Below, in pieces: positions 1 through 64,000 of a DNA stretch of 64,000 bases. The DNA comes from an uncultured Bacteroidales bacterium. Lineage in GTDB: Bacteria > Bacteroidota > Bacteroidia > Bacteroidales > Bacteroidaceae. Position 1 is the stretch's first letter. Each line of letters opens with the position of its first letter. The stretch covers positions 223,132 to 287,131 of the forward strand of contig CACYLU010000002.1 in NCBI GenBank assembly GCA_902775375.1, in the 5' to 3' direction. A program made the position numbers and the translations under genes. The notes beneath the pieces were generated by a model. That model searched no databases. It saw nothing but the letters and a program-made list of their open reading frames with translations, and was not told where the DNA came from.

Positions 1-2
1 TG

Positions 3-671
3 CCTGTAGGCGGCATACCCATGTTGCAACGTACACTATTGCGTCTGAACGAAGCGGGTTTTAACGATGTAACAATCAACATTCATCACTTCGGACAGCA
101 GATTATTGATTTCTTGCAGCATAATGACAACTTTGGAATGAATATTCACATCAGTGATGAACGCGATGAGTTATTAGATACTGGTGGTGGCATATTGAAA
201 GCTAGACATTTCTTAGATGGAGATGAGCCTTTCTTGGTGCACAACGTGGATATTCTTAGCGATATAGACTTGAAGCATGTGTATGACACACATGTTCAGA
301 GTGGCGCAGATGCTACATTACTGGTAAGCGACCGTTTTACAACACGTAAGCTGTTGTTTAATAAAGATATGCACTTGCAGGGATGGTTAAACCACAGTAC
401 GGGTGAGGTTAAACCAGAAGGCTTTACGGTAAACACACAACAGCACCGAGAACTGGCTTTCGAGGGTATTCACGTAATATCCCCTACCTTATTTAAATAT
501 ATGGGAGGAAATACTGATTGGCAAGGTAAGTTCTCAATCATACCTTTCTATTTATCAGTTTGTCAGCAATTACACTTGCAAGGCTATGAACTAAAAGATA
601 TTACCTGGTTTGATATTGGTAAACCAGAAACATTACAAGAAGCGAATAAATATTATGAATCAAATAAATAA
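3..671 (+). CDS. Sugar-1-phosphate nucleotidyltransferase (5' end outside window)
   Basis: NTP-transferase family enzyme, which would join a nucleotide to a sugar-1-phosphate in the cytoplasm. The frame is already open at base 3 and reads PVGGIPMLQRTLLRL across the first ATG at base 21, matching the conserved segment just after the N-terminal nucleotide-binding loop, so the true start lies upstream. Other family signs are TGGGILKA and HNVDILSDID, the latter holding the metal-binding Asp. The product has a compact single-domain C-terminus ending near YYESNK, closer to MurU or short mannose-1-phosphate guanylyltransferase-like proteins than to long GlmU types. Substrate cannot be fixed from sequence. 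A SIMPL-domain gene follows after 8 bases and may be co-transcribed. Confidence 0.85.
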   Translation, partial: PVGGIPMLQRTLLRLNEAGFNDVTINIHHFGQQIIDFLQHNDNFGMNIHISDERDELLDTGGGILKARHFLDGDEPFLVHNVDILSDIDLKHVYDTHVQSGADATLLVSDRFTTRKLLFNKDMHLQGWLNHSTGEVKPEGFTVNTQQHRELAFEGIHVISPTLFKYMGGNTDWQGKFSIIPFYLSVCQQLHLQGYELKDITWFDIGKPETLQEANKYYESNK

Positions 672-679
672 TTGTAACT

Positions 680-1375
680 ATGGAAAAAGGTAACAGAGTT
701 ATTGAGGCTGCGATTATTGCGCTAGGCCTCGCAGTATTGGGTTACTGCCTGAAAGCAGGTATTGACAATTTTGTGAACAAAGACAGACAAGTAACAGTGA
801 AGGGCCTCTCGGAGAATGAGGTACCCGCAAACACCGTAACATGGCCACTGAGCTTCTCACAACAGGGCAACGACCTGCCTACCCTCTACCAAAGTGTGAA
901 CAGGACACGCGATATCATCGTGCGTTTCATTAAAGACAATGGTCTGAGTGAAGATGAAATTACGATGAATTCTCCTACTGTGTATGACAGAAACAGTAAC
1001 ATGTGGAACGAGAACAAATCGCCTTACCGCTACCAGATGAGTACTGGTATTACTGTAAAAACCAAGAAGGTGGATGAGGTAAGAAAAGCTTCTGGCAAAA
1101 TTGGTGAATTACTGAATCAGGGTATTGCAGTCGATGAAGGTTACATCAATTATGACTTCACTGAATTCCAGGAAATGAAGCTCAAGATGATGCAGGAAGC
1201 TATCAAGAATGCTGAGCAGGCAGCTTTGCAATTTGCAGAGAACAGCAACAGCCATCTGGGTGGTATCATGCAAGCAACACAGGGTACCTTCTCAATTGAG
1301 GACCGTGATGAAACAACTCCATACATCAAAAAACTGAGAGTGGTAACAACTGTAACATACTCTCTAAAGGACTAA
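680..1375 (+). CDS. SIMPL (DUF541) domain protein, membrane anchored
   Basis: A 231-residue protein with one N-terminal hydrophobic segment (about residues 8-27, AAIIALGLAVLGYCLKAG) and then a SIMPL/DUF541 domain, recognised from the opening RQVTVKGLSENEVPANTV and the closing VVTTVTYSL strand. Most of the chain should lie in the periplasm, tethered at the inner membrane. SIMPL proteins have been linked to oxidative-stress tolerance or envelope functions, but no molecular activity is established. The start is the ATG eight bases after the upstream stop. A G+C stem followed by a T run comes after the stop. Confidence 0.85.
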   Translation: MEKGNRVIEAAIIALGLAVLGYCLKAGIDNFVNKDRQVTVKGLSENEVPANTVTWPLSFSQQGNDLPTLYQSVNRTRDIIVRFIKDNGLSEDEITMNSPTVYDRNSNMWNENKSPYRYQMSTGITVKTKKVDEVRKASGKIGELLNQGIAVDEGYINYDFTEFQEMKLKMMQEAIKNAEQAALQFAENSNSHLGGIMQATQGTFSIEDRDETTPYIKKLRVVTTVTYSLKD

Positions 1376-1385
1376 TTTCACTATT

Positions 1386-1418
1386 ATCCCCTCATGATAT
1401 GGGGGGATGATATTTTTT
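1386..1418 (+). terminator. Probable intrinsic terminator after the SIMPL gene
   Basis: A short stem ATCCCC / GGGGAT encloses about eleven bases and is followed by a T-rich run (1411-1418). It lies 10 bases after the SIMPL stop and overlaps the in-frame GTG/ATG region upstream of the EFR1 gene, which argues that the real start of that gene is further downstream at 1446. Confidence 0.5.
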
Positions 1419-1445
1419 ATATTATTTCATGCTTTCAGATTAAAC

Positions 1446-2213
1446 ATGATTTTCTATTTCTCAGGAACAGGAAATACACGTTGGGCTGCCCAGCAGTTGG
1501 CAGAAGCAACAGGTGAGCGTTTACTTTTCATCCCAGAACAAATGAAAGGCAATTGCCATTATGAGTTGGAGGAAAATGAACGCTTAGGCTTTTGTTTCCC
1601 CACGCACGGATGGATGCCTCCTAAAATTGTACTCAACTTTATCAGTCGTTTGGAAATCAATGCTAGGGGGCACTTCTGTTATGCGATTACAACTTGTGGC
1701 GATGACATAGGATGCTGCATGAAAGAGTTTCAGAAGAAATTGCATAGCAGAGGTTTGCATGCCGACAGTGTATTTTCACTTATCATGCCTGAGAGTTATG
1801 TTTGTTTACCAGGATTTAAAACTGATTCTGAAGAGATTGTAAAACAAAAGAAGGCAAAAGCAAATAAGGATTTGAAAGTATTTATTGGACTTATCAAAGA
1901 GCGATGTATTGGTAAGGAGATAGTATTTAAAGGCATATTCCCCTACACCAAAACTTATGTATTAGGGACGCTTTTTAATCACTGGCTAATTACTGATAAG
2001 CCTTTCAAAGTGGATGCAGAGCTATGCATTCATTGCAATAAATGTGCCTATGCCTGTCCCGTTGGAAACATAAGCATAGAAGGAAAACTAGCACTGCCTC
2101 ATTGGCATCATGACGGAAGTTGCACTAACTGTTTAGCTTGCTATCATGTATGTCCTAAACATGCTATAAACTATTGGGATACTAACAAAAAAGGACAATA
2201 TTTTTTTGCATAA
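1446..2213 (+). CDS. EFR1-type flavodoxin/ferredoxin protein
   Basis: A two-module electron-transfer protein. The N-terminus (MIFYFSGTGNTRWAAQQLAE) is a flavodoxin FMN-binding loop. The C-terminus has two 4Fe-4S motifs, CIHCNKCAYACPVG and CTNCLACYHVCPKHA. This order is the EFR1 (EFR1 family ferrodoxin) arrangement. It should be cytoplasmic and move electrons between FMN and two clusters; the partner enzyme is unknown. The frame is open back to an ATG at 1407, but the flavodoxin fold begins at the 1446 ATG and 1407 falls inside a terminator-like hairpin, so 1446 is chosen. No obvious operon partner lies downstream. Confidence 0.85.
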   Translation: MIFYFSGTGNTRWAAQQLAEATGERLLFIPEQMKGNCHYELEENERLGFCFPTHGWMPPKIVLNFISRLEINARGHFCYAITTCGDDIGCCMKEFQKKLHSRGLHADSVFSLIMPESYVCLPGFKTDSEEIVKQKKAKANKDLKVFIGLIKERCIGKEIVFKGIFPYTKTYVLGTLFNHWLITDKPFKVDAELCIHCNKCAYACPVGNISIEGKLALPHWHHDGSCTNCLACYHVCPKHAINYWDTNKKGQYFFA

Positions 2214-2440
2214 AAAGAAAGAGAAATACTCACGTATTCCCCAATCTTTTTTGAGTTAGAAACTTTTCATTCTCTCAAATTTGAATCAACTTTAACCTAA
2301 TAAAACTAACCTATTATTTTTACCTAAAACTAATATCTGGAGAAAACAATAACACTTGGTCTATTTCTTTAGTACAACGTTGCAAAGTTATGAAGAATTA
2401 TTTTAACTTGCAAGCAAATTTGATAATATTTTTGCATTTT

Positions 2441-2472
2441 GTTGTAAATTGATGATAAAAACAATAATTTTG
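2441..2472 (+). promoter_or_regulatory. Bacteroidota-type promoter for the hexuronate transporter
   Basis: GTTG at 2441-2444, 20 bases, then a perfect TAATTTTG box at 2465-2472. This leaves a leader of about 25 bases before the ATG at 2503. A second box, TATTTTTG at 2427-2434, lies just upstream without a good -33 partner. The rest of the 2214-2440 gap is AT-rich and I see no gene in it. Confidence 0.6.
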
Positions 2473-2502
2473 TCAAAAGTCTAATAGGATAAACTGTATA
2501 AA

Positions 2503-3957
2503 ATGAATTCAAAAGATCTTCAAACAAAAATGAGTAACGTGCGATGGGTAATTTGCATCATGTTATTTCTTGCTACTACTGTGAATTACCTAGACCGCCA
2601 AGTGTTGTCATTGACATGGAAAGACTTTATCGCCCCAGAGTTTCATTGGAGTGACTCCGATTATGGAAATGTGGCGGCAGTGTTCTCCATTGTGTATGCA
2701 ATAGCTAACATCTTTTCTGGTCGTATTATCGACTGGCTGGGTACCAAACGGGGATATCTATGGGCTATCGGTATCTGGTCGGCAGGCGCGTGCCTACATG
2801 CCCTTTGCGGATGGGCTACAGAGCAAGTGGTAGGGCTTGACGATGCAGTTGGTTTGGTAGGTGCTGTAGGTAAAACGGCATCACTCATTTCTACGGTGAG
2901 TGTTTATTTCTTTATCGCTGCCCGTATCGTATTGGCTTGCGGTGAAGCAGGCAACTTTCCATCAGCAGTGAAAGTAACTGCAGAATATTTCCCGCAGAAA
3001 GACCGTGCATTTGCTACCTCTATATTCAATGCTGGCTCAACAGTGGGCGCTCTGGTGGCACCGCTAAGCATTCCCTTACTGGCTCGTTATTTTAAGAATA
3101 TCGGAGTAGGCAATGGTTGGGAAATGGCATTTATCATTATTGGTGCATTAGGCTTCATCTGGATGGCATTCTGGGTATTTATTTATGATAAACCTACCAA
3201 ACATAAAGGAGTAAATGCTGCAGAATTGGCATATATCCAGCAAGACCAGAATAATGCAGAGTCTAAGGAAGAAGAAGATACCAAACTACCCAAATACACC
3301 GTAATTCAATGTCTGAAACTGCGTCAGACTTGGGCGATTTTGCTAGGCAAGTTCGTTACTGACTGTGTATGGTGGTTCTTCTTGTTCTGGACACCCGCAT
3401 ACTTGTCTGATGTCTATGGATTGACTTCCGATAACCCTACTGCACAAATGCTGATTTTCGTATTATACGCCATCACTATACTTTCGCTCTATGGCGGCAA
3501 GTTACCCACTATCATAATCAATCGTACAGGATGGAATGCATATAAGTCTCGCATGAGAGCCATGCTGATATTTGCGATATTCCCTCTACTGGGTCTATTT
3601 GCACAGCCTTTGGGCAACTATTCATACTGGTTCCCTATCATATTGATAGGTTTAGTTGGAGCAGCACATCAGTCGTGGTCGGCCAACCTATATTCTGTGG
3701 GCAGCGATTTGTTCCCACATCGTGCTATTGCAACAATAACAAGTTTAAATAGTGCAGCTGGTGGTTTAAGCTCATTCTTAATCAACTACGGTTCTGGTAA
3801 ATTATTTGATTATGCTGATGCTACGCAAATGGTATTCCTGGGATTCCAAGGGAAGCCTGCTGGCTACTTCATCATATTCTGTTATTGTTCTGTGGCATAC
3901 ATGATAGGATGGATTTGCATGAAGTTACTTGTTCCTAAATACAAACCTGTTGAGTGA
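2503..3957 (+). CDS. MFS transporter, hexuronate (ExuT-like) family
   Basis: A 484-residue, 12-helix major facilitator of the anion:cation symporter group. Signs are the first-helix TVNYLDRQVLSL motif, the 2-3 loop GRIIDWLGTKRGY and the GEAGNFPSAVK segment, all typical of glucuronate/galacturonate transporters. An insertion of roughly 25 residues after helix 3 (around residues 105-130) resembles that seen in Bacteroidota homologues. It would import hexuronates across the inner membrane with protons. It stands alone here, behind its own promoter and before a terminator, yet the enzymes that would use its substrate (uxaC, uxuA, kdgA, kdgK) lie at 53-60 kb on the other strand. Substrate is inferred from family and from that operon. 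Confidence 0.85.
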   Translation: MNSKDLQTKMSNVRWVICIMLFLATTVNYLDRQVLSLTWKDFIAPEFHWSDSDYGNVAAVFSIVYAIANIFSGRIIDWLGTKRGYLWAIGIWSAGACLHALCGWATEQVVGLDDAVGLVGAVGKTASLISTVSVYFFIAARIVLACGEAGNFPSAVKVTAEYFPQKDRAFATSIFNAGSTVGALVAPLSIPLLARYFKNIGVGNGWEMAFIIIGALGFIWMAFWVFIYDKPTKHKGVNAAELAYIQQDQNNAESKEEEDTKLPKYTVIQCLKLRQTWAILLGKFVTDCVWWFFLFWTPAYLSDVYGLTSDNPTAQMLIFVLYAITILSLYGGKLPTIIINRTGWNAYKSRMRAMLIFAIFPLLGLFAQPLGNYSYWFPIILIGLVGAAHQSWSANLYSVGSDLFPHRAIATITSLNSAAGGLSSFLINYGSGKLFDYADATQMVFLGFQGKPAGYFIIFCYCSVAYMIGWICMKLLVPKYKPVE

Positions 3958-4053
3958 TAATTGTCTACGCTCATTTCCGCATGGGCTCAATCAAAACACA
4001 TACACTTTGATGCCCCTAGGTACAAGAAAAAGATAATCGACACAATGACAATT

Positions 4054-4077
4054 AAAGGCTGCAGAAATGCAGCCTTT
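4054..4077 (+). terminator. Bidirectional terminator between the transporter and tamL
   Basis: A perfect 9-bp stem AAAGGCTGC / GCAGCCTTT with a six-base loop and flanking A and T runs on either side, between convergent genes. The same stem sequence recurs in the terminators at 21035 and 21538. Confidence 0.85.
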
Positions 4078-4111
4078 ATATTTTTAGTTATTAACCTAAT
4101 AGCTAATTACA

Positions 4112-6436
4112 TTAAAAAGGATATCCTACTGCAAAGTGGAAGGCGAAGTCGCGACTAAAACGAGGATGGATGATAGGATAACGCTCACGACCACTGGAAA
4201 AAGCAGGATTAATGGCTTTCATGCCACCGTCAAATCGCAAAATAAAGAAGCCTAGATCAATGCGGAAACCTATGCCGTAGGCTACGGCAATCTGCTTATA
4301 GAACTTATCAAAACGGAACTGACCTCCGGGCTGGCTGTCATATTTACGTAGGGTCCATACATTACCTACATCAACAAATGCAGCACCAGCCAATTTCCAG
4401 AATAAATTAGAGCGATATTCAATACTACCTTCGATCTTCAAGTCGCCAGTTTGATTCATGAAGTTGCCATCACCAGAGAAAGAGCCTGGTCCAAGGTTGC
4501 GAACAGACCACCCTCTTACACTATTTGCGCCACCTGCAAAATATCGCTTTTCGAATGGTATCATTTTGGCATTTCCATAAGGAACAGCAATACCAAACGC
4601 CATATGATAAGCGATTGAGTTGCGATTATCAATTGCTATATTCTTGGCAAAGTCGAAGTCGGCCTTGATATATTGCGCAAATGGGATATTCAAGATAGCA
4701 TATTCCCCTTCTTTGTTCTTTCGCATATGAGTGAGTTTAGCCAATGCATAGAGCCAATTGCCTGCAGCCTCTATATTAGCGCGCAATGTATAAGACGTAC
4801 CATTGAATACATTTGCCGCCATACTTGTTCCACGATTATTGTATATAAATGAATAGCCTGAGCGAACAATCAGGCGATCTTCATAATTGTATTTAACAAT
4901 ATAATTATCTTCTTGGTTAATATATTTATCATAAAAATCAGGATGAATCCAAGGCATATAGAGATAGTTTACATCTAAGAGATCAATGCGATGACGTAAA
5001 CGTTGCTGTTTGAAAGACCACTGGTAACTCCATCCTGTGGAGGCAATGATACGAGTAAATTCTGGACGCAACTGATAGTCATAACGTAGTTCAAAGAGAG
5101 TGTTAGCCCGAATCCTATTGACAAAACTATGACTTAAGAAAGGAAATAAAATACGAGGGAAATTAATTGATGCCTCTGCGCTTAATTCTGTATAGCTCTC
5201 ATTGCGATAATCCCCCTGTAAACCAGAAACAGCTTCATAGGCACCCCTAAGACGGAAAGTGAGTGTTTCTGAACCTCGAAACAGATTACGATTACTAAGT
5301 GACACTGCAGCTGCAGCACCCAAGTCACCAGCCGAATTGGTGCCTTCCACTTCGAACGAGATAGATCGTAGTTTATTTTTGGTCAACTGAATATAGGCAT
5401 CTACAAACAAAGAATCGTTACGTTCCAGTTCTTCAAAACGTATGTTGGTATATCGCATTACAGGCAAGCGATTGAAATTCTGATAGGTTCGCTGAACATC
5501 GTTGCCGTTGTACAATTCTCCCTTCTGAAGATGTTGATTGCCTACCAAAACGCGTGGACGGATAAAAGGTTTACCACGATAGTAAACAGGATATCCTTTA
5601 TAAAGCATTGTATCTTCCGGCAGCACATCACCATTAGTGTTCTCCAATGCATTATAATCGGCATGAAAATGCACCTGATTTAAATAATACTGAGGATGAT
5701 TAACCTGTACACTGTCTGCATTTAACCTATAAGGTTCAAGGTGCATAGTGAGGTCAACAAGAAAAGTATTTCGAGTAGTATCGGCAGAGTAAGTGATATA
5801 CTCCTTATTGAAATGATAGTAACCATTCTGCTGTAGCAAAGAAGTAATACGTGAACGTTCATTATCAAGCACATTGATATCCATATTCATACCTTCTTTG
5901 AGCAAGGTGGCAGCAGAATCTTGTCGCATATAGTTCCAGATAGTCGTATCTGGAATGTCATATTGGATGGAACGGACTTTGTATGCCCTGCCTGTCTTCA
6001 CGTCATAGGTAAGCTTAATCTTCTTATTACCGTCCAACTTAGTATTAGCGTCCACTATAGCTCCCATATAGCCTAAGTTGCGTACAGCTTTCTCTAACTC
6101 CTGCCGAGAGCGCTCTGTCTCAAAGGAGTCGAAAATAACGGGAGCATCACCAACCCTTCGCAAAACCCTATTAATCCACTGGGTAGTATCGCGCCCAGAC
6201 ATGTTGTAGATATAGAGTTGCGTCTTTATCAAGTTAAACCACTTGGTATTAGGTTGCTGACGGATGAACAAGTTTAGGTCGGCAGGTTTCACGTCTTTAT
6301 TATCACTTTGAACATTTAGTTCGTCAAGCAAATAGGCCCCCTCTGGTACATATTTGGTAGAAGAACAACCTGCCATAAAAAGCAAGATTATTGCCCATAA
6401 CCAAGACATAGTTTTATGTTTTATCTGTTTATCCAT
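4112..6436 (-). CDS. tamL: TamA-like outer-membrane lipoprotein (TamL), BamA superfamily
   Basis: A 774-residue protein with a lipoprotein signal (LLFMAGCSS, Cys near residue 24), repeated POTRA-like segments in the first half and an Omp85 beta-barrel in the second half ending in an aromatic Phe (FHFAVGYPF), the usual barrel C-terminus. KRYFAGGANSVRGW is the conserved barrel loop motif of the family (VRGF/W). Lipidated TamA homologues called TamL are known in Bacteroidota and act with TamB in outer-membrane assembly. No tamB is adjacent. The ATG follows a short AT-rich divergent region shared with the SpoU methyltransferase. Function beyond membrane biogenesis is inferred. Confidence 0.85.
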   Translation of the reverse strand: MDKQIKHKTMSWLWAIILLFMAGCSSTKYVPEGAYLLDELNVQSDNKDVKPADLNLFIRQQPNTKWFNLIKTQLYIYNMSGRDTTQWINRVLRRVGDAPVIFDSFETERSRQELEKAVRNLGYMGAIVDANTKLDGNKKIKLTYDVKTGRAYKVRSIQYDIPDTTIWNYMRQDSAATLLKEGMNMDINVLDNERSRITSLLQQNGYYHFNKEYITYSADTTRNTFLVDLTMHLEPYRLNADSVQVNHPQYYLNQVHFHADYNALENTNGDVLPEDTMLYKGYPVYYRGKPFIRPRVLVGNQHLQKGELYNGNDVQRTYQNFNRLPVMRYTNIRFEELERNDSLFVDAYIQLTKNKLRSISFEVEGTNSAGDLGAAAAVSLSNRNLFRGSETLTFRLRGAYEAVSGLQGDYRNESYTELSAEASINFPRILFPFLSHSFVNRIRANTLFELRYDYQLRPEFTRIIASTGWSYQWSFKQQRLRHRIDLLDVNYLYMPWIHPDFYDKYINQEDNYIVKYNYEDRLIVRSGYSFIYNNRGTSMAANVFNGTSYTLRANIEAAGNWLYALAKLTHMRKNKEGEYAILNIPFAQYIKADFDFAKNIAIDNRNSIAYHMAFGIAVPYGNAKMIPFEKRYFAGGANSVRGWSVRNLGPGSFSGDGNFMNQTGDLKIEGSIEYRSNLFWKLAGAAFVDVGNVWTLRKYDSQPGGQFRFDKFYKQIAVAYGIGFRIDLGFFILRFDGGMKAINPAFSSGRERYPIIHPRFSRDFAFHFAVGYPF

Positions 6437-6512
6437 ATATTGCTCAAAGAGGTGAGCCTTAATAAAGCACTATTTCGGTTGTAAATTTAGCGGTTTTTTC
6501 TCAGAAAAGTAG

Positions 6513-6520
6513 TATATTTG
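6513..6520 (+). promoter_or_regulatory. -7 box for the SpoU methyltransferase
   Basis: TATATTTG, a perfect TAnnTTTG box, ends 19 bases before the ATG at 6540. No clear TTTG lies 20 bases further upstream. Confidence 0.45.
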
Positions 6521-6539
6521 CATAGAAAAAAAGCTACAG

Positions 6540-7295
6540 ATGCCGATATCGAAAAACAAAATCAAGTTTATCCGCTCGTTGGAACAAAAGAAGGTTCGAC
6601 GTGAAGAACGTGTTTTTTTGGCTGAAGGTCCTAAACTGACAGCAGATTTGTTAGGGCATTTACGTTGCCGATATTTGGCAGCTACAGACGATTGGCTGGC
6701 TTCTCACAACACCATTGAAGCTGATGAGATAGACACTGCTACCATAGATGAGATAGCTCGTGCCAGTTTACTAAAAACTCCTCAAGATGTAATAGCAATC
6801 TTCGATCAACGTGAAGAAAAAACCGATATTACTGTAATTGAGAAGCAACTGTGCTTGGCACTCGATGATGTGCAGGATCCAGGAAATTTGGGGACCATCA
6901 TTCGAATTGCAGATTGGTTTGGTATAGAACATATTTTCTGCTCTACTAACACTGTAGATGTGTATAGCCCAAAAGTTGTGCAAGCTACGATGGGTGCCTT
7001 ATCTCGCGTGCACTTACATTACGTATCGCTCACAGAATTGATTGGCAAGTTAAACAAAAATGTGCCTATTTATGGTACTTTACTCGACGGCACAAACATC
7101 TACACTCAGGAGCTCAGTACTACTGGTTTGATAGTGATGGGTAACGAAGGGAATGGTATCACAGCAGAAGTACGACAGTTAATTAACAGAAAATTATATA
7201 TACCTAATTATCCGGAAGGACGAGATACTTCAGAATCATTAAATGTGGCAATAGCTACAGCTGTCACTTGTGCGGAATTTCGTAGAAGGAAATAG
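6540..7295 (+). CDS. SpoU/TrmH-family RNA 2'-O-methyltransferase
   Basis: A 251-residue SPOUT enzyme that would methylate a ribose 2'-OH in rRNA or tRNA using S-adenosylmethionine. The N-terminal segment (ISKNKIKFIRSLEQKKVRREE) is the substrate-binding domain typical of RlmB/TsnR-like proteins. The knot region carries the three SpoU motifs: DDVQDPGNLGTIIRIADWFG, VMGNEGNGI and IPNYPEGRDTSESLNVAIA. The Asn, Glu and Ser/Asn positions expected for binding and catalysis are all present. The target nucleotide cannot be predicted. It is divergent from tamL and convergent with the DUF4296 gene, with only 7 bases between stops. Confidence 0.9.
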   Translation: MPISKNKIKFIRSLEQKKVRREERVFLAEGPKLTADLLGHLRCRYLAATDDWLASHNTIEADEIDTATIDEIARASLLKTPQDVIAIFDQREEKTDITVIEKQLCLALDDVQDPGNLGTIIRIADWFGIEHIFCSTNTVDVYSPKVVQATMGALSRVHLHYVSLTELIGKLNKNVPIYGTLLDGTNIYTQELSTTGLIVMGNEGNGITAEVRQLINRKLYIPNYPEGRDTSESLNVAIATAVTCAEFRRRK

Positions 7296-7302
7296 AATTG
7301 GT

Positions 7303-8088
7303 TTAACGCTCTTTAGCGTGCATACGAATCAGTGAAACGCTATCAACTAATAATATTCGATTTTCACTTTGCTTAGGTAGGTAAATAAAGCCGTAAACCT
7401 CACGTATCCTTCCATATTCATTACTATGCAATGTCAATGTTTGTTTACCATCATTGTAAATATGATGAATCTTATTGATGATACTATCATTACGATATCG
7501 AATAGAAAGCGCCATCACTGCTGCTTCATCAGAATTAATTTGCTGATTCTTTACATGAAAATAACGAAAACGAGCATTGAAATGTAAAGTATCACTATCT
7601 TCAAAATTAGCATCGTTCTCATAATCGAAAGAGAGTCTATTGTCATAAGGATGATTGGTAAGACTAAACATAGGCATTCCTGACCAAATGTTCACACTAT
7701 CTCCTATTTGCGTTACACTACTCCTCTGTCCACTAATAGCTATAGAACGTTCCAGCACAGCCTTCTCATCCTGTATGCGTTTAATTACTTTCTGGTAAAC
7801 TTTGTCGAATGCTTCAGGATGAGTAGAGTACCATGACAAGGTAGAATCAAATTGTTCTTCCGTGGTATGGTGTTTTTCAAAAACATTCAAATAATACAGT
7901 GTAGCTTTATACTTCTCAGAAGGAGAAACTGCCTCTCCCAAAGCCTTTGCAGCATGATAGTCATACAACACCTCCTCCATCTGAGCATCACTCAATATCT
8001 CCTTGGGTCTTTCTGGGCCACAAGCCACAATGCAAACCAACAAGAACAATACATTCAAGCATAACAGTATGGAGCGCATAAGTCTCAT
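7303..8088 (-). CDS. DUF4296 lipoprotein
   Basis: A 261-residue protein with a lipoprotein signal (LFLLVCIVACGPER, Cys near residue 23) followed by the DUF4296 signature ILSDAQMEEVLYDYHAAKAL. It is probably anchored in the cell envelope. No biochemical role is known for the family. It overlaps the end of lspA by 4 bases (ATGA) and so is translated from the same message. Its position directly behind lipoprotein signal peptidase is common in Bacteroidales and may reflect an envelope role, but that is inference. Confidence 0.85.
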   Translation of the reverse strand: MRLMRSILLCLNVLFLLVCIVACGPERPKEILSDAQMEEVLYDYHAAKALGEAVSPSEKYKATLYYLNVFEKHHTTEEQFDSTLSWYSTHPEAFDKVYQKVIKRIQDEKAVLERSIAISGQRSSVTQIGDSVNIWSGMPMFSLTNHPYDNRLSFDYENDANFEDSDTLHFNARFRYFHVKNQQINSDEAAVMALSIRYRNDSIINKIHHIYNDGKQTLTLHSNEYGRIREVYGFIYLPKQSENRILLVDSVSLIRMHAKER

Positions 8089-8723
8089 GACTTCTTGGTT
8101 TTCAGCACATCAAAAGCGTGGTTTACATATCTTCCATAGAAGATGAGCAATGCCACAATACCAACAGAAATACAAGAGTCGGCAAAATTAAAAATTGGAC
8201 TAAAAAAAACGAAATGTTGCCCACCGACAAAAGGCATCCAGGTGGGCCATTCTGTCTCAATAAGAGGAAAATAGAACATATCTACCACCTTGCCATAGAG
8301 CAAGGGGGCATATCCCCCTCCCTGAGGCATGAAAGTAGCTATCTGTGTAAAAGTGCTCTCACTAAACATTACGCCATAAAGTACACTATCGATAATGTTA
8401 CCTAAAGCCCCTGTGAGAATAAGGCTCACGCACACCAGAAAACCTGTTTTCAGGTGAGCCTTCACAAACTTATATAGGCACCATATGATAACAGCAACAG
8501 CTAGAATACGAAACGATGTGAGAAACAATTTTCCAAAGATTTGCATGCCGAACGCCATACCATTGTTCTCGGTAAAGAAGATGTAAAACCAATCTGTCAC
8601 ACGTATGCTTTCATGCAAATACATGTGGGTCTTAATGTAGATCTTGATGCACTGATCTATCAACAGTAGCAGCAATATCAAAAAAACTGATATACTGCCC
8701 TTTTTAATGGTTTCGTTCATCAT
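8085..8723 (-). CDS. lspA: Lipoprotein signal peptidase (signal peptidase II)
   Basis: An integral membrane aspartyl protease of 212 residues that cleaves the signal peptide of prolipoproteins after lipid attachment. Four hydrophobic segments are visible. The conserved elements are DQCIKIYIK near the N-terminus, FTENNGMAFGM, and the two catalytic Asp motifs GNIIDSVLYG and FNFADSCISVG. It is longer than the roughly 165-residue E. coli enzyme, with an extra loop around residues 125-160, as is usual in Bacteroidota. It is encoded between a DksA-like gene (27 bases upstream) and DUF4296 (4-base overlap). Confidence 0.95.
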   Translation of the reverse strand: MMNETIKKGSISVFLILLLLLIDQCIKIYIKTHMYLHESIRVTDWFYIFFTENNGMAFGMQIFGKLFLTSFRILAVAVIIWCLYKFVKAHLKTGFLVCVSLILTGALGNIIDSVLYGVMFSESTFTQIATFMPQGGGYAPLLYGKVVDMFYFPLIETEWPTWMPFVGGQHFVFFSPIFNFADSCISVGIVALLIFYGRYVNHAFDVLKTKKS

Positions 8724-8750
8724 CGACTTAAAGCGTTCAGCAAATCTAAT

Positions 8751-9131
8751 TTATCTGTTTCTTTTCGCTTCAATGCTTAAGGTAGCATGAGGAACTGCAC
8801 GCAGACGTTCAGCAGGAATCAACTTACCTGTCTCACGGCAAATGCCATATGTCTTGTTCTGGATGCGTACCAAAGCTGCCTGAAGACTCTGAATGAACTT
8901 CAGCTGACGCTGTGCCAGACGGATTGTCTCATCCTTACTCAACGCATAGGCATCATCCTCAATCACCTTATAGGTAGGTGATGTATCTTCAATACCATTA
9001 CTATCAGAGCCATTCAAGCTGGCCATCATTTGGTTATAATCCCTTTGAGCTACTTCTAACTTTTCTAGAATAATCTGCTTAAACTCCTCTAATTCGGCGT
9101 CGGAGTATCTTGTTTTCTCTTTCTCTGCCAT
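8751..9131 (-). CDS. TraR/DksA-like protein with a degenerate zinc finger
   Basis: A 126-residue protein with the coiled-coil N-terminus and C-terminal finger region of the DksA/TraR family. These proteins bind RNA polymerase through the secondary channel and tune transcription, often with ppGpp. The finger segment reads YGICRETGKLIPAERLRAVP and then HATLSIEAK: the first Cys is present but the other three zinc ligands are replaced, so it probably does not bind zinc as in the C4 type. The Gly, Arg-Leu and Pro framework is kept. It is in line with lspA and ileS (27-base gaps) and probably co-transcribed. Confidence 0.85.
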   Translation of the reverse strand: MAEKEKTRYSDAELEEFKQIILEKLEVAQRDYNQMMASLNGSDSNGIEDTSPTYKVIEDDAYALSKDETIRLAQRQLKFIQSLQAALVRIQNKTYGICRETGKLIPAERLRAVPHATLSIEAKRNR

Positions 9132-9158
9132 ATCGCAAAAGTATAAAGATTAAGGTAA

Positions 9159-12100
9159 TTAAATTTTATCTATTTTCAATTCCAGTTCATATTCATCCAT
9201 ATCAAGCTTTACGCCATCCTGCACACTGTCTGCTAATACAAGGCTAGCACCCAACACTTGATTACAGATATAATCCTTGAATGCAACGACAGCATCGTCT
9301 GTTTGCTCGTTCTTTGATAAAGTGATATTAATCTTGTCGGTAATTTCCAAACCGCTCTGTTTGCGTAGATTCTGAATGCGATTCACCAACTCTCTAGCAA
9401 TACCTTCACAACGCAATTCCTCTGTGATGGTTACTTCAAGAGCTACGGTTAGCTTACCTTCGTTAGCCACCAGCCAACCTGGGATATCCTCGCTGAAGAT
9501 TTCTACATCGGAAGCATCAACAACAGCTTCAACACCATCTAATACGAAGGTAAACTTACCTTCTTGCTCCATACGATTGATATCTTCCTGGCTCATAGCA
9601 GTAACAGCAGCAGCTACTGCCTTCATTTGTTTACCAAATTTTGGACCAAGCTTCTTGAAATCACACTTTACTTTCTTCACCAGAATACCAGCTGCATTAT
9701 CTACGAAGTTAAGTTCCTTAACGTTCACCTCGTTCTTTATCAGATCTTTCACTGCCTCAATGTGAGCTCGCTGTGCTTCGTCGTTTACAGGCACCATAAC
9801 ACTCTGTAGCGGTTGGCGTACCTTAATGTTCACCTTACGACGTAAAGCTAACACCATAGAAGTGATTTGCTGAGCCATTTCCATACGAGTTTCCAATTCT
9901 TTGTCAATCAGACTCTCATCGCATTCTGGGAACTTCGCTAAATGCACAGACTCTACATTGTCTCTTCCAGTAACTGCAATAAGGTCCATATACAACTTGT
10001 CTGCATAGAATGGTGAGAAAGGCGCTATAAGTTTAGCTACTGTTTCCAAACAAACATAGAGTGTTTGATAAGCAGCCAACTTGTCCTGCGTCATACCTCC
10101 ACCCCAGAAACGCTTACGATTCAGGCGTACATACCAGTTACTTAGGTTGTCGTTTACAAAGTCCTGAATCAGTCGGCCAGCTTTCGTAGGTTCGTAATCG
10201 TTGAGGTTGGCATCCACATTCTTAATTAGTGTGTTCAGTTCTGAAAGAATCCAACGGTCTATCTCAGGACGCTCCTGAATAGGGACTTCTGCCTCAGCAT
10301 ACTTGAAACCATCCACATTAGCATAGAGTGACAAGAATGAATAGGTATTATACAGAGTACCGAAGAACTTACGGCGAACTTCTTCAACACCGTCCACATC
10401 AAATTTCAAGTTATCCCAAGGAGATGAATTAGTAAGCATATACCAACGCACAGGATCGGAACCATACTGTTCAATCACACCAAATGGATCCACTGCATTG
10501 CCCAAGCGTTTCGACATCTTTTCACCATTTTTGTCGAGCACCAAACCATTAGAAATAACGTTCTTAAAAGACACGTTATCAAACACCATAGTGGCGATGG
10601 CATGTAACGTAAAGAACCAACCACGAGTCTGGTCAACACCCTCAGCAATAAAATCTGCAGGGAAAACCTTACCAGAATCCAACAGTTCCTTGTTCTCAAA
10701 TGGATAGTGAATCTGAGCATAAGGCATTGAACCTGAATCAAACCACACATCAATCAGATCAGTCTCACGCTTCATTGGCTTACCAGAAGCAGAAACCAAA
10801 GTGATATCATCAACAAATGGACGATGCAAGTCAATCTTATCGTAGTTTTCTGTAGTATAATCACCAGGCACAAAACCTGCGTCTTTGTAAGGATTAGAGG
10901 TCATCACACCAGCAGCCACAGCCTTCTCTACCTCATTATAGAGTTGCTCGACACTCTCAATGCAAATCTCCTCACTGTTATCTTCTGTACGCCAGATAGG
11001 CAGTGGAGTACCCCAGTATCGAGAACGGCTTAGATTCCAGTCGTTAAGATTTTCCAGCCACTTACCAAATCTACCTGTACCAGTACTTTCTGGCTTCCAG
11101 TTAATGCTTTTGTTTAGCTCTATCATACGCTCCTTGCAAGCAGTAGAACGAATAAACCAGCTATCCAGCGGGTAGTAAAGCACAGGTTTATCTGTACGCC
11201 AACAATGTGGGTAGTTGTGCACATGTTTCTCAATCTTGAAAGCCAGATTATCTGCTTTCATCTTCATGCAGATATAGATATCAAGACTCTCAGCAGCTGC
11301 AGCAGCCTTGTCGTCATATTTGCCATTTACAGTAAACTGAGGATCATAGGCATTCTTTACCCAACGGGCTTCGTATTCTTTATAAACATCGTAGTTAACG
11401 CACTGTTTAACAAAGTTCTCGTCCAAATCTGCTGTATCGAAGAACTTACCAGTCAAATCTACCATTGGTCGGTACTCGCCCTTCTTTGTATACATAAACA
11501 CAGGAGGAATGCCTGCATTGCGAGCTACAAAGGCATCATCAGCACCAAAGGTAGGAGCAATATGTACAATACCTGTACCATCTTCAGTGGTTACGTAGTC
11601 ACCTGGAATCACACGGAAAGCCTTTTCTGCAGCTTCGTGCCATTTGCCTTCAGCATCTACCTCGATAGGTTTCACAAACTTCAACAACTGTTCGTATTTC
11701 ATACCCACCAGGTCAGTACCCTTATATTCGCCCACTACCTTGAAAGGAACAATTTTATCGCCTTTCTTGTAATCTTCCAGCGGCATATTCTCGCCCTTCT
11801 GGTTGAAGTGGGTATAGAGCAAAGCCTTTGCCAACACAGCAGTAATAGGTTCCCCTGTATAGCTATTATAGCTCTGCACAGCCACATAGTCAATCTTCGG
11901 CCCCACACAGAGAGCTGTGTTTGATGGTAAAGTCCACGGAGTGGTAGTCCATGCTATAAATACAGGAGTACCCCACTCTGCCATTTCAGGCTTTGGATCC
12001 AACATTTTGAACTGTGCTACTACAGTCGTATCTTTCACATCTCGGTAGCAACCAGGCAGGTTCAGTTCATGTGAGCTCAAACCAGTACCAGCAGCAGGAG

Positions 12101-12650
12101 AATAAGGTTGAATAGTATAGCCTTTATACAACAGACCTTTCTTGTGCAGCTGTGCCAACAGCCACCATAATGTTTCGATATAGCGATTGTCATAAGTGAT
12201 ATAAGGATTATCAGTATCTACCCAGTAGCCCATTTTGTGTGTCAAATCGGTCCACTCTTTGGTAAACTTCATCACATCTTTCCTACATGCAGCATTATAA
12301 TCCTTTACGGTAATGGTTTTGCCAATATCTTCCTTAGTGATACCCAATGCCTTCTCAACACCAAGTTCTACAGGCAGTCCGTGAGTATCCCAACCCGCCT
12401 TACGTTTCACTTGGTAGCCCTTCATCGTCTTAAAGCGACAGAAAACATCTTTAATAGAGCGGGCCATAACGTGATGGATACCAGGCATACCGTTTGCAGA
12501 AGGAGGACCCTCGTAGAAAACGTATGAAGGACAACCTTCACGCTCTGTCATACTCTTTTCGAAGATGTGGTTTTTCTCCCACTGAGCCAGCACTTCCTTG
12601 TTGATATCTGACAGGTTGAAACCCGAATATTCAGCAAAATTCTTACTCAT
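9159..12650 (-). CDS. ileS: Isoleucyl-tRNA synthetase
   Basis: A 1163-residue class I aminoacyl-tRNA synthetase that charges tRNA-Ile. Visible parts in order: the N-terminal catalytic half with the HIGH-type motif PPSANGMPGIHH, a CP1 editing insertion (WTTTPWTLPSNTAL and the GTGIVHIAP segment around residues 240-370), the KMSKR loop GEKMSKRLGN, an anticodon-binding helical domain, and an extended C-terminal region typical of the long IleS2-like type. There is no C-terminal zinc-finger Cys cluster, which fits the longer eukaryote-like or mupirocin-tolerant IleS form; that sub-assignment is inference. It is the first gene of the unit reading into the DksA-like gene, lspA and DUF4296. Confidence 0.97.
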   Translation of the reverse strand: MSKNFAEYSGFNLSDINKEVLAQWEKNHIFEKSMTEREGCPSYVFYEGPPSANGMPGIHHVMARSIKDVFCRFKTMKGYQVKRKAGWDTHGLPVELGVEKALGITKEDIGKTITVKDYNAACRKDVMKFTKEWTDLTHKMGYWVDTDNPYITYDNRYIETLWWLLAQLHKKGLLYKGYTIQPYSPAAGTGLSSHELNLPGCYRDVKDTTVVAQFKMLDPKPEMAEWGTPVFIAWTTTPWTLPSNTALCVGPKIDYVAVQSYNSYTGEPITAVLAKALLYTHFNQKGENMPLEDYKKGDKIVPFKVVGEYKGTDLVGMKYEQLLKFVKPIEVDAEGKWHEAAEKAFRVIPGDYVTTEDGTGIVHIAPTFGADDAFVARNAGIPPVFMYTKKGEYRPMVDLTGKFFDTADLDENFVKQCVNYDVYKEYEARWVKNAYDPQFTVNGKYDDKAAAAAESLDIYICMKMKADNLAFKIEKHVHNYPHCWRTDKPVLYYPLDSWFIRSTACKERMIELNKSINWKPESTGTGRFGKWLENLNDWNLSRSRYWGTPLPIWRTEDNSEEICIESVEQLYNEVEKAVAAGVMTSNPYKDAGFVPGDYTTENYDKIDLHRPFVDDITLVSASGKPMKRETDLIDVWFDSGSMPYAQIHYPFENKELLDSGKVFPADFIAEGVDQTRGWFFTLHAIATMVFDNVSFKNVISNGLVLDKNGEKMSKRLGNAVDPFGVIEQYGSDPVRWYMLTNSSPWDNLKFDVDGVEEVRRKFFGTLYNTYSFLSLYANVDGFKYAEAEVPIQERPEIDRWILSELNTLIKNVDANLNDYEPTKAGRLIQDFVNDNLSNWYVRLNRKRFWGGGMTQDKLAAYQTLYVCLETVAKLIAPFSPFYADKLYMDLIAVTGRDNVESVHLAKFPECDESLIDKELETRMEMAQQITSMVLALRRKVNIKVRQPLQSVMVPVNDEAQRAHIEAVKDLIKNEVNVKELNFVDNAAGILVKKVKCDFKKLGPKFGKQMKAVAAAVTAMSQEDINRMEQEGKFTFVLDGVEAVVDASDVEIFSEDIPGWLVANEGKLTVALEVTITEELRCEGIARELVNRIQNLRKQSGLEITDKINITLSKNEQTDDAVVAFKDYICNQVLGASLVLADSVQDGVKLDMDEYELELKIDKI

Positions 12651-12687
12651 TATATCTTATATTTACAGTTTACTTATTAACAAGGCG

Positions 12688-12695
12688 CAAAGATA
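12688..12695 (-). promoter_or_regulatory. -7 box for ileS
   Basis: On the minus strand this reads TATCTTTG, a perfect TAnnTTTG box, about 37 bases before the ileS ATG. Confidence 0.5.
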
Positions 12696-12799
12696 CACCT
12701 TATTTCTTTAATAACAAAAAATACTGGTTGAAAAGTTTAGGGCATCTTGTTTTAGAAAATTATGTTGCCAATATCCTTTTTAATCACAAAAGGGTTTTG

Positions 12800-12807
12800 T
12801 AAATTTG
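12800..12807 (+). promoter_or_regulatory. -7 box for DUF1015-umuD-umuC
   Basis: TAAATTTG lies 28 bases before the DUF1015 ATG. It is the only strong box in the 185-base divergent gap pointing right. No LexA-like dyad is evident around it. Confidence 0.45.
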
Positions 12808-12835
12808 CAGTTCTAAATACTAATTTGAAATTATT

Positions 12836-14083
12836 ATGGCAACAGTAAAACCATTTAAAGGCATACGCCCACCACAGGCTCTGGTAGAGCAAGTAGCTTC
12901 ACGCCCATACGACGTACTGAACTCTGAGGAAGCACGCCAGGAGGCTGAGGGCAACGAGAAATCACTGTATCACATCATCAAGCCTGAAATCGACTTCGAG
13001 CCTGGTACTGATGAGCACGATCCTCGTGTTTATCAGAAAGCAGCTGAGAACTTCCAGATGTTCCAGGATAAGGGATGGCTGGTGCAGGATGAGCAGGAGA
13101 ATTACTACATCTACGCTCAGACCATGAACGGGAAGACTCAATATGGTCTGGTGGTAGGCGCCTATGTGCCAGACTATATGAACGGTATCATCAAGAAGCA
13201 CGAATTGACTCGCCGTGATAAGGAAGAAGACCGCATGAAACATGTACGTGTAAATAACGCCAACATTGAGCCTGTGTTCTTCGCTTATCCAGACAATGCC
13301 CAGCTCGATGCTATTGTAGCCAAATATATAGCAAAGAAACCTATATATGATTTCATCGCTCCTGGCGACGGTTTTGGTCACAAATTCTGGATCATTGACC
13401 AACGTACAGACATCGATGCTATTACAAAAGCGTTTGCTCAAATTCCTTACCTATATATTGCCGATGGTCATCATCGTAGTGCAGCAGCAGCTCTCGTAGG
13501 AGCAGAAAAGGCAAAACAGAACCCACACCACAAAGGTGATGAAGAATACAACTACTTCATGGCTGTTGCTTTCCCTGCTTCTCAGCTGACCATCATCGAC
13601 TACAACCGTGTTGTGAAAGACCTCAATGGTTTGACCGAAACTGAGTTCCTGAATGCCCTAAAGGAGAACTTCGACATACAAGAGATGGGTACTGATATTT
13701 ACAAGCCTGCCAAACTGCACAATTTCTCACTATATTTGGGTGGTAAATGGTACAGCTTAACAGCCAAACCTGGCACCTACAACGACGACGATCCTATAGG
13801 TGTATTGGATGTCACCATCTCTTCTAATTTAATTCTCGATAAGATATTAGGAATCAAAGACCTGCGTTCTGATAAGCGCATCGACTTCGTGGGCGGCATC
13901 CGTGGGCTCGGCGAACTGAAACGTCGCGTTGACAGTGGTGAGATGAAGGTAGCATTGGCCCTCTACCCTGTTAGCATGAAGCAACTGATGGACATCGCTG
14001 ACAGCGGAAACATCATGCCTCCAAAGACAACCTGGTTTGAGCCTAAATTGCGTTCAGGTCTCGTTATCCACAAATTGGTATGA
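12836..14083 (+). CDS. DUF1015 family protein
   Basis: A 415-residue cytoplasmic protein of the DUF1015 family, recognised from the start KPFKGIRPP with the nearby RPYDVLNSEEAR, the central ADGHHRSAAA motif and the tail segment FVGGIRGLGEL. The His-rich ADGHHR motif resembles an active site, but no activity is established. In many Bacteroidota this gene accompanies the serine genes serC and serA. Here it instead leads into umuD with a 4-base stop/start overlap, so all three genes are probably on one message. The ATG is well placed behind a TAAATTTG box. Confidence 0.88.
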   Translation: MATVKPFKGIRPPQALVEQVASRPYDVLNSEEARQEAEGNEKSLYHIIKPEIDFEPGTDEHDPRVYQKAAENFQMFQDKGWLVQDEQENYYIYAQTMNGKTQYGLVVGAYVPDYMNGIIKKHELTRRDKEEDRMKHVRVNNANIEPVFFAYPDNAQLDAIVAKYIAKKPIYDFIAPGDGFGHKFWIIDQRTDIDAITKAFAQIPYLYIADGHHRSAAAALVGAEKAKQNPHHKGDEEYNYFMAVAFPASQLTIIDYNRVVKDLNGLTETEFLNALKENFDIQEMGTDIYKPAKLHNFSLYLGGKWYSLTAKPGTYNDDDPIGVLDVTISSNLILDKILGIKDLRSDKRIDFVGGIRGLGELKRRVDSGEMKVALALYPVSMKQLMDIADSGNIMPPKTTWFEPKLRSGLVIHKLV

Positions 14084-14526
14084 ACGAACAGGTAAAGTTG
14101 GAGATGTTCACTGCAGAACTAGACTCCGAACTGGAACTGCAGTATTCACAAGAAGGAGTAAGAGCGGGATTTCCAAGTCCCGCTCAAGACTATACTACCG
14201 AAGCCATCGACTTGAACAAGGAACTGGTGCGACACCCTTCCTCAACCTTCTATGCTCGCTGTGTAGGCGACTCTATGAAGGATAGTGGAATCGACGATGG
14301 CGACCTGCTCATCATCGACAAGAGTCTGGATCCTGGCGAAGGCGACATTGTAGTGGCCTACATAGATGGTGAGTTCACTTTGAAACGCATTCATCTTGAT
14401 ACCACGAACGACTGTCTGTTACTCATCCCTTCCAATCCTGTCTACCAGCCCATCAAGATTACCGAAGAGAATCATTTCATCATCTGGGGCGTTGTTACCT
14501 ATAACATCAAGCGACAGCGACTTTAA
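14080..14526 (+). CDS. umuD: UmuD-like S24 self-cleaving protein (DNA polymerase V subunit)
   Basis: A 148-residue LexA/UmuD-family serine protease that, after RecA-stimulated self-cleavage, forms the UmuD' subunit of translesion polymerase V. The cleavage site is visible as AGFPSPA (scissile bond A29-G30), the nucleophile as GDSM (Ser65) and the general base as FTLKRI (Lys102). The spacing matches E. coli UmuD (Ser60, Lys97). The Cys before the cleavage Gly in E. coli is Ala here, as in LexA. It overlaps the DUF1015 stop by 4 bases and precedes umuC by 8 bases. Confidence 0.93.
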   Translation: MNEQVKLEMFTAELDSELELQYSQEGVRAGFPSPAQDYTTEAIDLNKELVRHPSSTFYARCVGDSMKDSGIDDGDLLIIDKSLDPGEGDIVVAYIDGEFTLKRIHLDTTNDCLLLIPSNPVYQPIKITEENHFIIWGVVTYNIKRQRL

Positions 14527-14534
14527 CACCCAAC

Positions 14535-15806
14535 ATGTACGCCATCGTTGACTGCAACAATTTCTACGCTTCTTGTGAGCGTGTGTTCAACCCTGGGTTG
14601 CGCACAACCCCAATCGTAATTCTCAGTAATAACGACGGGTGCATCATCGCACGCAGCAACGAGGCTAAAGCATTGGGCATCAAGATGGGCGCACCATTCT
14701 ATCAAGTGGAGGATGTGCTAGAGCAAAAAGGTGTAGCTGTGTTCAGCAGCAACTACAACCTTTATGGTGATATGAGCCGAAGAGTGATGCGTCTGCTCTA
14801 TGAGTTTTGTCCTGATGGATTCATGCAATACAGCATCGACGAAGCATTTCTCGACCTCGATGGTATGGGAACCCCCGAACAGTTGCACCAGTCTTGCATC
14901 CAACTGGCAAAAAAGATAGGACGAAGCACTGGTATTCCTGTCACTATCGGACTAGCACCCACCAAAACATTGGCCAAGATGGCCAGCAAGTTTGGCAAGA
15001 AATACAAAGCCTACCAGGGGTGCTGTATGATAGACACTGACGAGAAACGTGAAAAAGCCTTGAAAATGTTCCCCATTGAAGATGTTTGGGGCGTAGGCTG
15101 GCGCAATCGAGACAAACTAGCTTATTATGGCATCAAGACAGCTTGGGACTTCACGCAAAAGAGCGAGGGCTGGGTGCGTAACCTTATGCACGTAACAGGC
15201 GTACGTACTTGGAAGGAGTTATGGGGCATCGACTGCGTTGACGTCGAAGAATTGCCCCATAAGAAAAGCATCTGTACCAGCCGCAGTTTCCAAGGAGAAG
15301 GTCTTACTTCGCTGGGCGATGTAGAAGAAGCAGTAGCCAACTTCGCTGCCTCTTGTGCGCGCAAACTCGTAGAGCAACACACCTGTTGTGCCTCACTCAC
15401 TGTATTTGCCCACACCAGTCGTTTCCGCACCGATGTTCCCTCCAGCTATATATACCACACGGGCACTTTTCAAGTACCCACCAACAATCTGCAGGAAATT
15501 GTTTCCCAAGCCGTGAAACTATTGCGTGACGAATGGAAAGTTGGCACCTATTATTATAAGAAAGCAGGTGTCATTGTATGGGATATATGTCGAGATAACG
15601 CCATTCAAACAGCCCTCTTCGACCCCATCGACCGCAACAAACAAGCTGCTCTGACTAAGGCCATCAACGAGATTAACCGCAAAAACGGTCACAATATGGT
15701 GCGTGTGGCAGTACAAGGGTATAGTAAGAATTGGCACCTCAAAAGTGAGCACCTTACCAAACAATACACCACCAACATCAAAGATATCATACAGGTTAAA
15801 AGCTAA
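14535..15806 (+). CDS. umuC: UmuC-like Y-family DNA polymerase
   Basis: A 423-residue Y-family polymerase, the catalytic subunit of translesion polymerase V. The metal-binding residues are in VDCNNFYASCERVF at the N-terminus and SIDEAFLDL around residues 100-108. The helix-hairpin-helix region (VWGVGWRNRDKL) and the little-finger domain follow. It would copy damaged DNA after UmuD' association. It directly follows umuD. Its stop is 3 bases from the stop of the convergent SGNH esterase gene, so no room is left for a separate terminator. Confidence 0.95.
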   Translation: MYAIVDCNNFYASCERVFNPGLRTTPIVILSNNDGCIIARSNEAKALGIKMGAPFYQVEDVLEQKGVAVFSSNYNLYGDMSRRVMRLLYEFCPDGFMQYSIDEAFLDLDGMGTPEQLHQSCIQLAKKIGRSTGIPVTIGLAPTKTLAKMASKFGKKYKAYQGCCMIDTDEKREKALKMFPIEDVWGVGWRNRDKLAYYGIKTAWDFTQKSEGWVRNLMHVTGVRTWKELWGIDCVDVEELPHKKSICTSRSFQGEGLTSLGDVEEAVANFAASCARKLVEQHTCCASLTVFAHTSRFRTDVPSSYIYHTGTFQVPTNNLQEIVSQAVKLLRDEWKVGTYYYKKAGVIVWDICRDNAIQTALFDPIDRNKQAALTKAINEINRKNGHNMVRVAVQGYSKNWHLKSEHLTKQYTTNIKDIIQVKS

Positions 15807-15809
15807 ACA

Positions 15810-16901
15810 TCACCAACCCATCAGTTGTCGCAAGAAGGGTGTCAACTCAGCAGCCATCTTAGCTTGCTGCTGCATTGAGGGATGATAGCTGGCACCATAG
15901 CCCAAACTTCCATCTTGAGGTGAGAAAGTGAAGCGCACCACTCGTTTGTCACCTTTCCTGTTGACTTCTGCCACTACTGCATCTTGGGCCTCTTCTACAT
16001 CCTTCATGCGTTGGCCAGAAAGCATACAGCCACTCATCATCACAATTGTAGCATTAGGATATCGATTTCTCAAGTGACGCAGAAACCCAGCATAAGCCTC
16101 ACGCAGCTTGGCCTTATTATATCTCCCGACTGAAGTATCGTTGGTGCCCAAGTTAACACACACCACATCAGGAGTAAACCTACTATAGTCCCACACTTGT
16201 GTGGTATCCTCGAAATTGGTGTAGTCATACAAAGCAGGCATCGCTGCTTCTGGTTTTCCGTCATACGGGCCGTTATAATTGCGGAAGATACCGATTCCGC
16301 TTCGTGCCACCACGACGTGCTGAGCCTCTAATGCCCTTGCAGTCAAAGCTGCAAAACTGAAGTAGTGATTCTCAGTATCATAAGTGAACGGAGCTGTTGC
16401 TACAGTTGCTTCTACCCCATAGCCACAGGTGATAGAGTTGCCTATAAACTCAATTTTTCGTTGTGGCAAAGCTGGTGTTTCCGTCAAGTCCTTTCCTGGA
16501 TCAAGTATGAAACCATAAAATTCTGGACGCAACTCATATCCCTCAGTAACATGTGTCAGTCTTATCGTATGTTCACCTTCAGTCAAGCTATCTGCCAGGA
16601 GCAAAACGCTATCCTCCCGATGGTAGAAATCCACCTTCACAGGCTCCTGCTCGTCAATTTGCGCCATATAATAGGCACTCTTTGGTTTTGCCTTCATGCG
16701 GATAGATGTCCCTTCGAACCCAGCAATGATTTGTACTCCAGGATAAGTAAACAAAGGTGCCTCACTATTCGCAAAACTCACCCTACCCACATAGGCTATC
16801 CTTTTGTCCGATGCAGGAACAAACGTTTCCGCCTGCTTCCCTGCCGAGCATCCCTGTACGCCCAACCAGCAAGATATTGCTATCACCATTAAGTTTCTCA
16901 T
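15810..16901 (-). CDS. Exported SGNH hydrolase, CE2-type acetyl esterase
   Basis: A 363-residue secreted esterase with a lipoprotein-like signal (ISCWLGVQGCSAG, Cys near residue 18). The N-terminal part (about residues 30-140) is the beta-sandwich found in carbohydrate esterase family 2. The C-terminal part is an SGNH hydrolase: block I IEFIGNSITCGYG with the nucleophile Ser, block III LGTNDTS, and the late YHPS holding the His. CE2 enzymes remove acetyl groups from xylan or other sugars, sometimes with a Ser-His dyad. Substrate is not certain. It has its own promoter box just upstream and reads away from the peroxidase genes. Confidence 0.85.
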   Translation of the reverse strand: MRNLMVIAISCWLGVQGCSAGKQAETFVPASDKRIAYVGRVSFANSEAPLFTYPGVQIIAGFEGTSIRMKAKPKSAYYMAQIDEQEPVKVDFYHREDSVLLLADSLTEGEHTIRLTHVTEGYELRPEFYGFILDPGKDLTETPALPQRKIEFIGNSITCGYGVEATVATAPFTYDTENHYFSFAALTARALEAQHVVVARSGIGIFRNYNGPYDGKPEAAMPALYDYTNFEDTTQVWDYSRFTPDVVCVNLGTNDTSVGRYNKAKLREAYAGFLRHLRNRYPNATIVMMSGCMLSGQRMKDVEEAQDAVVAEVNRKGDKRVVRFTFSPQDGSLGYGASYHPSMQQQAKMAAELTPFLRQLMGW

Positions 16902-16925
16902 ACTCTTAGTTGTTTATTGATGACA

Positions 16926-16933
16926 CAAAGATA
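16926..16933 (-). promoter_or_regulatory. -7 box for the SGNH esterase
   Basis: Minus strand TATCTTTG, 24 bases before the ATG and immediately downstream of the peroxidase terminator. Confidence 0.5.
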
Positions 16934-16945
16934 CAATATAAAAAC

Positions 16946-16976
16946 AATAATCCCTCCCAAAACGGGAAGGATTATT
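16946..16976 (-). terminator. Intrinsic terminator of the glutathione peroxidase pair
   Basis: Arms AATAATCC-TCCC and GGGA-GGATTATT pair with a single C/A mismatch and a five-base loop. On the minus strand the stem is followed by GTTTTTATA. It sits 24 bases after the peroxidase stop. Confidence 0.8.
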
Positions 16977-16999
16977 ATATGCAGTTAAAAACTAATAAT

Positions 17000-17548
17000 T
17001 TACAATATCGCCTCAATCTGCTCTGCCACTTTTTCCATACTATCGGTAGGTTCGAAGCGAGCCTTCACCAAACCTTTCTTGTCAATCAGGAACTTGGTGA
17101 AATTCCATTTAATATCTGGGGAGTCCTTATAGTTAGGGTCAGACTTCGAAAGCATCTCGTCCAGTAGTTTTGACAAAGGATGGTTGGCATCGAATCCTCC
17201 AAAAGGCCTCTGACTCTTTAAGAAGGTAAACAAAGGTGAAGCTTTTTCGCCATTCACATCAACCTTCTTGAACTGTGGGAACTTAGTAGCATAGTTCAGC
17301 TGACAGAACTCATGTATCTCTTCAGCAGTACCTGGAGCCTGTGCGCCAAACTGGTTGCAGGGAAAGTCAAGAATGTTAAAGCCCTGACTGCGATATTTTT
17401 CGTAAAGCTGCTCCAACTCGGTATATTGTGGTGTAAATCCGCAACGAATGGCAGTGTTTACAATGAGAATCACTTCGCCTGCATATTCCTTGAGGGAAAC
17501 GTCACGGCCTTTCCTGTCTTTCACGGTGTAATCGTAAATTGTCTTCAT
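17000..17548 (-). CDS. Glutathione peroxidase family protein (cytoplasmic copy)
   Basis: A 182-residue thiol peroxidase of the GPx/BtuE family that would reduce peroxides, in bacteria usually with thioredoxin as the electron donor. The catalytic Cys is Cys36 in NTAIRCGFTPQY. The Gln of FPCNQFG and the Trp of KWNFTKF complete the active-site triad. No signal peptide is present. It follows a close paralogue after 15 bases, so the pair is probably one operon that makes one cytoplasmic and one exported enzyme. Confidence 0.93.
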   Translation of the reverse strand: MKTIYDYTVKDRKGRDVSLKEYAGEVILIVNTAIRCGFTPQYTELEQLYEKYRSQGFNILDFPCNQFGAQAPGTAEEIHEFCQLNYATKFPQFKKVDVNGEKASPLFTFLKSQRPFGGFDANHPLSKLLDEMLSKSDPNYKDSPDIKWNFTKFLIDKKGLVKARFEPTDSMEKVAEQIEAIL

Positions 17549-17563
17549 GTGTATTATTTAAAG

Positions 17564-18169
17564 TTACAAGTTTCTTCTAATAGCGGTTTCCAGCTTCATC
17601 ATGCTGTCTGATGGTTCAAAACGTGCAATCACCTCACCTTTCTTATTAACCAGGAACTTGGTGAAATTCCACTTGATGTCCGACTTGTCCTTATAACCAG
17701 GATCTCTGCGGCTCATCATCTGGTCCATCATCTTACCTGTCTCATTATTCTCTGTCTCAAAGCCCTTGAAGCCCTGCTTCTCTTTCAGGAACTTGAAGAT
17801 AGGAGCCTCATTCTCACCATTCACATCAATCTTGGCAAACTGAGCAAAGGTAGTATTATAAGTACCAGTGCAGAAGTCGTGAATCTCTTCGTTAGTGCCA
17901 GGAGCCTGCTCACCAAACTGGTTGCATGGGAAGTCCAACACTTCAAAACCTCTTGCCTGATATTTCTCATACAATGCCTGCAGTTCTTTGTACTGTGGTG
18001 TGAATCCGCATTTGGTAGCCGTGTTTACAATCAGCAAAACTTTGCCGGAATAGTCTTTCAGCGAAACATCTTCATTGTTCAGACCTTTAACGGTAAAATC
18101 ATACACACTCTCTTGAGCACTGAGGCCCAGTGTAATGAAAGACATCAGGATAAACAATAATTTCTTCAT
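17564..18169 (-). CDS. Glutathione peroxidase family protein (exported copy)
   Basis: A 201-residue paralogue of the next gene with an added signal peptide (MKKLLFILMSFITLGLSAQ). The catalytic Cys is Cys54 in NTATKCGFTPQY, with FPCNQFGEQAPG and IKWNFTKFLV downstream. It should work in the periplasm against peroxides. It heads the two-gene operon behind a consensus promoter. The two copies align along their whole length without gaps apart from the leader and a short insertion, which points to tandem duplication followed by gain or loss of the signal. Confidence 0.93.
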   Translation of the reverse strand: MKKLLFILMSFITLGLSAQESVYDFTVKGLNNEDVSLKDYSGKVLLIVNTATKCGFTPQYKELQALYEKYQARGFEVLDFPCNQFGEQAPGTNEEIHDFCTGTYNTTFAQFAKIDVNGENEAPIFKFLKEKQGFKGFETENNETGKMMDQMMSRRDPGYKDKSDIKWNFTKFLVNKKGEVIARFEPSDSMMKLETAIRRNL

Positions 18170-18221
18170 TCTACAAATAATTAATTCTAAAACTTCGCGT
18201 TAATAATCTATTTTCGAGAGG

Positions 18222-18253
18222 CAAAAATAATGATAATAGCAAACTGCAACAAA
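18222..18253 (-). promoter_or_regulatory. Consensus promoter of the peroxidase operon
   Basis: On the minus strand TTTG (18250-18253), 20 bases, then TATTTTTG (18222-18229): an exact match to the Bacteroidota vegetative promoter. Confidence 0.75.
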
Positions 18254-18301
18254 TCATTTTTCTTAAATATACTTAATGTGTGCCTCAAAACGAGAGCAAA
18301 A

Positions 18302-18348
18302 CGACAAATTGTCGCTCAACAGGGATGTATATCAGTCATTTTGGCTGA
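18302..18348. promoter_or_regulatory. Two dyads upstream of clpB, possible activator sites
   Basis: A perfect dyad CGACAA-A-TTGTCG (18302-18314) and an imperfect one TCAGTCA-TTT-TGGCTGA (18332-18348, 6 of 7 paired) lie about 45-57 and 11-27 bases upstream of a sigma-54-like promoter. The position suits binding sites for a regulator or enhancer-binding protein. Assignment is inference. Confidence 0.45.
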
Positions 18349-18358
18349 ATTTGACAGC

Positions 18359-18374
18359 TGGCAAGGATTTTGCG
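18359..18374 (+). promoter_or_regulatory. Candidate sigma-54 (RpoN) promoter of clpB
   Basis: TGGCAAGGATTTTGCG matches the sigma-54 pattern TGGCAnG-N4-TTGC, with the invariant GG and GC separated by exactly 10 bases. Transcription would start near 18385, about 45 bases before the clpB ATG. No TAnnTTTG box is found in the same gap. Confidence 0.55.
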
Positions 18375-18429
18375 CCGATGATGAGTGAAAAAACTAACAC
18401 AAAACAAACGAAGAAAGGAGCATCGAATT

Positions 18430-21018
18430 ATGAATTTCAAGAATTATACTATCAAAGCACAAGAAGCTGTGCAAGAAGCTGTGAACCTGGTGGAACGCCA
18501 GGGGCAGCAAGCCATCGAGCCAGTTCATCTGTTCAAGGGTGTGATGAAGACTGGCGAGAACATTGTGAAGTTCATTTTCCAGAAACTGGGTATGAACGAA
18601 CAGCAAGTTACCATGCGGCTGGATCAAGAAATCAGCAAACTGCCTAAAGTGCAGGGAGGTGAACCTTATCTGAGTCGTGAGGCCAACAGTGTACTACAAC
18701 AGGCTGAGGACATTTCCAAGAAGATGGGTGATGAATTTGTCTCTATCGAGCCAATCATTATGGCACTGCTGAAGGTTAACAGTTCAGCCTCTACTCTGCT
18801 GAAGGATCTCGGTATGACGGAGAAAGAACTGGCCAGTGCCATCGAAGAACTGCGTAAAGGACAGAAAGTTAACTCACAGTCGTCTGAAGATACTTATCAG
18901 GCGCTCGACAAATATGCTATCAACTTGAATGAGGCTGCACGAAGTGGCAAGCTCGACCCTGTGATTGGACGCGATGAAGAGATTCGTCGCGTACTGCAAA
19001 TCTTGAGTCGACGCACCAAGAACAACCCTATCCTGATTGGTGAACCTGGTACGGGTAAGACCGCTATCGTTGAGGGATTGGCTCATCGTATCTTACGAGG
19101 CGATGTACCTGAGAACCTGAAGAACAAGCAGGTCTATTCGCTCGATATGGGTGCCTTGATTGCTGGTGCCAAATACAAGGGTGAGTTTGAGGAACGTCTG
19201 AAAGCCGTCATCAACGAGGTGACCAAGTCTGAAGGCAACATCATTCTGTTTATCGATGAGATACACACACTGGTGGGAGCTGGTAAGAGCGAGGGCGCTA
19301 TGGATGCTGCCAACATCTTGAAGCCTGCACTGGCTCGAGGCGAGTTGCGCAGCATTGGTGCTACTACCCTCGACGAATACCAGAAGTATTTCGAGAAGGA
19401 TAAAGCACTGGAGCGTCGTTTCCAGGTAGTGATGGTGGATGAACCAAGTACACTTGACACCATATCTATATTAAGAGGTTTGAAGGAGCGCTACGAAAAC
19501 CACCATCATGTGCGTATCAAGGATGATGCTATCATCGCTGCCGTAGAACTGAGCAACCGTTATATCACCGATCGTTTCTTGCCTGATAAGGCCATCGACT
19601 TGATGGACGAAGCTGCAGCCAAGTTGCGTATGGAGATTGACTCCGTGCCTGAGGAACTGGATGAGATTACACGAAAAATCAAACAGTTGGAGATTGAGCG
19701 TGAGGCCATTAAGCGTGAAAACGATGAGCCTAAGTTGGAGCAGATTGGCAAAGAACTGGCTGAGCTGAAGGAGCAGGAAAGTCAGTATAAGGCCAAGTGG
19801 CAGAACGAGAAAACGCTGGTCAACAAGATTCAGCAGAACAAGGTGGAAATCGAGAACCTGAAGTTTGAAGCTGAGCGTGCAGAGCGTGAAGGCGATTACG
19901 GCAAGGTGGCTGAAATTCGCTACGGTAAGCTGCAGCAACTCAACCAGGAGATTGAGGATACTCAGAAGAAACTGCACGAACTGCAGGGCGACAAGGCCAT
20001 GATCAAAGAGGAAGTAGATGATGAGGATATCGCCGAAGTGGTAGCTCGTTGGACAGGCATTCCTGTGAGCAAGATGATGCAGAGCGAGCGCGAGAAACTG
20101 CTTCATCTGGAGGATGAGCTGCACAAGCGAGTGATTGGTCAGGACGAAGCTATCACAGCCATTGCCGATGCTGTGCGTCGTAGCCGTGCTGGTTTGCAAG
20201 ACCCTAAACGACCTATTGGTTCGTTCCTGTTCTTGGGAACCACAGGTGTCGGTAAAACCGAGTTGGCAAAGGCGTTGGCAGAGTTCCTGTTCGATGATGA
20301 GAGCATGATGACGCGAATAGATATGAGTGAGTATCAAGAGAAATTCACCGTTTCTCGTCTCGTCGGAGCGCCTCCGGGCTACGTGGGTTATGAGGAAGGT
20401 GGTCAGCTCACTGAGGCTGTTCGCCACAAGCCCTACTCTGTTGTGCTGTTCGATGAGATAGAAAAGGCGCATCCTGATGTGTTCAACATCCTGTTGCAAG
20501 TTTTGGATGATGGACGACTGACGGATAACAAGGGTCGTACGGTGAACTTCAAAAACACCATCATCATCATGACATCCAACATGGGTAGTAGCTATATCCA
20601 GAGTCAGATGGCGCAACTGAACGACAGCAACAGGCAACAGTTGCTGGCTGAGACCAAGCGCAATGTGATGGAGATGCTGAAGAAGCAGATTCGTCCTGAG
20701 TTCTTGAATCGTATTGACGAAACTATCATGTTTACGCCACTCAACGAGAGCGAGATCAAGCAGATTGTGGGCTTGCAGCTGAACAATGTCAAGCGCATGC
20801 TGCATGACAACGGTGTAGAGCTCGAGGTCACCGACGATGCTTTGAACTACCTGGCTGAGGTGGGCTACGATCCTGAGTTTGGTGCCCGTCCTGTGAAGCG
20901 TGCTATCCAGGACTACATGCTCAACGAACTTTCTCGCAAGTTGTTGGGCGACAAGATTGACCGCAATAAGCCTATCATAGTCGATAGTTTTGGCGAAGGT
21001 CTCGTCTTCAGGAATTAA
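18430..21018 (+). CDS. clpB: ClpB disaggregase
   Basis: A Hsp100 AAA+ chaperone of 862 residues that, with DnaK, pulls proteins out of aggregates. Domains in order: N-terminal Clp repeat domain, first AAA+ module with Walker A GEPGTGKT and Walker [11 protein letters not shown], the long coiled-coil middle domain (about residues 395-525, rich in Glu/Lys), second AAA+ module with GTTGVGKT and [11 protein letters not shown], and the C-terminal D2 small domain. The frame is open further upstream, but [13 protein letters not shown] is the normal family N-terminus and AAAGGAG lies 9 bases before this ATG, an unusually good ribosome site here. Regulation by sigma-54 is suggested by the upstream motif. 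Confidence 0.97.
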
Positions 21019-21034
21019 TGACCATTGAATAATT

Positions 21035-21063
21035 AAAGGCTGCTCTTTCGGGCAGCCTTTTTT
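21035..21063 (+). terminator. clpB terminator
   Basis: Stem AAAGGCTGC / GCAGCCTTT with an eight-base loop, followed by a T run. It starts 17 bases after the clpB stop. Confidence 0.88.
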
Positions 21064-21193
21064 GTTGCTATCAACATCTTTTGATAGCTTCGCCATCGCG
21101 CTTATATGTTCTTTTTTCTCATTTTCAACTACCTGCTTCAACACAGCATAGTGAAAGAGCTGAACCTCCGAGGCTAAGATTTCATCGTTCTTA

Positions 21194-21242
21194 CTAAGAA
21201 AAAATAGACGTCCGCTTCGCGTACTTATTGGATTTTTTCTCT
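21194..21242 (+). repeat. REP-like palindromic repeat, copy 1
   Basis: An imperfect palindrome starting CTAAGAAAAAATAGACG, with a TTCG centre and ending TTGGATTTTTTCTCT. It is about 80 percent alike, in inverted orientation, to the copy at 21401-21447. Confidence 0.55.
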
Positions 21243-21400
21243 TCACGTAATAACTCGAAATCTCTTCACGCCTCTCCACTTAGACTCTTTCACTAAGCAG
21301 ATGTTTCAAATTCGGTAGTTTTATAAACCGATTGCCCTTTAGAGTTTGATACCGGCATCATTGGAAGAGCGTTAATAATTTTGGATATTTTTGCGTATAA

Positions 21401-21447
21401 AGAGAAAATCAAATAAGACCGAAGGTCGTCTATTTTCTCTTAGCAAA
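21401..21447 (-). repeat. REP-like palindromic repeat, copy 2 (inverted)
   Basis: AGAGAAAAT...GACC-GAA-GGTC...ATTTTCTCTTAGC forms a long hairpin. Its reverse complement aligns with copy 1 through CTAAGA, AAAATAGACG, TTCG, CTTATT and GATTTT. Confidence 0.55.
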
Positions 21448-21537
21448 AATGTTCAAAATTTAGCTCTGTAAATGCAGCCGGGAGCCTTTCTTTTTTGGTT
21501 CTTTTTCTTTCTGTGGGAGAAAGAAAAAAGAATAAAA

Positions 21538-21562
21538 TAAAGGCTGCATTTCTGCAGCCCTT
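21538..21562 (-). terminator. Terminator of the aldo/keto reductase unit
   Basis: Stem around AAGGCTGCA / TGCAGCC with a TTTC loop and a T-rich tail on the minus strand. It sits after the duplicated gene tail, not directly after the gene stop. Confidence 0.75.
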
Positions 21563-21566
21563 AATA

Positions 21567-21610
21567 TTACAATGTATTTTGTTTCAACTTTTCAACAAAA
21601 TCATCAATAC
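21567..21610 (-). repeat. Second copy of the aldo/keto reductase 3' tail
   Basis: 44 bases identical at 43 positions to 21646-21689, the last codons and stop of the adjacent gene. On the minus strand it reads IDDFVEKLKQNTL and a stop; the one difference is a synonymous AAG/AAA Lys codon. It is 35 bases beyond the true stop. Confidence 0.9.
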
Positions 21611-21619
21611 AATCATACA

Positions 21620-21642
21620 TTTTCCCCGCAGCGCGGGGAAAA
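21620..21642. repeat. GC-rich perfect hairpin between the gene stop and the tail copy
   Basis: Perfect 10-bp arms TTTTCCCCGC and GCGGGGAAAA around a three-base loop. It could act as a terminator on either strand. Confidence 0.85.
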
Positions 21643-21645
21643 CTC

Positions 21646-23052
21646 TTACAATGTATTTTGCTTCAACTTTTCAACAAAATCATCAATACGATTCATCCAG
21701 TCAGGAATGTTAATCATCTGCGGACAATGCGGTGAGCACTGATTGCAGTTCGTGCAATGATCCGCCTGACGAAGCTTCGGCACACTACGATCATAGCCCA
21801 CGAGGAAGGCCTGACGAGCCTCACGATAGTTAGCGTCCTGCTGACTTTCCGGCAAGTAACCCTGATTCACACACCTGTTGTAGTGCGTCAAGATGCCAGG
21901 GATATCCAATCCGTAAGGACAAGGCATACAATAGTTGCACTGGTTACAAGGCACCGTAGGATACTCCTGCATCAAGTCAGCCGTAACAAAGAGAAACTCC
22001 TTCTCCTCATCCGTCAACTCCTTGAGAGGTCCGAAACTACGAATATTGTCCTGCAGGTTCTCCATATAGGTCATACCACTCAATGCACAGAACACATTAG
22101 GATAAGAGCCACAGAAACGGAATGCCCACGAAGCCACACTGTTCTCAGGCTCAGCCTGCTTCAGTCGAGCCACCAAGTGGTTAGGAATATTCGCCAGTCG
22201 GCCACCCAGCAACGGCTCCATAATCACCACAGGGATATTGCGCTTCGTCAGTTCATTATACATATACTCAGCCGTCATCGAAGCCCCCACAGCATGGTGC
22301 CAATCCAAGTAGTTCATCTGAATTTGCACGAAGTCCCACGGATAGTTACCAGCATCATGTTGCTGCATACACCAGTCAAACGTCTCCTGATCACCGTGGA
22401 AAGAGAAGCCCAAATGACGAATCCTGCCTGCCTCCTTTTCCTTCCGCAAGAAGTCATACATACCATTCTCGAAGAAACGCTTCTTCGAAGGTTCCAAACC
22501 ACCCTGCCCCATCACGTGCATCAGGTAGTAGTCAATATAGTCAGTTGACAGTTCCTTGAATGAATTCTCATACATCGCCTTCGAGCCCTCGAAAGTCTGC
22601 GATTGCGGAGCGAAGTTAGAGAGCTTGGTAGCAATATAGTAAGATTCGCGCGGATACTTCTTCAGAGCGTCGCCAGTAGCCTTCTCAGAGAGACCCATGC
22701 CATAGGCTGGCGAAGTATCGAAATAGTTCACACCGTGAGCAATAGCATAATCCACCAGCTCGTTCACACGTTCCTGGTCAATGCCCTGAGGCCTGCCGTT
22801 GGCATCCATGATCATAGGCCAGCGCATGCAACCATAGCCCAGCAGAGAGATGCGGTCGTTGTCTAAATTAGGCCAAGTGCGATAGGTCATCTGGTCAGTA
22901 GGCACAGGACTGCTGTGATGACCTGCAGGGTCATACATTGCATCCTTCTTAGGAGCGCATCCCGTCATTGTCATCGCGCCAGCTGCAGCACCAGCACCCA
23001 TCAAACCCAGAAAATGTCTTCGGCTAATTGCCCTTTTTTCATTCTCTTTCAT
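21646..23052 (-). CDS. Tat-exported aldo/keto reductase with 4Fe-4S ferredoxin domain
   Basis: A 468-residue oxidoreductase. The N-terminus carries a twin-arginine signal (SRRHFLGLMGAG), so it is exported folded with cofactors. The middle is an aldo/keto reductase barrel (LGYGCMRWP, YFDTSPAYGMG with the catalytic Tyr, YIDYYLMHV with the later His). The C-terminus has CNQCNYCMPCPYG and CTNCNQCSPHCPQ, two 4Fe-4S clusters. Substrate is unknown. The frame begins nine bases earlier at a GTG; the ATG at 23052 is preferred. A hairpin and a repeat of its own last 44 bases follow the stop. Confidence 0.88.
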   Translation of the reverse strand: MKENEKRAISRRHFLGLMGAGAAAGAMTMTGCAPKKDAMYDPAGHHSSPVPTDQMTYRTWPNLDNDRISLLGYGCMRWPMIMDANGRPQGIDQERVNELVDYAIAHGVNYFDTSPAYGMGLSEKATGDALKKYPRESYYIATKLSNFAPQSQTFEGSKAMYENSFKELSTDYIDYYLMHVMGQGGLEPSKKRFFENGMYDFLRKEKEAGRIRHLGFSFHGDQETFDWCMQQHDAGNYPWDFVQIQMNYLDWHHAVGASMTAEYMYNELTKRNIPVVIMEPLLGGRLANIPNHLVARLKQAEPENSVASWAFRFCGSYPNVFCALSGMTYMENLQDNIRSFGPLKELTDEEKEFLFVTADLMQEYPTVPCNQCNYCMPCPYGLDIPGILTHYNRCVNQGYLPESQQDANYREARQAFLVGYDRSVPKLRQADHCTNCNQCSPHCPQMINIPDWMNRIDDFVEKLKQNTL

Positions 23053-23083
23053 ACGTAACACTTTTATTTTATCAATATTTTTG

Positions 23084-23091
23084 CAAATATA
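23084..23091 (-). promoter_or_regulatory. -7 box for the aldo/keto reductase
   Basis: Minus strand TATATTTG, 31 bases before the ATG. No good -33 partner is seen. Confidence 0.4.
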
Positions 23092-23173
23092 AAAAAAATG
23101 TAATAAAAATCACCCCCTTTCCGCACAAAAACGAAAAAGAGGTGATAATAACGAAGTTTAGGGAGGACAATCT

Positions 23174-23220
23174 TTATCTGTTCCAGTTGATTGCTGGACG
23201 TGGATAAACCACATGTTTTT
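23174..23220 (-). pseudogene. Relic of an esterase gene 3' end
   Basis: Read on the minus strand it encodes KHVVYPRPAINWNR and a stop, nearly the same as the C-terminus of the adjacent esterase (KYVVYPRPAINWNR). Within those codons four of five base differences are synonymous third-position changes, so this piece diverged while part of a coding sequence. It is separated from the esterase stop by a 38-base spacer containing a hairpin. No further upstream coding part of this copy remains. Confidence 0.75.
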
Positions 23221-23251
23221 CTATCCTCCCCCCCCAACGGGGGAGAGATAG
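23221..23251. repeat. GC-rich hairpin between the esterase stop and its tail relic
   Basis: Arms CTATC-CTCCCCC and GGGGGAG-AGATAG pair with a one-base bulge. It occupies the same relative place as the hairpin at 21620-21642. Confidence 0.75.
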
Positions 23252-23258
23252 ATATCAT

Positions 23259-24074
23259 TTATCTGTTCCAGTTGATGGCTGGACGAGGATAAACTACATA
23301 CTTCTTCAGCAGATGAAATGCCGGTACTGCCATTTCGCCATGATTATAGCCATCCATCTCATACATAGTCACATCTGGATGACCCACCACCTTCAGCATA
23401 CGCCAGAAGTATGCCGTTTCCTCATAGCGGCCCAGCATCTCCTCATTACGGTCGCCAGAGATGATCACAATCTTAGGAGCGTCAGGACGAATCCAATACA
23501 ACGGAGCAAACTCGTCAATCAACGGCTGCGTGTTCTTCATGCCCTTGCTCTGACGGTAGGCAAAGTGCGTGATTACCTGTCCGCTGAAAGGCACCAATGC
23601 CGCAATCTTGTCAGCATCAATGTCATATTTCGCCAGCCATTTCTTGTCCAAGCCAATCATATTTGTCAGATAGCCACCAGCAGAGTGTCCGCTCACATAA
23701 ATCTTGTTCACATCACCACCATACTGCGCAATGTTCTTGAATGCCCAAGCCACAGCTGCTGCAGCATCGTCAATCACCTCAGGCAGCTCAGCCTTCGGCA
23801 GCAGTCGATAGTTCACGCCCACCACAATAATCTTACTGTTCTTCAGCTGTTCAGGAATCTCTTTCTGCCCCATTGTCAGACCTCCGCCGTGGAACCACAC
23901 CACCACAGGCAAGTCCTTGGCACCCTCCTGATAATACACATCCAGCTTGCAGCGTTCAGCAGCATATTCACCAGCGTCAGCGTGATAAGGGATGTTCTCC
24001 ACCGTCTTGTATTCTTGTGCACTAACTACCAGAGCCACAACGCACAGCACCATCAGAGTTAAAGTTTTTTTCAT
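23259..24074 (-). CDS. Secreted alpha/beta-hydrolase, carboxylesterase-like
   Basis: A 271-residue esterase of the hormone-sensitive-lipase/BD-FAE type with a signal peptide (MKKTLTLMVLCVVALVVSAQ). The oxyanion hole is HGGGLTMG, the nucleophile elbow GHSAGGYL, the Asp in ISGDRNEE and the His in GYNHGEMA. It would act in the periplasm or outside on small esters, possibly acetylated or feruloylated sugars. The frame is open to 24128, but the signal peptide starts at the 24074 ATG. A short relic of a related 3' end follows its stop. Confidence 0.85.
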   Translation of the reverse strand: MKKTLTLMVLCVVALVVSAQEYKTVENIPYHADAGEYAAERCKLDVYYQEGAKDLPVVVWFHGGGLTMGQKEIPEQLKNSKIIVVGVNYRLLPKAELPEVIDDAAAAVAWAFKNIAQYGGDVNKIYVSGHSAGGYLTNMIGLDKKWLAKYDIDADKIAALVPFSGQVITHFAYRQSKGMKNTQPLIDEFAPLYWIRPDAPKIVIISGDRNEEMLGRYEETAYFWRMLKVVGHPDVTMYEMDGYNHGEMAVPAFHLLKKYVVYPRPAINWNR

Positions 24075-24115
24075 GATATTATTTGTTAATATTATTACCA
24101 TTATTAATTGTAGTG

Positions 24116-24146
24116 TAAAGATACACAAAATTTCTCAAAACACAAA
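24116..24146 (-). promoter_or_regulatory. Promoter of the esterase gene
   Basis: Minus strand TTTG (24143-24146), 19 bases, TATCTTTA (24116-24123; one mismatch from the box). It leaves a leader of about 38 bases. Confidence 0.5.
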
Positions 24147-24241
24147 AGAAGTACCTATGCTTTTCACAAAAAAGTGCACCTCTTTTCACAAAGAAGCGCA
24201 CCGCCACATCAAAAATTTTATCTGTCAATAAAAAAGTAACG

Positions 24242-24314
24242 AGCGGCAAACGGGGTTCGAACCCGCGACCTTCGGCTTGGGAAGCCAACGCTCTGCCAAC
24301 TGAGCTACTGCCGC
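24242..24314 (-). tRNA. tRNA-Gly (anticodon CCC)
   Basis: A complete cloverleaf on the minus strand: acceptor GCGGCAG / TTGCCGC (one G-T pair), D stem GCTC/GAGC, anticodon stem TTGGC/GCCGA with loop TTCCCAA, giving anticodon CCC, and T arm with TTCGAAC. The discriminator base is T, normal for glycine. CCA is not encoded. A consensus promoter lies 18 bases upstream. Confidence 0.95.
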
Positions 24315-24332
24315 AATGTCTCATTGCGGGTG

Positions 24333-24364
24333 CAAAGATAATGCAAGCATAAGACAAAAACAAA
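24333..24364 (-). promoter_or_regulatory. Consensus promoter of tRNA-Gly
   Basis: Minus strand TTTG (24361-24364), 20 bases, TATCTTTG (24333-24340). Confidence 0.75.
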
Positions 24365-24452
24365 TAAAAAAGTGCTTTTATTATGTCTTTCTATACCCTA
24401 TTTCTATACCAATACAGATAAATAAGTCACCAAAACTAAGCCTTCATGCCTA

Positions 24453-25238
24453 TTAAAAACGCCTCAGTCTGACATCTATCCCCTCCTCTTTAAGCTGAGC
24501 AGGAATAACGCTTACATCCGTCTGACTAAAATGATAAGGGAAGAGCACTTTAGGTTTGATAAGCTTAGCGGCACGCACCAGCTGGTCAACAGTCATTGTA
24601 GGGCCATTGCATGGGAAATAAGCCACATCAATATCCTTGATGTTCTCCATTTCAGGAACGTCCTCGGTATCACCGGCAAAGTAAATACGCAATCCGTCGA
24701 TGGTCAGTATATAACCATTGTCACGCCCCTTAGGATGTTTGGTCAGGTTAGCCTCCGAGTAGTTATATGCAGGCACAGCCTCTACAATGAAGTCATCGGC
24801 AATCTGCAACTTATCCCCGTTAGCCATCACCTGTCCGGCACCATACATATCGGCACAACGCTTGTTCGTAATCAGTTGCGTATTATCCTTTGAAAGCAGT
24901 TTGATAGCCTCTGCATCATAGTGGTCGCCATGCTCGTGCGTCACAAAAATATAATCAGCCTTTGGCATCGTCGAGTAATCCACTGTTCTGTCACGCAGTT
25001 TCAACACAGGGTCGATTTCTATCTCCTTACCGTCCACCACCACGCGCACACTGGCATGCATCAGCGCATAAATATTTACCTTCTTTCCACTCTTTGTCGT
25101 GAACGCATCCACTTCATAATTACTCTGCACATCAGCAACCTCGGTGTTAGTTGCCTCTTCATTAGCTTTCTTGTTGCCATTACAAGCCACCAACATAGCA
25201 GCACCTGCCACTGCTAACGCCATCAATAACTTTTTCAT
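24453..25238 (-). CDS. Exported MBL-fold metallo-hydrolase
   Basis: A 261-residue lipoprotein (signal VAGAAMLVACNGN, Cys near residue 19) of the metallo-beta-lactamase superfamily. The metal motif is THEHGDHYDAEA (HxHxDH), with a second metal Asp in YFAGDTED and a late His in LFPYHFSQ. The short compact form resembles UPF0173-type hydrolases. The reaction is unknown. The family is usually cytoplasmic, so envelope anchoring by a lipobox is notable. It is transcribed alone from a consensus promoter. Confidence 0.87.
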   Translation of the reverse strand: MKKLLMALAVAGAAMLVACNGNKKANEEATNTEVADVQSNYEVDAFTTKSGKKVNIYALMHASVRVVVDGKEIEIDPVLKLRDRTVDYSTMPKADYIFVTHEHGDHYDAEAIKLLSKDNTQLITNKRCADMYGAGQVMANGDKLQIADDFIVEAVPAYNYSEANLTKHPKGRDNGYILTIDGLRIYFAGDTEDVPEMENIKDIDVAYFPCNGPTMTVDQLVRAAKLIKPKVLFPYHFSQTDVSVIPAQLKEEGIDVRLRRF

Positions 25239-25272
25239 ATCACTTATTTTTAATCATTGTTCATTTCTACTG

Positions 25273-25304
25273 CAAATATAAAAAGAATAATTGATTATAA
25301 CAAA
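25273..25304 (-). promoter_or_regulatory. Consensus promoter of the metallo-hydrolase
   Basis: Minus strand TTTG (25301-25304), 20 bases, TATATTTG (25273-25280). Confidence 0.75.
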
Positions 25305-25325
25305 GCAGTGGCAGATACATGGATC

Positions 25326-25349
25326 ATCCCCACCGATTTTGGTGGGGAT
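25326..25349. repeat. Perfect 9-bp hairpin without a flanking gene
   Basis: ATCCCCACC / GGTGGGGAT around GATTTT. It looks like a terminator stem, but no gene reads into it from either side; the metallo-hydrolase promoter is 22 bases away and points left. The sequence between it and 25530 shows no gene. Confidence 0.7.
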
Positions 25350-25529
25350 AATTATTTACTTCAAGACAACAGTATAACACTATGTCACTACAACAAGCAA
25401 CTGTATTGTAGGTACGATAATATCCGACATCGCTACTATGAAAGTCGATTTATTTTTATGGGGTGGTGAAGATTTAACATTTGAGGACAATTCATGTGTA
25501 TTAATTCTAGGTTTAGGAAAAGACATACA

Positions 25530-26088
25530 GATTACAGATTACAGATTACAGTTTATTTGGGGAGCTATGTATGCTTCAAACAAAAAGATAAAGTTTATAA
25601 CTTTATTACATATATAATATTAATATTATATATATAATAATTTTTTTGTTCCCAGATAAAGTGGTACTCATGAGAAAACTGTAATCTGTAATCTGTAATC
25701 GAAACACATCCCAGAGTCTAGGACTTTTCGCAGTTTCATCGACTATATAACTCCTATTGACTTACTGAAAAACCACTGTAGATCTGGCAAACTTGGATGA
25801 ATATACAGCGCCGTGCCCCTGCGCCCATAATAGGTGTAGCCAGCCTGCTGTAGCGTTACTACCGCTAAACTGCCCGCTTACTTCCGCTAAACCCACCTTT
25901 TACTTCCGCTAAATGTTTTGGGGACTTACTGGGGCGTTTAGCGGTGTCTGGCGGTATTGAATTTTAATGCGTATATTGGTGAGGTGTGTTTGCATATAAA
26001 ATGGGTAGCAGAAAAAACAAAAATAATATAATATATTTTATTATATCATTTGCATATATAAAATATATTCATTAACTTTGCAAAGCAA
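25530..26088 (+). repeat. Composite intergenic element, copy A
   Basis: Parts in order: inverted arms of three GATTACA repeats (25530-25554) and three TGTAATC repeats (25676-25700), perfect over 25 bp; between them a 24-bp perfect AT-only palindrome (25610-25633); then a conserved block of CCGCTAAA repeats (25856-25923; 42 bases with two mismatches to copy B) and its partial inverse GTTTAGCGG near 25936; then a 37-base AT-rich stretch (26033-26069) identical to copy B, containing the -33 of an outward promoter. No gene is seen inside. Copy B is at 52119-52715. Confidence 0.85.
26049..26080 (+). promoter_or_regulatory. Outward promoter at the end of element copy A
   Basis: TTTG (26049-26052), 20 bases, TAACTTTG (26073-26080), an exact Bacteroidota promoter. 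It would start transcription near 26084, about 345 bases upstream of the next gene. Confidence 0.7.
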
Positions 26089-26393
26089 TTGAAAAATAAC
26101 ACCAAGACATCAGCCAAAGGCCACGGCGGTGACACAGTGAAACACTTGATTGCAACCATTCATGAATGATTATTCATCCAGGACAAGCTAAACGGCATTA
26201 CGGCTGCACTGACAGCTATCAGCACCACGAGCTGTATGGGACACGGACCAGTATATTTCTAAAAAGGAATATTTTTCTAAAAATATTTCGAGAAGCATGG
26301 GACACGGTCCTATCTATATGTGAGAAAATGTTTACATAAGTATGTCCGGTAAGGAAACTTATCGGGCTTTGTCATGAAAAAGACATGATATTG
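26089..26393 (+). other. Untranslated stretch with short repeats
   Basis: No gene found. It holds ATGGGACACGG[A/T]CC twice (near 26235 and 26297), an AT-rich hairpin between them (near 26268-26290) and a hairpin CCGGTAAG / CTTATCGG near 26346-26365. It would be the transcript leaving element A. Confidence 0.5.
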
Positions 26394-26425
26394 TTTGGTG
26401 ATTTGGGGATAGTAAGCTATATTTG
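26394..26425 (+). promoter_or_regulatory. Promoter abutting the start of a small exported protein gene
   Basis: TTTG (26394-26397), 20 bases, TATATTTG (26418-26425). Only four bases separate the box from the ATG at 26430, so the message would be leaderless or nearly so. Confidence 0.65.
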
Positions 26426-26429
26426 AGAC

Positions 26430-26759
26430 ATGAAAAGGATAGTGACACTGATGTTGGGGGTGATAATGGCTTTGCAGCTGTGGGCAGACAACTCGCTGCA
26501 AGCTGGGCAGCAGGTGACCATCGACAACGACTGCTACGCCACCGTTGTGCCTGAGACATTGGAAAAGCTGGATGAGTATATCCACAACGAGAACTTCAAC
26601 ATGTATAGCACCTTCTTCAAGTTTGGCTATGCCACCAACCTGGACAAAGACACTCACGCTGTGGTGGTGAAAGTGCAGGGCAAGAAGGCGCAGATTAGGC
26701 TGGACAACCACATGCTGTGGTGGGTATGGACAGATAGCATTAACTTACGCAATCAGTAA
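26430..26759 (+). CDS. Small exported protein of unknown function
   Basis: A 109-residue protein with a signal peptide (MKRIVTLMLGVIMALQLWAD) and a mature part of about 90 residues rich in charged and aromatic residues (HMLWWVWTDS near the end). I do not recognise the family. The tail KVQGKKAQIRLDNHMLWWV suggests a small beta-structured domain. It stands alone, convergent with cbiB and 15 bases from its stop. The ATG sits four bases after a perfect promoter box; the in-frame ATGs at 26451 or 26466 are alternatives but would destroy the signal peptide. Confidence 0.65.
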   Translation: MKRIVTLMLGVIMALQLWADNSLQAGQQVTIDNDCYATVVPETLEKLDEYIHNENFNMYSTFFKFGYATNLDKDTHAVVVKVQGKKAQIRLDNHMLWWVWTDSINLRNQ

Positions 26760-26774
26760 AGTAAGCTGGGTTGT

Positions 26775-27692
26775 TTACCAAAGAAGACTAAGGGAAGCTG
26801 TTATCATCAGCATAAGTATTTCAGAAAGGCGGTTGATCATGACCGCCTTTTTCATATCCTCTGTGGTGAGCTCACGATCGTTGGTTCCAATATAGGGTTT
26901 GTCGAATACTTCGCCGAAATAGATGTGAGGTCCTCCGAAGCGACAATCGAGGATGCCTGCCAAAGCTGACTCGGGATAGCCGGAGTTGGGACTGGCGTGA
27001 CAACGGCCAAATTGCTTGACAAAGCTTAGCAACTGGGGCTTGCCTGCCGACAAGACCATCAGCAGGGCGGTGAGGCGTGCTGGAAGGTAGTTGGCCACAT
27101 CGTCCATACGGGCGGCAAAGCTGCCAAACTGCAGATAACGCTCTGAGTGATAGCCTATCATACTGTCTAAGGTATTGACCATCTTATAGGCCATCATGCC
27201 TGGGACACCCAACAAAAGGTACCAGAACATGGGGGCTATGACGCCATCGCTGAGGTTTTCGGCCAATGTTTCCAATGCTGCTTTGCGCACTTCCTGGGCA
27301 GTGAGCTGTGTGGTGTCGCGCCCCACAATACGGGCTACTTGCTGGCGTCCTTCTTCCAACGAACGGTCTAAGGCGATGAATACTTGGCGCACCTCGCGTA
27401 TCAAGGTGGTGCCAGCCAGGCAGAAGAATATCAGGATGATTTGCAGGGCTGTACTGAGCCAAGGGGAAAGTATGGCACAGAGCTTCAGCAGTAGCCAAGT
27501 GACGCAGAATACCAGCAGCACGAGGATAATAGCGAGCAGGGCTCCTTTGAGTCGGCGATGCTGCCCTTTGTTCAAGGCGTGCTCACCTCGGGCAATCATC
27601 TTGCCAAACAGCACTACGGGATGTGGGAGGCTAGCAGGATCGCCCAGCCACACGTCTAATAACCAACCTATTATTATCTGAATAGCTTTCAT
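26775..27692 (-). CDS. cbiB: Adenosylcobinamide-phosphate synthase
   Basis: An inner-membrane protein of about 305 residues that joins (R)-1-amino-2-propanol phosphate to adenosylcobyric acid. Family signs are GWLLDVWLGDPASLPHPVVLFG at the N-terminus (its WLGDP and HPV elements), ENLSDGVIAPMFWYLLLG and the VNTLDSMIGY segment; five or so hydrophobic stretches are visible. The ATG at 27692 overlaps the upstream stop by 4 bases (ATGA) and is preferred to one twelve bases earlier. It is the last gene of cobQ-cobD-cbiB. Confidence 0.93.
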   Translation of the reverse strand: MKAIQIIIGWLLDVWLGDPASLPHPVVLFGKMIARGEHALNKGQHRRLKGALLAIILVLLVFCVTWLLLKLCAILSPWLSTALQIILIFFCLAGTTLIREVRQVFIALDRSLEEGRQQVARIVGRDTTQLTAQEVRKAALETLAENLSDGVIAPMFWYLLLGVPGMMAYKMVNTLDSMIGYHSERYLQFGSFAARMDDVANYLPARLTALLMVLSAGKPQLLSFVKQFGRCHASPNSGYPESALAGILDCRFGGPHIYFGEVFDKPYIGTNDRELTTEDMKKAVMINRLSEILMLMITASLSLLW

Positions 27693-28720
27693 TGCTGTAT
27701 CCAATCATTTATCGCTGCTACAAGCTGGTCGTTCTCATCAGGACGTTGTGCCGCAATGCGGAAGAAGCGAGCATCAAGTCCATCGAAGTTGGAAGCATCA
27801 CGAATAAGAATGCCATGTTCGTTGGCCAGCCAGTCTTTCAACGCTCCCGCCTTGCCCATGCGGAGTTGTGCCAACATGAAATGCGTAGTGGTTTCCCACA
27901 CATCCACCACCCCTGTAGCCATCAGGTTAGTGCGTAAGCGTTGTGCCTCACGCAAATAAGCATCGATGGGAGGCAACCCCTCAACATCGTTGACCAGCAG
28001 ATAGTGCCCTGCTTCTATGGCCAAAGCATTTACCGACCAAGGCATCTTGTGGGTGCGAAGGTGATGCACCAGGTGGGCAGAAGCTGTGACATAACCCAGT
28101 CGCAAGCCTGGCACACAATAGCGTTTGGTGAGGCTGTGCAACAGGATGAGATTATCAAATTGCAGGGCTTCGTTGGCCGTAAACAAGGGCTGTTGCACGA
28201 AACTTTCATAGGATTGGTCGATGACGAACAACACTTGTGGATTAGCTTTAACTAAATTCTGCAAATAGTTTTTATTCAATGTATTGCCTGTAGGGTTATT
28301 TGGATTGCAAAGCCATAGGATTTCAACTCCTTCATCCATGCGGAAGTGCTCACGTTCAGTGGGCAACTGATAGAGGGCACTCACCTTGCAACCATTGATG
28401 GTACAAGCATCAGCATACTCACGGAAGGTGGGTTGCAACACTTGGACATTCTTGCAAGCGTAGCTTTGTGCTATGAGGTAGATGGCCTCGGTAGCCCCGT
28501 TGGTGACCAAAACAGTTTCTTGGGGTATCTGGTGGGATTTGGCCAACCTCGTTTCCAAAGAGGCGGCACTGGGCTCAGGATAGCTGCTTATCACCCCCAT
28601 CCTTTCGTGCAGATAGGTATGCAGTCCGCTTAAATCAGCATGACTGTAAATGTTTGAGCTGAAGTTCATCACAATGGGATGATCATAGCGATAGCTGTCG
28701 TCACCGTGTCCTTCAATCAT
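27689..28720 (-). CDS. cobD: Threonine-phosphate decarboxylase (PLP enzyme)
   Basis: A 343-residue class I/II aminotransferase-fold enzyme that makes (R)-1-amino-2-propanol phosphate from threonine phosphate. Signs are NFSSNIYSHAD near the N-terminus, LCNPNNPTGN, VIDQSYESF and the PLP Lys in LHSLTKRYCVPGLRLGY. A histidinol-phosphate aminotransferase assignment would be the main alternative, but the flanking cobQ and cbiB, with which it overlaps by 8 and 4 bases, settle the role. Confidence 0.9.
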   Translation of the reverse strand: MIEGHGDDSYRYDHPIVMNFSSNIYSHADLSGLHTYLHERMGVISSYPEPSAASLETRLAKSHQIPQETVLVTNGATEAIYLIAQSYACKNVQVLQPTFREYADACTINGCKVSALYQLPTEREHFRMDEGVEILWLCNPNNPTGNTLNKNYLQNLVKANPQVLFVIDQSYESFVQQPLFTANEALQFDNLILLHSLTKRYCVPGLRLGYVTASAHLVHHLRTHKMPWSVNALAIEAGHYLLVNDVEGLPPIDAYLREAQRLRTNLMATGVVDVWETTTHFMLAQLRMGKAGALKDWLANEHGILIRDASNFDGLDARFFRIAAQRPDENDQLVAAINDWIQQ

Positions 28721-30212
28721 GATTCATTAGAATTTGATAAACCTTATCCATATCAACATACTGGCGGATATGAGCAGCAAGTTTGTCGTATTGCTCATTC
28801 TTGAACGCCTGATAGTCAAATGCCTCCGACGCTTTGTCTATCTTACTTTTCCAAGGTTCCAGCAAGAAATCGATAAAGGCAGTATTGTCGAGAATGCCGT
28901 GAATATAGGTACCCATACATTTGACATCGACAAAACAGCCATCAGGATGACCGTCGGCAAAAATGTTCAATGGTGAAGGCGATGCATCTTGCACAGGCTT
29001 CGTCTCACCCATATGAATCTCATAACCCTGCATAGGGCCAGCATCTACGTCAGTTGCTGCCAAGTGGAATGTATCCTGACGCGTCACCTTCTCGCCTGTC
29101 ATCGAAGTACTTACAGGCAACAGTCCTAAGCCTGGGAGGCGTTCAATAGTGCCCTCCACATGATCAGGGTCAAGCACCTCAACACCCATCATCTGATAGC
29201 CACCACAAATGCCCAATATGGTAGCTCCGTCACGATGGGCACGGATAATGGCCTGAGCCACACCGTTGCGACGCAGTTCATAAAGATCGTCAATGGTACT
29301 CTTGCTGCCTGGCAGGATGATAATATCAGCCTTCTGGATGTCTTCGGTATTGTTAGTATAAAACAAATGCACACGTGGGTCGCGCTCCAACACGTTGAAA
29401 TCAGTGAAGTTGCTGAGGTGACGCAGCAACACAACTGCCACATTCACCTTGCCCTGCTCGGCCTGCATAGATTTGGTGGCCAACGCCACACTATCTTCCT
29501 CTTCAATATAAATGTCTTTATAATAAGGTACTACTCCCAGCACAGGCACTTGACACAGATCCTCCAACATCTTGACACCACTCTCAAAAAGGCGTAAGTC
29601 ACCACGAAACTTGTTAATAATAATACCTTTAATAAGCTTGCGCTCTTCTGGACGCAACAAGGCGATGGAGCCATAGACGCTGGCAAACACCCCACCCCTG
29701 TCGATGTCGCCCACAAGGATAACATCAGCTCCAGCATGCATGGCCATAGGCAGGTTTACCAAATCGCTGTCACGCAAATTGATTTCAGAGATACTTCCTG
29801 CTCCCTCTAATACGATAGGGTTATAGCGCTGAGCCAAACGGTCGTAGGCTTCGCAAACAGCCTGACGTAGTTCTTCACGCCCCTCCTTGCGGAAATAATC
29901 GTACGCATGACGATTGCCGATGGGCTTGCCGTTGAGCACTACCTGACTGGTGTGGTCGCTCTGAGGTTTGAGCAACAAAGGATTCATGTCTGTATGACAA
30001 GGAATGCCTGCTGCTTCAGCCTGAACGGCTTGTGCACGCCCTATCTCAAAACCTTCGGGAGTAGCGTATGAATTGAGGGCCATATTCTGTGCTTTGAAAG
30101 GCGCAGGATGATAGCCGTCTTGCTTGAAAATACGGCAGAAACCAGCAGCGATGATGCTCTTGCCTACATCGCTACCTGTGCCTGCAAACATGATGGGATG
30201 CAACTTTTTCAT
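28713..30212 (-). CDS. cobQ: Adenosylcobyric acid synthase
   Basis: A 499-residue glutamine amidotransferase that amidates four side chains of adenosylcobyrinic acid a,c-diamide. The N-terminal dethiobiotin-synthetase-like domain begins HPIMFAGTGSDVGKSIIAAG (P-loop). The C-terminal type-1 amidotransferase domain has LGICGGYQMMG with the nucleophile Cys and a late GTYIHGILD His. It is first in the cobQ-cobD-cbiB operon. A perfect promoter ends four bases before its ATG. Confidence 0.96.
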   Translation of the reverse strand: MKKLHPIMFAGTGSDVGKSIIAAGFCRIFKQDGYHPAPFKAQNMALNSYATPEGFEIGRAQAVQAEAAGIPCHTDMNPLLLKPQSDHTSQVVLNGKPIGNRHAYDYFRKEGREELRQAVCEAYDRLAQRYNPIVLEGAGSISEINLRDSDLVNLPMAMHAGADVILVGDIDRGGVFASVYGSIALLRPEERKLIKGIIINKFRGDLRLFESGVKMLEDLCQVPVLGVVPYYKDIYIEEEDSVALATKSMQAEQGKVNVAVVLLRHLSNFTDFNVLERDPRVHLFYTNNTEDIQKADIIILPGSKSTIDDLYELRRNGVAQAIIRAHRDGATILGICGGYQMMGVEVLDPDHVEGTIERLPGLGLLPVSTSMTGEKVTRQDTFHLAATDVDAGPMQGYEIHMGETKPVQDASPSPLNIFADGHPDGCFVDVKCMGTYIHGILDNTAFIDFLLEPWKSKIDKASEAFDYQAFKNEQYDKLAAHIRQYVDMDKVYQILMNHD

Positions 30213-30216
30213 GCTG

Positions 30217-30248
30217 CAAATTTAGAAGAAAGCGAGTAACGGAGCAAA
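30217..30248 (-). promoter_or_regulatory. Promoter abutting the cobQ start codon
   Basis: Minus strand TTTG (30245-30248), 20 bases, TAAATTTG (30217-30224), then CAGC and the ATG at 30212. The message should be leaderless or nearly so, and it lies outside the riboswitch that controls the divergent operon. Confidence 0.7.
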
Positions 30249-30404
30249 CATTTTACAATGAAAATTTGTGACACAAATGGGCCTATCTTATACTAAGATA
30301 GAGGTGTAAAAGAGAAAAAATAATTTTTCAAATAAAATTTTGTATGGGAGGCTTGCACTAATTTTACATAAATTAGGCTGCGCCTCAACAATTTTCAAAT
30401 AAAA

Positions 30405-30436
30405 TTTGGAATTGTGTTCGGCTTGCACTAATTTTG
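30405..30436 (+). promoter_or_regulatory. Promoter of the riboswitch-controlled operon, with an upstream duplicate
   Basis: TTTG (30405-30408), 20 bases, TAATTTTG (30429-30436). Its elements TTTTCAAATAAAATTT and GGCTTGCACTAATTTT occur once more about 70 bases upstream (30325-30340 and 30350-30365), where the box ends in A (TAATTTTA) and the spacing is 16. The upstream copy therefore looks like a duplicated, weakened promoter. Confidence 0.75.
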
Positions 30437-30467
30437 CATCCGGAATTGGCAAACCGAAGTATTTTCA

Positions 30468-30615
30468 TACAAGGTTTCAAGGGAATCAGGTGAAAGACCT
30501 GAGCTGTTCCTGCAGCTGTAATCCTCTATAAAACAAGAGGTCTGCAACTACAAGCGCCACTGTTGCTTAGCAATGGGAAGGCCGTGCAAGACCGAGGAGA
30601 GCCAGAATACCTACC
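30468..30615 (+). ncRNA. Cobalamin riboswitch
   Basis: The standard landmarks are present in order: GGGAATCAGGTGAAAGACCT, GAGCTGTTCCTGCAGCTGTA, a variable hairpin (CCTCT...AGAGG), GCGCCACTG, GGGAAGGCCGTGCAAGACCG and AGCCAGAATACCTACC. It lies between the promoter and the first TonB receptor and should shut down the 15-kb operon when adenosylcobalamin or a relative binds. Confidence 0.93.
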
Positions 30616-30680
30616 TTTTCCAAACGAAAATTAACAGAGCTTCCAGGTAAGAAGCGAAGAATGTCGGATTTTTTAATAGT

Positions 30681-32813
30681 ATGAATTACAGACATTTTGT
30701 AACAGGCTGTCTATGCCTGCTATCTATGCATGTATCGGCACAGAGCATCATTGAGAACAAAAGCGAAGAAGAGCTTTCGTTGATGCTCGACGAGGTGGTG
30801 GTGACTGGTACTGGTACGGAGCATTTTCTGAAGGATGCGCCTGTGCAGACCGAGGTCATCAACCGCAAGATGCTGGAGAGCTATGGCGGATCGTCGCTAG
30901 AAGAAATACTATCTTCGCTGAGTGCATCTTTTGACTTCAACCAAAGTGATATGGGAAGCCAGATGCAAGTGGGCGGCTTGGGCAACGACTATATATTGGT
31001 GCTGATTGACGGCAAGAAGATTCATGGTGACGTGGGTGGACAGAACAACCTCGGACTGATTGACCCTGCGCGCATCGACAAAATAGAAATCGTAAAGGGA
31101 GCCAGCTCTACATTGTATGGTAGCGATGCTATGGCAGCTGTGATCAACATCATCACCAAGAAGAATACAACGGATGATATCTTCTTGTCAAACGCTACTC
31201 GTGGTGGCTCGTATGGCGAACTGCGACAGAGCAATACGGTGCAGTTTAAGTTGGGCAAGGTGACCAGTATCACCAACTTCCAGTTGAAGCATTCTGACGG
31301 GTGGCAGAACACTACGGTGGAGGATCCTCGCAAATACGAAAAGCCTGTGACCAACAGTATCAACAAGACTGCCAACCGTTATACCGACTGGCAAGTGGAG
31401 GAGCGTTTGGAATATCAGCCAACCAAGAATTTGAGCCTGTATGCTGAGGGAATGTATTATCGTAAGCGCATCTATCGTCCTCGTGGAATACCTGATTACA
31501 AGACTTACGACTTGGCTTACAAGAATACGTCATTGGCTGGTGGCGGACGTTTGAACTTGAAGAATCACAACTATATCACACTCGACATCAATTACGATAC
31601 GCACAACTATTACTATGACTACACATTTGAGACATGGGAGTATAATCCAGATAACCCAAATCGTCCTCTGATTTGGAAAGCAGGCGACCGAAGTCTGCAA
31701 AGTGATCAGGAGCGAGTGCTCTCTACTGCCAAAGGTGTGTTCAACCTGCCAGGCATGAACAGACTGAGCGTGGGTGGAGAATTTCAGTACGACTGGCTCA
31801 AGGCTCCCAAGCGTTTGGATACAGGCGATACAGCTTCTGACTATACGGGCGCTTTGTATGTGCAGGACGAGTGGTCAGGCTTGAATAACTTGAATGTTAC
31901 GGCTGGTGTGCGTCTTACACTGAACAAGGAGTTTGGGGCAAAGGTATCGCCTAAGATTTCAGCAATGTATAAGTTGGGCGATTTCAATTTGAGGGCTACT
32001 TACTCGGAGGGATTCAAGACCCCTACCCTAAAGGAACTGCACTACTTATATGTACGTCAGATGTCTATCGTAATTCTCAACATGGGCAACTTGGACTTGA
32101 ATCCTCAGACCAACCGTTATGTATCAGCAGGACTGGAATACAATACCAAGCGATTCAACGTAAGTGTGACGGGTTATATGAACTGGCTCGATAACATGAT
32201 TACTTTGGTAACTATACCTACACGTGAGGCTCCTGGTGACATCATCATCGCCTATGACCCGAATCGTGTGCGCCAATATAAGAATATGGATGATGCACGA
32301 ACTACTGGCGTTGACCTGAACATCAAGTGGATGCCTATTTCATCTCTCACACTTACTGGTGGTTACAGCTATCTGGACACCGATGCCAATCTAGCTAGTG
32401 AGGACAGTCACGGTAAGGCTATTACATTAAAAGATGTAGTGATTGACGGTATGGCGCATCATCGTGGCACCTTCAGTGCTGCGTGGAACAAAGGCTTCAA
32501 TCATAATAAGTATCGTTTGAGTGTGGGTTTGTTTGGACGTTTCCAAAGTAAACGCTACTATCAGGATGACGGCAACGGAAAAGCTTATCAGATTTGGCGA
32601 CTCAACACCCGTCATCAGTTCAACCTGACGAAACAAATCAAGGCCGATATCAATGCCGGCATTGACAACATACTGAATTATTACGAAACTACGCCTCATG
32701 GTCTGAACTACGGTACCACTACCCCAGGCAGAACGGTTTATGCATCGCTTACCCTGCAGTTTGGCAAGCAGCTTAGGGCCAACAGGAGCAGAAGCAACAA
32801 TACAGAAGAATAA
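30681..32813 (+). CDS. TonB-dependent receptor, BtuB-like (first copy)
   Basis: A 710-residue outer-membrane receptor: signal peptide (CLCLLSMHVSAQS), a TonB box region (LDEVVVTGTGT), a plug domain (VLIDGKKIHGD, IEIVKGASSTLYGSDAMAAVINIIT) and a 22-strand barrel ending GRTVYASLTLQF. The cobalamin riboswitch directly upstream and the cobalamin genes downstream indicate import of a corrinoid or a tetrapyrrole precursor. There is no SusD partner. It is followed by a lipoprotein CbiK homologue 29 bases later; the pair is repeated by the next two genes. Confidence 0.93.
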   Translation: MNYRHFVTGCLCLLSMHVSAQSIIENKSEEELSLMLDEVVVTGTGTEHFLKDAPVQTEVINRKMLESYGGSSLEEILSSLSASFDFNQSDMGSQMQVGGLGNDYILVLIDGKKIHGDVGGQNNLGLIDPARIDKIEIVKGASSTLYGSDAMAAVINIITKKNTTDDIFLSNATRGGSYGELRQSNTVQFKLGKVTSITNFQLKHSDGWQNTTVEDPRKYEKPVTNSINKTANRYTDWQVEERLEYQPTKNLSLYAEGMYYRKRIYRPRGIPDYKTYDLAYKNTSLAGGGRLNLKNHNYITLDINYDTHNYYYDYTFETWEYNPDNPNRPLIWKAGDRSLQSDQERVLSTAKGVFNLPGMNRLSVGGEFQYDWLKAPKRLDTGDTASDYTGALYVQDEWSGLNNLNVTAGVRLTLNKEFGAKVSPKISAMYKLGDFNLRATYSEGFKTPTLKELHYLYVRQMSIVILNMGNLDLNPQTNRYVSAGLEYNTKRFNVSVTGYMNWLDNMITLVTIPTREAPGDIIIAYDPNRVRQYKNMDDARTTGVDLNIKWMPISSLTLTGGYSYLDTDANLASEDSHGKAITLKDVVIDGMAHHRGTFSAAWNKGFNHNKYRLSVGLFGRFQSKRYYQDDGNGKAYQIWRLNTRHQFNLTKQIKADINAGIDNILNYYETTPHGLNYGTTTPGRTVYASLTLQFGKQLRANRSRSNNTEE

Positions 32814-32842
32814 TGTTTAACCAAATAAATTAAATTTGTTTT

Positions 32843-33928
32843 ATGAAATTAACTAAGTTTTTTGCAATGGCTGCAATCGCAGCAATGACCTTGTCACTGA
32901 GCGCTTGCTCAGACGACGATAGTCCAGTACCAGAACCTACTCCTGAACCAGAGCAGTCAGCTTGGGACAAGAAGATGAATGCTGTTACTGCAGAAGTAAC
33001 TGCTAATAAGTCAAAGGAGAGCGCTTTGTTGCTCATCAGTTTCGGTTCTACTTGGGAAGAGCCTCAGAAGACTTTCCAGAAAGTGAAGAACCAGTTTAAG
33101 GAAGCATTCCCTGATCGTGATGTATATTTCGCTTTCACCTCTGAGATTATCATGAACCGCGTGGCTGCAAACGAAGAACTGACCTCACAGGGTTATGGCC
33201 CATACTATAGCCCACTGTTCTACATGCTGGCACTGGGTAACGCTGGCTATACTCAGATTGACGTTCAGTCACTGCACGTGATTCCTGGTGAGGAGTTCTT
33301 GCGTGTTCAGAGCGTAGTGAAAGACTTCCACAACACCGATCAGGATGGTGACGGCAAGCGTGAGTTCGAGGGTGTGAAGGTAGCTCTGGGTACTCCACTG
33401 CTCTATGCACAGGAAGATGTTGACAATGTAGCAAAGATCCTGCACGAGAAAGTTGGTAAGGAATTCGTTTCTAAAGGTAACGTTGTAGCTTTCATGGGTC
33501 ACGGTAATCCTGAAGAGTATAACACAATGGATGGTAACACTCGCTACACCATGATGGAAGCAGCGCTGCAAAAGATTGACCCTCACTATTTCGTGGCTAC
33601 TGTAGATATGGAAGACAACTATATCGACGAGATGATGGAGCGTATGGCTGCTAAAGGTTATGGTGAAGGTACTAAGGTAAAACTACACCCACTGATGTCA
33701 ATTGCTGGTGACCACATCAACAACGATATGGCTGCTGGTCATGAGGAAGAACCAGAAGCAGATGACGGTTTCTGGCGCTATCGTTTGGTAGAAGCAGGTT
33801 ATGACTGCACATTTGAAGACTGCATCCTGCAAGGTCTGGGTGAATATCCTGATATCGTAAATATCTGGATTCAGCACACCAAGGATGCTCAGGAAGATCT
33901 CTTCTACGATGGTGAAACAGAGGACTAA
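32843..33928 (+). CDS. CbiK-family cobaltochelatase homologue, probable surface lipoprotein
   Basis: A 361-residue CbiK (anaerobic sirohydrochlorin cobaltochelatase) homologue. The start is a lipoprotein signal (LSLSACSDDDS, Cys22). The residues after Cys (SDDD) resemble the acidic signal that sends Bacteroidota lipoproteins to the cell surface, and a Pro/Glu linker follows. The two chelatase His are kept in MGHGNPEEYN (His220) and MSIAGDHINND (His291). An EF-hand-like loop DQDGDGKREFE (residues 166-176) is inserted. A cytoplasmic sirohydrochlorin step would not need export, so it may bind or process tetrapyrroles for the adjacent receptor; that is inference. Confidence 0.85.
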   Translation: MKLTKFFAMAAIAAMTLSLSACSDDDSPVPEPTPEPEQSAWDKKMNAVTAEVTANKSKESALLLISFGSTWEEPQKTFQKVKNQFKEAFPDRDVYFAFTSEIIMNRVAANEELTSQGYGPYYSPLFYMLALGNAGYTQIDVQSLHVIPGEEFLRVQSVVKDFHNTDQDGDGKREFEGVKVALGTPLLYAQEDVDNVAKILHEKVGKEFVSKGNVVAFMGHGNPEEYNTMDGNTRYTMMEAALQKIDPHYFVATVDMEDNYIDEMMERMAAKGYGEGTKVKLHPLMSIAGDHINNDMAAGHEEEPEADDGFWRYRLVEAGYDCTFEDCILQGLGEYPDIVNIWIQHTKDAQEDLFYDGETED

Positions 33929-33967
33929 TCAGTCTCAACACAATATAATATCAGTTTAGTTAAAAAG

Positions 33968-34001
33968 ACGGGACTACCCCCGAGATGGGGGTATGCCCCG
34001 T
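33968..34001 (+). promoter_or_regulatory. Two-step hairpin before the second TonB receptor
   Basis: Outer arms ACGGG / CCCGT and inner arms TACCCCC / GGGGGTA around GAGAT, followed by TTTCTATG. It buries an in-frame ATG at 33993, so that codon is unlikely to be the main start. It may reduce read-through or protect mRNA between the two receptor/CbiK pairs. Confidence 0.65.
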
Positions 34002-34013
34002 TTCTATGTAATT

Positions 34014-36110
34014 ATGAGTATATTCATGAAATGTTTTTTTATTACTATAATCGCATCATTAGTTTCATTAGCCTCTTTAGCTTTTGAAACACCCATAGCA
34101 CAACAAGATAGCACATCAACAAGACGTATGGGACAGAATCCTGATGTGGCAAAAGAATTTGAACTAAACCCTGTAGTGGTGACAGGTACGGGCACACACC
34201 AGCGTCTGAAGAATACCACTGCACCAGTGGCAGTAGTCACTGCCAACGAAATCAAGCGTGCCGGCATCACCGATTTTCAGCAAGCAATGACTATGATGGT
34301 TCCATCATTGTCGTTCAACCCGACCTCTATGGGCTCATATTTAATGATGAACGGTTTGGGTAATAAGTATGTGCTTATTCTCGTCAACGGACATAAACTG
34401 ATTGGCGATGTTTCCAACAACATCGACCTCGACCGCATAGACATGAGCAGGGTGAAGCGCATTGAGGTTTTAAACGGTGCAGCTTCATCTATCTATGGCT
34501 CTGATGCTATTGCGGGTGTTATCAACATCATTACCAACGACCCGCAAGATGAAATCACTTTGACAAATAGTAGCAAATATAGCGGCAAAGGACAATATAC
34601 TCAGAATATTAACCTAGACATTGCCAAAGGATGGTTTGGTTCTTCTACAGCCTACAGACATACACAAGCCAACAACTGGCAGAATTCTCCCTACGAAACT
34701 GTCAAAGAGAAAGACGGAACGATGAGCTTGCGCGAAACCGTCTATCCTATGTCGTTTGGCTATCATTCTAATTCTATCACACAGAAGTTCACCTTTAAAG
34801 CCACCGATCAACTGTCGTTCTATGCGAGCGGCAACTATTACTGGAAGCTTACTGACCGTCCTGTTAAAACAAAAGACACAAATGGTGGTTTTAACTATGA
34901 CCTGCATAATGAGTCGTGGCGTTTTGAAGGAGGTGGATTGTATCGCATCAACAACAGAAACTCCATCAAGCTGGACCTTACAGCTGATGATTATAGGGGT
35001 AACCATAAGTTCATTACCGAATATCAAGGGTATCAACCTGGCGACTATGCAATGAGCAAGCACCAGAAATATTACAATGCTGAAATGCGAGGCATTTTCC
35101 GCTTCACCCAAAACAGTAATACAGTGCTGGGATTGAATGCTCGTGAGGATAAATTAAAATCGTCGAGCGGTGATGTGGAGGGCGATGCATATACCCTTTC
35201 AGCTTATGCCCAGCATGAGGTAAAATGGAATGCTTTCAAAGCTACGGTAGGTGCCCGTTACGACTATCACGAGCTGGCTGGTAGCCATTTCAGTCCAAAA
35301 GCTACATTGATGTATTCTATTGGTGGTTTTAACTTAAGAGCCACCTATGCGCACGGTTTCCTCTCACCCCAGCTAAATGAGTTGTATTACAAATACTATA
35401 ACGACAATGCTGGAAAGAAGCCTACCATCACCATCGGCAATAAAAACCTGAAGGCAGGCAAGAGTAACTACGTATCACTGAATGCTGAATACAGGAACGA
35501 ACAGTTCAGCATTGCCGTTACGGGCTATCTGAACTATCTGAACGACATGATTACGCGTAAGTCATATCCAATTAATGACGAGGTGATTAATTGGTCGCGT
35601 CAGAACCTGCATCTTACGGAAGAGCAGATTGACCGCCTGGAGAACTATAACCTGTATGTGAACTTTGACAAAGCGATTATTCGTGGCGTACAGGTGGATG
35701 CTTCGGCCAATCTCTTCCCTGGTTTTATTGTTACGGGCAACTACAGCTACACGTATTCTCGTGGCAAGCTGGATGGCGTATGGCAGAACATTGAGCGCAG
35801 TATTCGCCATACGGGCACAATAGCAGCCAACTATTCACACAACTGGGGCTACTATCGATTGAACGTCAACCTAAATGGCCGTCTACAAAGCAAGCGTTAT
35901 TTCCCAGGAGAAGACGATGCCCCAGGCTATGGTATATGGAATATCAATACGCGTCATACATTCGATCATCTGAAGCATGTTCAAATAGAACCTAGTATTG
36001 GTATCGACAACATTTTCAACAAGAAAGATTGTCGTCCAAAGGGTGTCAACTATGCACTGCTTTCACCTGGTAGAATGGTGACCATTGGGTTGAATATAAA
36101 GTTTTATTAA
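34014..36110 (+). CDS. TonB-dependent receptor, BtuB-like (second copy)
   Basis: A receptor of about 698 residues: signal peptide (MKCFFITIIASLVSLASLA within the first 25 residues), TonB-box segment NPVVVTGTGTH, plug with LILVNGHKLIGD and IEVLNGAASSIYGSDAIAGVI, and a barrel ending GRMVTIGLNIKFY. It resembles the first receptor along its whole length and is likewise followed by a CbiK homologue, so the pair arose by duplication. An ATG at 33993 is in frame but lies in a hairpin; 34014 or 34026 is the likely start. Confidence 0.9.
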   Translation: MSIFMKCFFITIIASLVSLASLAFETPIAQQDSTSTRRMGQNPDVAKEFELNPVVVTGTGTHQRLKNTTAPVAVVTANEIKRAGITDFQQAMTMMVPSLSFNPTSMGSYLMMNGLGNKYVLILVNGHKLIGDVSNNIDLDRIDMSRVKRIEVLNGAASSIYGSDAIAGVINIITNDPQDEITLTNSSKYSGKGQYTQNINLDIAKGWFGSSTAYRHTQANNWQNSPYETVKEKDGTMSLRETVYPMSFGYHSNSITQKFTFKATDQLSFYASGNYYWKLTDRPVKTKDTNGGFNYDLHNESWRFEGGGLYRINNRNSIKLDLTADDYRGNHKFITEYQGYQPGDYAMSKHQKYYNAEMRGIFRFTQNSNTVLGLNAREDKLKSSSGDVEGDAYTLSAYAQHEVKWNAFKATVGARYDYHELAGSHFSPKATLMYSIGGFNLRATYAHGFLSPQLNELYYKYYNDNAGKKPTITIGNKNLKAGKSNYVSLNAEYRNEQFSIAVTGYLNYLNDMITRKSYPINDEVINWSRQNLHLTEEQIDRLENYNLYVNFDKAIIRGVQVDASANLFPGFIVTGNYSYTYSRGKLDGVWQNIERSIRHTGTIAANYSHNWGYYRLNVNLNGRLQSKRYFPGEDDAPGYGIWNINTRHTFDHLKHVQIEPSIGIDNIFNKKDCRPKGVNYALLSPGRMVTIGLNIKFY

Positions 36111-36155
36111 TGGATAATTGATTGTTTTATGATGGGAAAAATAAAACATAGTTAT

Positions 36156-36974
36156 ATGAAGAGATTAATACTAGTTTCCTGTTTGGTTTGTATAAGCTTA
36201 GTGGGCTTTGCACAAAGCGAAAAGGCAGCAATACTGATGGTGCATTTCGGCACTTCAGAGCCTGAAGGGAGAGCTTTGTCGCTCGAAACTATCAACAATG
36301 ATGTGAAAGCTGCCTTCCCTGAAATGGAAGTAAGACAAGCTTATGCATCTGCCATTATCCGCAACATTTGGGACAAGCGAGGCGAGCACTTCTATAGCCC
36401 TCAGGAAGCATTGATGCAACTTCGTGCTGATGGTTATGAACATGTGTATGTTCAGAGTACCACACTGATGGAAGGCTACGAGATGACTTATCTTCGTGAA
36501 ACGATAGCCTCACTACAGCCTTTTTTCAAAGAGCTAAAAGCTGGTAATCCCTTGCTCTATAGTGTTGAGGACTGCCAAAGGGTATTGGATGTCCTGACGC
36601 ATGAAGGAGCAGAGAAGAACCAAGCTGTGGTGCTGGTGGGGCATGGAACAACTCACCCTTCTACTGCTGTTTATGCAATGCTGCAGACCATGTTGCAAGA
36701 GCGTGAGCAAAACAACTGGTATGTTTCTACTATCGAAGGGTATCCTACCCAAGATATGACCTTGAAGAATTTGAAGCATAACAAGGTAAAGAAAGTACAA
36801 CTACGTCCGTTGTTACTAACAGCTGGTGACCATGCACGCAATGATATTGCAAAAGAGTGGAAAGAACTGTTTGAGCAACAAGGATTCGAAGTAGATGTCA
36901 GACTACAGGGTTTGGGTGAGATCAAAAGCATACGAGATATTTATATCCAACACATCAAGAATATGTTGAAGTAA
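36156..36974 (+). CDS. cbiK: CbiK-family cobaltochelatase homologue, exported
   Basis: A 272-residue CbiK homologue with a cleavable signal peptide (RLILVSCLVCISLVGFAQS) and no lipobox, so probably periplasmic. MVHFGTSEPEGRALS opens the first domain. The catalytic His pair is in VGHGTTHPS (His163) and LTAGDHARNDIA (His226). The exported CbiK of Desulfovibrio is a known precedent. The frame is open from 36129, but MKRLIL at 36156 gives a better signal peptide. It may be the working chelatase of the pathway or a transport-linked chelatase; no other chelatase gene is in the window. Confidence 0.87.
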   Translation: MKRLILVSCLVCISLVGFAQSEKAAILMVHFGTSEPEGRALSLETINNDVKAAFPEMEVRQAYASAIIRNIWDKRGEHFYSPQEALMQLRADGYEHVYVQSTTLMEGYEMTYLRETIASLQPFFKELKAGNPLLYSVEDCQRVLDVLTHEGAEKNQAVVLVGHGTTHPSTAVYAMLQTMLQEREQNNWYVSTIEGYPTQDMTLKNLKHNKVKKVQLRPLLLTAGDHARNDIAKEWKELFEQQGFEVDVRLQGLGEIKSIRDIYIQHIKNMLK

Positions 36975-37003
36975 AAAGTTATTTTTGCAGAAAAATAATA
37001 CCA

Positions 37004-38416
37004 ATGAAACAACCAAAGATTATAGTGGCAGGCATAGGCCCAGGAAGTGAAGCCGATATCACAGGAGCTGTTCTCAATGCTTTGAGGGAAGCTGATGTGG
37101 TGGTAGGCTACAAATACTATTTCCAATTTGTAAAACCTTTCCTGCAAGAAGGTGCTCAGTGTGTGGACACTGGTATGAAGAAAGAACGTGAGAGAGCTGA
37201 GCAAGCTTTCAACCTGGCTGAAGAGGGAAAGACGGTAGTCGTAATCAGTTCTGGAGATGCAGGCATCTATGGTATGACTCCACTCATCTATGAAATGAAG
37301 AAAGAGCGTAATAGTGATGTCGAGGTTGTTTCTATTCCTGGCATCAGCGCATTCCAGAAAGCGGCATCACTGCTAGGAGCTCCTATTGGTCACGACCTCT
37401 GTCTGATTTCATTGAGTGACCTGATGACACCTTGGGATAAGATTGAGCGTCGTATCATAGCAGCAGCCGAAGCTGACTTCGTAACGGCTATCTACAATCC
37501 CAAAAGTGTGGGTCGCTATTGGCAACTATATCGTTTGCAAGAACTATTCTTGCAACACGGCAGGAGTGGTGAAACACCCGTAGGCTATGTGCGCCAGGCT
37601 GGCCGTGAAGACCAAGAAGTGAAGGTCACTACCCTCTCGGCTTTCGATCTCGAGGATGTAGATATGTTTACCGTTATTATCATCGGTAATTCACAATCAT
37701 ACAATTGGCAAAACAACATGATAACGCCTCGAGGCTATTATCGTGAAGTGATTTCTGAAGGTCAGAAAGTTGGTCAGAACATCATGATTGAAAGCTTCCG
37801 CACCATAGAGAAAGAGTTGAGAAACAAAGATATTCCTTTGGGGCGTAAATGGTCATTGCTACATGCTATTCATACTACGGCTGACTTTGATATGGAGAAC
37901 ATACTAATGGTTGATGATCAAGCCGTAGAAACGCTCTATAAAGGCGTAGAATGTGGACGCATCAAACACATCATCACTGATGTGACAATGGTGGTAAGCG
38001 GTATCAGGAAAGGTGCTTTGCAACGTTTGGGAATAGAAGCCAAATGCTATCTGGATGACCCACGAGTAAAGCAAATGGCAGAAGAGAAAGGCATTACCCG
38101 TACGCAAGCAGGTATTCGTTTGGCTGTAGAGGATTATCCAGTAGATGCTATATTTGCTTTCGGAAACGCACCAACAGCATTGATGGAACTTTGTGATTTA
38201 ATTCGCAAGGGCAAAGCACATCCTGCTGGTATTATTGCAGCTCCTGTGGGTTTCGTACATGTAAGAGAATCAAAACATATGGTGAAACCATTTAAGGATA
38301 TTCCCAAATTGATTGTTGAAGGACGTAAAGGAGGCAGTAACCTTGCCGCAACGTTGATAAACTCAATCCTCTGCTTTAATGATGCTGAAGCACTGTGGCC
38401 AGGGAGGGACTTATGA
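37004..38416 (+). CDS. cbiH: Fused CbiH (C17-methyltransferase) and CbiC (precorrin-8X methylmutase)
   Basis: A 470-residue two-enzyme fusion for corrin ring formation. Residues 1 to about 245 are a SAM-dependent uroporphyrin-III methyltransferase-fold protein of the CobJ/CbiH type (IVAGIGPGSEADIT, SSGDAGIYGM, AIYNPKSVGRYWQL), which does C17 methylation and ring contraction. Residues about 255-470 are CbiC/CobH (MVVSGIRKG, FGNAPTALMEL, PVGFVHVRESK), which moves the C11 methyl group to C12. It sits 29 bases after the CbiK gene and its stop overlaps the next start. Confidence 0.94.
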   Translation: MKQPKIIVAGIGPGSEADITGAVLNALREADVVVGYKYYFQFVKPFLQEGAQCVDTGMKKERERAEQAFNLAEEGKTVVVISSGDAGIYGMTPLIYEMKKERNSDVEVVSIPGISAFQKAASLLGAPIGHDLCLISLSDLMTPWDKIERRIIAAAEADFVTAIYNPKSVGRYWQLYRLQELFLQHGRSGETPVGYVRQAGREDQEVKVTTLSAFDLEDVDMFTVIIIGNSQSYNWQNNMITPRGYYREVISEGQKVGQNIMIESFRTIEKELRNKDIPLGRKWSLLHAIHTTADFDMENILMVDDQAVETLYKGVECGRIKHIITDVTMVVSGIRKGALQRLGIEAKCYLDDPRVKQMAEEKGITRTQAGIRLAVEDYPVDAIFAFGNAPTALMELCDLIRKGKAHPAGIIAAPVGFVHVRESKHMVKPFKDIPKLIVEGRKGGSNLAATLINSILCFNDAEALWPGRDL

Positions 38417-39612
38417 AAAAGACATTCATAGTAATCGGACTTAGTGATGCACAAGAACCTTGGTTAGACCCAAAGGCTCTAGACGCAATCTCAAAAGCTA
38501 AAGTGTTTAGTGGTGGCAAGCGACATCACGAGATAATGAAAGGCTTGTTGCCGAAGGACTACAAATGGATAGACATCACTGTACCATTAGCTAAAGTATT
38601 TGAACAATATAGGGAAACTTTCAATTCTCAATTTATCGTTGTTTTCGCTTCTGGCGATCCATTGTTTTTTGGTTTTGCCAATACCATTCTGCGAGAGATG
38701 CCTGATGCTGAAATACAGTTATTTCCATCTTTCAACTCTTTGCAAACATTGGCCCATCGAATACTGATGCCCTATCAAGATATGCGTATTGTATCGCTCA
38801 CTGGGCGTCCTTGGCATGAATTCGACAAGGCCCTGATAGAAAGAGCGCCAAAGATGGGTGTACTGACTGATAACAAAGTGCATACACCCAACAGTATTGC
38901 TCAACGAATGTTGGAGTATGGTTACGACCAATATATCATGTGGGTGGGAGAACATCTTGGAAATCCCTCAGAAGAGCGAATTACAAAACTTTCACTATCT
39001 GAAGCCGCCCAACAGAGTTTCGGCAGTCCGAACTGCTTGATACTTCAGGCTGAGAACACCAGACCCAAGGTTTTTGGTATTCCTGATGAGCAGTTTGCTA
39101 TTTTAGAAGGTCGTCCAAAGATGATTACCAAAGCCCCTATCCGACTTTTATCGTTACAGGCCTTAGATTTATATCAGAAACATACCTTTTGGGATATAGG
39201 TTTCTGCACAGGCTCTGTCAGCATTGAAGCAAAGCTGCAATTCCCTCATCTTCAGATTGTCTCATTCGAGGTACGCGAGGAAGGAAAAGAGCTCATGCAA
39301 ATCAACTCGCAACGTTTTGGAACACCAGGCATCACTACAATTATTGGTGATTTCCTGACACAAGACCTCAAATCGTTGCCTCGTCCTGATGCTGTTTTCA
39401 TTGGAGGACACAATGGTCAGCTGTCACTTATGCTGGAACGCATTAAGCAGTTACTACTACCTGGAGGATGTGTGGTATTCAATTCGGTAAGCCAAGAGAG
39501 CCAACAGACTTTCAAGCAAGAAGCATCAAAACAAGGATTCACACTGCAACCATCCTTGCACATAGCGCTCAATGATTATAACCCTATAGAAATAATAAAA
39601 GCAACCTTATGA
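38413..39612 (+). CDS. cobL: Fused CbiE-CbiT (precorrin-6B/7 C5,C15-methyltransferase and decarboxylase)
   Basis: A protein of about 399 residues. The N-terminal CbiE domain is a C5 methyltransferase (VFSGGKRHHEIM, FASGDPLFFGFANTI). The C-terminal CbiT domain (from about residue 235) is a Rossmann methyltransferase (FWDIGFCTGSVSIEA) that methylates C15 and decarboxylates C12. The ATG at 38413 is preceded by AGGGAGG and overlaps the previous stop by 4 bases; an ATG 18 bases earlier would overlap more and lacks a site. Confidence 0.94.
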   Translation: MKKTFIVIGLSDAQEPWLDPKALDAISKAKVFSGGKRHHEIMKGLLPKDYKWIDITVPLAKVFEQYRETFNSQFIVVFASGDPLFFGFANTILREMPDAEIQLFPSFNSLQTLAHRILMPYQDMRIVSLTGRPWHEFDKALIERAPKMGVLTDNKVHTPNSIAQRMLEYGYDQYIMWVGEHLGNPSEERITKLSLSEAAQQSFGSPNCLILQAENTRPKVFGIPDEQFAILEGRPKMITKAPIRLLSLQALDLYQKHTFWDIGFCTGSVSIEAKLQFPHLQIVSFEVREEGKELMQINSQRFGTPGITTIIGDFLTQDLKSLPRPDAVFIGGHNGQLSLMLERIKQLLLPGGCVVFNSVSQESQQTFKQEASKQGFTLQPSLHIALNDYNPIEIIKATL

Positions 39613-41381
39613 AGAAAATAGCCATCATATCGGTCAATGAAACAGGTTCACAAGTAGCTTCGCAAATTCAGTCAAAGTTAAACGCGCAACTTATCAGTCG
39701 TGCAGACTTAGGTAGTAGATGGAACGATTTTGACGCTTTCATCTTCATCGGAGCTATGGGTATCTGTGTTCGCACCATCGCACCCTATATCAACGACAAG
39801 CATACTGATCCTGCCGTTATTTGCATTGACAGCTTAGGCAAACAAGTGATCTCTGTACTTTCAGGCCATGTGGGAGGTGCCAACGAACTTACTAATTTGA
39901 TTGCCAACATATTGACAGCTACTCCTGTAATCACTACCCAAAGCGACCTGAGCGGATGGTGGCCTCTTGACACAATAGGTGAACGCTTTAACTGGCAAAC
40001 CCTTCATGCCACAAACCCTGCTATCTTCGCTTTTGTCAACCAAAAGCCAACTGCCTTGTTGCTTGACATTCATGACGAAGGAACAAATTATCTGGAAAGA
40101 ACGCTCCCTCCTCATGTTACTATCGTCAATGACATAAGTGACGTTTCTTCTGATAAATTTGAGTTGGCCATCATCGTTTCCTATAAGCATTATAAGACTA
40201 TCAAAGGAGTTATCATGTTGCAATATGTCCCCAAAGTACTGACCGTAGGCATCGGATTAGCCCACCATGCTCAGCCAGTTGAGGATATACTCAACGATAT
40301 CAACCAACTGATGGTGACCAGCGAGTTAGAGTCATCAGCTATTGAAAAATATGCCACGATTGACTTGAAAGCTGACGAGCCTGTGGTTAAATACTTGCAG
40401 GCTAAAGATACAGAGGTGGTTTTCTACACTGCTGACGAATTGGCAAAGGTGGATGTGCCTACCCCCAGCGAGACTGTTGCCGCTCATGTAGGTACCCCCA
40501 GTGTTTGCGAAGCAGCTGCTATTTTGGGTTCAAACAACGGCAAACTCATCATCCAAAAAGTAAAAGGACAGAATTGGACTGCAGCTTTCGCGATTGATTA
40601 TGCTCTTTTGCGCGCGCCCAAACATGGTCATATTGAGATTGTGGGTGCAGGGCCTGGTGACCCAGATTTGGTATCAGTGAGAGGCAGGAAGATGTTAGAA
40701 AAAGCCGACCTTATCCTGTATGCTGGTAGTTTGGTACCCAAGGAACTGACTGAATGTCATAAACCTGGAGCTACTGTGCTCAGCTCAGCATCTATGGCTT
40801 TAGAGGAACAGGTGGAGCTGATGAAGAAATTCTATGACGAAGGCAAGTTCATCGTTCGTTTGCACACAGGCGACCCTTGCATCTTTGGCGCAATACAAGA
40901 ACAGATGAATTATTTTGACCATTGGGGCATGAGCTATCACATAACTCCTGGCATCTCTTCGTTCTTGGCTGCAGCTGCAGAGTTGCGTTCACAATTCACT
41001 ATACCCGAACGAGTACAGACTATCATCTTGACTCGTGGCGAAGGTCGTACGCCCATGCCAGAGAAGGAAAAGTTACATCTGTTGGCAAAGAGCCAAAGCA
41101 CAATGTGCATATTCCTGAGTGCCGCTATCGTGGATGAAGTTCAAAAAGAGCTATTGATGGAATATCCTGAAGATACGCCTGTAGCGGCTTGTTATCACCT
41201 CACGTGGAAAGACCAGCGTATCTATCGAGGTGTATTGAAAGATTTGGCTAAGATAGTAAAGGACAACAATCTGACACTCACAACAATGCTTGTAGTGGGC
41301 GATGCAATCGACAATCGTCAGGGTTTGTCGGAATTATATAACAAACAGTTTACTCACTTATTCCGAAAGGGAGAAGAATGA
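39609..41381 (+). CDS. cbiG: Fused CbiG (cobalt-precorrin-5A hydrolase) and CbiF (C11-methyltransferase)
   Basis: A 590-residue fusion. The first part is CbiG: N-terminal domain with FIGAMGICVRTIAPYI and LSGHVGGANELT, and C-terminal domain with VGIGLAHHAQP; it opens the delta-lactone of cobalt-precorrin-5A. From about residue 345 comes CbiF/CobM (VGAGPGDPDLVSVRG, LILYAGSLVP, LHTGDPCIFGA), the C11 methyltransferase that acts just before it. The order of domains is the reverse of the order of reactions. It overlaps both neighbours by 4 bases. Confidence 0.95.
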   Translation: MKKIAIISVNETGSQVASQIQSKLNAQLISRADLGSRWNDFDAFIFIGAMGICVRTIAPYINDKHTDPAVICIDSLGKQVISVLSGHVGGANELTNLIANILTATPVITTQSDLSGWWPLDTIGERFNWQTLHATNPAIFAFVNQKPTALLLDIHDEGTNYLERTLPPHVTIVNDISDVSSDKFELAIIVSYKHYKTIKGVIMLQYVPKVLTVGIGLAHHAQPVEDILNDINQLMVTSELESSAIEKYATIDLKADEPVVKYLQAKDTEVVFYTADELAKVDVPTPSETVAAHVGTPSVCEAAAILGSNNGKLIIQKVKGQNWTAAFAIDYALLRAPKHGHIEIVGAGPGDPDLVSVRGRKMLEKADLILYAGSLVPKELTECHKPGATVLSSASMALEEQVELMKKFYDEGKFIVRLHTGDPCIFGAIQEQMNYFDHWGMSYHITPGISSFLAAAAELRSQFTIPERVQTIILTRGEGRTPMPEKEKLHLLAKSQSTMCIFLSAAIVDEVQKELLMEYPEDTPVAACYHLTWKDQRIYRGVLKDLAKIVKDNNLTLTTMLVVGDAIDNRQGLSELYNKQFTHLFRKGEE

Positions 41382-43261
41382 TTCTTGTTTTTGGCGGAAC
41401 AACGGAAGGTCGGATAGCCATTAAGAAGCTCGAAGAGGCTGGCAATCCCTACTACTACTCAACGCGAGGCGATGAGCAGGAGGTGGTATTGCATCATGGC
41501 ACTCGTCTTATTGGAGCTATGGATGTCGAACAGCTTAAAGCTTTCTGTCAGGAGCATGCTATCAAACTGCTTATTGACGCAGGACATCCTTTTGCTGAGG
41601 TATTGCATCAAACAGTAGCCGAAGTAGCAACTACCTTGGACATTCCTGCCATTCGATTTGAGCGTATCTTCCCTCCAAGAGACCCTGGTATCATCTGGTG
41701 CGATGATTATGCCGATGCCATTCAGCAAGTGCAACAACACAATGTTAAGCGACTATTGGCACTTACTGGTGTACAAACCATATCCAAACTAAAGCCATTA
41801 GTGGATAAAGGCATAGATTGCTACTTCCGAATCTTAAATAGAGAGAGTTCGTTGAAGATTGCTCACGAAAATGGAATATCCGATGAACACATTCTGTTTT
41901 ACGGTACAGAACATAACAACCATTTATTGGATATAGCGCCATTTGATGCCATGATCACAAAAGAAAGTGGAGTGAGTGGTGGTTTCCAAGAGAAGGTGAA
42001 TGAAGCTAAGGAGCAAGGTATGCAAGTTTTTGCTATCTGTCGCCCTGCAACCTCCCCTGTTTTTCATACCGTCAATGGAGAACACGGTTTGCGCAGAATG
42101 GTTGAGAAGCTATTGCCTGAGTTCTATCCTTTACATAGCGGAATTACCACTGGTACTTGTGCCACTGCTGCTGCTATAGCTGCTATGTATCAGATAGATG
42201 GACAGCATCCACAAGCCGTTCCCGTAATCCTTCCTGATGGCGAAAGCATCCATGTGGAAGTACATTATGGCGATAATTATGCCTACGTACTGAAAGACAG
42301 TGGTGATGATCCTGATATTACCAAAGGGATAGAAATCAGAGCTTCTGTCGAATTAATTCCTAATGACACCCCTATAACACCAGAGGACCAAGTCGATGAT
42401 GATCATCTCCTTCCTCGCATCCTTATCAGAGGGGGCGAAGGTATAGGGCGCATCACCTTACCAGGCTTCGACTATCCCCCAGGCTCAGCTGCTATCAACA
42501 AAGTGCCCAGACAAATGATTCGCCAGAATTTGCGATTGTTCCAATATAATGGTCAATCATTATTAGTCACCATCTCTATCCCGGCAGGCACAGAGATAGC
42601 ACATAAAACCTTCAACCCTCGATTAGGCATTGTAGGAGGTATCTCCGTAGTGGGTGTATCAGGTATCATACAACCTTTCAGCATCGAGGGTTTCATCAAT
42701 TCCATCAAGAAATGCATGAATGTGGCTAAAGCGATGGGTTGTCAACATCTGGTACTCCATTCTGGAGCCATGAGTGAAAAGATTTTGCAAGAAAGACATC
42801 CAGACCTGCCCACACAGGCTTTTGTGGAATATGGCAACTATATAGGCGAGGCTTTGCGACTGGCCAACGAGATGAAGTTTCAGGAGATTACCATTGGCAT
42901 TATGCTGGGAAAAGCTGTCAAACTGGCTGAGGGTCATTTAGATACTCATAGTCGTGAGGCTACCATGAACAAGGATTTCATCAAAGAGATGATGCGAGAA
43001 GCAGGATGTTCAAAAGATACTTGGCTACTTGCAGACAACCTGAATATGGCACGCGACTTGATCAGTCTACTTCCTCAAAAAGAGCTTAATGCTTTTGTAG
43101 CGGTAGTGCTACGACATTGCTACGAGCACTGCGCTCCCCTACTTACCAAAGGAAAATTGAATCTTGAATATGTTCAATTAAGTCGCGATACTACACCAAG
43201 GTTCAGTGGCTCTACCAATGGTGGTACAAAAGAAAATAATAATAAAGAAAACATTATATGA
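41378..43261 (+). CDS. cbiD: Fused CbiJ (precorrin-6A reductase) and CbiD (C1-methyltransferase)
   Basis: A 627-residue fusion. Residues 1 to about 245 are CbiJ/CobK (ILVFGGTTEGRI, DAGHPFAEVLHQT), the reductase of precorrin-6A. Residues from about 250 are CbiD (SGITTGTCATAAAIAA, GEGIGRITLPG, LVLHSGAMSEK), which methylates C1. The short linker falls near LLPEFYPLHSG. It overlaps both neighbours by 4 bases, so translation is coupled along the run. Confidence 0.95.
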   Translation: MILVFGGTTEGRIAIKKLEEAGNPYYYSTRGDEQEVVLHHGTRLIGAMDVEQLKAFCQEHAIKLLIDAGHPFAEVLHQTVAEVATTLDIPAIRFERIFPPRDPGIIWCDDYADAIQQVQQHNVKRLLALTGVQTISKLKPLVDKGIDCYFRILNRESSLKIAHENGISDEHILFYGTEHNNHLLDIAPFDAMITKESGVSGGFQEKVNEAKEQGMQVFAICRPATSPVFHTVNGEHGLRRMVEKLLPEFYPLHSGITTGTCATAAAIAAMYQIDGQHPQAVPVILPDGESIHVEVHYGDNYAYVLKDSGDDPDITKGIEIRASVELIPNDTPITPEDQVDDDHLLPRILIRGGEGIGRITLPGFDYPPGSAAINKVPRQMIRQNLRLFQYNGQSLLVTISIPAGTEIAHKTFNPRLGIVGGISVVGVSGIIQPFSIEGFINSIKKCMNVAKAMGCQHLVLHSGAMSEKILQERHPDLPTQAFVEYGNYIGEALRLANEMKFQEITIGIMLGKAVKLAEGHLDTHSREATMNKDFIKEMMREAGCSKDTWLLADNLNMARDLISLLPQKELNAFVAVVLRHCYEHCAPLLTKGKLNLEYVQLSRDTTPRFSGSTNGGTKENNNKENII

Positions 43262-44409
43262 AAACCTTTATCAAGACACTGAGTTTATGCATTGTGGCAT
43301 GCATTCTATGTTGTTGCAAGAACAAGCAAGCCAATAATTCAGAAAACACTGATAATTCCAAATTATCAATGGTTACTTCTACATTAAAATATGCCCAAGG
43401 ATTCCATGTTAAAACCCTTGCTGATGGCATCCGTCTTATTGACATTCAAGACCCACAGGCAGAGGAATTTACTGCCTGGCATTTTGCTTTAGTTCCCAAA
43501 CAGTTGGCTTCATTCGATGTGCCACAAGACTATACAGTGGTTCGCACCCCTATCGACAAAGCTATCTGCATGACCATGCTTCAATTGGCAGATTTCATAG
43601 CCCTCGATGCTTTGAATAATGTGTCAGGCATCACCAGCATTAAAAATCTTTTCAATGAAGACGTGTTGCAGAAGGTGAAAGATGGCAAGATACAACAAAT
43701 AGGTTCGGAAGGCGATTTCGATGCCGAAGTGGTTATGGCGGCTAATCCTGATGTTATCTTTATCTCCCCATTCAAAAGAGGTGGTTATGAGGCCATTAAA
43801 AATACGGGTATTACATTGGTTCCCCACCTTGGTTACAAGGAGTTACATCCACTCGGACAAGCTGAATGGCTGAAGTTCATTGGTATGTTTATCGGAGAGG
43901 AAGAACAAGCCAACACCCTCTTCGAAAACATCTGCAAGCGATACGACCACATCAAGGAGTTGGCCTCAAAAGCTGAGCATCGCCCTACCGTGTTGAGTGG
44001 CGAGATGCATGGAGGCAACTGGTATGCAGTGGGTGGCAAGAGTTTTCTGGCACAGATTTTTGCCGATGCTGGAGCCGACTATGTATTAAAGGACGACCCA
44101 AATAGTGGAGGCGTGAACATAGAGTTTGAGAAGTTATATGCTATGGCGGCCAATGCCGATTACTGGCGTATCCTCAATAGTTTTCCTGGTGAGTTCAATT
44201 ATGACGCATTGAAAGCCAGTGAACCTCGTAATGAATTGTTCAAGGCATTCAAGGAACGCCAGGTTATCTATTGCAATATGAAGCAGAGTCCTTATTACGA
44301 GAAAGCCCCCATAGAGCCTGATGTATTGCTCTCTGACTTGGTATATGTATTCCACCCAGAAGTATTACCTTCTGATTATCAACCTACTTATTATAAGATT
44401 TTGAAATGA
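43258..44409 (+). CDS. ABC transporter substrate-binding lipoprotein, BtuF-like
   Basis: A 383-residue class III periplasmic binding protein with a lipoprotein signal (VACILCCCKNK). The two lobes are joined by a long helix. ANPDVIFISPFKRGG and the VGGKSFLAQIFADAGADYV segment are typical of iron-chelate/cobalamin binding proteins. It would deliver a corrinoid to the permease encoded next, with which it overlaps by 4 bases. Substrate is assigned from the operon and the riboswitch. Confidence 0.88.
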   Translation: MKTFIKTLSLCIVACILCCCKNKQANNSENTDNSKLSMVTSTLKYAQGFHVKTLADGIRLIDIQDPQAEEFTAWHFALVPKQLASFDVPQDYTVVRTPIDKAICMTMLQLADFIALDALNNVSGITSIKNLFNEDVLQKVKDGKIQQIGSEGDFDAEVVMAANPDVIFISPFKRGGYEAIKNTGITLVPHLGYKELHPLGQAEWLKFIGMFIGEEEQANTLFENICKRYDHIKELASKAEHRPTVLSGEMHGGNWYAVGGKSFLAQIFADAGADYVLKDDPNSGGVNIEFEKLYAMAANADYWRILNSFPGEFNYDALKASEPRNELFKAFKERQVIYCNMKQSPYYEKAPIEPDVLLSDLVYVFHPEVLPSDYQPTYYKILK

Positions 44410-45440
44410 AGACAACTACCTATCTCATCGCCCTAATACTGCTAATTATGGTATTGTTTGCCCTCAATCTGGCAGTAGGCACCATCGAGATTCCTCTGAA
44501 AAGTGTATGGCTGATTCTCATGGGTGATGGTTCTCAACAAGAAATTTGGCAAAACATCGTCATGCGCTCACGTCTGCCACAGGCACTGACGGCTACTGTA
44601 GCTGGTGCAGGTCTAGCCGTAAGCGGTATGCAGATGCAAACGGTCTTCCGCAACCCATTGGCAGGACCTTCTGTGTTGGGTGTGAGCAGTGGAGCCACGT
44701 TGGGCGTAGGTTTTGTAGTGTTGCTTTCTGGTTCGTTAGGTGGTGTGGCCCTCAGTCGTTTGGGCTATTTGGGTGATGCAGCTATGTCAGTAGCAGCCAT
44801 TATTGGAGCTATGGCCGTTCTATCGCTCATTGTTTGGGTATCTCACAAGGTGAAGGGCAATGTCACTCTTTTGGTAATAGGTGTGATGATTGGATATTTG
44901 GCAACTGCCATTATTGGTGTACTGAAATTCTTTAGCAATGAGGAAGATGTGAAGGCTTTTGTTGTGTGGGGCTTGGGCAGCTTCTCGCGTGTTTCTGGTG
45001 ATCAGATGCTATTGTTTGTCTCCATCATGGCGGTACTCCTCCCCCTTTCCATGACCCTAATCAAACCATTGAACCTATTATTACTGGGTGATGGTTATGC
45101 CCGTAGCTTGGGGTTGTCCATCAAGAGATCACGCACAGAAGTTATCTGTTGTTCAGGAACTTTAGCAGCTATTGTCACAGCTTATTGCGGACCCGTCATG
45201 TTCTTAGGATTAGCGGTGCCTCACCTTTGCCGAGCTTTGTTTCGCACCTCCGACCACCGTATTCTGTTACCCGCTTGTGTATTGGCAGGCGCAGCTTTGG
45301 CATTGTTATGCAACTTAGTGGCCAGAATGCCTGGTTACGAAGGTGTGCTGCCAGTCAACTCAGTAACAGCTCTAATTGGTGCTCCCATCGTGGCAATGGT
45401 ACTATTCGGCAAAAACAAAGATAATAAAATAGGTGAATAA
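44406..45440 (+). CDS. FecCD-family ABC permease, BtuC-like
   Basis: A 344-residue inner-membrane permease with about nine or ten helices. Signs are RLPQALTATVAGAGLAVSG, QTVFRNPLAGPSVLG, the GPVMFLGLAVPHLCR coupling region and the LPVNSVTALIGAPIVAMVLF tail. It would pass corrinoid from the binding lipoprotein. No ATP-binding subunit is encoded next to it: the next gene is convergent after 5 bases, so the ATPase must come from elsewhere. Confidence 0.92.
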   Translation: MKTTTYLIALILLIMVLFALNLAVGTIEIPLKSVWLILMGDGSQQEIWQNIVMRSRLPQALTATVAGAGLAVSGMQMQTVFRNPLAGPSVLGVSSGATLGVGFVVLLSGSLGGVALSRLGYLGDAAMSVAAIIGAMAVLSLIVWVSHKVKGNVTLLVIGVMIGYLATAIIGVLKFFSNEEDVKAFVVWGLGSFSRVSGDQMLLFVSIMAVLLPLSMTLIKPLNLLLLGDGYARSLGLSIKRSRTEVICCSGTLAAIVTAYCGPVMFLGLAVPHLCRALFRTSDHRILLPACVLAGAALALLCNLVARMPGYEGVLPVNSVTALIGAPIVAMVLFGKNKDNKIGE

Positions 45441-45445
45441 ACGAC

Positions 45446-45994
45446 TTATTTCCAGTCCTCTGGTGCAACACCCTCACGCTGCAACTGCTCTTTAGTCATC
45501 ACAAACAGGAAATCACTGAGCCTGTTCATGAATCGCATCACCGCTGGGTCAATGGGATAATCCCTGTTCACCGTCCACAATCGGCGTTCTGCTTGTCGCG
45601 CTATCGTTCTGGCGATGTGAATCTCTGCCGAAGCCAACGAGCCAGTGGGTACGATAAAGTGCGAGTGCTCCTCTATCTTTGCCATCACCTCATCCATTTT
45701 CTGCTCCATCTTTGCCGTCAGTTCTACCACATGCAATGTTCGAGGATTGGTCTTATCTTGGGGGGTAGCCACATGACTCATCTCCGTCATCAGTTCATTC
45801 TGTATTTCTTCCAAGTAAGATTTCCAATCTTCCTCAATGTCAGGCATTACACGAAGTTTGCCAATCAAGGCGTTGAGCAAGTCAATGGTGCCATTGGCCT
45901 CAATACGAATATCATCTTTCGGCACCCTTACACCACCACGAAGACTGGTCATTCCTTCATCACCTGTTTTTGTATATATCTTCTTCATAATCAA
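45446..45994 (-). CDS. PduO-type cob(I)alamin adenosyltransferase
   Basis: A 182-residue helical-bundle ATP:corrinoid adenosyltransferase that attaches the upper adenosyl ligand. YTKTGDEGMTSLRGG at the N-terminus is the ATP-binding loop, and IVPTGSLASAEIHIARTIAR and RFMNRLSDFLFVM complete the family signature. The GDxG core has the E variant found in many Bacteroidota. Its start overlaps the cbiA stop by 4 bases. It is not related to the CobA/BtuR type. Confidence 0.94.
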   Translation of the reverse strand: MIMKKIYTKTGDEGMTSLRGGVRVPKDDIRIEANGTIDLLNALIGKLRVMPDIEEDWKSYLEEIQNELMTEMSHVATPQDKTNPRTLHVVELTAKMEQKMDEVMAKIEEHSHFIVPTGSLASAEIHIARTIARQAERRLWTVNRDYPIDPAVMRFMNRLSDFLFVMTKEQLQREGVAPEDWK

Positions 45995-47289
45995 AACAAT
46001 TCATCAATACCAATTTCACCCCAATAGAGGTGAGTATAGCTGGCAATCAAATTCTTATACCTAAAGATTGGGGTCGATACAGGCCTGCTCTTTGCATCAA
46101 ACACTTTAAACGATGATGGTGGTACTGAGTCGTTAGGCATAAACTGTGTATAATGAAATTCATGCCCCTTATACCACTGCCCATTACTGTTAAATTCACG
46201 ATAGCCCAGTGACAACTTCTTGTCTTGTTTGCGCATAGATATTCTGAAAGGCAACACTCCTGCCATTTCATAATACTTTTCTTCATCGCCCACAATGCCT
46301 TGCGACAGATAAATCATTCCCCCACACTCAGCCAAAGTTTTCCCTCCATTTTCAACATAACGCCTGATAGAATCACGAGTAGTCTTTGCCTTCGCTAACG
46401 ACTCTGCATGTTTTTCAGGATATCCACCAGGCAGGTAAAGCAAATCAATGTCATCAGGAATCTCCTGATCTTCCTCTGGGTTGAAAAAAGTCACCTGCCC
46501 CATATTATGCAAGATGTCTATGTGTTCGGCATAAATAAAGGAGAACGAATCGTCATTGCGTGCCACCCAAATTTTCTTTTCTTTCTCGATGGGTTGTCGG
46601 ACCACCTCACAGAATGGCATTTCTTTTTGCGTTGCTTGCAAGATACCTTCCCAATTAACATGTTTTTCAATCAAGTCTGCCAACGCATCATCGTCGTTCA
46701 TCTCACTGAAATCCAAGCCCAAATACCTCGACTGTTGCGCCAGTTGGGGACGCTTGGGAATGTAGCCAAAACAAGGAACATGCAAATCTTCACAAACATC
46801 CCATAACATTTGCTCGTGTTTCTGTGAACCCACATTATTGAATATCACACCAGATATCTTTACGTCATATTTGAAATGCAGGAATCCACTAATCAAAGCT
46901 GCTAAAGAATAGGCCGCACTCTGGGCATTCACCACCAGAATGACGGGCAATCTCAAGATCTTGGCTATCTCTGAGCATGAACCTTTGTCACGATAGTAGC
47001 CGTCAAACAAGCCCATCATACCTTCAACAACACACACATCTGCATTTTGTGCGTGTTGGAAATAAATTTCCGACAAATGTTTGCCAGAAGCCATGAAACT
47101 ATCTAAATTATAGGAAGGACGATGGCAAACTCTTTCATGAAACTTGGTGTCAATATAGTCGGGCCCACACTTAAAAGGCTGCACTTGATAGCCCTTGCGA
47201 GATAATACCGCCATAAGCCCACGGCTAACGGTAGTCTTGCCTGTGCCCGAAGCAGGAGCAGCAATCAGAAATTGTGGTATATTTCTCAT
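45991..47289 (-). CDS. cbiA: Cobyrinic acid a,c-diamide synthase
   Basis: A protein of about 432 residues that amidates the a and c side chains of cobyrinate using glutamine and ATP. The P-loop domain opens PQFLIAAPASGTGKTTVSRG. The C-terminal amidotransferase domain includes LYLPGGYPE and LAECGGMIYL with the nucleophile Cys, and a late FHYTQF His region. The frame is open back to 47376, but a promoter box ends at 47312, so a start at 47289 or 47301 is more likely; 47289 gives the normal family N-terminus. Confidence 0.92.
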   Translation of the reverse strand: MRNIPQFLIAAPASGTGKTTVSRGLMAVLSRKGYQVQPFKCGPDYIDTKFHERVCHRPSYNLDSFMASGKHLSEIYFQHAQNADVCVVEGMMGLFDGYYRDKGSCSEIAKILRLPVILVVNAQSAAYSLAALISGFLHFKYDVKISGVIFNNVGSQKHEQMLWDVCEDLHVPCFGYIPKRPQLAQQSRYLGLDFSEMNDDDALADLIEKHVNWEGILQATQKEMPFCEVVRQPIEKEKKIWVARNDDSFSFIYAEHIDILHNMGQVTFFNPEEDQEIPDDIDLLYLPGGYPEKHAESLAKAKTTRDSIRRYVENGGKTLAECGGMIYLSQGIVGDEEKYYEMAGVLPFRISMRKQDKKLSLGYREFNSNGQWYKGHEFHYTQFMPNDSVPPSSFKVFDAKSRPVSTPIFRYKNLIASYTHLYWGEIGIDELF

Positions 47290-47311
47290 GAACTTACGCA
47301 TTTTTATTAGC

Positions 47312-47319
47312 CAAAGATA
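47312..47319 (-). promoter_or_regulatory. -7 box for cbiA-pduO
   Basis: Minus strand TATCTTTG, about 22 bases before the chosen cbiA start. It excludes the longer in-frame starts. Confidence 0.5.
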
Positions 47320-47378
47320 AGCATTTTTTCTCGAAAAAAACGTATATTCGCAGAGTAAATACAGAAATAAAGACATAC

Positions 47379-47888
47379 ATGAAAAAAATCATCATGATAA
47401 CAGGCGGAGCGCGTTCAGGCAAAAGCAGTTACGCAGAGCAACTCGCACTGAATTTGTCGCCTACTCCTGTATATCTGGCCACTGCTCGGGTATGGGATGA
47501 AGAGTTTCGTCAACGTGTGGCAAAACACCAGGAACGTCGAGGACCTGAATGGACCAACATAGAAGAAGAAAAAGAGTTGAGCAAGCACCAACTGGCAGGA
47601 CGTGTAGTTCTTATCGACTGTATTACCATGTGGTGCAACAATTTCTTCTTCGACCTGAACGACGAGGTGGACACCACTCTCGACGCCATGAAGCAGGAAT
47701 TCCTGAAGTTCACGAATCAGGATGCCACCTTTATTTTTGTCACTAACGAAATTGGTATGGGTGGCACCTCACCCAACGATATTCAACGTCGCTTCACTGA
47801 TTTGCAAGGATGGTTCAATCAGTTCGTAGCATCCAAAGCTGACGAAGTAATTCTAATGGTTAGCGGAATACCAGTGAAAATCAAATAG
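47379..47888 (+). CDS. cobU: Adenosylcobinamide kinase / GTP guanylyltransferase
   Basis: A 169-residue bifunctional enzyme that phosphorylates adenosylcobinamide and adds GMP. The P-loop is MITGGARSGKSSYAE. RVAKHQERRGPEW carries the His that holds GMP, and VTNEIGMGGTSPNDIQRRF follows. It is first of cobU-cobT-cobS-cobC, with 6 bases to cobT. It is divergent from cbiA. Confidence 0.96.
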   Translation: MKKIIMITGGARSGKSSYAEQLALNLSPTPVYLATARVWDEEFRQRVAKHQERRGPEWTNIEEEKELSKHQLAGRVVLIDCITMWCNNFFFDLNDEVDTTLDAMKQEFLKFTNQDATFIFVTNEIGMGGTSPNDIQRRFTDLQGWFNQFVASKADEVILMVSGIPVKIK

Positions 47889-47894
47889 ATAATT

Positions 47895-48932
47895 ATGAAA
47901 GAATTTAATATACAACAGCCAGACTTGAGCATAAAAGAGGCTTTGGTAGATAAAATAAACAACCTGACCAAACCTAAGGGTTCATTGGGTACATTAGAGG
48001 AATTGGCCTTGCAAATAGGACTTATCCAACAAACGCTCAGTCCAAAGCTTAGCAAACCTCAGAACGTCATCTTTTGTGCAGATCATGGCATAGCCGATGA
48101 AGGCGTAAGTGTGTCGCCCAAAGAAGTGACCTGGCAACAAACCATCCATTTCACACATGGAGGTGGTGGGGTGAATTTCCTTACCCACCAACATGGTTTC
48201 GGATTGAAGATTGTGGATGCTGGTGTTGATTTCGATTTACCATACGAGCTAGGCATCATTAATATGAAGGTACGCAAGGGGACACGCAATTTTCTACATG
48301 AAGCAGCTATGACAGAAGAGGAAATGAGCCTCTGTTTAGAGCGTGGCGCCGAAATAGTGAAACGATGCGAAGCCGAAGGTAGCAACATTTTGAGTTTTGG
48401 AGAGATGGGTATTGGCAACACCTCGCCCTCCTCTATCTGGATGCACTTGTTTACTGGCATACCATTAGCAAAATGTGTGGGAGCCGGAAGTGGTCTCAAT
48501 ACACAAGGCATCAGCCACAAATTACAAATCTTACAACAAGCAGTAGATAATTACAAAGGTAACAAATCATCCATATCAATCATAAGCTATTTCGGAGGAT
48601 ACGAGATGGTAATGGCCATTGGCGCCATGCTGCAGGCAGCCGAAGACCACCTTATTATATTAGTGGATGGCTTCATTATGACGGCCTGTATGCTGGCAGC
48701 TATGCAGCTTTATCCAGACGTGAAGCATTATGCCATCTTTGGCCATTGTGGCGACGAGACAGGCCATAAACTCTTGTTGGACGCTATGGAAGCCAAGCCA
48801 CTTTTGAGTCTGGGTTTGCGATTAGGTGAAGGAACAGGTGCCATTTGTGCTTACCCCATTGTAGATTCAGCCGTACGCATGATCAATGAGATGGAGAGTT
48901 TTCAAAAAGCTTCCATAACGAAATATTTTTAA
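47895..48932 (+). CDS. cobT: Nicotinate-nucleotide-dimethylbenzimidazole phosphoribosyltransferase
   Basis: A 345-residue enzyme that makes alpha-ribazole phosphate for the lower ligand. Signs are [39 protein letters not shown] and, near the end, [10 protein letters not shown] with the catalytic Glu. It is tightly packed with cobU and cobS. No benzimidazole synthesis gene is seen nearby, so the base attached in this organism cannot be told. Confidence 0.96.
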
Positions 48933-48933
48933 C

Positions 48934-49677
48934 ATGGACAGGATACTAGCAACATTGATGTTCTTCACCCGTTTGCCCTTCTGGCGCATCAAACAGGTGG
49001 ATGCCGAACACTTCAAACATGTGGTGCCACTATGGCCATTGGCAGGATGGCTCACAGGTGGTATCATGGTGGGAGTATTGTGGTTAGCAGCACAAGTTTT
49101 TCCCCTGAGTGTAGCCTGGATCATTGCCATCATAGCGCGCTTGCTCATTACTGGCTGTTTGCATGAAGACGGATTGGCAGATTTCTGTGACGGCATGGGC
49201 GGAGGTGTTACACGCGAACGTATCCTTTTGATTATGAAGGATTCGCACATTGGCACCTATGGAGTAATCGGGCTTATCATCTATTTTCTGTTGCTCACTC
49301 AGATGAGTGCCCTACCCTTGTCACTCTTATGTGCCATAGTTTTCACTGGTGATGTATGGTGCAAGTTTGTATCATCTCACATAATCAATATATTACCATA
49401 CGCACGCAAGGAAGAGGAAGCCAAGAACAAAACCATCTACCAGCGCATGACTGCCCTTGAAGCTTTCGTTGGAGCCATCATAGGGTGCTTGCCTTTCGTT
49501 CTCTTTCTGCCCAAGTATTATTGGCCTGCATTGCTGGCACCAGTGGTGGTCTTCATCCTGCTCGTGTGGTTGATGAAGCGTCGCATCCAGGGCTACACAG
49601 GTGATTGTTGTGGAGCTTTGTTCTTGATTAGTGAACTCGTATTTTTGCTAGTTTGTTTATCCCTCTTTTATTTATAA
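48934..49677 (+). CDS. cobS: Adenosylcobinamide-GDP ribazoletransferase (cobalamin synthase)
   Basis: A 247-residue inner-membrane enzyme that joins the activated corrinoid to alpha-ribazole phosphate. MFFTRLPFWR at the N-terminus, CLHEDGLADFCDGMGGG with the metal-binding Asp residues, IMKDSHIGTYGVIGL and GYTGDCCGALFLISE are the family motifs. Six or so hydrophobic segments are visible. One base separates it from cobT. Confidence 0.95.
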   Translation: MDRILATLMFFTRLPFWRIKQVDAEHFKHVVPLWPLAGWLTGGIMVGVLWLAAQVFPLSVAWIIAIIARLLITGCLHEDGLADFCDGMGGGVTRERILLIMKDSHIGTYGVIGLIIYFLLLTQMSALPLSLLCAIVFTGDVWCKFVSSHIINILPYARKEEEAKNKTIYQRMTALEAFVGAIIGCLPFVLFLPKYYWPALLAPVVVFILLVWLMKRRIQGYTGDCCGALFLISELVFLLVCLSLFYL

Positions 49678-49696
49678 TAATTATCAATTATCATCT

Positions 49697-50227
49697 ATGA
49701 GAGTCACTTTAGTTCGCCATACCTCTGTCGATGTGCCTCAAGGTACTTGCTATGGGCATACCGATGTACCCGTGAAGACCAGTTTCCCAGAAGAAGCCGC
49801 ATTGGTCAAGTCCAATCTGCAAGCTTATATCCCATTCGACAAGGTATATTGCAGTCCACTCACACGAGCCGTCAAGCTTGCCACCTATTGCGGTTATCCT
49901 GAAGCCCAGCGTGACGACCGTCTGTTGGAGATGAACATGGGAGATTGGGAAATGCAGTTGTACGATAAGATTCGTGACCCATATATAGAAGATTGGTACA
50001 AAGACTACCTGCATCTGCCCACTCCCAATGGAGAGTCGTTTGAGATGCAATACCAGCGTGTCAGCCATTTCCTCAACGAGTTGCGCCAACAACCTTATCA
50101 AAACGTGGCCATCTTTGCTCACGGCGGTGTGCTGCTCTGTGCAAAAGTTTATGTAGGTTCTGTATCATTCGACAACGCTTTCAGTGCTATTGTCCCCTAC
50201 GGAGGCATTGTGCAGATAGAATTATAG
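49697..50227 (+). CDS. cobC: Alpha-ribazole phosphatase, histidine phosphatase family
   Basis: A 176-residue phosphatase of the histidine phosphatase superfamily. VRHTSVDVPQGTCYGHTDVP carries the RHT phosphate-binding His near the N-terminus (RHG variant), SPLTRAVKLA the second Arg, and FAHGGVLLC the second His. It removes the phosphate from alpha-ribazole phosphate or from adenosylcobalamin phosphate. It ends the cobU operon. Confidence 0.93.
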   Translation: MRVTLVRHTSVDVPQGTCYGHTDVPVKTSFPEEAALVKSNLQAYIPFDKVYCSPLTRAVKLATYCGYPEAQRDDRLLEMNMGDWEMQLYDKIRDPYIEDWYKDYLHLPTPNGESFEMQYQRVSHFLNELRQQPYQNVAIFAHGGVLLCAKVYVGSVSFDNAFSAIVPYGGIVQIEL

Positions 50228-50248
50228 AAGCTAATTATAATAACCCAG

Positions 50249-50282
50249 AGGTCTTGGTAGAGACCTGAACTTGAATAAGTTC
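50249..50282 (+). other. Two adjacent perfect hairpins after cobC
   Basis: AGGTCT / AGACCT with a six-base loop is followed directly by GAACTT / AAGTTC with a four-base loop. There is no T run, so a simple terminator is not certain. They lie 27 bases before the next ATG and could affect its mRNA. Confidence 0.5.
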
Positions 50283-50308
50283 AAATTAAACTCCACTATT
50301 TTATTACT

Positions 50309-52114
50309 ATGTGCAAGAAGTTTATTCAAGCACTCGCTGTGTCAATCATGGCAGTATGGTTTATTTCTACCAATTTAGTTATGGCACAACCGCCACGTGG
50401 TCAACAAACTGGCAGAGGTGGAGGTCCCACCCGTAGCTGGGTTCCTTATTTTCGTTATGACAAGGCAATTCCCGATTCTATAGTGTTCAGGGAGACCATT
50501 GCCAAGTTCAAGCAACTCAGCTACCAAGACAAGACTACAGGCATAGATTTGCCTTACAATCTTTTTGTTCCTAAAGACTATGACCCTTCAAAACAATACC
50601 CATTGGTATTGTTCATGCACGATGCCAGTGTGACAGGTCGCGAAGTGACGGCTACTCTGACACAAGGACTTGGAGCCGTTGTTTGGGCTAGTGATTATGA
50701 GCAGCAAAAGCATCCATGCTTCATCTTAGCTCCACAATATGCAACAGCCATTGCCAACGACAAGAGCGAGGCAAGTCCGGCACTAGATGCCACCGTCAAC
50801 TTGATCAGCTCCCTACAAGCACAATATTCCATCGACGCCGATCGTATCTATACTACAGGTCAGTCTGGTGGATGTATGGCAAGTATTGCCCTCAACATTA
50901 AATACCCCGAGTTATTTGCTGCGTCCTACTTATGCTCAGGTCAGTGGGAACCCACCGTTACTGCCCCATTGGCAAAAATGAACATTTGGATCAGCGTAGC
51001 AGAAGGCGATATGCGTGCTTATCCTGGCATGAATGCCATCACAGAATATCTGCAAACTAAAGGCGCTACCGTTACAAAAGATTACATCAGTGCTCAATCT
51101 ACAGATGCTCAACTAGACTTCAAGGTGAAGGAAATGCTGGCAAAACATGCCAATATCAACTACCTCGTGCTGAGTGATGTGGTGCCCAAGGCATTGAGTG
51201 ACATGCGTGGTGCCCCCGATCATATGTGTTCTTGGCTCACCACCTATAGCATTGAGGCTATACGCGACTGGTTGTTCGCTCAACGTAAAGGCATCAGCTT
51301 GAGCTACAAACTGAATGATAAGGATAATAAAGATATACTTCTGGCTGCAGATATGGGCGACTGGCACGGTACTGCAGAGAACACTCTGCGTTCCATCGAG
51401 AAGGCTGTAGAGAAAGATGCCGCCATAGTTCCTATCGACTTGCAGTTGACAAAAGATGGTGAATTGGTATTGATGAAGGATGATTCACTGAACCGCGTGA
51501 TGTATGTAGAAGGTAAGCCTGTATATGTGAAAGACCTGACGTTGAAGGAGCTGAGGAGATATGCATACCGTAAAAACGGAAGTGACCCATACACAGACAA
51601 AGTGGTGCCTACCCTGTCTGATGCAATTGCTTTTGCACAAGGCAAAATCCTGTTGCTCATCAAAAATTCGTCTGCATATATTGACAAGATAACAGAAGTA
51701 GTTCACTCTTTGGGAGCAGAGAAGATGGTCATTCTAGGGGGACTCACTGAACAAGTTGACACCAAAGGATTGTTGTTTATGCCACTGGTTGACTTGGATT
51801 CTATGAGTGCCATGAGCGAACTGCAGGAATGGCTGAAACAGAATCCAAGTGCTGTAGAATTGCGTTTTGCCAACCGTTCCAACGCCTTACTTGCTGCAGC
51901 ATTGAAACAGACATTACAAGTATGCCGTGTGGCTTTCGACATCAGCGGTAAAGGCTATGCAGGCAACTTCCGCGACATGACGCATGATGATCAACCTGCT
52001 GATGTGTTTGATCCGATGATATCCACAGGGGCTACCATTTTCATCAGTAATGAGGTGAAACCATTTTCACGCTATCTGAAAGGTGACCCAAACCTTTGGA
52101 GACCTGGGAAATAA
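50309..52114 (+). CDS. Exported esterase fused to a GDPD-like domain lacking catalytic residues
   Basis: A 601-residue protein with a signal peptide (about residues 1-26, ending VMAQ). Residues about 60-330 are a PHB-depolymerase-like alpha/beta hydrolase: YNLFVPKDYDPSKQYPLVLF, GQSGG nucleophile (Ser186), Asp in EGDMR (Asp234) and His in APDHM (His305). Residues about 345-600 resemble a glycerophosphodiester phosphodiesterase barrel (GDWHGTAENT, LQLTKDGELVLMKDDSLNR). There the first HR pair, the Glu of ExD and the His of HD are all replaced, so that domain is probably not a GDPD enzyme and may bind a ligand. It is close behind cobC, but a link to cobalamin is doubtful. Confidence 0.8.
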   Translation: MCKKFIQALAVSIMAVWFISTNLVMAQPPRGQQTGRGGGPTRSWVPYFRYDKAIPDSIVFRETIAKFKQLSYQDKTTGIDLPYNLFVPKDYDPSKQYPLVLFMHDASVTGREVTATLTQGLGAVVWASDYEQQKHPCFILAPQYATAIANDKSEASPALDATVNLISSLQAQYSIDADRIYTTGQSGGCMASIALNIKYPELFAASYLCSGQWEPTVTAPLAKMNIWISVAEGDMRAYPGMNAITEYLQTKGATVTKDYISAQSTDAQLDFKVKEMLAKHANINYLVLSDVVPKALSDMRGAPDHMCSWLTTYSIEAIRDWLFAQRKGISLSYKLNDKDNKDILLAADMGDWHGTAENTLRSIEKAVEKDAAIVPIDLQLTKDGELVLMKDDSLNRVMYVEGKPVYVKDLTLKELRRYAYRKNGSDPYTDKVVPTLSDAIAFAQGKILLLIKNSSAYIDKITEVVHSLGAEKMVILGGLTEQVDTKGLLFMPLVDLDSMSAMSELQEWLKQNPSAVELRFANRSNALLAAALKQTLQVCRVAFDISGKGYAGNFRDMTHDDQPADVFDPMISTGATIFISNEVKPFSRYLKGDPNLWRPGK

Positions 52115-52118
52115 GAAG

Positions 52119-52715
52119 GCGTACCAGCATACCATGCATACCAGCGTACCATGCGTACCACGCATAATTTAACTACGGCACACTAACGAAACAGGCATAC
52201 CAACGTAACAGCGTACCATGCGTACCATGCGTACCACGCGTTACTTTGATTTTTATTTTTAAGACAGAAAAAGTGTATCATCAAATTTTATATATTATTT
52301 ATATATATAATATATATTATATATATAAATAATATATAAGGTACGTGACACATGGGTGGTATGTAAAATTGATTTTAGTCGTGGTACGCATGGTACGCAT
52401 GGTACGTGGTACGCCAAGCACCACCCTACGCATTGCCATAACAGGTTTTAAACAATGCTGGCGCTTACTACCGCTAAACGGACGGTTTTGTTCCGCTAAA
52501 CCCACCTTTTACTTCCGCCAAATGATTTGGGGCTTTCCTAAGCGTCTATTATACCACCCGCTCACCACTTCCGCTAAGTGCATGAAAACATCTAAAGGCA
52601 TTATAAAGGCTATAGGGTCATCATGCTACGACGGGTTAATCAACAAACGCCTTTTAAGTAAATATTTTATTATATCATTTGCATATATAAAATATATTTT
52701 ATAACTTTACAACAT
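52119..52715 (+). repeat. Composite intergenic element, copy B
   Basis: It starts 5 bases after the esterase stop. Five 9-base units related to GCGTACCAT (52119-52163), then inverted arms of the same unit, perfect over 26 bp (52212-52237 and 52381-52406). Between them is an AT-only perfect palindrome of 52 bp (52288-52339). Next come the conserved CCGCTAAA block (52465-52532), a further CCGCTAA near 52570 and the 37-base stretch identical to copy A (52662-52698) with an outward promoter. No convincing gene is inside. Confidence 0.85.
52678..52709 (+). promoter_or_regulatory. Outward promoter at the end of element copy B
   Basis: TTTG (52678-52681), 20 bases, TAACTTTA (52702-52709; one mismatch from the consensus box). 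It points at the convergent DUF4251 terminator, so any transcript would be short, about 120-150 bases, and carries only a seven-codon frame at 52713. Confidence 0.6.
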
Positions 52716-52832
52716 GATAGTTGAGAAACTGAGCTGACAACACTGCTGGTGGCCAACAGCGATGGAAGAAGCAAAGGTCCGATAATTACAAGAAAATATC
52801 GTTCTTTGACAGATTGTACAAAATGCCTTGGC

Positions 52833-52865
52833 AAAAAAAAGAGTGAAGTACGAATACCTCACTCT
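52833..52865 (-). terminator. Terminator of the hexuronate operon
   Basis: AGAGTGA / TCACTCT with inner GTA/TAC pairs and a CGAA loop, followed on the minus strand by eight T. It sits 20 bases after the DUF4251 stop and may also stop the transcript leaving element B. Confidence 0.88.
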
Positions 52866-52884
52866 GATAAAGGGATGATAACGG

Positions 52885-53370
52885 TTAGAAGTTCAACTCT
52901 CCTGAGTAAGAGATGGGATCACGCAGTCGTGACCTGACGTCAATCGACGACCTGCCATTGTCAAACACCCTGATGGTATAGACATAAACATCTTCGGTGT
53001 TTTTCACTCCTATCTCAATAAGATACTCATCGCCCTTCTGCTGCTGTTGCACGTAGCTTGATATGTGCTCATCAAAGTTCAAGCCAACACCACCTCCATA
53101 AGGAAGGTTGCGTGCCTCACCCATATAAGGCAGATGAGAAAACAGAGAGTCGTTTCTGACTTCTAAAGAATATTCTGATGTAAGATTTCTTGACGATCCT
53201 CTCATGGGATACATAAAGTTAACGTCAATCTTGAAATTTCGGTCGGCCAACGCCTGTTTCACCGCAGCTGCACGCTCTGCCGATGCCTCTGCACTGCCAA
53301 GAGTGGTACCACAAGCCGCAAGCAAAGCCACTCCTGCCATACATACAATTGATACCAAAAACTTTTTCAT
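52885..53370 (-). CDS. DUF4251 lipoprotein
   Basis: A 161-residue protein with a lipoprotein signal (GVALLAACGTT, Cys near residue 20) and a DUF4251-type domain (FKIDVNFMYPMRGSSRNLTS, LPYMGEARNLPYGGG). The function of the family is unknown; it is probably envelope bound. It lies only 3 bases after uxaC and is the last gene of the hexuronate operon, though it may be a chance passenger there. Confidence 0.8.
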   Translation of the reverse strand: MKKFLVSIVCMAGVALLAACGTTLGSAEASAERAAAVKQALADRNFKIDVNFMYPMRGSSRNLTSEYSLEVRNDSLFSHLPYMGEARNLPYGGGVGLNFDEHISSYVQQQQKGDEYLIEIGVKNTEDVYVYTIRVFDNGRSSIDVRSRLRDPISYSGELNF

Positions 53371-53373
53371 AAC

Positions 53374-54777
53374 TTAAAAACCAAAATAGTGTTTAGCATT
53401 ATAGTAACAAATATCTTCAATCATCTGACAGATGCGAGGCATCTCTTCAGAAGGAATCTCACCATTCTCTACATCCTGTCCTACGAGGTTGCAAAGGATT
53501 CTGCGAAAATACTCATGACGAGGATATGAGAGGAATGAACGGCTATCGGTGAGCATGCCTACAAACCTACTGAGCAGACCTTGTAACGACAGGGTATTGA
53601 GTTGCTTCTCTATGCCGTCTTTCTGGTCGAGGAACCACCAGCCACTGCCCCATTGCATCTTGCCTGGCACACTGCCATCTTGGAAGTTGCCTATCATGGT
53701 GGCCACCATCTCGTTGGCATTGGGGTTGAGATTATATACAATGGTCTTTGTAAGACATTCCTCGCTGTTAAGGTGGTCGAAGAAATGAGCCATGCTCTTG
53801 GCGGTAGTGAACTCGCCTATAGAATCAAAGCCTGCATCAGGGCCCAACAGTTCAAACATCTTGGAATTGTTGTTGCGTTGCGGACCGTAATGGAACTGTT
53901 GCACCCACTGGGTATCGAAATCGAGCTCGGCAAAATAGGTGAGCAAGCCCGATTTGAACTTCAGTTTCTCGGCCTCTGAGGCTTCATCTCCTGCCATTAC
54001 TTTCACAAATACGGCCTGCATCTCGTCTTCTGTTACAGGCTCGTCATAGAAGCAGTCGATGCCATGATCGGACAACTTGCACCCATGCTGGGCAAAATAG
54101 AGATGCCGCAGATAAAGTGCCTCGAGCAGGTCGCTATAGTTATAGATATCCACCCCACTCACTTCAGACAACTGATCAATATAAGTGCGATAGGTCTTGG
54201 GGTTATCAATAGCCATCGCCTTGTCAGGACGCCATGTGGGTAGCACTTTGATTTCAAAGCCACTTTCCTTGATTTGCTCATGATACTCCAACGAGTCAAC
54301 TGGGTCGTCAGTAGTACACACAGCCTCAACTTTATAACGCCTCATCAAACCTCGGGCTGAGAATTCCGGCTGTTGCAACTTCTCGTTACACTCTTCATAG
54401 ATTTCACGAGCAGTATCAGGGTTGAGCAACTTCTGAATGCCAAAAGCGGTGCGCAGCTCCAAGTGCGTCCAATGATAAAGTGGATTACGGAAGGTATAGG
54501 GTATTGTTTCTGCCCACTTCTGAAACTTCTCCCAATCGGATGCACCACCTGTTATGAAATACTCATCAACACCATTGGCCCGCAAGGCACGCCATTTATA
54601 ATGGTCGCCACCCAACCACAATTCGGTAATGGAGCGGAAACGATGGTCTTCTGCTATTTCCTTTGGATTGAGGTGACAATGATAATCGATAATGGGCAGA
54701 TGCTCTGCATGTTCGTGATAGAGCATCTTTGCCGTCTCGCTTTGCAGCAAGAAATCTTTATCCATGAAGGGTTTCAT
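53374..54777 (-). CDS. uxaC: Glucuronate (uronate) isomerase
   Basis: A 467-residue enzyme of the amidohydrolase-like superfamily that converts glucuronate to fructuronate or galacturonate to tagaturonate. The opening FMDKDFLLQSETAKMLYHEH and IIDYHCHLNPKEIAED (metal-binding His pair) are diagnostic. CTTDDPVDSLEYH and MLTDSRSFLSYPRHEYFRR follow. It is part of the minus-strand hexuronate operon, 58 bases after kdgA. Confidence 0.96.
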   Translation of the reverse strand: MKPFMDKDFLLQSETAKMLYHEHAEHLPIIDYHCHLNPKEIAEDHRFRSITELWLGGDHYKWRALRANGVDEYFITGGASDWEKFQKWAETIPYTFRNPLYHWTHLELRTAFGIQKLLNPDTAREIYEECNEKLQQPEFSARGLMRRYKVEAVCTTDDPVDSLEYHEQIKESGFEIKVLPTWRPDKAMAIDNPKTYRTYIDQLSEVSGVDIYNYSDLLEALYLRHLYFAQHGCKLSDHGIDCFYDEPVTEDEMQAVFVKVMAGDEASEAEKLKFKSGLLTYFAELDFDTQWVQQFHYGPQRNNNSKMFELLGPDAGFDSIGEFTTAKSMAHFFDHLNSEECLTKTIVYNLNPNANEMVATMIGNFQDGSVPGKMQWGSGWWFLDQKDGIEKQLNTLSLQGLLSRFVGMLTDSRSFLSYPRHEYFRRILCNLVGQDVENGEIPSEEMPRICQMIEDICYYNAKHYFGF

Positions 54778-54835
54778 AATAATATTTTTATTATGTTCTT
54801 TTCTTTTGTCTTAACGCTTCTCCACATAGGCTCAA

Positions 54836-55498
54836 TTATCTAATATTTATTATTCTAAAAACTTCTTGGCACTTGTTGGTGATGTACTGCCAGTCTTTCT
54901 CGGCAATCTTTTCTTTGGGGAAGAGCTTGGAGCCCATGCCCACACAGAAAACACCCGCCTTGAACCATGCTGAGAGATTTTCTTCGGTAGGCTCTACCCC
55001 ACCCGTCACCATAAGCTTGCTCCAAGGCATAGGTGCCAACAGACCTTTCACGAACTTAGGGCCAAGCACGTCGCCTGGGAAAACTTTGATAAGGTCACAT
55101 CCTGCCTCCTGAGCAAAACCCACTTCACTGACACTGCCACAACCTGGGATGTAAGGCACACAACGACGGTTGCACACCTTAGCCACATCAGGGTTGAACA
55201 ATGGGCCAACCACAAAATCGGCTCCCATCTGAATGAACAACGAAGCTGTAGGGGCATCGACCACAGAGCCTACACCCAATGCTAAATCTGGACATTCTGC
55301 CCACGTAAATTTTCTTACTTCAGCAAACACCTCGTGAGCAAAGTCGCCACGATTGGTAAACTCGAAGGCACGTACACCTCCATCGTAGCAGGCTTTGACC
55401 ACCTGCTTTGCAATTTCTACATCTTTATGGTAGAACACTGGCACCATCTTGGTGGCACCTATCTTTTGCATTACTGCTAATTTGTCAAACTTTGCCAT
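54836..55498 (-). CDS. kdgA: KDPG / 4-hydroxy-2-oxoglutarate aldolase
   Basis: A 220-residue class I aldolase that splits 2-keto-3-deoxy-6-phosphogluconate into pyruvate and glyceraldehyde-3-phosphate. The barrel shows [14 protein letters not shown] with the catalytic Glu region, [23 protein letters not shown] and the Schiff-base Lys in [15 protein letters not shown], then [12 protein letters not shown]. It is the last catabolic step encoded by this operon. Confidence 0.95.
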
Positions 55499-55517
55499 AT
55501 ATTTGATAAATGGATAA

Positions 55518-56687
55518 TTATTTCATACTTTGGGCAATGCCCAGTTCCAAGCCACGAAGTTCGGCAAGGCCACGCAGGCGACCAATGAGCGAATAGCCAG
55601 GATTGGTATGCTTGCGCAAATCGTCGGCCATCTGATGACCATGGTCTGGACGCATGGCAATGCTCTCACCACGTTGTTGCTGAATCTCCAAGAATGCCTT
55701 CATGACTTCCACCATAGGCACATCGCCCTCCAGGTGGTTGGCTTCATAGAAATTGCCTTCGGCATCACGCTGGGTGCTACGCAGGTGAACAAAGTGAATA
55801 CGGTCGGCAAAACGACGCATCATGGCAGGCAGATCGTTGTCGGCACTCACGCCCAATGAGCCACAACACAGGCACAAGCCATTGGCAGGTGAAGGCACGG
55901 CATCGACAAGGGCTTGAAAATCCTCTGCATTGCTCAAGATGCGGGGCAAACCCAAGATGGAGCAAGGAGGATCGTCAGGATGGATCACCAGCTTCACGCC
56001 TGCCTCTTCGGCCACAGGTGTCACTTCTTGCAAGAAATAAATAAGGTTGGCACGTAATCGCTCGGGAGTGATACCTTTATACCTGTCAAGTTCCTGTTGG
56101 AACTGCTCTAAAGTAAAACTCTCTTCAGAGCCAGGCAAGCCAGCTATCATATTACGCACTAAGCGGTGTTTCTCTTCATCCGTCATCTGTTCGAAACGAA
56201 GTTTGGCCTTGACTTTCTCTTCTTCTGAATATTCATTCTCAGCACCTGGACGCTTTAGCAAGAACAGGTCGAACGCTATAAAAGCAGCACGTTCGAAACG
56301 CAACGCACGACTGCCATCTGGCATTTCATAGGCCAAGTCGGTACGAGTCCAGTCGAGTACGGGCATGAAGTTATAGGTCACCACTCTGACATCACACTTG
56401 CCCAGGTTGCGAAGGCTCTCCTTATAATTATCGATATAGCGCTGATAATCGCCCGTCTGTGTCTTGATGTGCTCATGAACTGGCACACTCTCTACTACAG
56501 ACCACTTTAAGCCAACTGCTTCGATGATCTGCTTGCGCTTCATGATTTCTTCTACCGTCCACACCTGACCATTAGGAATGTGGTGCAAAGCAATAACTAT
56601 GCCTGTAGCGCCAGCTTGCTTAATATCCCAAAGGCTTACAGGATCGTTGGGACCATACCAACGAAATGTTTGTTCACAAAGTATCAT
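55518..56687 (-). CDS. uxuA: Mannonate dehydratase
   Basis: A 389-residue TIM-barrel metalloenzyme that dehydrates D-mannonate to 2-keto-3-deoxygluconate. Signs are [65 protein letters not shown] and [12 protein letters not shown], which hold the metal-binding Cys and His residues. It lies between the SDR oxidoreductase (22 bases) and kdgA (19 bases). Confidence 0.97.
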
Positions 56688-56709
56688 AATAATTGATTAT
56701 TCAAATATT

Positions 56710-57522
56710 TCAAATTGTAAACACGTTAAAGCCACCATCAACAATGGCTACAGTGCCAGTGACAAACTGTGATGCATCGCTGATAAGATAGTGGATAGTG
56801 CCACACAGTTCCTCTGGCTTGCCCATGCGCCCCATAGGAGTTTGATGAATGATGTCTTGTCCACGTTGCGTCCAACTACCATCGGGGTTAGTAAGCAACG
56901 TACGGTTCTGCTCTGTCAGGAAGAAACCTGGAGCAATGGCATTGACTCGGATACCAGTACTGAATTTCTTAGCCACCTCGGTAGCCATGAATGCCGTGAA
57001 ATTGCTAACTCCAGCCTTTGCCACACCATAGCCTGCCACACGTGTCAATGGGCGGAAAGCAGACATAGATGAGAAATTAACAATAGATCCTTTACCCTGC
57101 TTCGCCATTTGTTTCAAAAACACCTGCGTGGACAACATAGTGCCTGTGAGGTTCAACTCAAGCACCTTCTGAAAATCCTCTACCTTAAGGTCGAAGAAAG
57201 TCTTGTCAGGAGCTATTGTTGCTCCAGACAGGTTGCCACCAGCAGCATTAAGCAGAGCATCAACTCGTCCGTAGGCTTGCACGATATCTGTCAAATTTTG
57301 CTCTAATATATCTTGCTTAACTACATCAGTAGTGAGATACATTGCCTCTCCGCCTTTCGCTTTGATGCCTTCAACAATGGCATTCCCCACTTCAGTTTTG
57401 CGTCCCATAATCACGATCTTTGCCCCTTGTTGAGCTAGGTAAGCCGAGATGGTACGACCCAAAGTTCCCGTACCACCTGTAATGACCACTACTTTATCTT
57501 TTATGTCGAATAAATTTTCCAT
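56710..57522 (-). CDS. SDR-family D-mannonate oxidoreductase (fructuronate reductase)
   Basis: A 270-residue short-chain dehydrogenase that would reduce fructuronate to mannonate with NAD(P)H. The cofactor loop is VITGGTGTLGRTIS, the structural motif LLNAAGGN, and the catalytic Ser/Tyr/Lys lie in NFSSMSAFRPLTRVAGYGVAK. It replaces the classical long-chain UxuB in many Bacteroidota. The role is given by its place between the GH2 gene and uxuA. Confidence 0.9.
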   Translation of the reverse strand: MENLFDIKDKVVVITGGTGTLGRTISAYLAQQGAKIVIMGRKTEVGNAIVEGIKAKGGEAMYLTTDVVKQDILEQNLTDIVQAYGRVDALLNAAGGNLSGATIAPDKTFFDLKVEDFQKVLELNLTGTMLSTQVFLKQMAKQGKGSIVNFSSMSAFRPLTRVAGYGVAKAGVSNFTAFMATEVAKKFSTGIRVNAIAPGFFLTEQNRTLLTNPDGSWTQRGQDIIHQTPMGRMGKPEELCGTIHYLISDASQFVTGTVAIVDGGFNVFTI

Positions 57523-57546
57523 TATAATGCTATCAATTATTGATTA

Positions 57547-59577
57547 TTACAGAACATTCCATGTTGCAGAATCATTGCCGTGAGCTGTGCGTACCTCTAC
57601 CTGGTTCACACCCTTACTAAGCTTTACATTTTCCCATACAACGGTAGCGTATGCATCTGTCTTCTGGGTACCTACGAGCTTGCCATTGATATAAAGTTTC
57701 ACGTTAGGAGCCGTTGTAAAGACAATAATGTCTGTCACATCTTCTTTTCTATCTACATAGCGTTTTGAGCAGAGATGTACAGTCTGCTCTGCCTTGTTCC
57801 AATTAGCTTTGTAGAGATAGAAAGCGTCTTTGCGAGTCTGACGATCGTGAGTCACCAATCCCTTGTCGTTGATATTGTTGGTATCTCCCTCTGTACGCAT
57901 AGAGGAAGCAAAGTCAAACATATTCCAAACGTATGAGCCCCAGATATAGTCGCGCTCAGTAATCATCTTGATGTGCTTCATGTGAGAGACAGTTTGCTTC
58001 TCTTCTGGATGGAGTTTGCCACGAGGATTGTTGTACTCCTTGTTGTTCTCGTCAAACTTGCCCACATGTTGGTTGATGCTGGCACCTGCGCCATATTCAC
58101 TAATAGAAATCTTGGCATTGGGATAGGTCTGGTGCCACTTATCGAAGAAGGGGCCGAAATCATCTATCTTACCATCGTACCAACCGAAATATTTGTTCCA
58201 ACCCATCACATCAGTAATGAAGTTGAAGTCGCCTTCGAAGCAAGTAGCCGATGTAGTGAGGCGCACAGGGTCAAGCTCATGAGCGATATCACTCAGCTCA
58301 GCAGCAATAGAATTGTGTCCACCTGGCACCTCATTGAAGATACCCCAGAACATAATGCTTGGGTGGTTGTAATTCTGAATAATCATTTCCTTGAGTTGCA
58401 AGCGCAAATTATCCTCGAATTCCTTATAAGCATTATAGCCTGTGATAAATGGAATTTCTTCCCAAACCACAACGCCACGACGGTCGGCTTCCTCAAACAT
58501 GAAGTGAGCCTGTGGATAGTGAGCCAAACGAAGAGCATTGACACCCATTTCCTGGATGATGTTAAGGTCAGTGATGTGATTCTCCTTTGTTAAAGCGGAA
58601 GCTATGCCTGCCCAGTCTTGATGACGAGATACGCCACGTAGCTTAAGGTGTTTGCCATTCAAGAAGAATCCCTTATTCTCGTCCACATAGAAATTGCGGA
58701 AGCCAAATTGGTCTTCTACACGGTCAATCTCCTTACCACCTTTTTTCAGAATAGCAACTACTTTATACAAATATGGGTCGGCCATTCCATCCCACAGATG
58801 AGGATTGCTAACACCAGCATTGATAGTCACCTTATCGTTGTTAATGATGTTGGTAGTTTTGCTAACTACCATCTGACCTTTGGCATCTACCATTTGGAAC
58901 TCAACTTCGCAATCCTGATAACCCATCTTGCTAGTAAGGCGAATTTCAGCACTAACCTCGGCACGATCGGCCGTAAGCATCTTCTGCGTTACCTGCAAGC
59001 CATCAGAGCCGAAATAAAGTGGTGAGATAGCCACATCGTCAGTAATGATGAGCCAAGCATCACGATAGAGACCTCCATAAACATTGAAGTCGCCACTGAG
59101 TGTAGCCACATCGAAACGATGGCTGTTGTCGCAAGTAACCAACAGATAATTCTTCTGTCCATAGGTTAGATAATCAGTCAACTCGAACGTAAAAGCATTG
59201 TAAGCACCTTTATGCTCGCCTACCTGCACCCAATTAACTTGCACATTGGCCACAGAACCAGCTCCTTCGAACTTTACGAAGATACGTTTGCCTTTCCAAC
59301 TCTCAGGTACATCAATTTCTTTCATATACGAGCCTTCACCACGATAGTAACCACCATCGTTCATAAAGTCCTCGTCGTTGTAAGTATGAGGCAGGTTGAC
59401 AACTTTCTCTCCCTTCGGCACATAAATATTGGGATAGACTCCCCATACACCAAACGTACCTTTTCTAAATTGCCACTCTTGATTTAAAGATGTCACTTCA
59501 CGTGCATCAACCTCTGACCATTGACCACTGAACATAATCATAGCCAACAATACAAACAACGCTTTAATGTTTTTCAT
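57547..59577 (-). CDS. Exported GH2 glycosidase (beta-glucuronidase or beta-galactosidase type)
   Basis: A 676-residue secreted glycoside hydrolase family 2 enzyme. After the signal peptide comes the sugar-binding jelly roll (SLNQEWQFRKGTFG, VNLPHTYND), an immunoglobulin-like domain and the TIM barrel (LRGVSRHQDWAG, acid/base Glu in FWGIFNEV, nucleophile Glu in ISEYGAG). A C-terminal domain with VKLYINGKLVG ends the chain. Location in a glucuronate operon suggests release of glucuronic acid, but the sequence alone does not exclude beta-galactosidase. Confidence 0.88.
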   Translation of the reverse strand: MKNIKALFVLLAMIMFSGQWSEVDAREVTSLNQEWQFRKGTFGVWGVYPNIYVPKGEKVVNLPHTYNDEDFMNDGGYYRGEGSYMKEIDVPESWKGKRIFVKFEGAGSVANVQVNWVQVGEHKGAYNAFTFELTDYLTYGQKNYLLVTCDNSHRFDVATLSGDFNVYGGLYRDAWLIITDDVAISPLYFGSDGLQVTQKMLTADRAEVSAEIRLTSKMGYQDCEVEFQMVDAKGQMVVSKTTNIINNDKVTINAGVSNPHLWDGMADPYLYKVVAILKKGGKEIDRVEDQFGFRNFYVDENKGFFLNGKHLKLRGVSRHQDWAGIASALTKENHITDLNIIQEMGVNALRLAHYPQAHFMFEEADRRGVVVWEEIPFITGYNAYKEFEDNLRLQLKEMIIQNYNHPSIMFWGIFNEVPGGHNSIAAELSDIAHELDPVRLTTSATCFEGDFNFITDVMGWNKYFGWYDGKIDDFGPFFDKWHQTYPNAKISISEYGAGASINQHVGKFDENNKEYNNPRGKLHPEEKQTVSHMKHIKMITERDYIWGSYVWNMFDFASSMRTEGDTNNINDKGLVTHDRQTRKDAFYLYKANWNKAEQTVHLCSKRYVDRKEDVTDIIVFTTAPNVKLYINGKLVGTQKTDAYATVVWENVKLSKGVNQVEVRTAHGNDSATWNVL

Positions 59578-59657
59578 GTATTTCTTGTTTTAATTATTAT
59601 TCTAACTATCGTCATGCTAAAAGATCTGGTTACCTTTTATCATAATCATTATATCAA

Positions 59658-60683
59658 TTATCGTTGAACTCGTCCAGAAGCATCGCCCCCTGCAAGAGCC
59701 TCTACCTCGGCCACACTCACCATATTCACATCACCAGGAATGGTGTGCTTCAAGGCCGAAGCAGCAACAGCAAACTCAAGCGCTTCACCTTGGGTAGCTT
59801 TAGTAAGAAGACCATGAATCAAACCACCAGAGAATGAGTCACCACCACCCACACGGTCGATGATGGGATTGATATCGTAGCGCTTAGACTCATAAAATTC
59901 TTTACCATTATAAATCATTGCCTTCCATCCATTATGAGTAGCTGAGAAGGATTCACGCAGGGTAGATGCCACATATTTGAAGCCAAACTCCTTAGCCATT
60001 GCCTCAAAGATACCCTTATAACCAGCAGCATCAGTTTTGCCACCAGTAACATCGGCCTGTGGTTTGAAACCCAAGCAAAGTTCGGCATCCTCTTCGTTGC
60101 CTATACAAACATCGACATACTGCATGAGGGGTTTCATCACACTTTGTGCTTTCTCTTTTGTCCAAAGTTTCTTGCGGAAATTCAAGTCACAAGATATGGT
60201 CACTCCATTACGTTTTGCTGCTTCACAAGCAAGTTTTACCAACAAGGCAGCTTTATCACTGATAGCTGGGGTAATGCCAGACCAATGGAACCAATCGGCT
60301 CCCCGCATGATAAAATCGAAGTCAAAATCCGTTGGTTCGGCTTCTGCGATAGCAGAATGTGCACGATCATAAATCACCTTACTAGGACGCATAGATGCGC
60401 CAGTTTCAAGGTAATAGATACCCACACGGTCACCTCCACGAGCTATATAATCAGTCTTGACACCAAACTTACGCAATGAATTAACAGCAGCCTGTCCTAT
60501 CTCGTGCTGAGGCAGTTTGGTAACGAAATATGCATCATGGCCATAGTTTGCACAACTGACAGCTACATTGGCTTCACCTCCACCATATACTACATCAAAT
60601 GCATCAGATTGAACGAAACGGGTGTTGCCTGGCGTAGAGAGCCTGAGCATGATTTCACCCATAGTAATAATTTTCTTTCCCAT
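59658..60683 (-). CDS. kdgK: 2-keto-3-deoxygluconate kinase
   Basis: A 341-residue PfkB-family sugar kinase that phosphorylates KDG to KDPG. GEIMLRLSTPGNTRFVQ and YGGGEANVAVSCANYG form the substrate part, SCDLNFRKKLW lies in the middle, and DRVGGGDSFSGGLIHGL holds the catalytic Asp and anion hole. It is first in the operon, behind its own promoter. Confidence 0.95.
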   Translation of the reverse strand: MGKKIITMGEIMLRLSTPGNTRFVQSDAFDVVYGGGEANVAVSCANYGHDAYFVTKLPQHEIGQAAVNSLRKFGVKTDYIARGGDRVGIYYLETGASMRPSKVIYDRAHSAIAEAEPTDFDFDFIMRGADWFHWSGITPAISDKAALLVKLACEAAKRNGVTISCDLNFRKKLWTKEKAQSVMKPLMQYVDVCIGNEEDAELCLGFKPQADVTGGKTDAAGYKGIFEAMAKEFGFKYVASTLRESFSATHNGWKAMIYNGKEFYESKRYDINPIIDRVGGGDSFSGGLIHGLLTKATQGEALEFAVAASALKHTIPGDVNMVSVAEVEALAGGDASGRVQR

Positions 60684-60708
60684 AAACCAGTTTTATAAAT
60701 CTAATTTA

Positions 60709-60739
60709 CAAAAGTACGAATAAGCGAGAAAAAAGCAAA
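60709..60739 (-). promoter_or_regulatory. Promoter of the hexuronate operon
   Basis: Minus strand TTTG (60736-60739), 19 bases, TACTTTTG (60709-60716), leaving a leader of about 22 bases before kdgK. No obvious operator dyad was seen. Confidence 0.6.
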
Positions 60740-60780
60740 GTTTTCCATGAAGATTGTGCTCGAAACACAAGATGATTGCT

Positions 60781-60788
60781 TATATTTG
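60781..60788 (+). promoter_or_regulatory. -7 box for the C26 peptidase-like gene
   Basis: TATATTTG, 22 bases before the ATG at 60811. The -33 region is weak. Confidence 0.5.
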
Positions 60789-60810
60789 CAAAAAATAAAT
60801 TTAGACCATA

Positions 60811-61629
60811 ATGAAAAAACTATTTTGTAGCATAATACTGATTGTATCATGCATCGTTGCAATGGCTCAAAAACCTTTGATTGGCATAAGTACTGGTTAT
60901 AGTGCCAGTGAAAACACTGCTTCTGTACGTTACACCTACGTTGATGCTGTTATCAATGCTGGTGGCATACCAGTTTTAATTCCTCTTGCCAAAGACTCTC
61001 TGACAGCTGCCGAAGCCATAGAACGTATTGATGGTCTTATTTTGTCAGGTGGTGAAGACGTACATCCCTTTTTCTATGGAGAAGAACCTGCAGGAGCCTT
61101 AGGTAGCGTGAATGTAGCTCGCGACAAAAGCGATATGTGGTTACTGCAATCTGCCGCAAAGTTAGGAAAAGCCGTGTTGAGCATCTGTCGTGGTGAACAA
61201 CTCACAAATGTCACTTTTGGTGGCACTCTTTATCAGGACATCCCTTCGCAATATCCCAATCGACCAGCTGTGCAACATAACCAGCGTTTTGGTGGTGCCG
61301 AACCAGTACACCATGTGAATGTTGTGAAAGGTTCTCATCTTTATGAAATCATGCTGCAGGAACAGTTGGCGGTCAACTCATTCCATCACCAGGCAATAAA
61401 AGACGTTGCTCCAGATTTTAAGGTGGTTGCTACAGCTTCCGATGGTGTTGTGGAAGCCATTGAGGGTTTCCCTAAATACAATGTGTTAGGCGTCCAGTGG
61501 CACCCTGAATACTTTGCCCAACAAGGCGAGAAGCAGTGGGTAAAATTATTTGAAGACCTGGTGCAACGTGCAGGTGCGAGCAAGCCCGTTATCAAGCAAC
61601 CCAACATCAATCAACCTAGAATTAGATAA
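60811..61629 (+). CDS. Exported class I glutamine amidotransferase-like hydrolase (peptidase C26)
   Basis: A 272-residue protein with a signal peptide (LFCSIILIVSCIVAMAQ) and a gamma-glutamyl hydrolase / PuuD-like domain. LIGISTGYS opens the domain, GLILSGGEDVHPFFYGE follows, the nucleophile is Cys126 in SICRGEQ, and VNSFHHQAI and GVQWHPEYF carry the catalytic His/Glu region. It would cleave gamma-glutamyl bonds outside the cytoplasm. It is 17 bases from the next gene and probably co-transcribed. Confidence 0.9.
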   Translation: MKKLFCSIILIVSCIVAMAQKPLIGISTGYSASENTASVRYTYVDAVINAGGIPVLIPLAKDSLTAAEAIERIDGLILSGGEDVHPFFYGEEPAGALGSVNVARDKSDMWLLQSAAKLGKAVLSICRGEQLTNVTFGGTLYQDIPSQYPNRPAVQHNQRFGGAEPVHHVNVVKGSHLYEIMLQEQLAVNSFHHQAIKDVAPDFKVVATASDGVVEAIEGFPKYNVLGVQWHPEYFAQQGEKQWVKLFEDLVQRAGASKPVIKQPNINQPRIR

Positions 61630-61646
61630 TTTTAACCTAACACTTT

Positions 61647-62828
61647 ATGAAACGATACATAACAACACTGGCAATATGCTTGTTAGTTTTAGTTGTTAAA
61701 GCCCAAGACACCTACACTGTCATTGTTTCCTGCGATGGATTTCGTTGGGATTTTCCCATCTTATATGATACCCCAACGATTGACAAAATGGCTAAGGAAG
61801 GTATTCAATCTGATATGCAACCATCTTATCCTGCGTCAACTTTTCCCAACCACTATGCGATAGCTACTGGACTCTACCCAGACCATCATGGTATAGTTAA
61901 TAATTCGTTTTGGGATTCTGACTTGCAACTGCTCTATGCCACAGGAAGCAAGGAAACAGGCAAAGACCCTCGCTTCTTTGGAGGTGAACCTATATGGCGA
62001 ACGGCTGAACGACAAGGTGTAAAATCTGCTACTATTTATTGGGTGGGAAGTGACCTAAACGACGAGAATGGTCACGCCTCATACTGGTATGATTACGGCA
62101 AACCGTTGATATCTTATGAAGAGCGCGTTGAAAAGGCTTTGGAATACTTACAACTTCCTGAGGCTGAACGTCCACATTTCATCATGGTTTATTTTGATGA
62201 GCCTGATCGCACGGAACACACCTATGGACCTAACAGCGAAGAAACACGCATGGCTGTCAAGAAGGCAGATGACGCAGTTGGACAATTGCTTGATGGTATA
62301 CACAAACTACCCATAGCTGACAAAGTTAATTTCATTGTGGTAGCTGATCACGGAATGGCTTTGGAAGATCCAAGTAGGGTTATTAATCCTGATGACTATC
62401 TGAAAACGGAATGGTATGAGAAAATGGTTATTGGCATTCCTACCTCAATCTTTACCAAACCTGCTTATCGTGAAACAATCTATAATACACTGAAGGGACT
62501 ACCCCATTTGTCGGTATGGAAGAAAGAAGAGATTCCTGCTCATTTACATTATGGTACAAGTAATCGTATTGGGGACATTTTAGTGGCTCCAGACATGGGA
62601 TGGGAGTTCAGGAACACTCCCCGTGGAGGGCTAGGAGCACACGGATATGATCCAACAAGCCCTTATATGCATGCTATCTTCCGTGCCGTAGGTCCTGCTT
62701 TCAAGCAAGGATACATAGCCCGCCAATTTGAGAATGTTGATATTTATCCGCTTATCTGCCACTTGTTAGGTATTGAGCCTGCACCTTGTGACGGACAATT
62801 GGACAGAATTAAACATATATTAAAGTAA
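61647..62828 (+). CDS. Exported nucleotide pyrophosphatase/phosphodiesterase
   Basis: A 393-residue alkaline-phosphatase-superfamily enzyme of the NPP group with a signal peptide (ending VVKAQ). Metal and nucleophile residues are visible: VIVSCDGFRWDF (Asp), ASTFPNHYAIATG with Thr65 as nucleophile, YFDEPDRTEHTYGP, VVADHGMAL and LGAHGYDP. It would hydrolyse nucleotide or phosphodiester substrates in the periplasm or outside. Confidence 0.92.
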   Translation: MKRYITTLAICLLVLVVKAQDTYTVIVSCDGFRWDFPILYDTPTIDKMAKEGIQSDMQPSYPASTFPNHYAIATGLYPDHHGIVNNSFWDSDLQLLYATGSKETGKDPRFFGGEPIWRTAERQGVKSATIYWVGSDLNDENGHASYWYDYGKPLISYEERVEKALEYLQLPEAERPHFIMVYFDEPDRTEHTYGPNSEETRMAVKKADDAVGQLLDGIHKLPIADKVNFIVVADHGMALEDPSRVINPDDYLKTEWYEKMVIGIPTSIFTKPAYRETIYNTLKGLPHLSVWKKEEIPAHLHYGTSNRIGDILVAPDMGWEFRNTPRGGLGAHGYDPTSPYMHAIFRAVGPAFKQGYIARQFENVDIYPLICHLLGIEPAPCDGQLDRIKHILK

Positions 62829-62862
62829 CAAAGATTTATTAACCTATTTATTATTTTGTATT

Positions 62863-63351
62863 ATGGCAAATAGAAGAGACTTTTTAAAGGGAGCATCTTT
62901 GTTAACCTTAGGTGCTTTGTTTAGCAACTGTGCAAAGGCAGAAGCAGCTCCAAAAGGTGGAGGTCCTCTGGGCTTGCAGATTTATTCACTTGGTCCAGAA
63001 TTGTCAGCTAACGGTGTAGCTGAAGGTTTAAAACGAATCAAGGAAAGTGGCTATAGCTATATTGAGCTGGCTGGCTATCGCGACGGTAAAATTGGTCAGG
63101 TAGAAATGGCTGAGTTTAAGAAGATGGCTGATGATGCAGGTATTGAGATTATAAGCTCACACCTCAACCCACCTGTACGTGATTATTCTAAGGACAATTT
63201 TGAAGAGATCAAAGACTTCTGGAAGAAGGCTACCGACGACCACAAGGTACTGGGTTTACAGTATATGGTACAGCCTGGTCTACCGAACTGCAAAAGTGCT
63301 GAAGATGCTCAGTTCGTTGGTGAAGAATTCATGTGGAAGTGTTTTGGATAA
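62863..63351 (+). pseudogene. Truncated sugar phosphate isomerase/epimerase-like gene
   Basis: A 162-residue fragment of a Tat-exported xylose-isomerase-like TIM barrel protein (RRDFLKGASLLTLG signal). GLQIYSLGPEL, YIELAGYRDG, SSHLNPPVRD and YMVQP are normal family segments. The match stops after AEDAQFVGEEF, about halfway through the usual length of roughly 290-310 residues; the last residues MWKCFG and the stop are foreign. The second half is not found downstream, so the gene was cut by an insertion or a deletion whose right side is a KilA-N region. Confidence 0.8.
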
Positions 63352-63875
63352 TCGCAAGCTGTTGTAAATCAGCGCATAACAAGAAGTACCCAAAATTAAA
63401 CGGTACAAAAAAGTGCAATAGCGAAAAATGGGAAATCTAAGAGTTTTGTAGAGCAAAACCAGCCTTTAAAGGTGTGCAATATTTAACATTTTATTAAGAT
63501 TATTTAACCTTTAATTCTGAAGCCATTTTGCCGTTTGCTAAGTCTGGCTGACAACAGTTGCTCATTTTAGGGCTTTGCAGATAGCACGAAAATCAACGAA
63601 AAATAAGGTTCTTGTACCACAGTTGTATCTCGGATGCTCTAAGTATCTGGGATTCAACGATGATTAATAATTCAAAGTCAACTATGGACAGCATTTCTGA
63701 CTGTCAATCGTACCTATGTTTATGTGTCGCCAGACAGGAAATCTTTGGTACAAAGTGAATCAAAAAGGTAGGGAAAAAAAGTTGTAAGTGACGTTTTGAT
63801 GCCAAAATGCGGTAAAAAACGCCTTCTTCACCTTATTTAATATGGCAAGTTATCTGTAATTGGTGGAAAAGTTGT
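63352..63875 (+). other. Gene-free stretch, probable left part of an inserted element
   Basis: About 520 bases with no convincing gene, AT-rich, containing short inverted pairs such as GACAG / CTGTC near 63690-63710. It begins at the break in the isomerase gene and leads to the KilA-N gene. I see no complete transposase, no clear terminal repeats and no tRNA. Confidence 0.5.
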
Positions 63876-63893
63876 AACTTTGCATGCAAAGTT
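63876..63893. promoter_or_regulatory. Perfect palindrome over the promoter of the KilA-N gene
   Basis: AACTTTGCATGCAAAGTT, 18 bp and perfectly symmetric, overlaps a TAACTTTG box (63875-63882). It ends 18 bases before the ATG at 63912. Position and symmetry fit an operator for autoregulation. Confidence 0.65.
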
Positions 63894-63911
63894 TGTAAAA
63901 AAGCAGACAAT

Positions 63912-64000
63912 ATGGCAAAGATAACAGTACAGAACACGCAGATAACGGTCATAAAGCAGAACGAAGATGACTATATCAGCCTGACAGATATGTTGAAGGC
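63912..64000 (+). CDS. KilA-N domain protein (3' end outside window)
   Basis: Only about 29 codons are present. The first residues, ITVQNTQITVIKQNEDDYIS followed by LTDM, match the start of the KilA-N DNA-binding domain seen in phage and mobile-island proteins of Bacteroidota. The ATG is the first in frame and follows a promoter box at a sensible distance. It suggests that the right edge of the window lies in a prophage-like or integrated element. Confidence 0.7.
   Translation, partial: MAKITVQNTQITVIKQNEDDYISLTDMLK

Follow-up and report, generated by a model that had tools for sequence, protein, structure and literature searches.

Word-built hairpins upstream of HU-HIG/smalltalk genes in a Bacteroidales genome keep their pairing while the word differs from copy to copy

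Inverted repeats made of short tandem units form the ends of eukaryotic foldback elements, and inverted iterons surround an AT-rich palindrome in some plasmid or viral origins. HU-type proteins are a class that favors bent or cruciform DNA; a 2017 paper is said to deal with the HU/IHF clades. REPIN/REP-RAYT elements are dispersed intergenic inverted pairs that give long hairpins, according to the part of the source available to us (PMC3116915). The BrickBuilt MITE of Porphyromonas gingivalis, also a member of the Bacteroidales, is reported in the accessible part of its description to have 19 intergenic copies, promoter elements, and a 23-nt tandem minisatellite (PMC4596501). Template switching between inverted arms homogenizes the arms, as far as the available portions of two papers extend (PMC8794818, PMC8604942). 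In the open-license literature, we found no relevant paper on HU-HIG proteins and no description of a word hairpin upstream of HU-HIG/smalltalk genes. Here, we describe such hairpins in the genome of an uncultured Bacteroidales bacterium.

Two of them, A and B, are located in the window, by which we mean the whole 64,000-nucleotide stretch that was analyzed. Their features are as follows.

25410-25495, plus strand: conserved left module of A, upstream of the hairpin, 89.5% identity to the C19 HU unit
25530-25554, plus strand: left arm of A, three GATTACA words
25603-25640, no strand: AT palindrome of A, 19+19, 95%
25676-25700, plus strand: right arm of A, GATTACA words inverted, 25/25 complementary to the left arm
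25856-25923, plus strand: CCGCTAAA core of A, a tandem repeat of 22 bp
26049-26081, plus strand: promoter-like TTTG-N-TAACTTTGC of A; HU-unit leader homology extends to 26095
26197-26262, plus strand: 3' remnant of a smalltalk gene in A (ITAALTAISTTSCMGHGPVYF, stop), by alignment and translation
52119-52253, plus strand: left word cluster of B, GTACCATGC type, plus outer degenerate words
52212-52238, plus strand: left arm of B, perfect part
52288-52339, no strand: AT palindrome of B, 26+26 perfect, 52 bp
52380-52406, plus strand: right arm of B, perfect part
52465-52549, plus strand: CCGCTAAA core of B, 85.9% to the C17 copy
52661-52778, plus strand: promoter-like block of B (core 52678-52698) and HU-leader remnant, 79-81% to units C19 and L171

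Inverted arms of tandem repeats, an AT palindrome, the CCGCTAAA core, and an outward promoter-like block had been claimed for both copies in a sequence-only reading of the window, and all are present in both. The perfect arms, given there as 25 and 26 bp, measure 25 bp in A as claimed and 27 bp in B, where they sit within a longer 42-nt pair that is 83% paired. The arm-to-palindrome gaps, given as 55/42 in A and 50/41 in B, become 48/35 and 49/40 when the palindromes are taken at full length. The promoter-like block, in which we take TTTG ... TAACTTT to be the Bacteroidetes promoter motif, begins 349 bp past the right arm in A and 272 bp past it in B. A chance origin is ruled out by shuffling and simulation: single-strand DNA folding gave z values of -9.80 for A and -12.97 for B, and in neither case did any of 200 shuffles do as well. 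An arm detector found two hairpins in the window, compared to 0, 0, 1, 0, 0, and 0 across six Markov simulations of the same sequence. The earlier judgments that the hairpins are neither a CRISPR array nor a known riboswitch stand: the words touch or lie a few nt apart and are inverted, with no unique spacers of similar length between repeats, and no Rfam RNA or riboswitch scores above the gathering threshold at A or B. The only Rfam matches in the window are a cobalamin riboswitch (30455-30632) and a tRNA (24242-24314).

Presented as a two-copy element, the hairpin is such only within the window. Searching its own genome (2.43 Mb, 90% complete) with the CCGCTAAA core returned 30 matches at 28 loci, all of which were read for flanking arms. 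Thirteen are of the A/B type, 10 by rule and three (L006, L008, and L015) by alignment or eye; their inverted arms mostly repeat a 7-9 bp word 3-4 times and are usually separated from an AT palindrome by ~45 and ~40 bp. Nine carry another kind of hairpin, class 2 (L013, L016, L018, L021, L022, and L025 by rule; L014, L019, and L024 by eye), and six carry neither (L009, L012, L017, L020, L026, and, doubtfully, L023). The rule with its AT palindrome selects 11 core loci (A, B, L001-L005, L007, L010, L011, and L025), and L025, which passes with a palindrome of 17 bp, is nevertheless assigned to class 2. Shared blocks without the arms, or copies that are decayed gene remains, had been named as evidence against the original reading. 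Both were found in part, the former at the nine and six loci just listed and the latter in A, which, as set out below, aligns as the decayed remnant of a gene unit; the 13 A/B-type loci do carry the design.

Class-2 hairpins consist of several blocks, mostly of GTGAAGAG words, that alternate one word with its complement (GTGAAGAG; elsewhere CCGACAT, AGTGGAGTG, or ATGAAGTGTT); they were observed at L013, L016, L018, L021, L025, L212:12651-12971, and L220:18244-18469. GTGAAGAG is common to several class-2 copies, and the relatives L029 and L031 carry TGACAG and AGTGGAGTG versions. The core (25856-25923 and 52465-52549 in the window) is a 22-bp minisatellite that is found also without hairpins and by class-2 hairpins. 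Recurring beside the hairpins at L014, L016, L021, L022, L024, and L205 are short palindromes of the CCCTCGTGAGG kind, flanked by A/T-rich sequence, as well as AATTCTCATGAGAATT palindromes. A scan of 464 kb, comprising the window and 20 stretches of 20 kb at spaced positions holding none of the 28 core loci, found seven word hairpins: A, B, L205, L214, L219, and two of class 2. L219 has no palindrome by the scan rule and one of 17 bp by the rule used for measuring geometry.

An intact unit has the order hairpin, core, promoter, HU-like gene (HU-HIG), and smalltalk gene. Ten of the 11 matches to TIGR01201 (HU_rel) in the genome were examined, C2:156638 being left out. A class-1 hairpin lies upstream at four of the 10 (C20, C19, C5:112381, and, by eye, C1:89119), and a class-2-like pair with 53-nt arms ends 106 bp upstream at C1:14396; no hairpin was found upstream at C16, C6, C2:1837, C8, or C5:127768, the last two judged by rule only. 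Four of the proteins score 43.8, 43.2, 50.9, and 64.4 bits against HU-HIG (PF18291; Pfam cut-off 26.2), and the HU proteins fall under the TIGR01201 cut-off (42-47 compared to 68.6 bits). A smalltalk-type ORF follows the HU gene on C20 and at C5:112381 and C1:89119; the C20 peptide, the only one scanned against families, matches NF033879 and PF20096. The predicted HU-HIG structure (mean pLDDT 47.7) is too poor a model for use. The C1:89119 unit has two ORFs directed away from the hairpin (L076:1042-2087), which, named from their sequence, we presume to be helix-turn-helix regulator-like and metallopeptidase-like, and several GTTCGGATTTGTAATCCG-type inverted repeats occur upstream of the HU-HIG genes at L117 and L131.

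Hairpin A is collinear with the intact units except for the hairpin arms, the spacers, and the HU gene, and its AT palindrome gives short matches only. It aligns with the C19 unit over the left module (25410-25495, which has nine matches genome-wide) and again from the core through the promoter to the leader (25856-26095); its smalltalk end (26200-26385) aligns with the C20 unit. The HU_rel search gave no match to an HU gene at either copy: A keeps the leader and the 3' end of smalltalk, and B keeps the leader only. Because the HU gene is missing in A and the matches of B to HU units end in the leader, both copies are remnants. As judged from these alignments, copy A is a wrecked gene unit without its HU gene, and each of the two is an upstream hairpin of the HU-HIG/smalltalk unit that stands solo, with arms that still match perfectly. 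The earlier proposal of a left end of a mobile module is thereby amended: the hairpin is the left part of this unit, and mobility is a rival reading discussed below. The smalltalk end is partially matched once more at 26287-26334, just past the first match.

The hairpin is statistically linked to one HU-HIG clade. Relatives of the C20 HU-HIG protein at E <= 1e-20 occur in 10 of 158 genus-group genomes, its own included, and at 33 loci in named assemblies, many with titles that mention ruminant samples. Twenty-seven of these loci were usable, after six with short upstream sequence or a partial gene (L174, L177, L182, L188, L193, and L197) were left out. By rule, a word hairpin with an AT palindrome lies within 2 kb upstream of 10 of the 27, and an eleventh, at L181, a locus of the same type as L117, was seen by eye. 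No word hairpin was found in the 27 downstream stretches. Background windows, picked clear of known copies, had one in 3 of 200 cases. The upstream 1.5 kb of other HU_rel genes, represented by the best HU_rel matches in the genus, had none in 30, and a general rule for HU_rel genes, which number 2 to 43 matches per genome in 60 genomes, is rejected on this count. Fisher tests gave 2e-4 for 10/27 against 0/30 and 2e-8 against 3/200, for loci that are not independent, since L178 and L179 are near duplicates and L172, L173, and L199 share one assembly. The 3/200 background is too low because its 400 kb holds none of the 28 core loci; a re-test with a generous guess of 34 copies per 1217 windows gave 6e-9. 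The hairpin and HU-HIG are not obligate partners, since 17 of the 27 relatives have no hairpin by rule (L181 among them) and most hairpin copies in the host genome stand without an HU gene. The hairpin is a candidate cis element for the unexplained, highly multiplied HU-HIG/smalltalk genes. The earlier suggestion of a DNA structure that a protein recognizes would fit the link to HU-HIG.

The proposal that pairing and geometry are constant while arm sequence differs holds over many copies and several species. Among 36 chosen elements, 33 could be measured, with 43 mismatches in 885 arm bp when the best arm pair per element is taken; L006, L015, and L076 gave no match and were read by eye. The left gap ranges from 24 to 68 (21 of 33 within 40-55), the right gap from 21 to 68 (26 of 33 within 33-50), and the palindrome length from 17 to 63. 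In the assembly RUI513, three paralogous units share one skeleton and carry ACATTAC, ACATCAC, or ACATAAC throughout, so that 7/7 words (four left and three right) are changed with identical spacing. In an alignment of this trio, 98.7% of cells are paired over 26 arm pairs and four pairs carry a change in both partners; between 2 and 6 of 500 shuffles scored as high and sliding the partners destroyed the signal, for a comparison of three sequences only. Pairing alone does not prove the selection for a long hairpin that had been proposed, because template switching between inverted arms also makes arms match.

Word changes are shown by these alignments to be common to all or nearly all repeats and to both arms. 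For example, L001 and L005 of the host genome have GTTGCAG and GTTACAG, respectively, in 6/6 words with spacing kept, and L076 and L219 have GGTCA and AGTCA in 8/9 words, the ninth being CGTCA via base loss, with small spacer changes. By a simple formula, the probability of independent substitution is ~1e-6 to 1e-8 per concerted case; for L076/L219, it assumes a divergence of 0.25 and eight words, compared to a measured divergence of 78/282. In C12, the array is mixed, with three ATACCA and one GTACCA on the left and 6 + 1 with the opposite majority on the right, and L175 has one GATGACA among GATGGCA words. L002 and L003 swap a 2-nt spacer between arms. In the C12 and L002/L003 patterns, slippage and conversion are visible. 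One skeleton with three versions of one word base in a single assembly is close to a set of paired natural experiments, against which models of slippage, of template switching, and of co-evolution between a protein and its site can be tested directly.

The words themselves share a motif. On the left-arm strand, with each element turned so that the core, promoter, or HU gene falls on the right, 31 distinct words show a T-N-N-C-A tendency (C is present in all 31, A in 28, and T in 23), with 19 words having CA only compared to one having TG only; none of 200 letter shuffles and none of 200 strand shuffles, given equal restarts, reached this score. The words were chosen by eye from design-bearing arms, leaving out weak or palindrome-less repeats (L104, L183, L184, L190, L192, L193, L195, L196, and L201), L170, and copies whose word duplicates a listed one. 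The motif weakens when each skeleton family contributes a single word: among 21 families, T is present in 13, C in 21, and A in 15, CA-only words outnumber TG-only words 14 to one, and 3/200 letter shuffles and 2/200 strand shuffles reached the score. The common C and A positions suggest a putative kept contact.

We tentatively favor, with something less than even confidence, a DNA hairpin site with iterated words that are homogenized by template switching, its function being inferred. The hairpin would work at the DNA level, the AT palindrome being a center that may open easily or form a cruciform, and the inverted word clusters would be iterated half-sites with a TNNCA tendency for a putative DNA-binding protein. 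The likeliest structural partner would be an HU-type protein, which may act on the promoter of its own unit. Template switching and slippage inside the hairpin could spread a mutation to all repeats or erase it, with shifted pairing of the word arrays extending the switching to all words; C and A would meanwhile remain under constraint, and T more loosely so. Together, homogenization and constraint would let each copy drift to its own word with pairing intact. Besides the relatives without a hairpin and the weaker motif per family, two observations stand against this. Conservation of the arms exceeds the free-drift prediction in A/L011, where the arms are identical at 50/50 bases and the rest, including outer flanks that are partly non-homologous, differs by 36%, and in L004/L006, where the arms differ at 2/52 compared to 28% elsewhere; L002/L003 show the opposite trend, with arms that differ at 6/52 compared to 8% elsewhere. 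In addition, homogenization should scramble spacing, which is nevertheless kept in the RUI513 trio.

A broader reading, possible but somewhat unlikely, is that the hairpins form a chromosomal family in which each copy lineage owns an address word of 7-9 bp, present 6-8 times across the two inverted arms and switched as a block, with pairing kept and spacing kept in two sets. On this reading, they would be a DNA address system, self-homogenizing or reader-matched, that is tied to the multiplying HU-HIG proteins.

Unlikely, in our estimation, is a private recognition code, in which each copy is read by a private sequence-specific factor, be it protein or RNA; word and reader would change together, so that a switch has to take in every word of a copy. 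The concerted switches of one base in 7/7, 6/6, and 8/9 words, in the first two of which spacing is unchanged, and at the low probability of independent substitution given above, are what such a code predicts, as is the greater conservation of arms than of the rest in A/L011, L004/L006, and L015/L076, the last pair being similar to the others; in L002/L003, however, the arms show no such excess of conservation, and the mixed arrays of C12 and L175 exist. Solo copies retain matching arms without the genes of the unit. Moreover, no reader was found, and the HU domains do not track the words: the domains of L171 and L132 are identical at 88/88 positions with the words GTAACAT and ATCACCA, those of L122 and L134 are identical at 46/46, and those of L111 and L132 at 86/88, with different words within each pair. 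Identical domains with different words indicate that the word is not dictated by the HU domain, which is rejected as the word reader.

We consider it decidedly unlikely that the hairpin marks the left end of an HU-HIG/smalltalk unit that transposes, or that it is a small mobile hairpin in its own right. The copies are numerous, homology in several pairs starts at or near the left arm, and no element lies beside relatives of the neighbor gene of B (5/5) or of A (2/2 inspected, of nine fetched). However, the far-side neighbors differ as well, so that there is no clean empty site at relatives of A or B, and the right arm lies within the unit, two points that bear on any comparison to a MITE, which would have terminal inverted repeats at both ends and a target duplication. 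A search with PF01797 for a Y1 (TnpA_REP, RAYT) transposase gave 0 matches at E <= 0.001 in the genome, at its 90% completeness. Relatives of the HU protein gave no match in phages, two weak plasmid matches, and one weak viral contig, so carriage as plasmid or phage cargo has little support. At L226, a hairpin with the word ACTAACA and an AT palindrome occurs ~1.2 kb from a relative of the neighbor gene of B, about 1.25 kb into the last 1560 bases of L226 when these are oriented with the gene, a position that differs from that of B.

A structured RNA or terminator acting after transcription appears improbable. The compensatory pairs of the RUI513 trio, the intergenic location, and a very stable fold, computed as DNA, would fit such a role, but pairing is also explained by DNA template switching, an RNA stem needs no tandem words, and no Rfam family was found at the gathering threshold. 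The hairpin also lies outside the HU leader, because the promoter-like block is downstream of it in A and B. An origin-like or partition-like site from a former replicon, which the layout of inverted iterons around an AT-rich palindrome might recall by resemblance only, is very improbable, given that no initiator gene was recognized among the ORFs listed beside the units and that HU relatives are nearly absent from plasmid and phage collections.

Compared to known systems, the DNA hairpin site with homogenized words that we tentatively favor belongs beside genes that are already classified, in that the intact units carry HU-HIG/HU_rel (PF18291, TIGR01201) and smalltalk (NF033879, PF20096) genes. 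By analogy, it would resemble the foldback elements in its inverted repeats of tandem units and differ from them in being internal to a gene unit. REPIN/RAYT is rejected as an identification, since the search of the 90% complete genome found no Y1 transposase and the arms have no single REP sequence in common; here, they are built of tandem words, which vary from copy to copy within a genome. Quasipalindrome template switching, as treated in the available portions of the sources (PMC8794818, PMC8604942), accounts for matching arms but alone leaves the tandem words and the common motif unexplained. BrickBuilt differs in its IS5-like terminal repeats, and the accessible part of its description does not mention an AT palindrome between word-built inverted arms (PMC4596501). 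Its 23-nt minisatellite is comparable to the 22-bp core described here, and, on the accessible part of that source, BrickBuilt is the nearest published repeat to this core that we found in the open-license literature.
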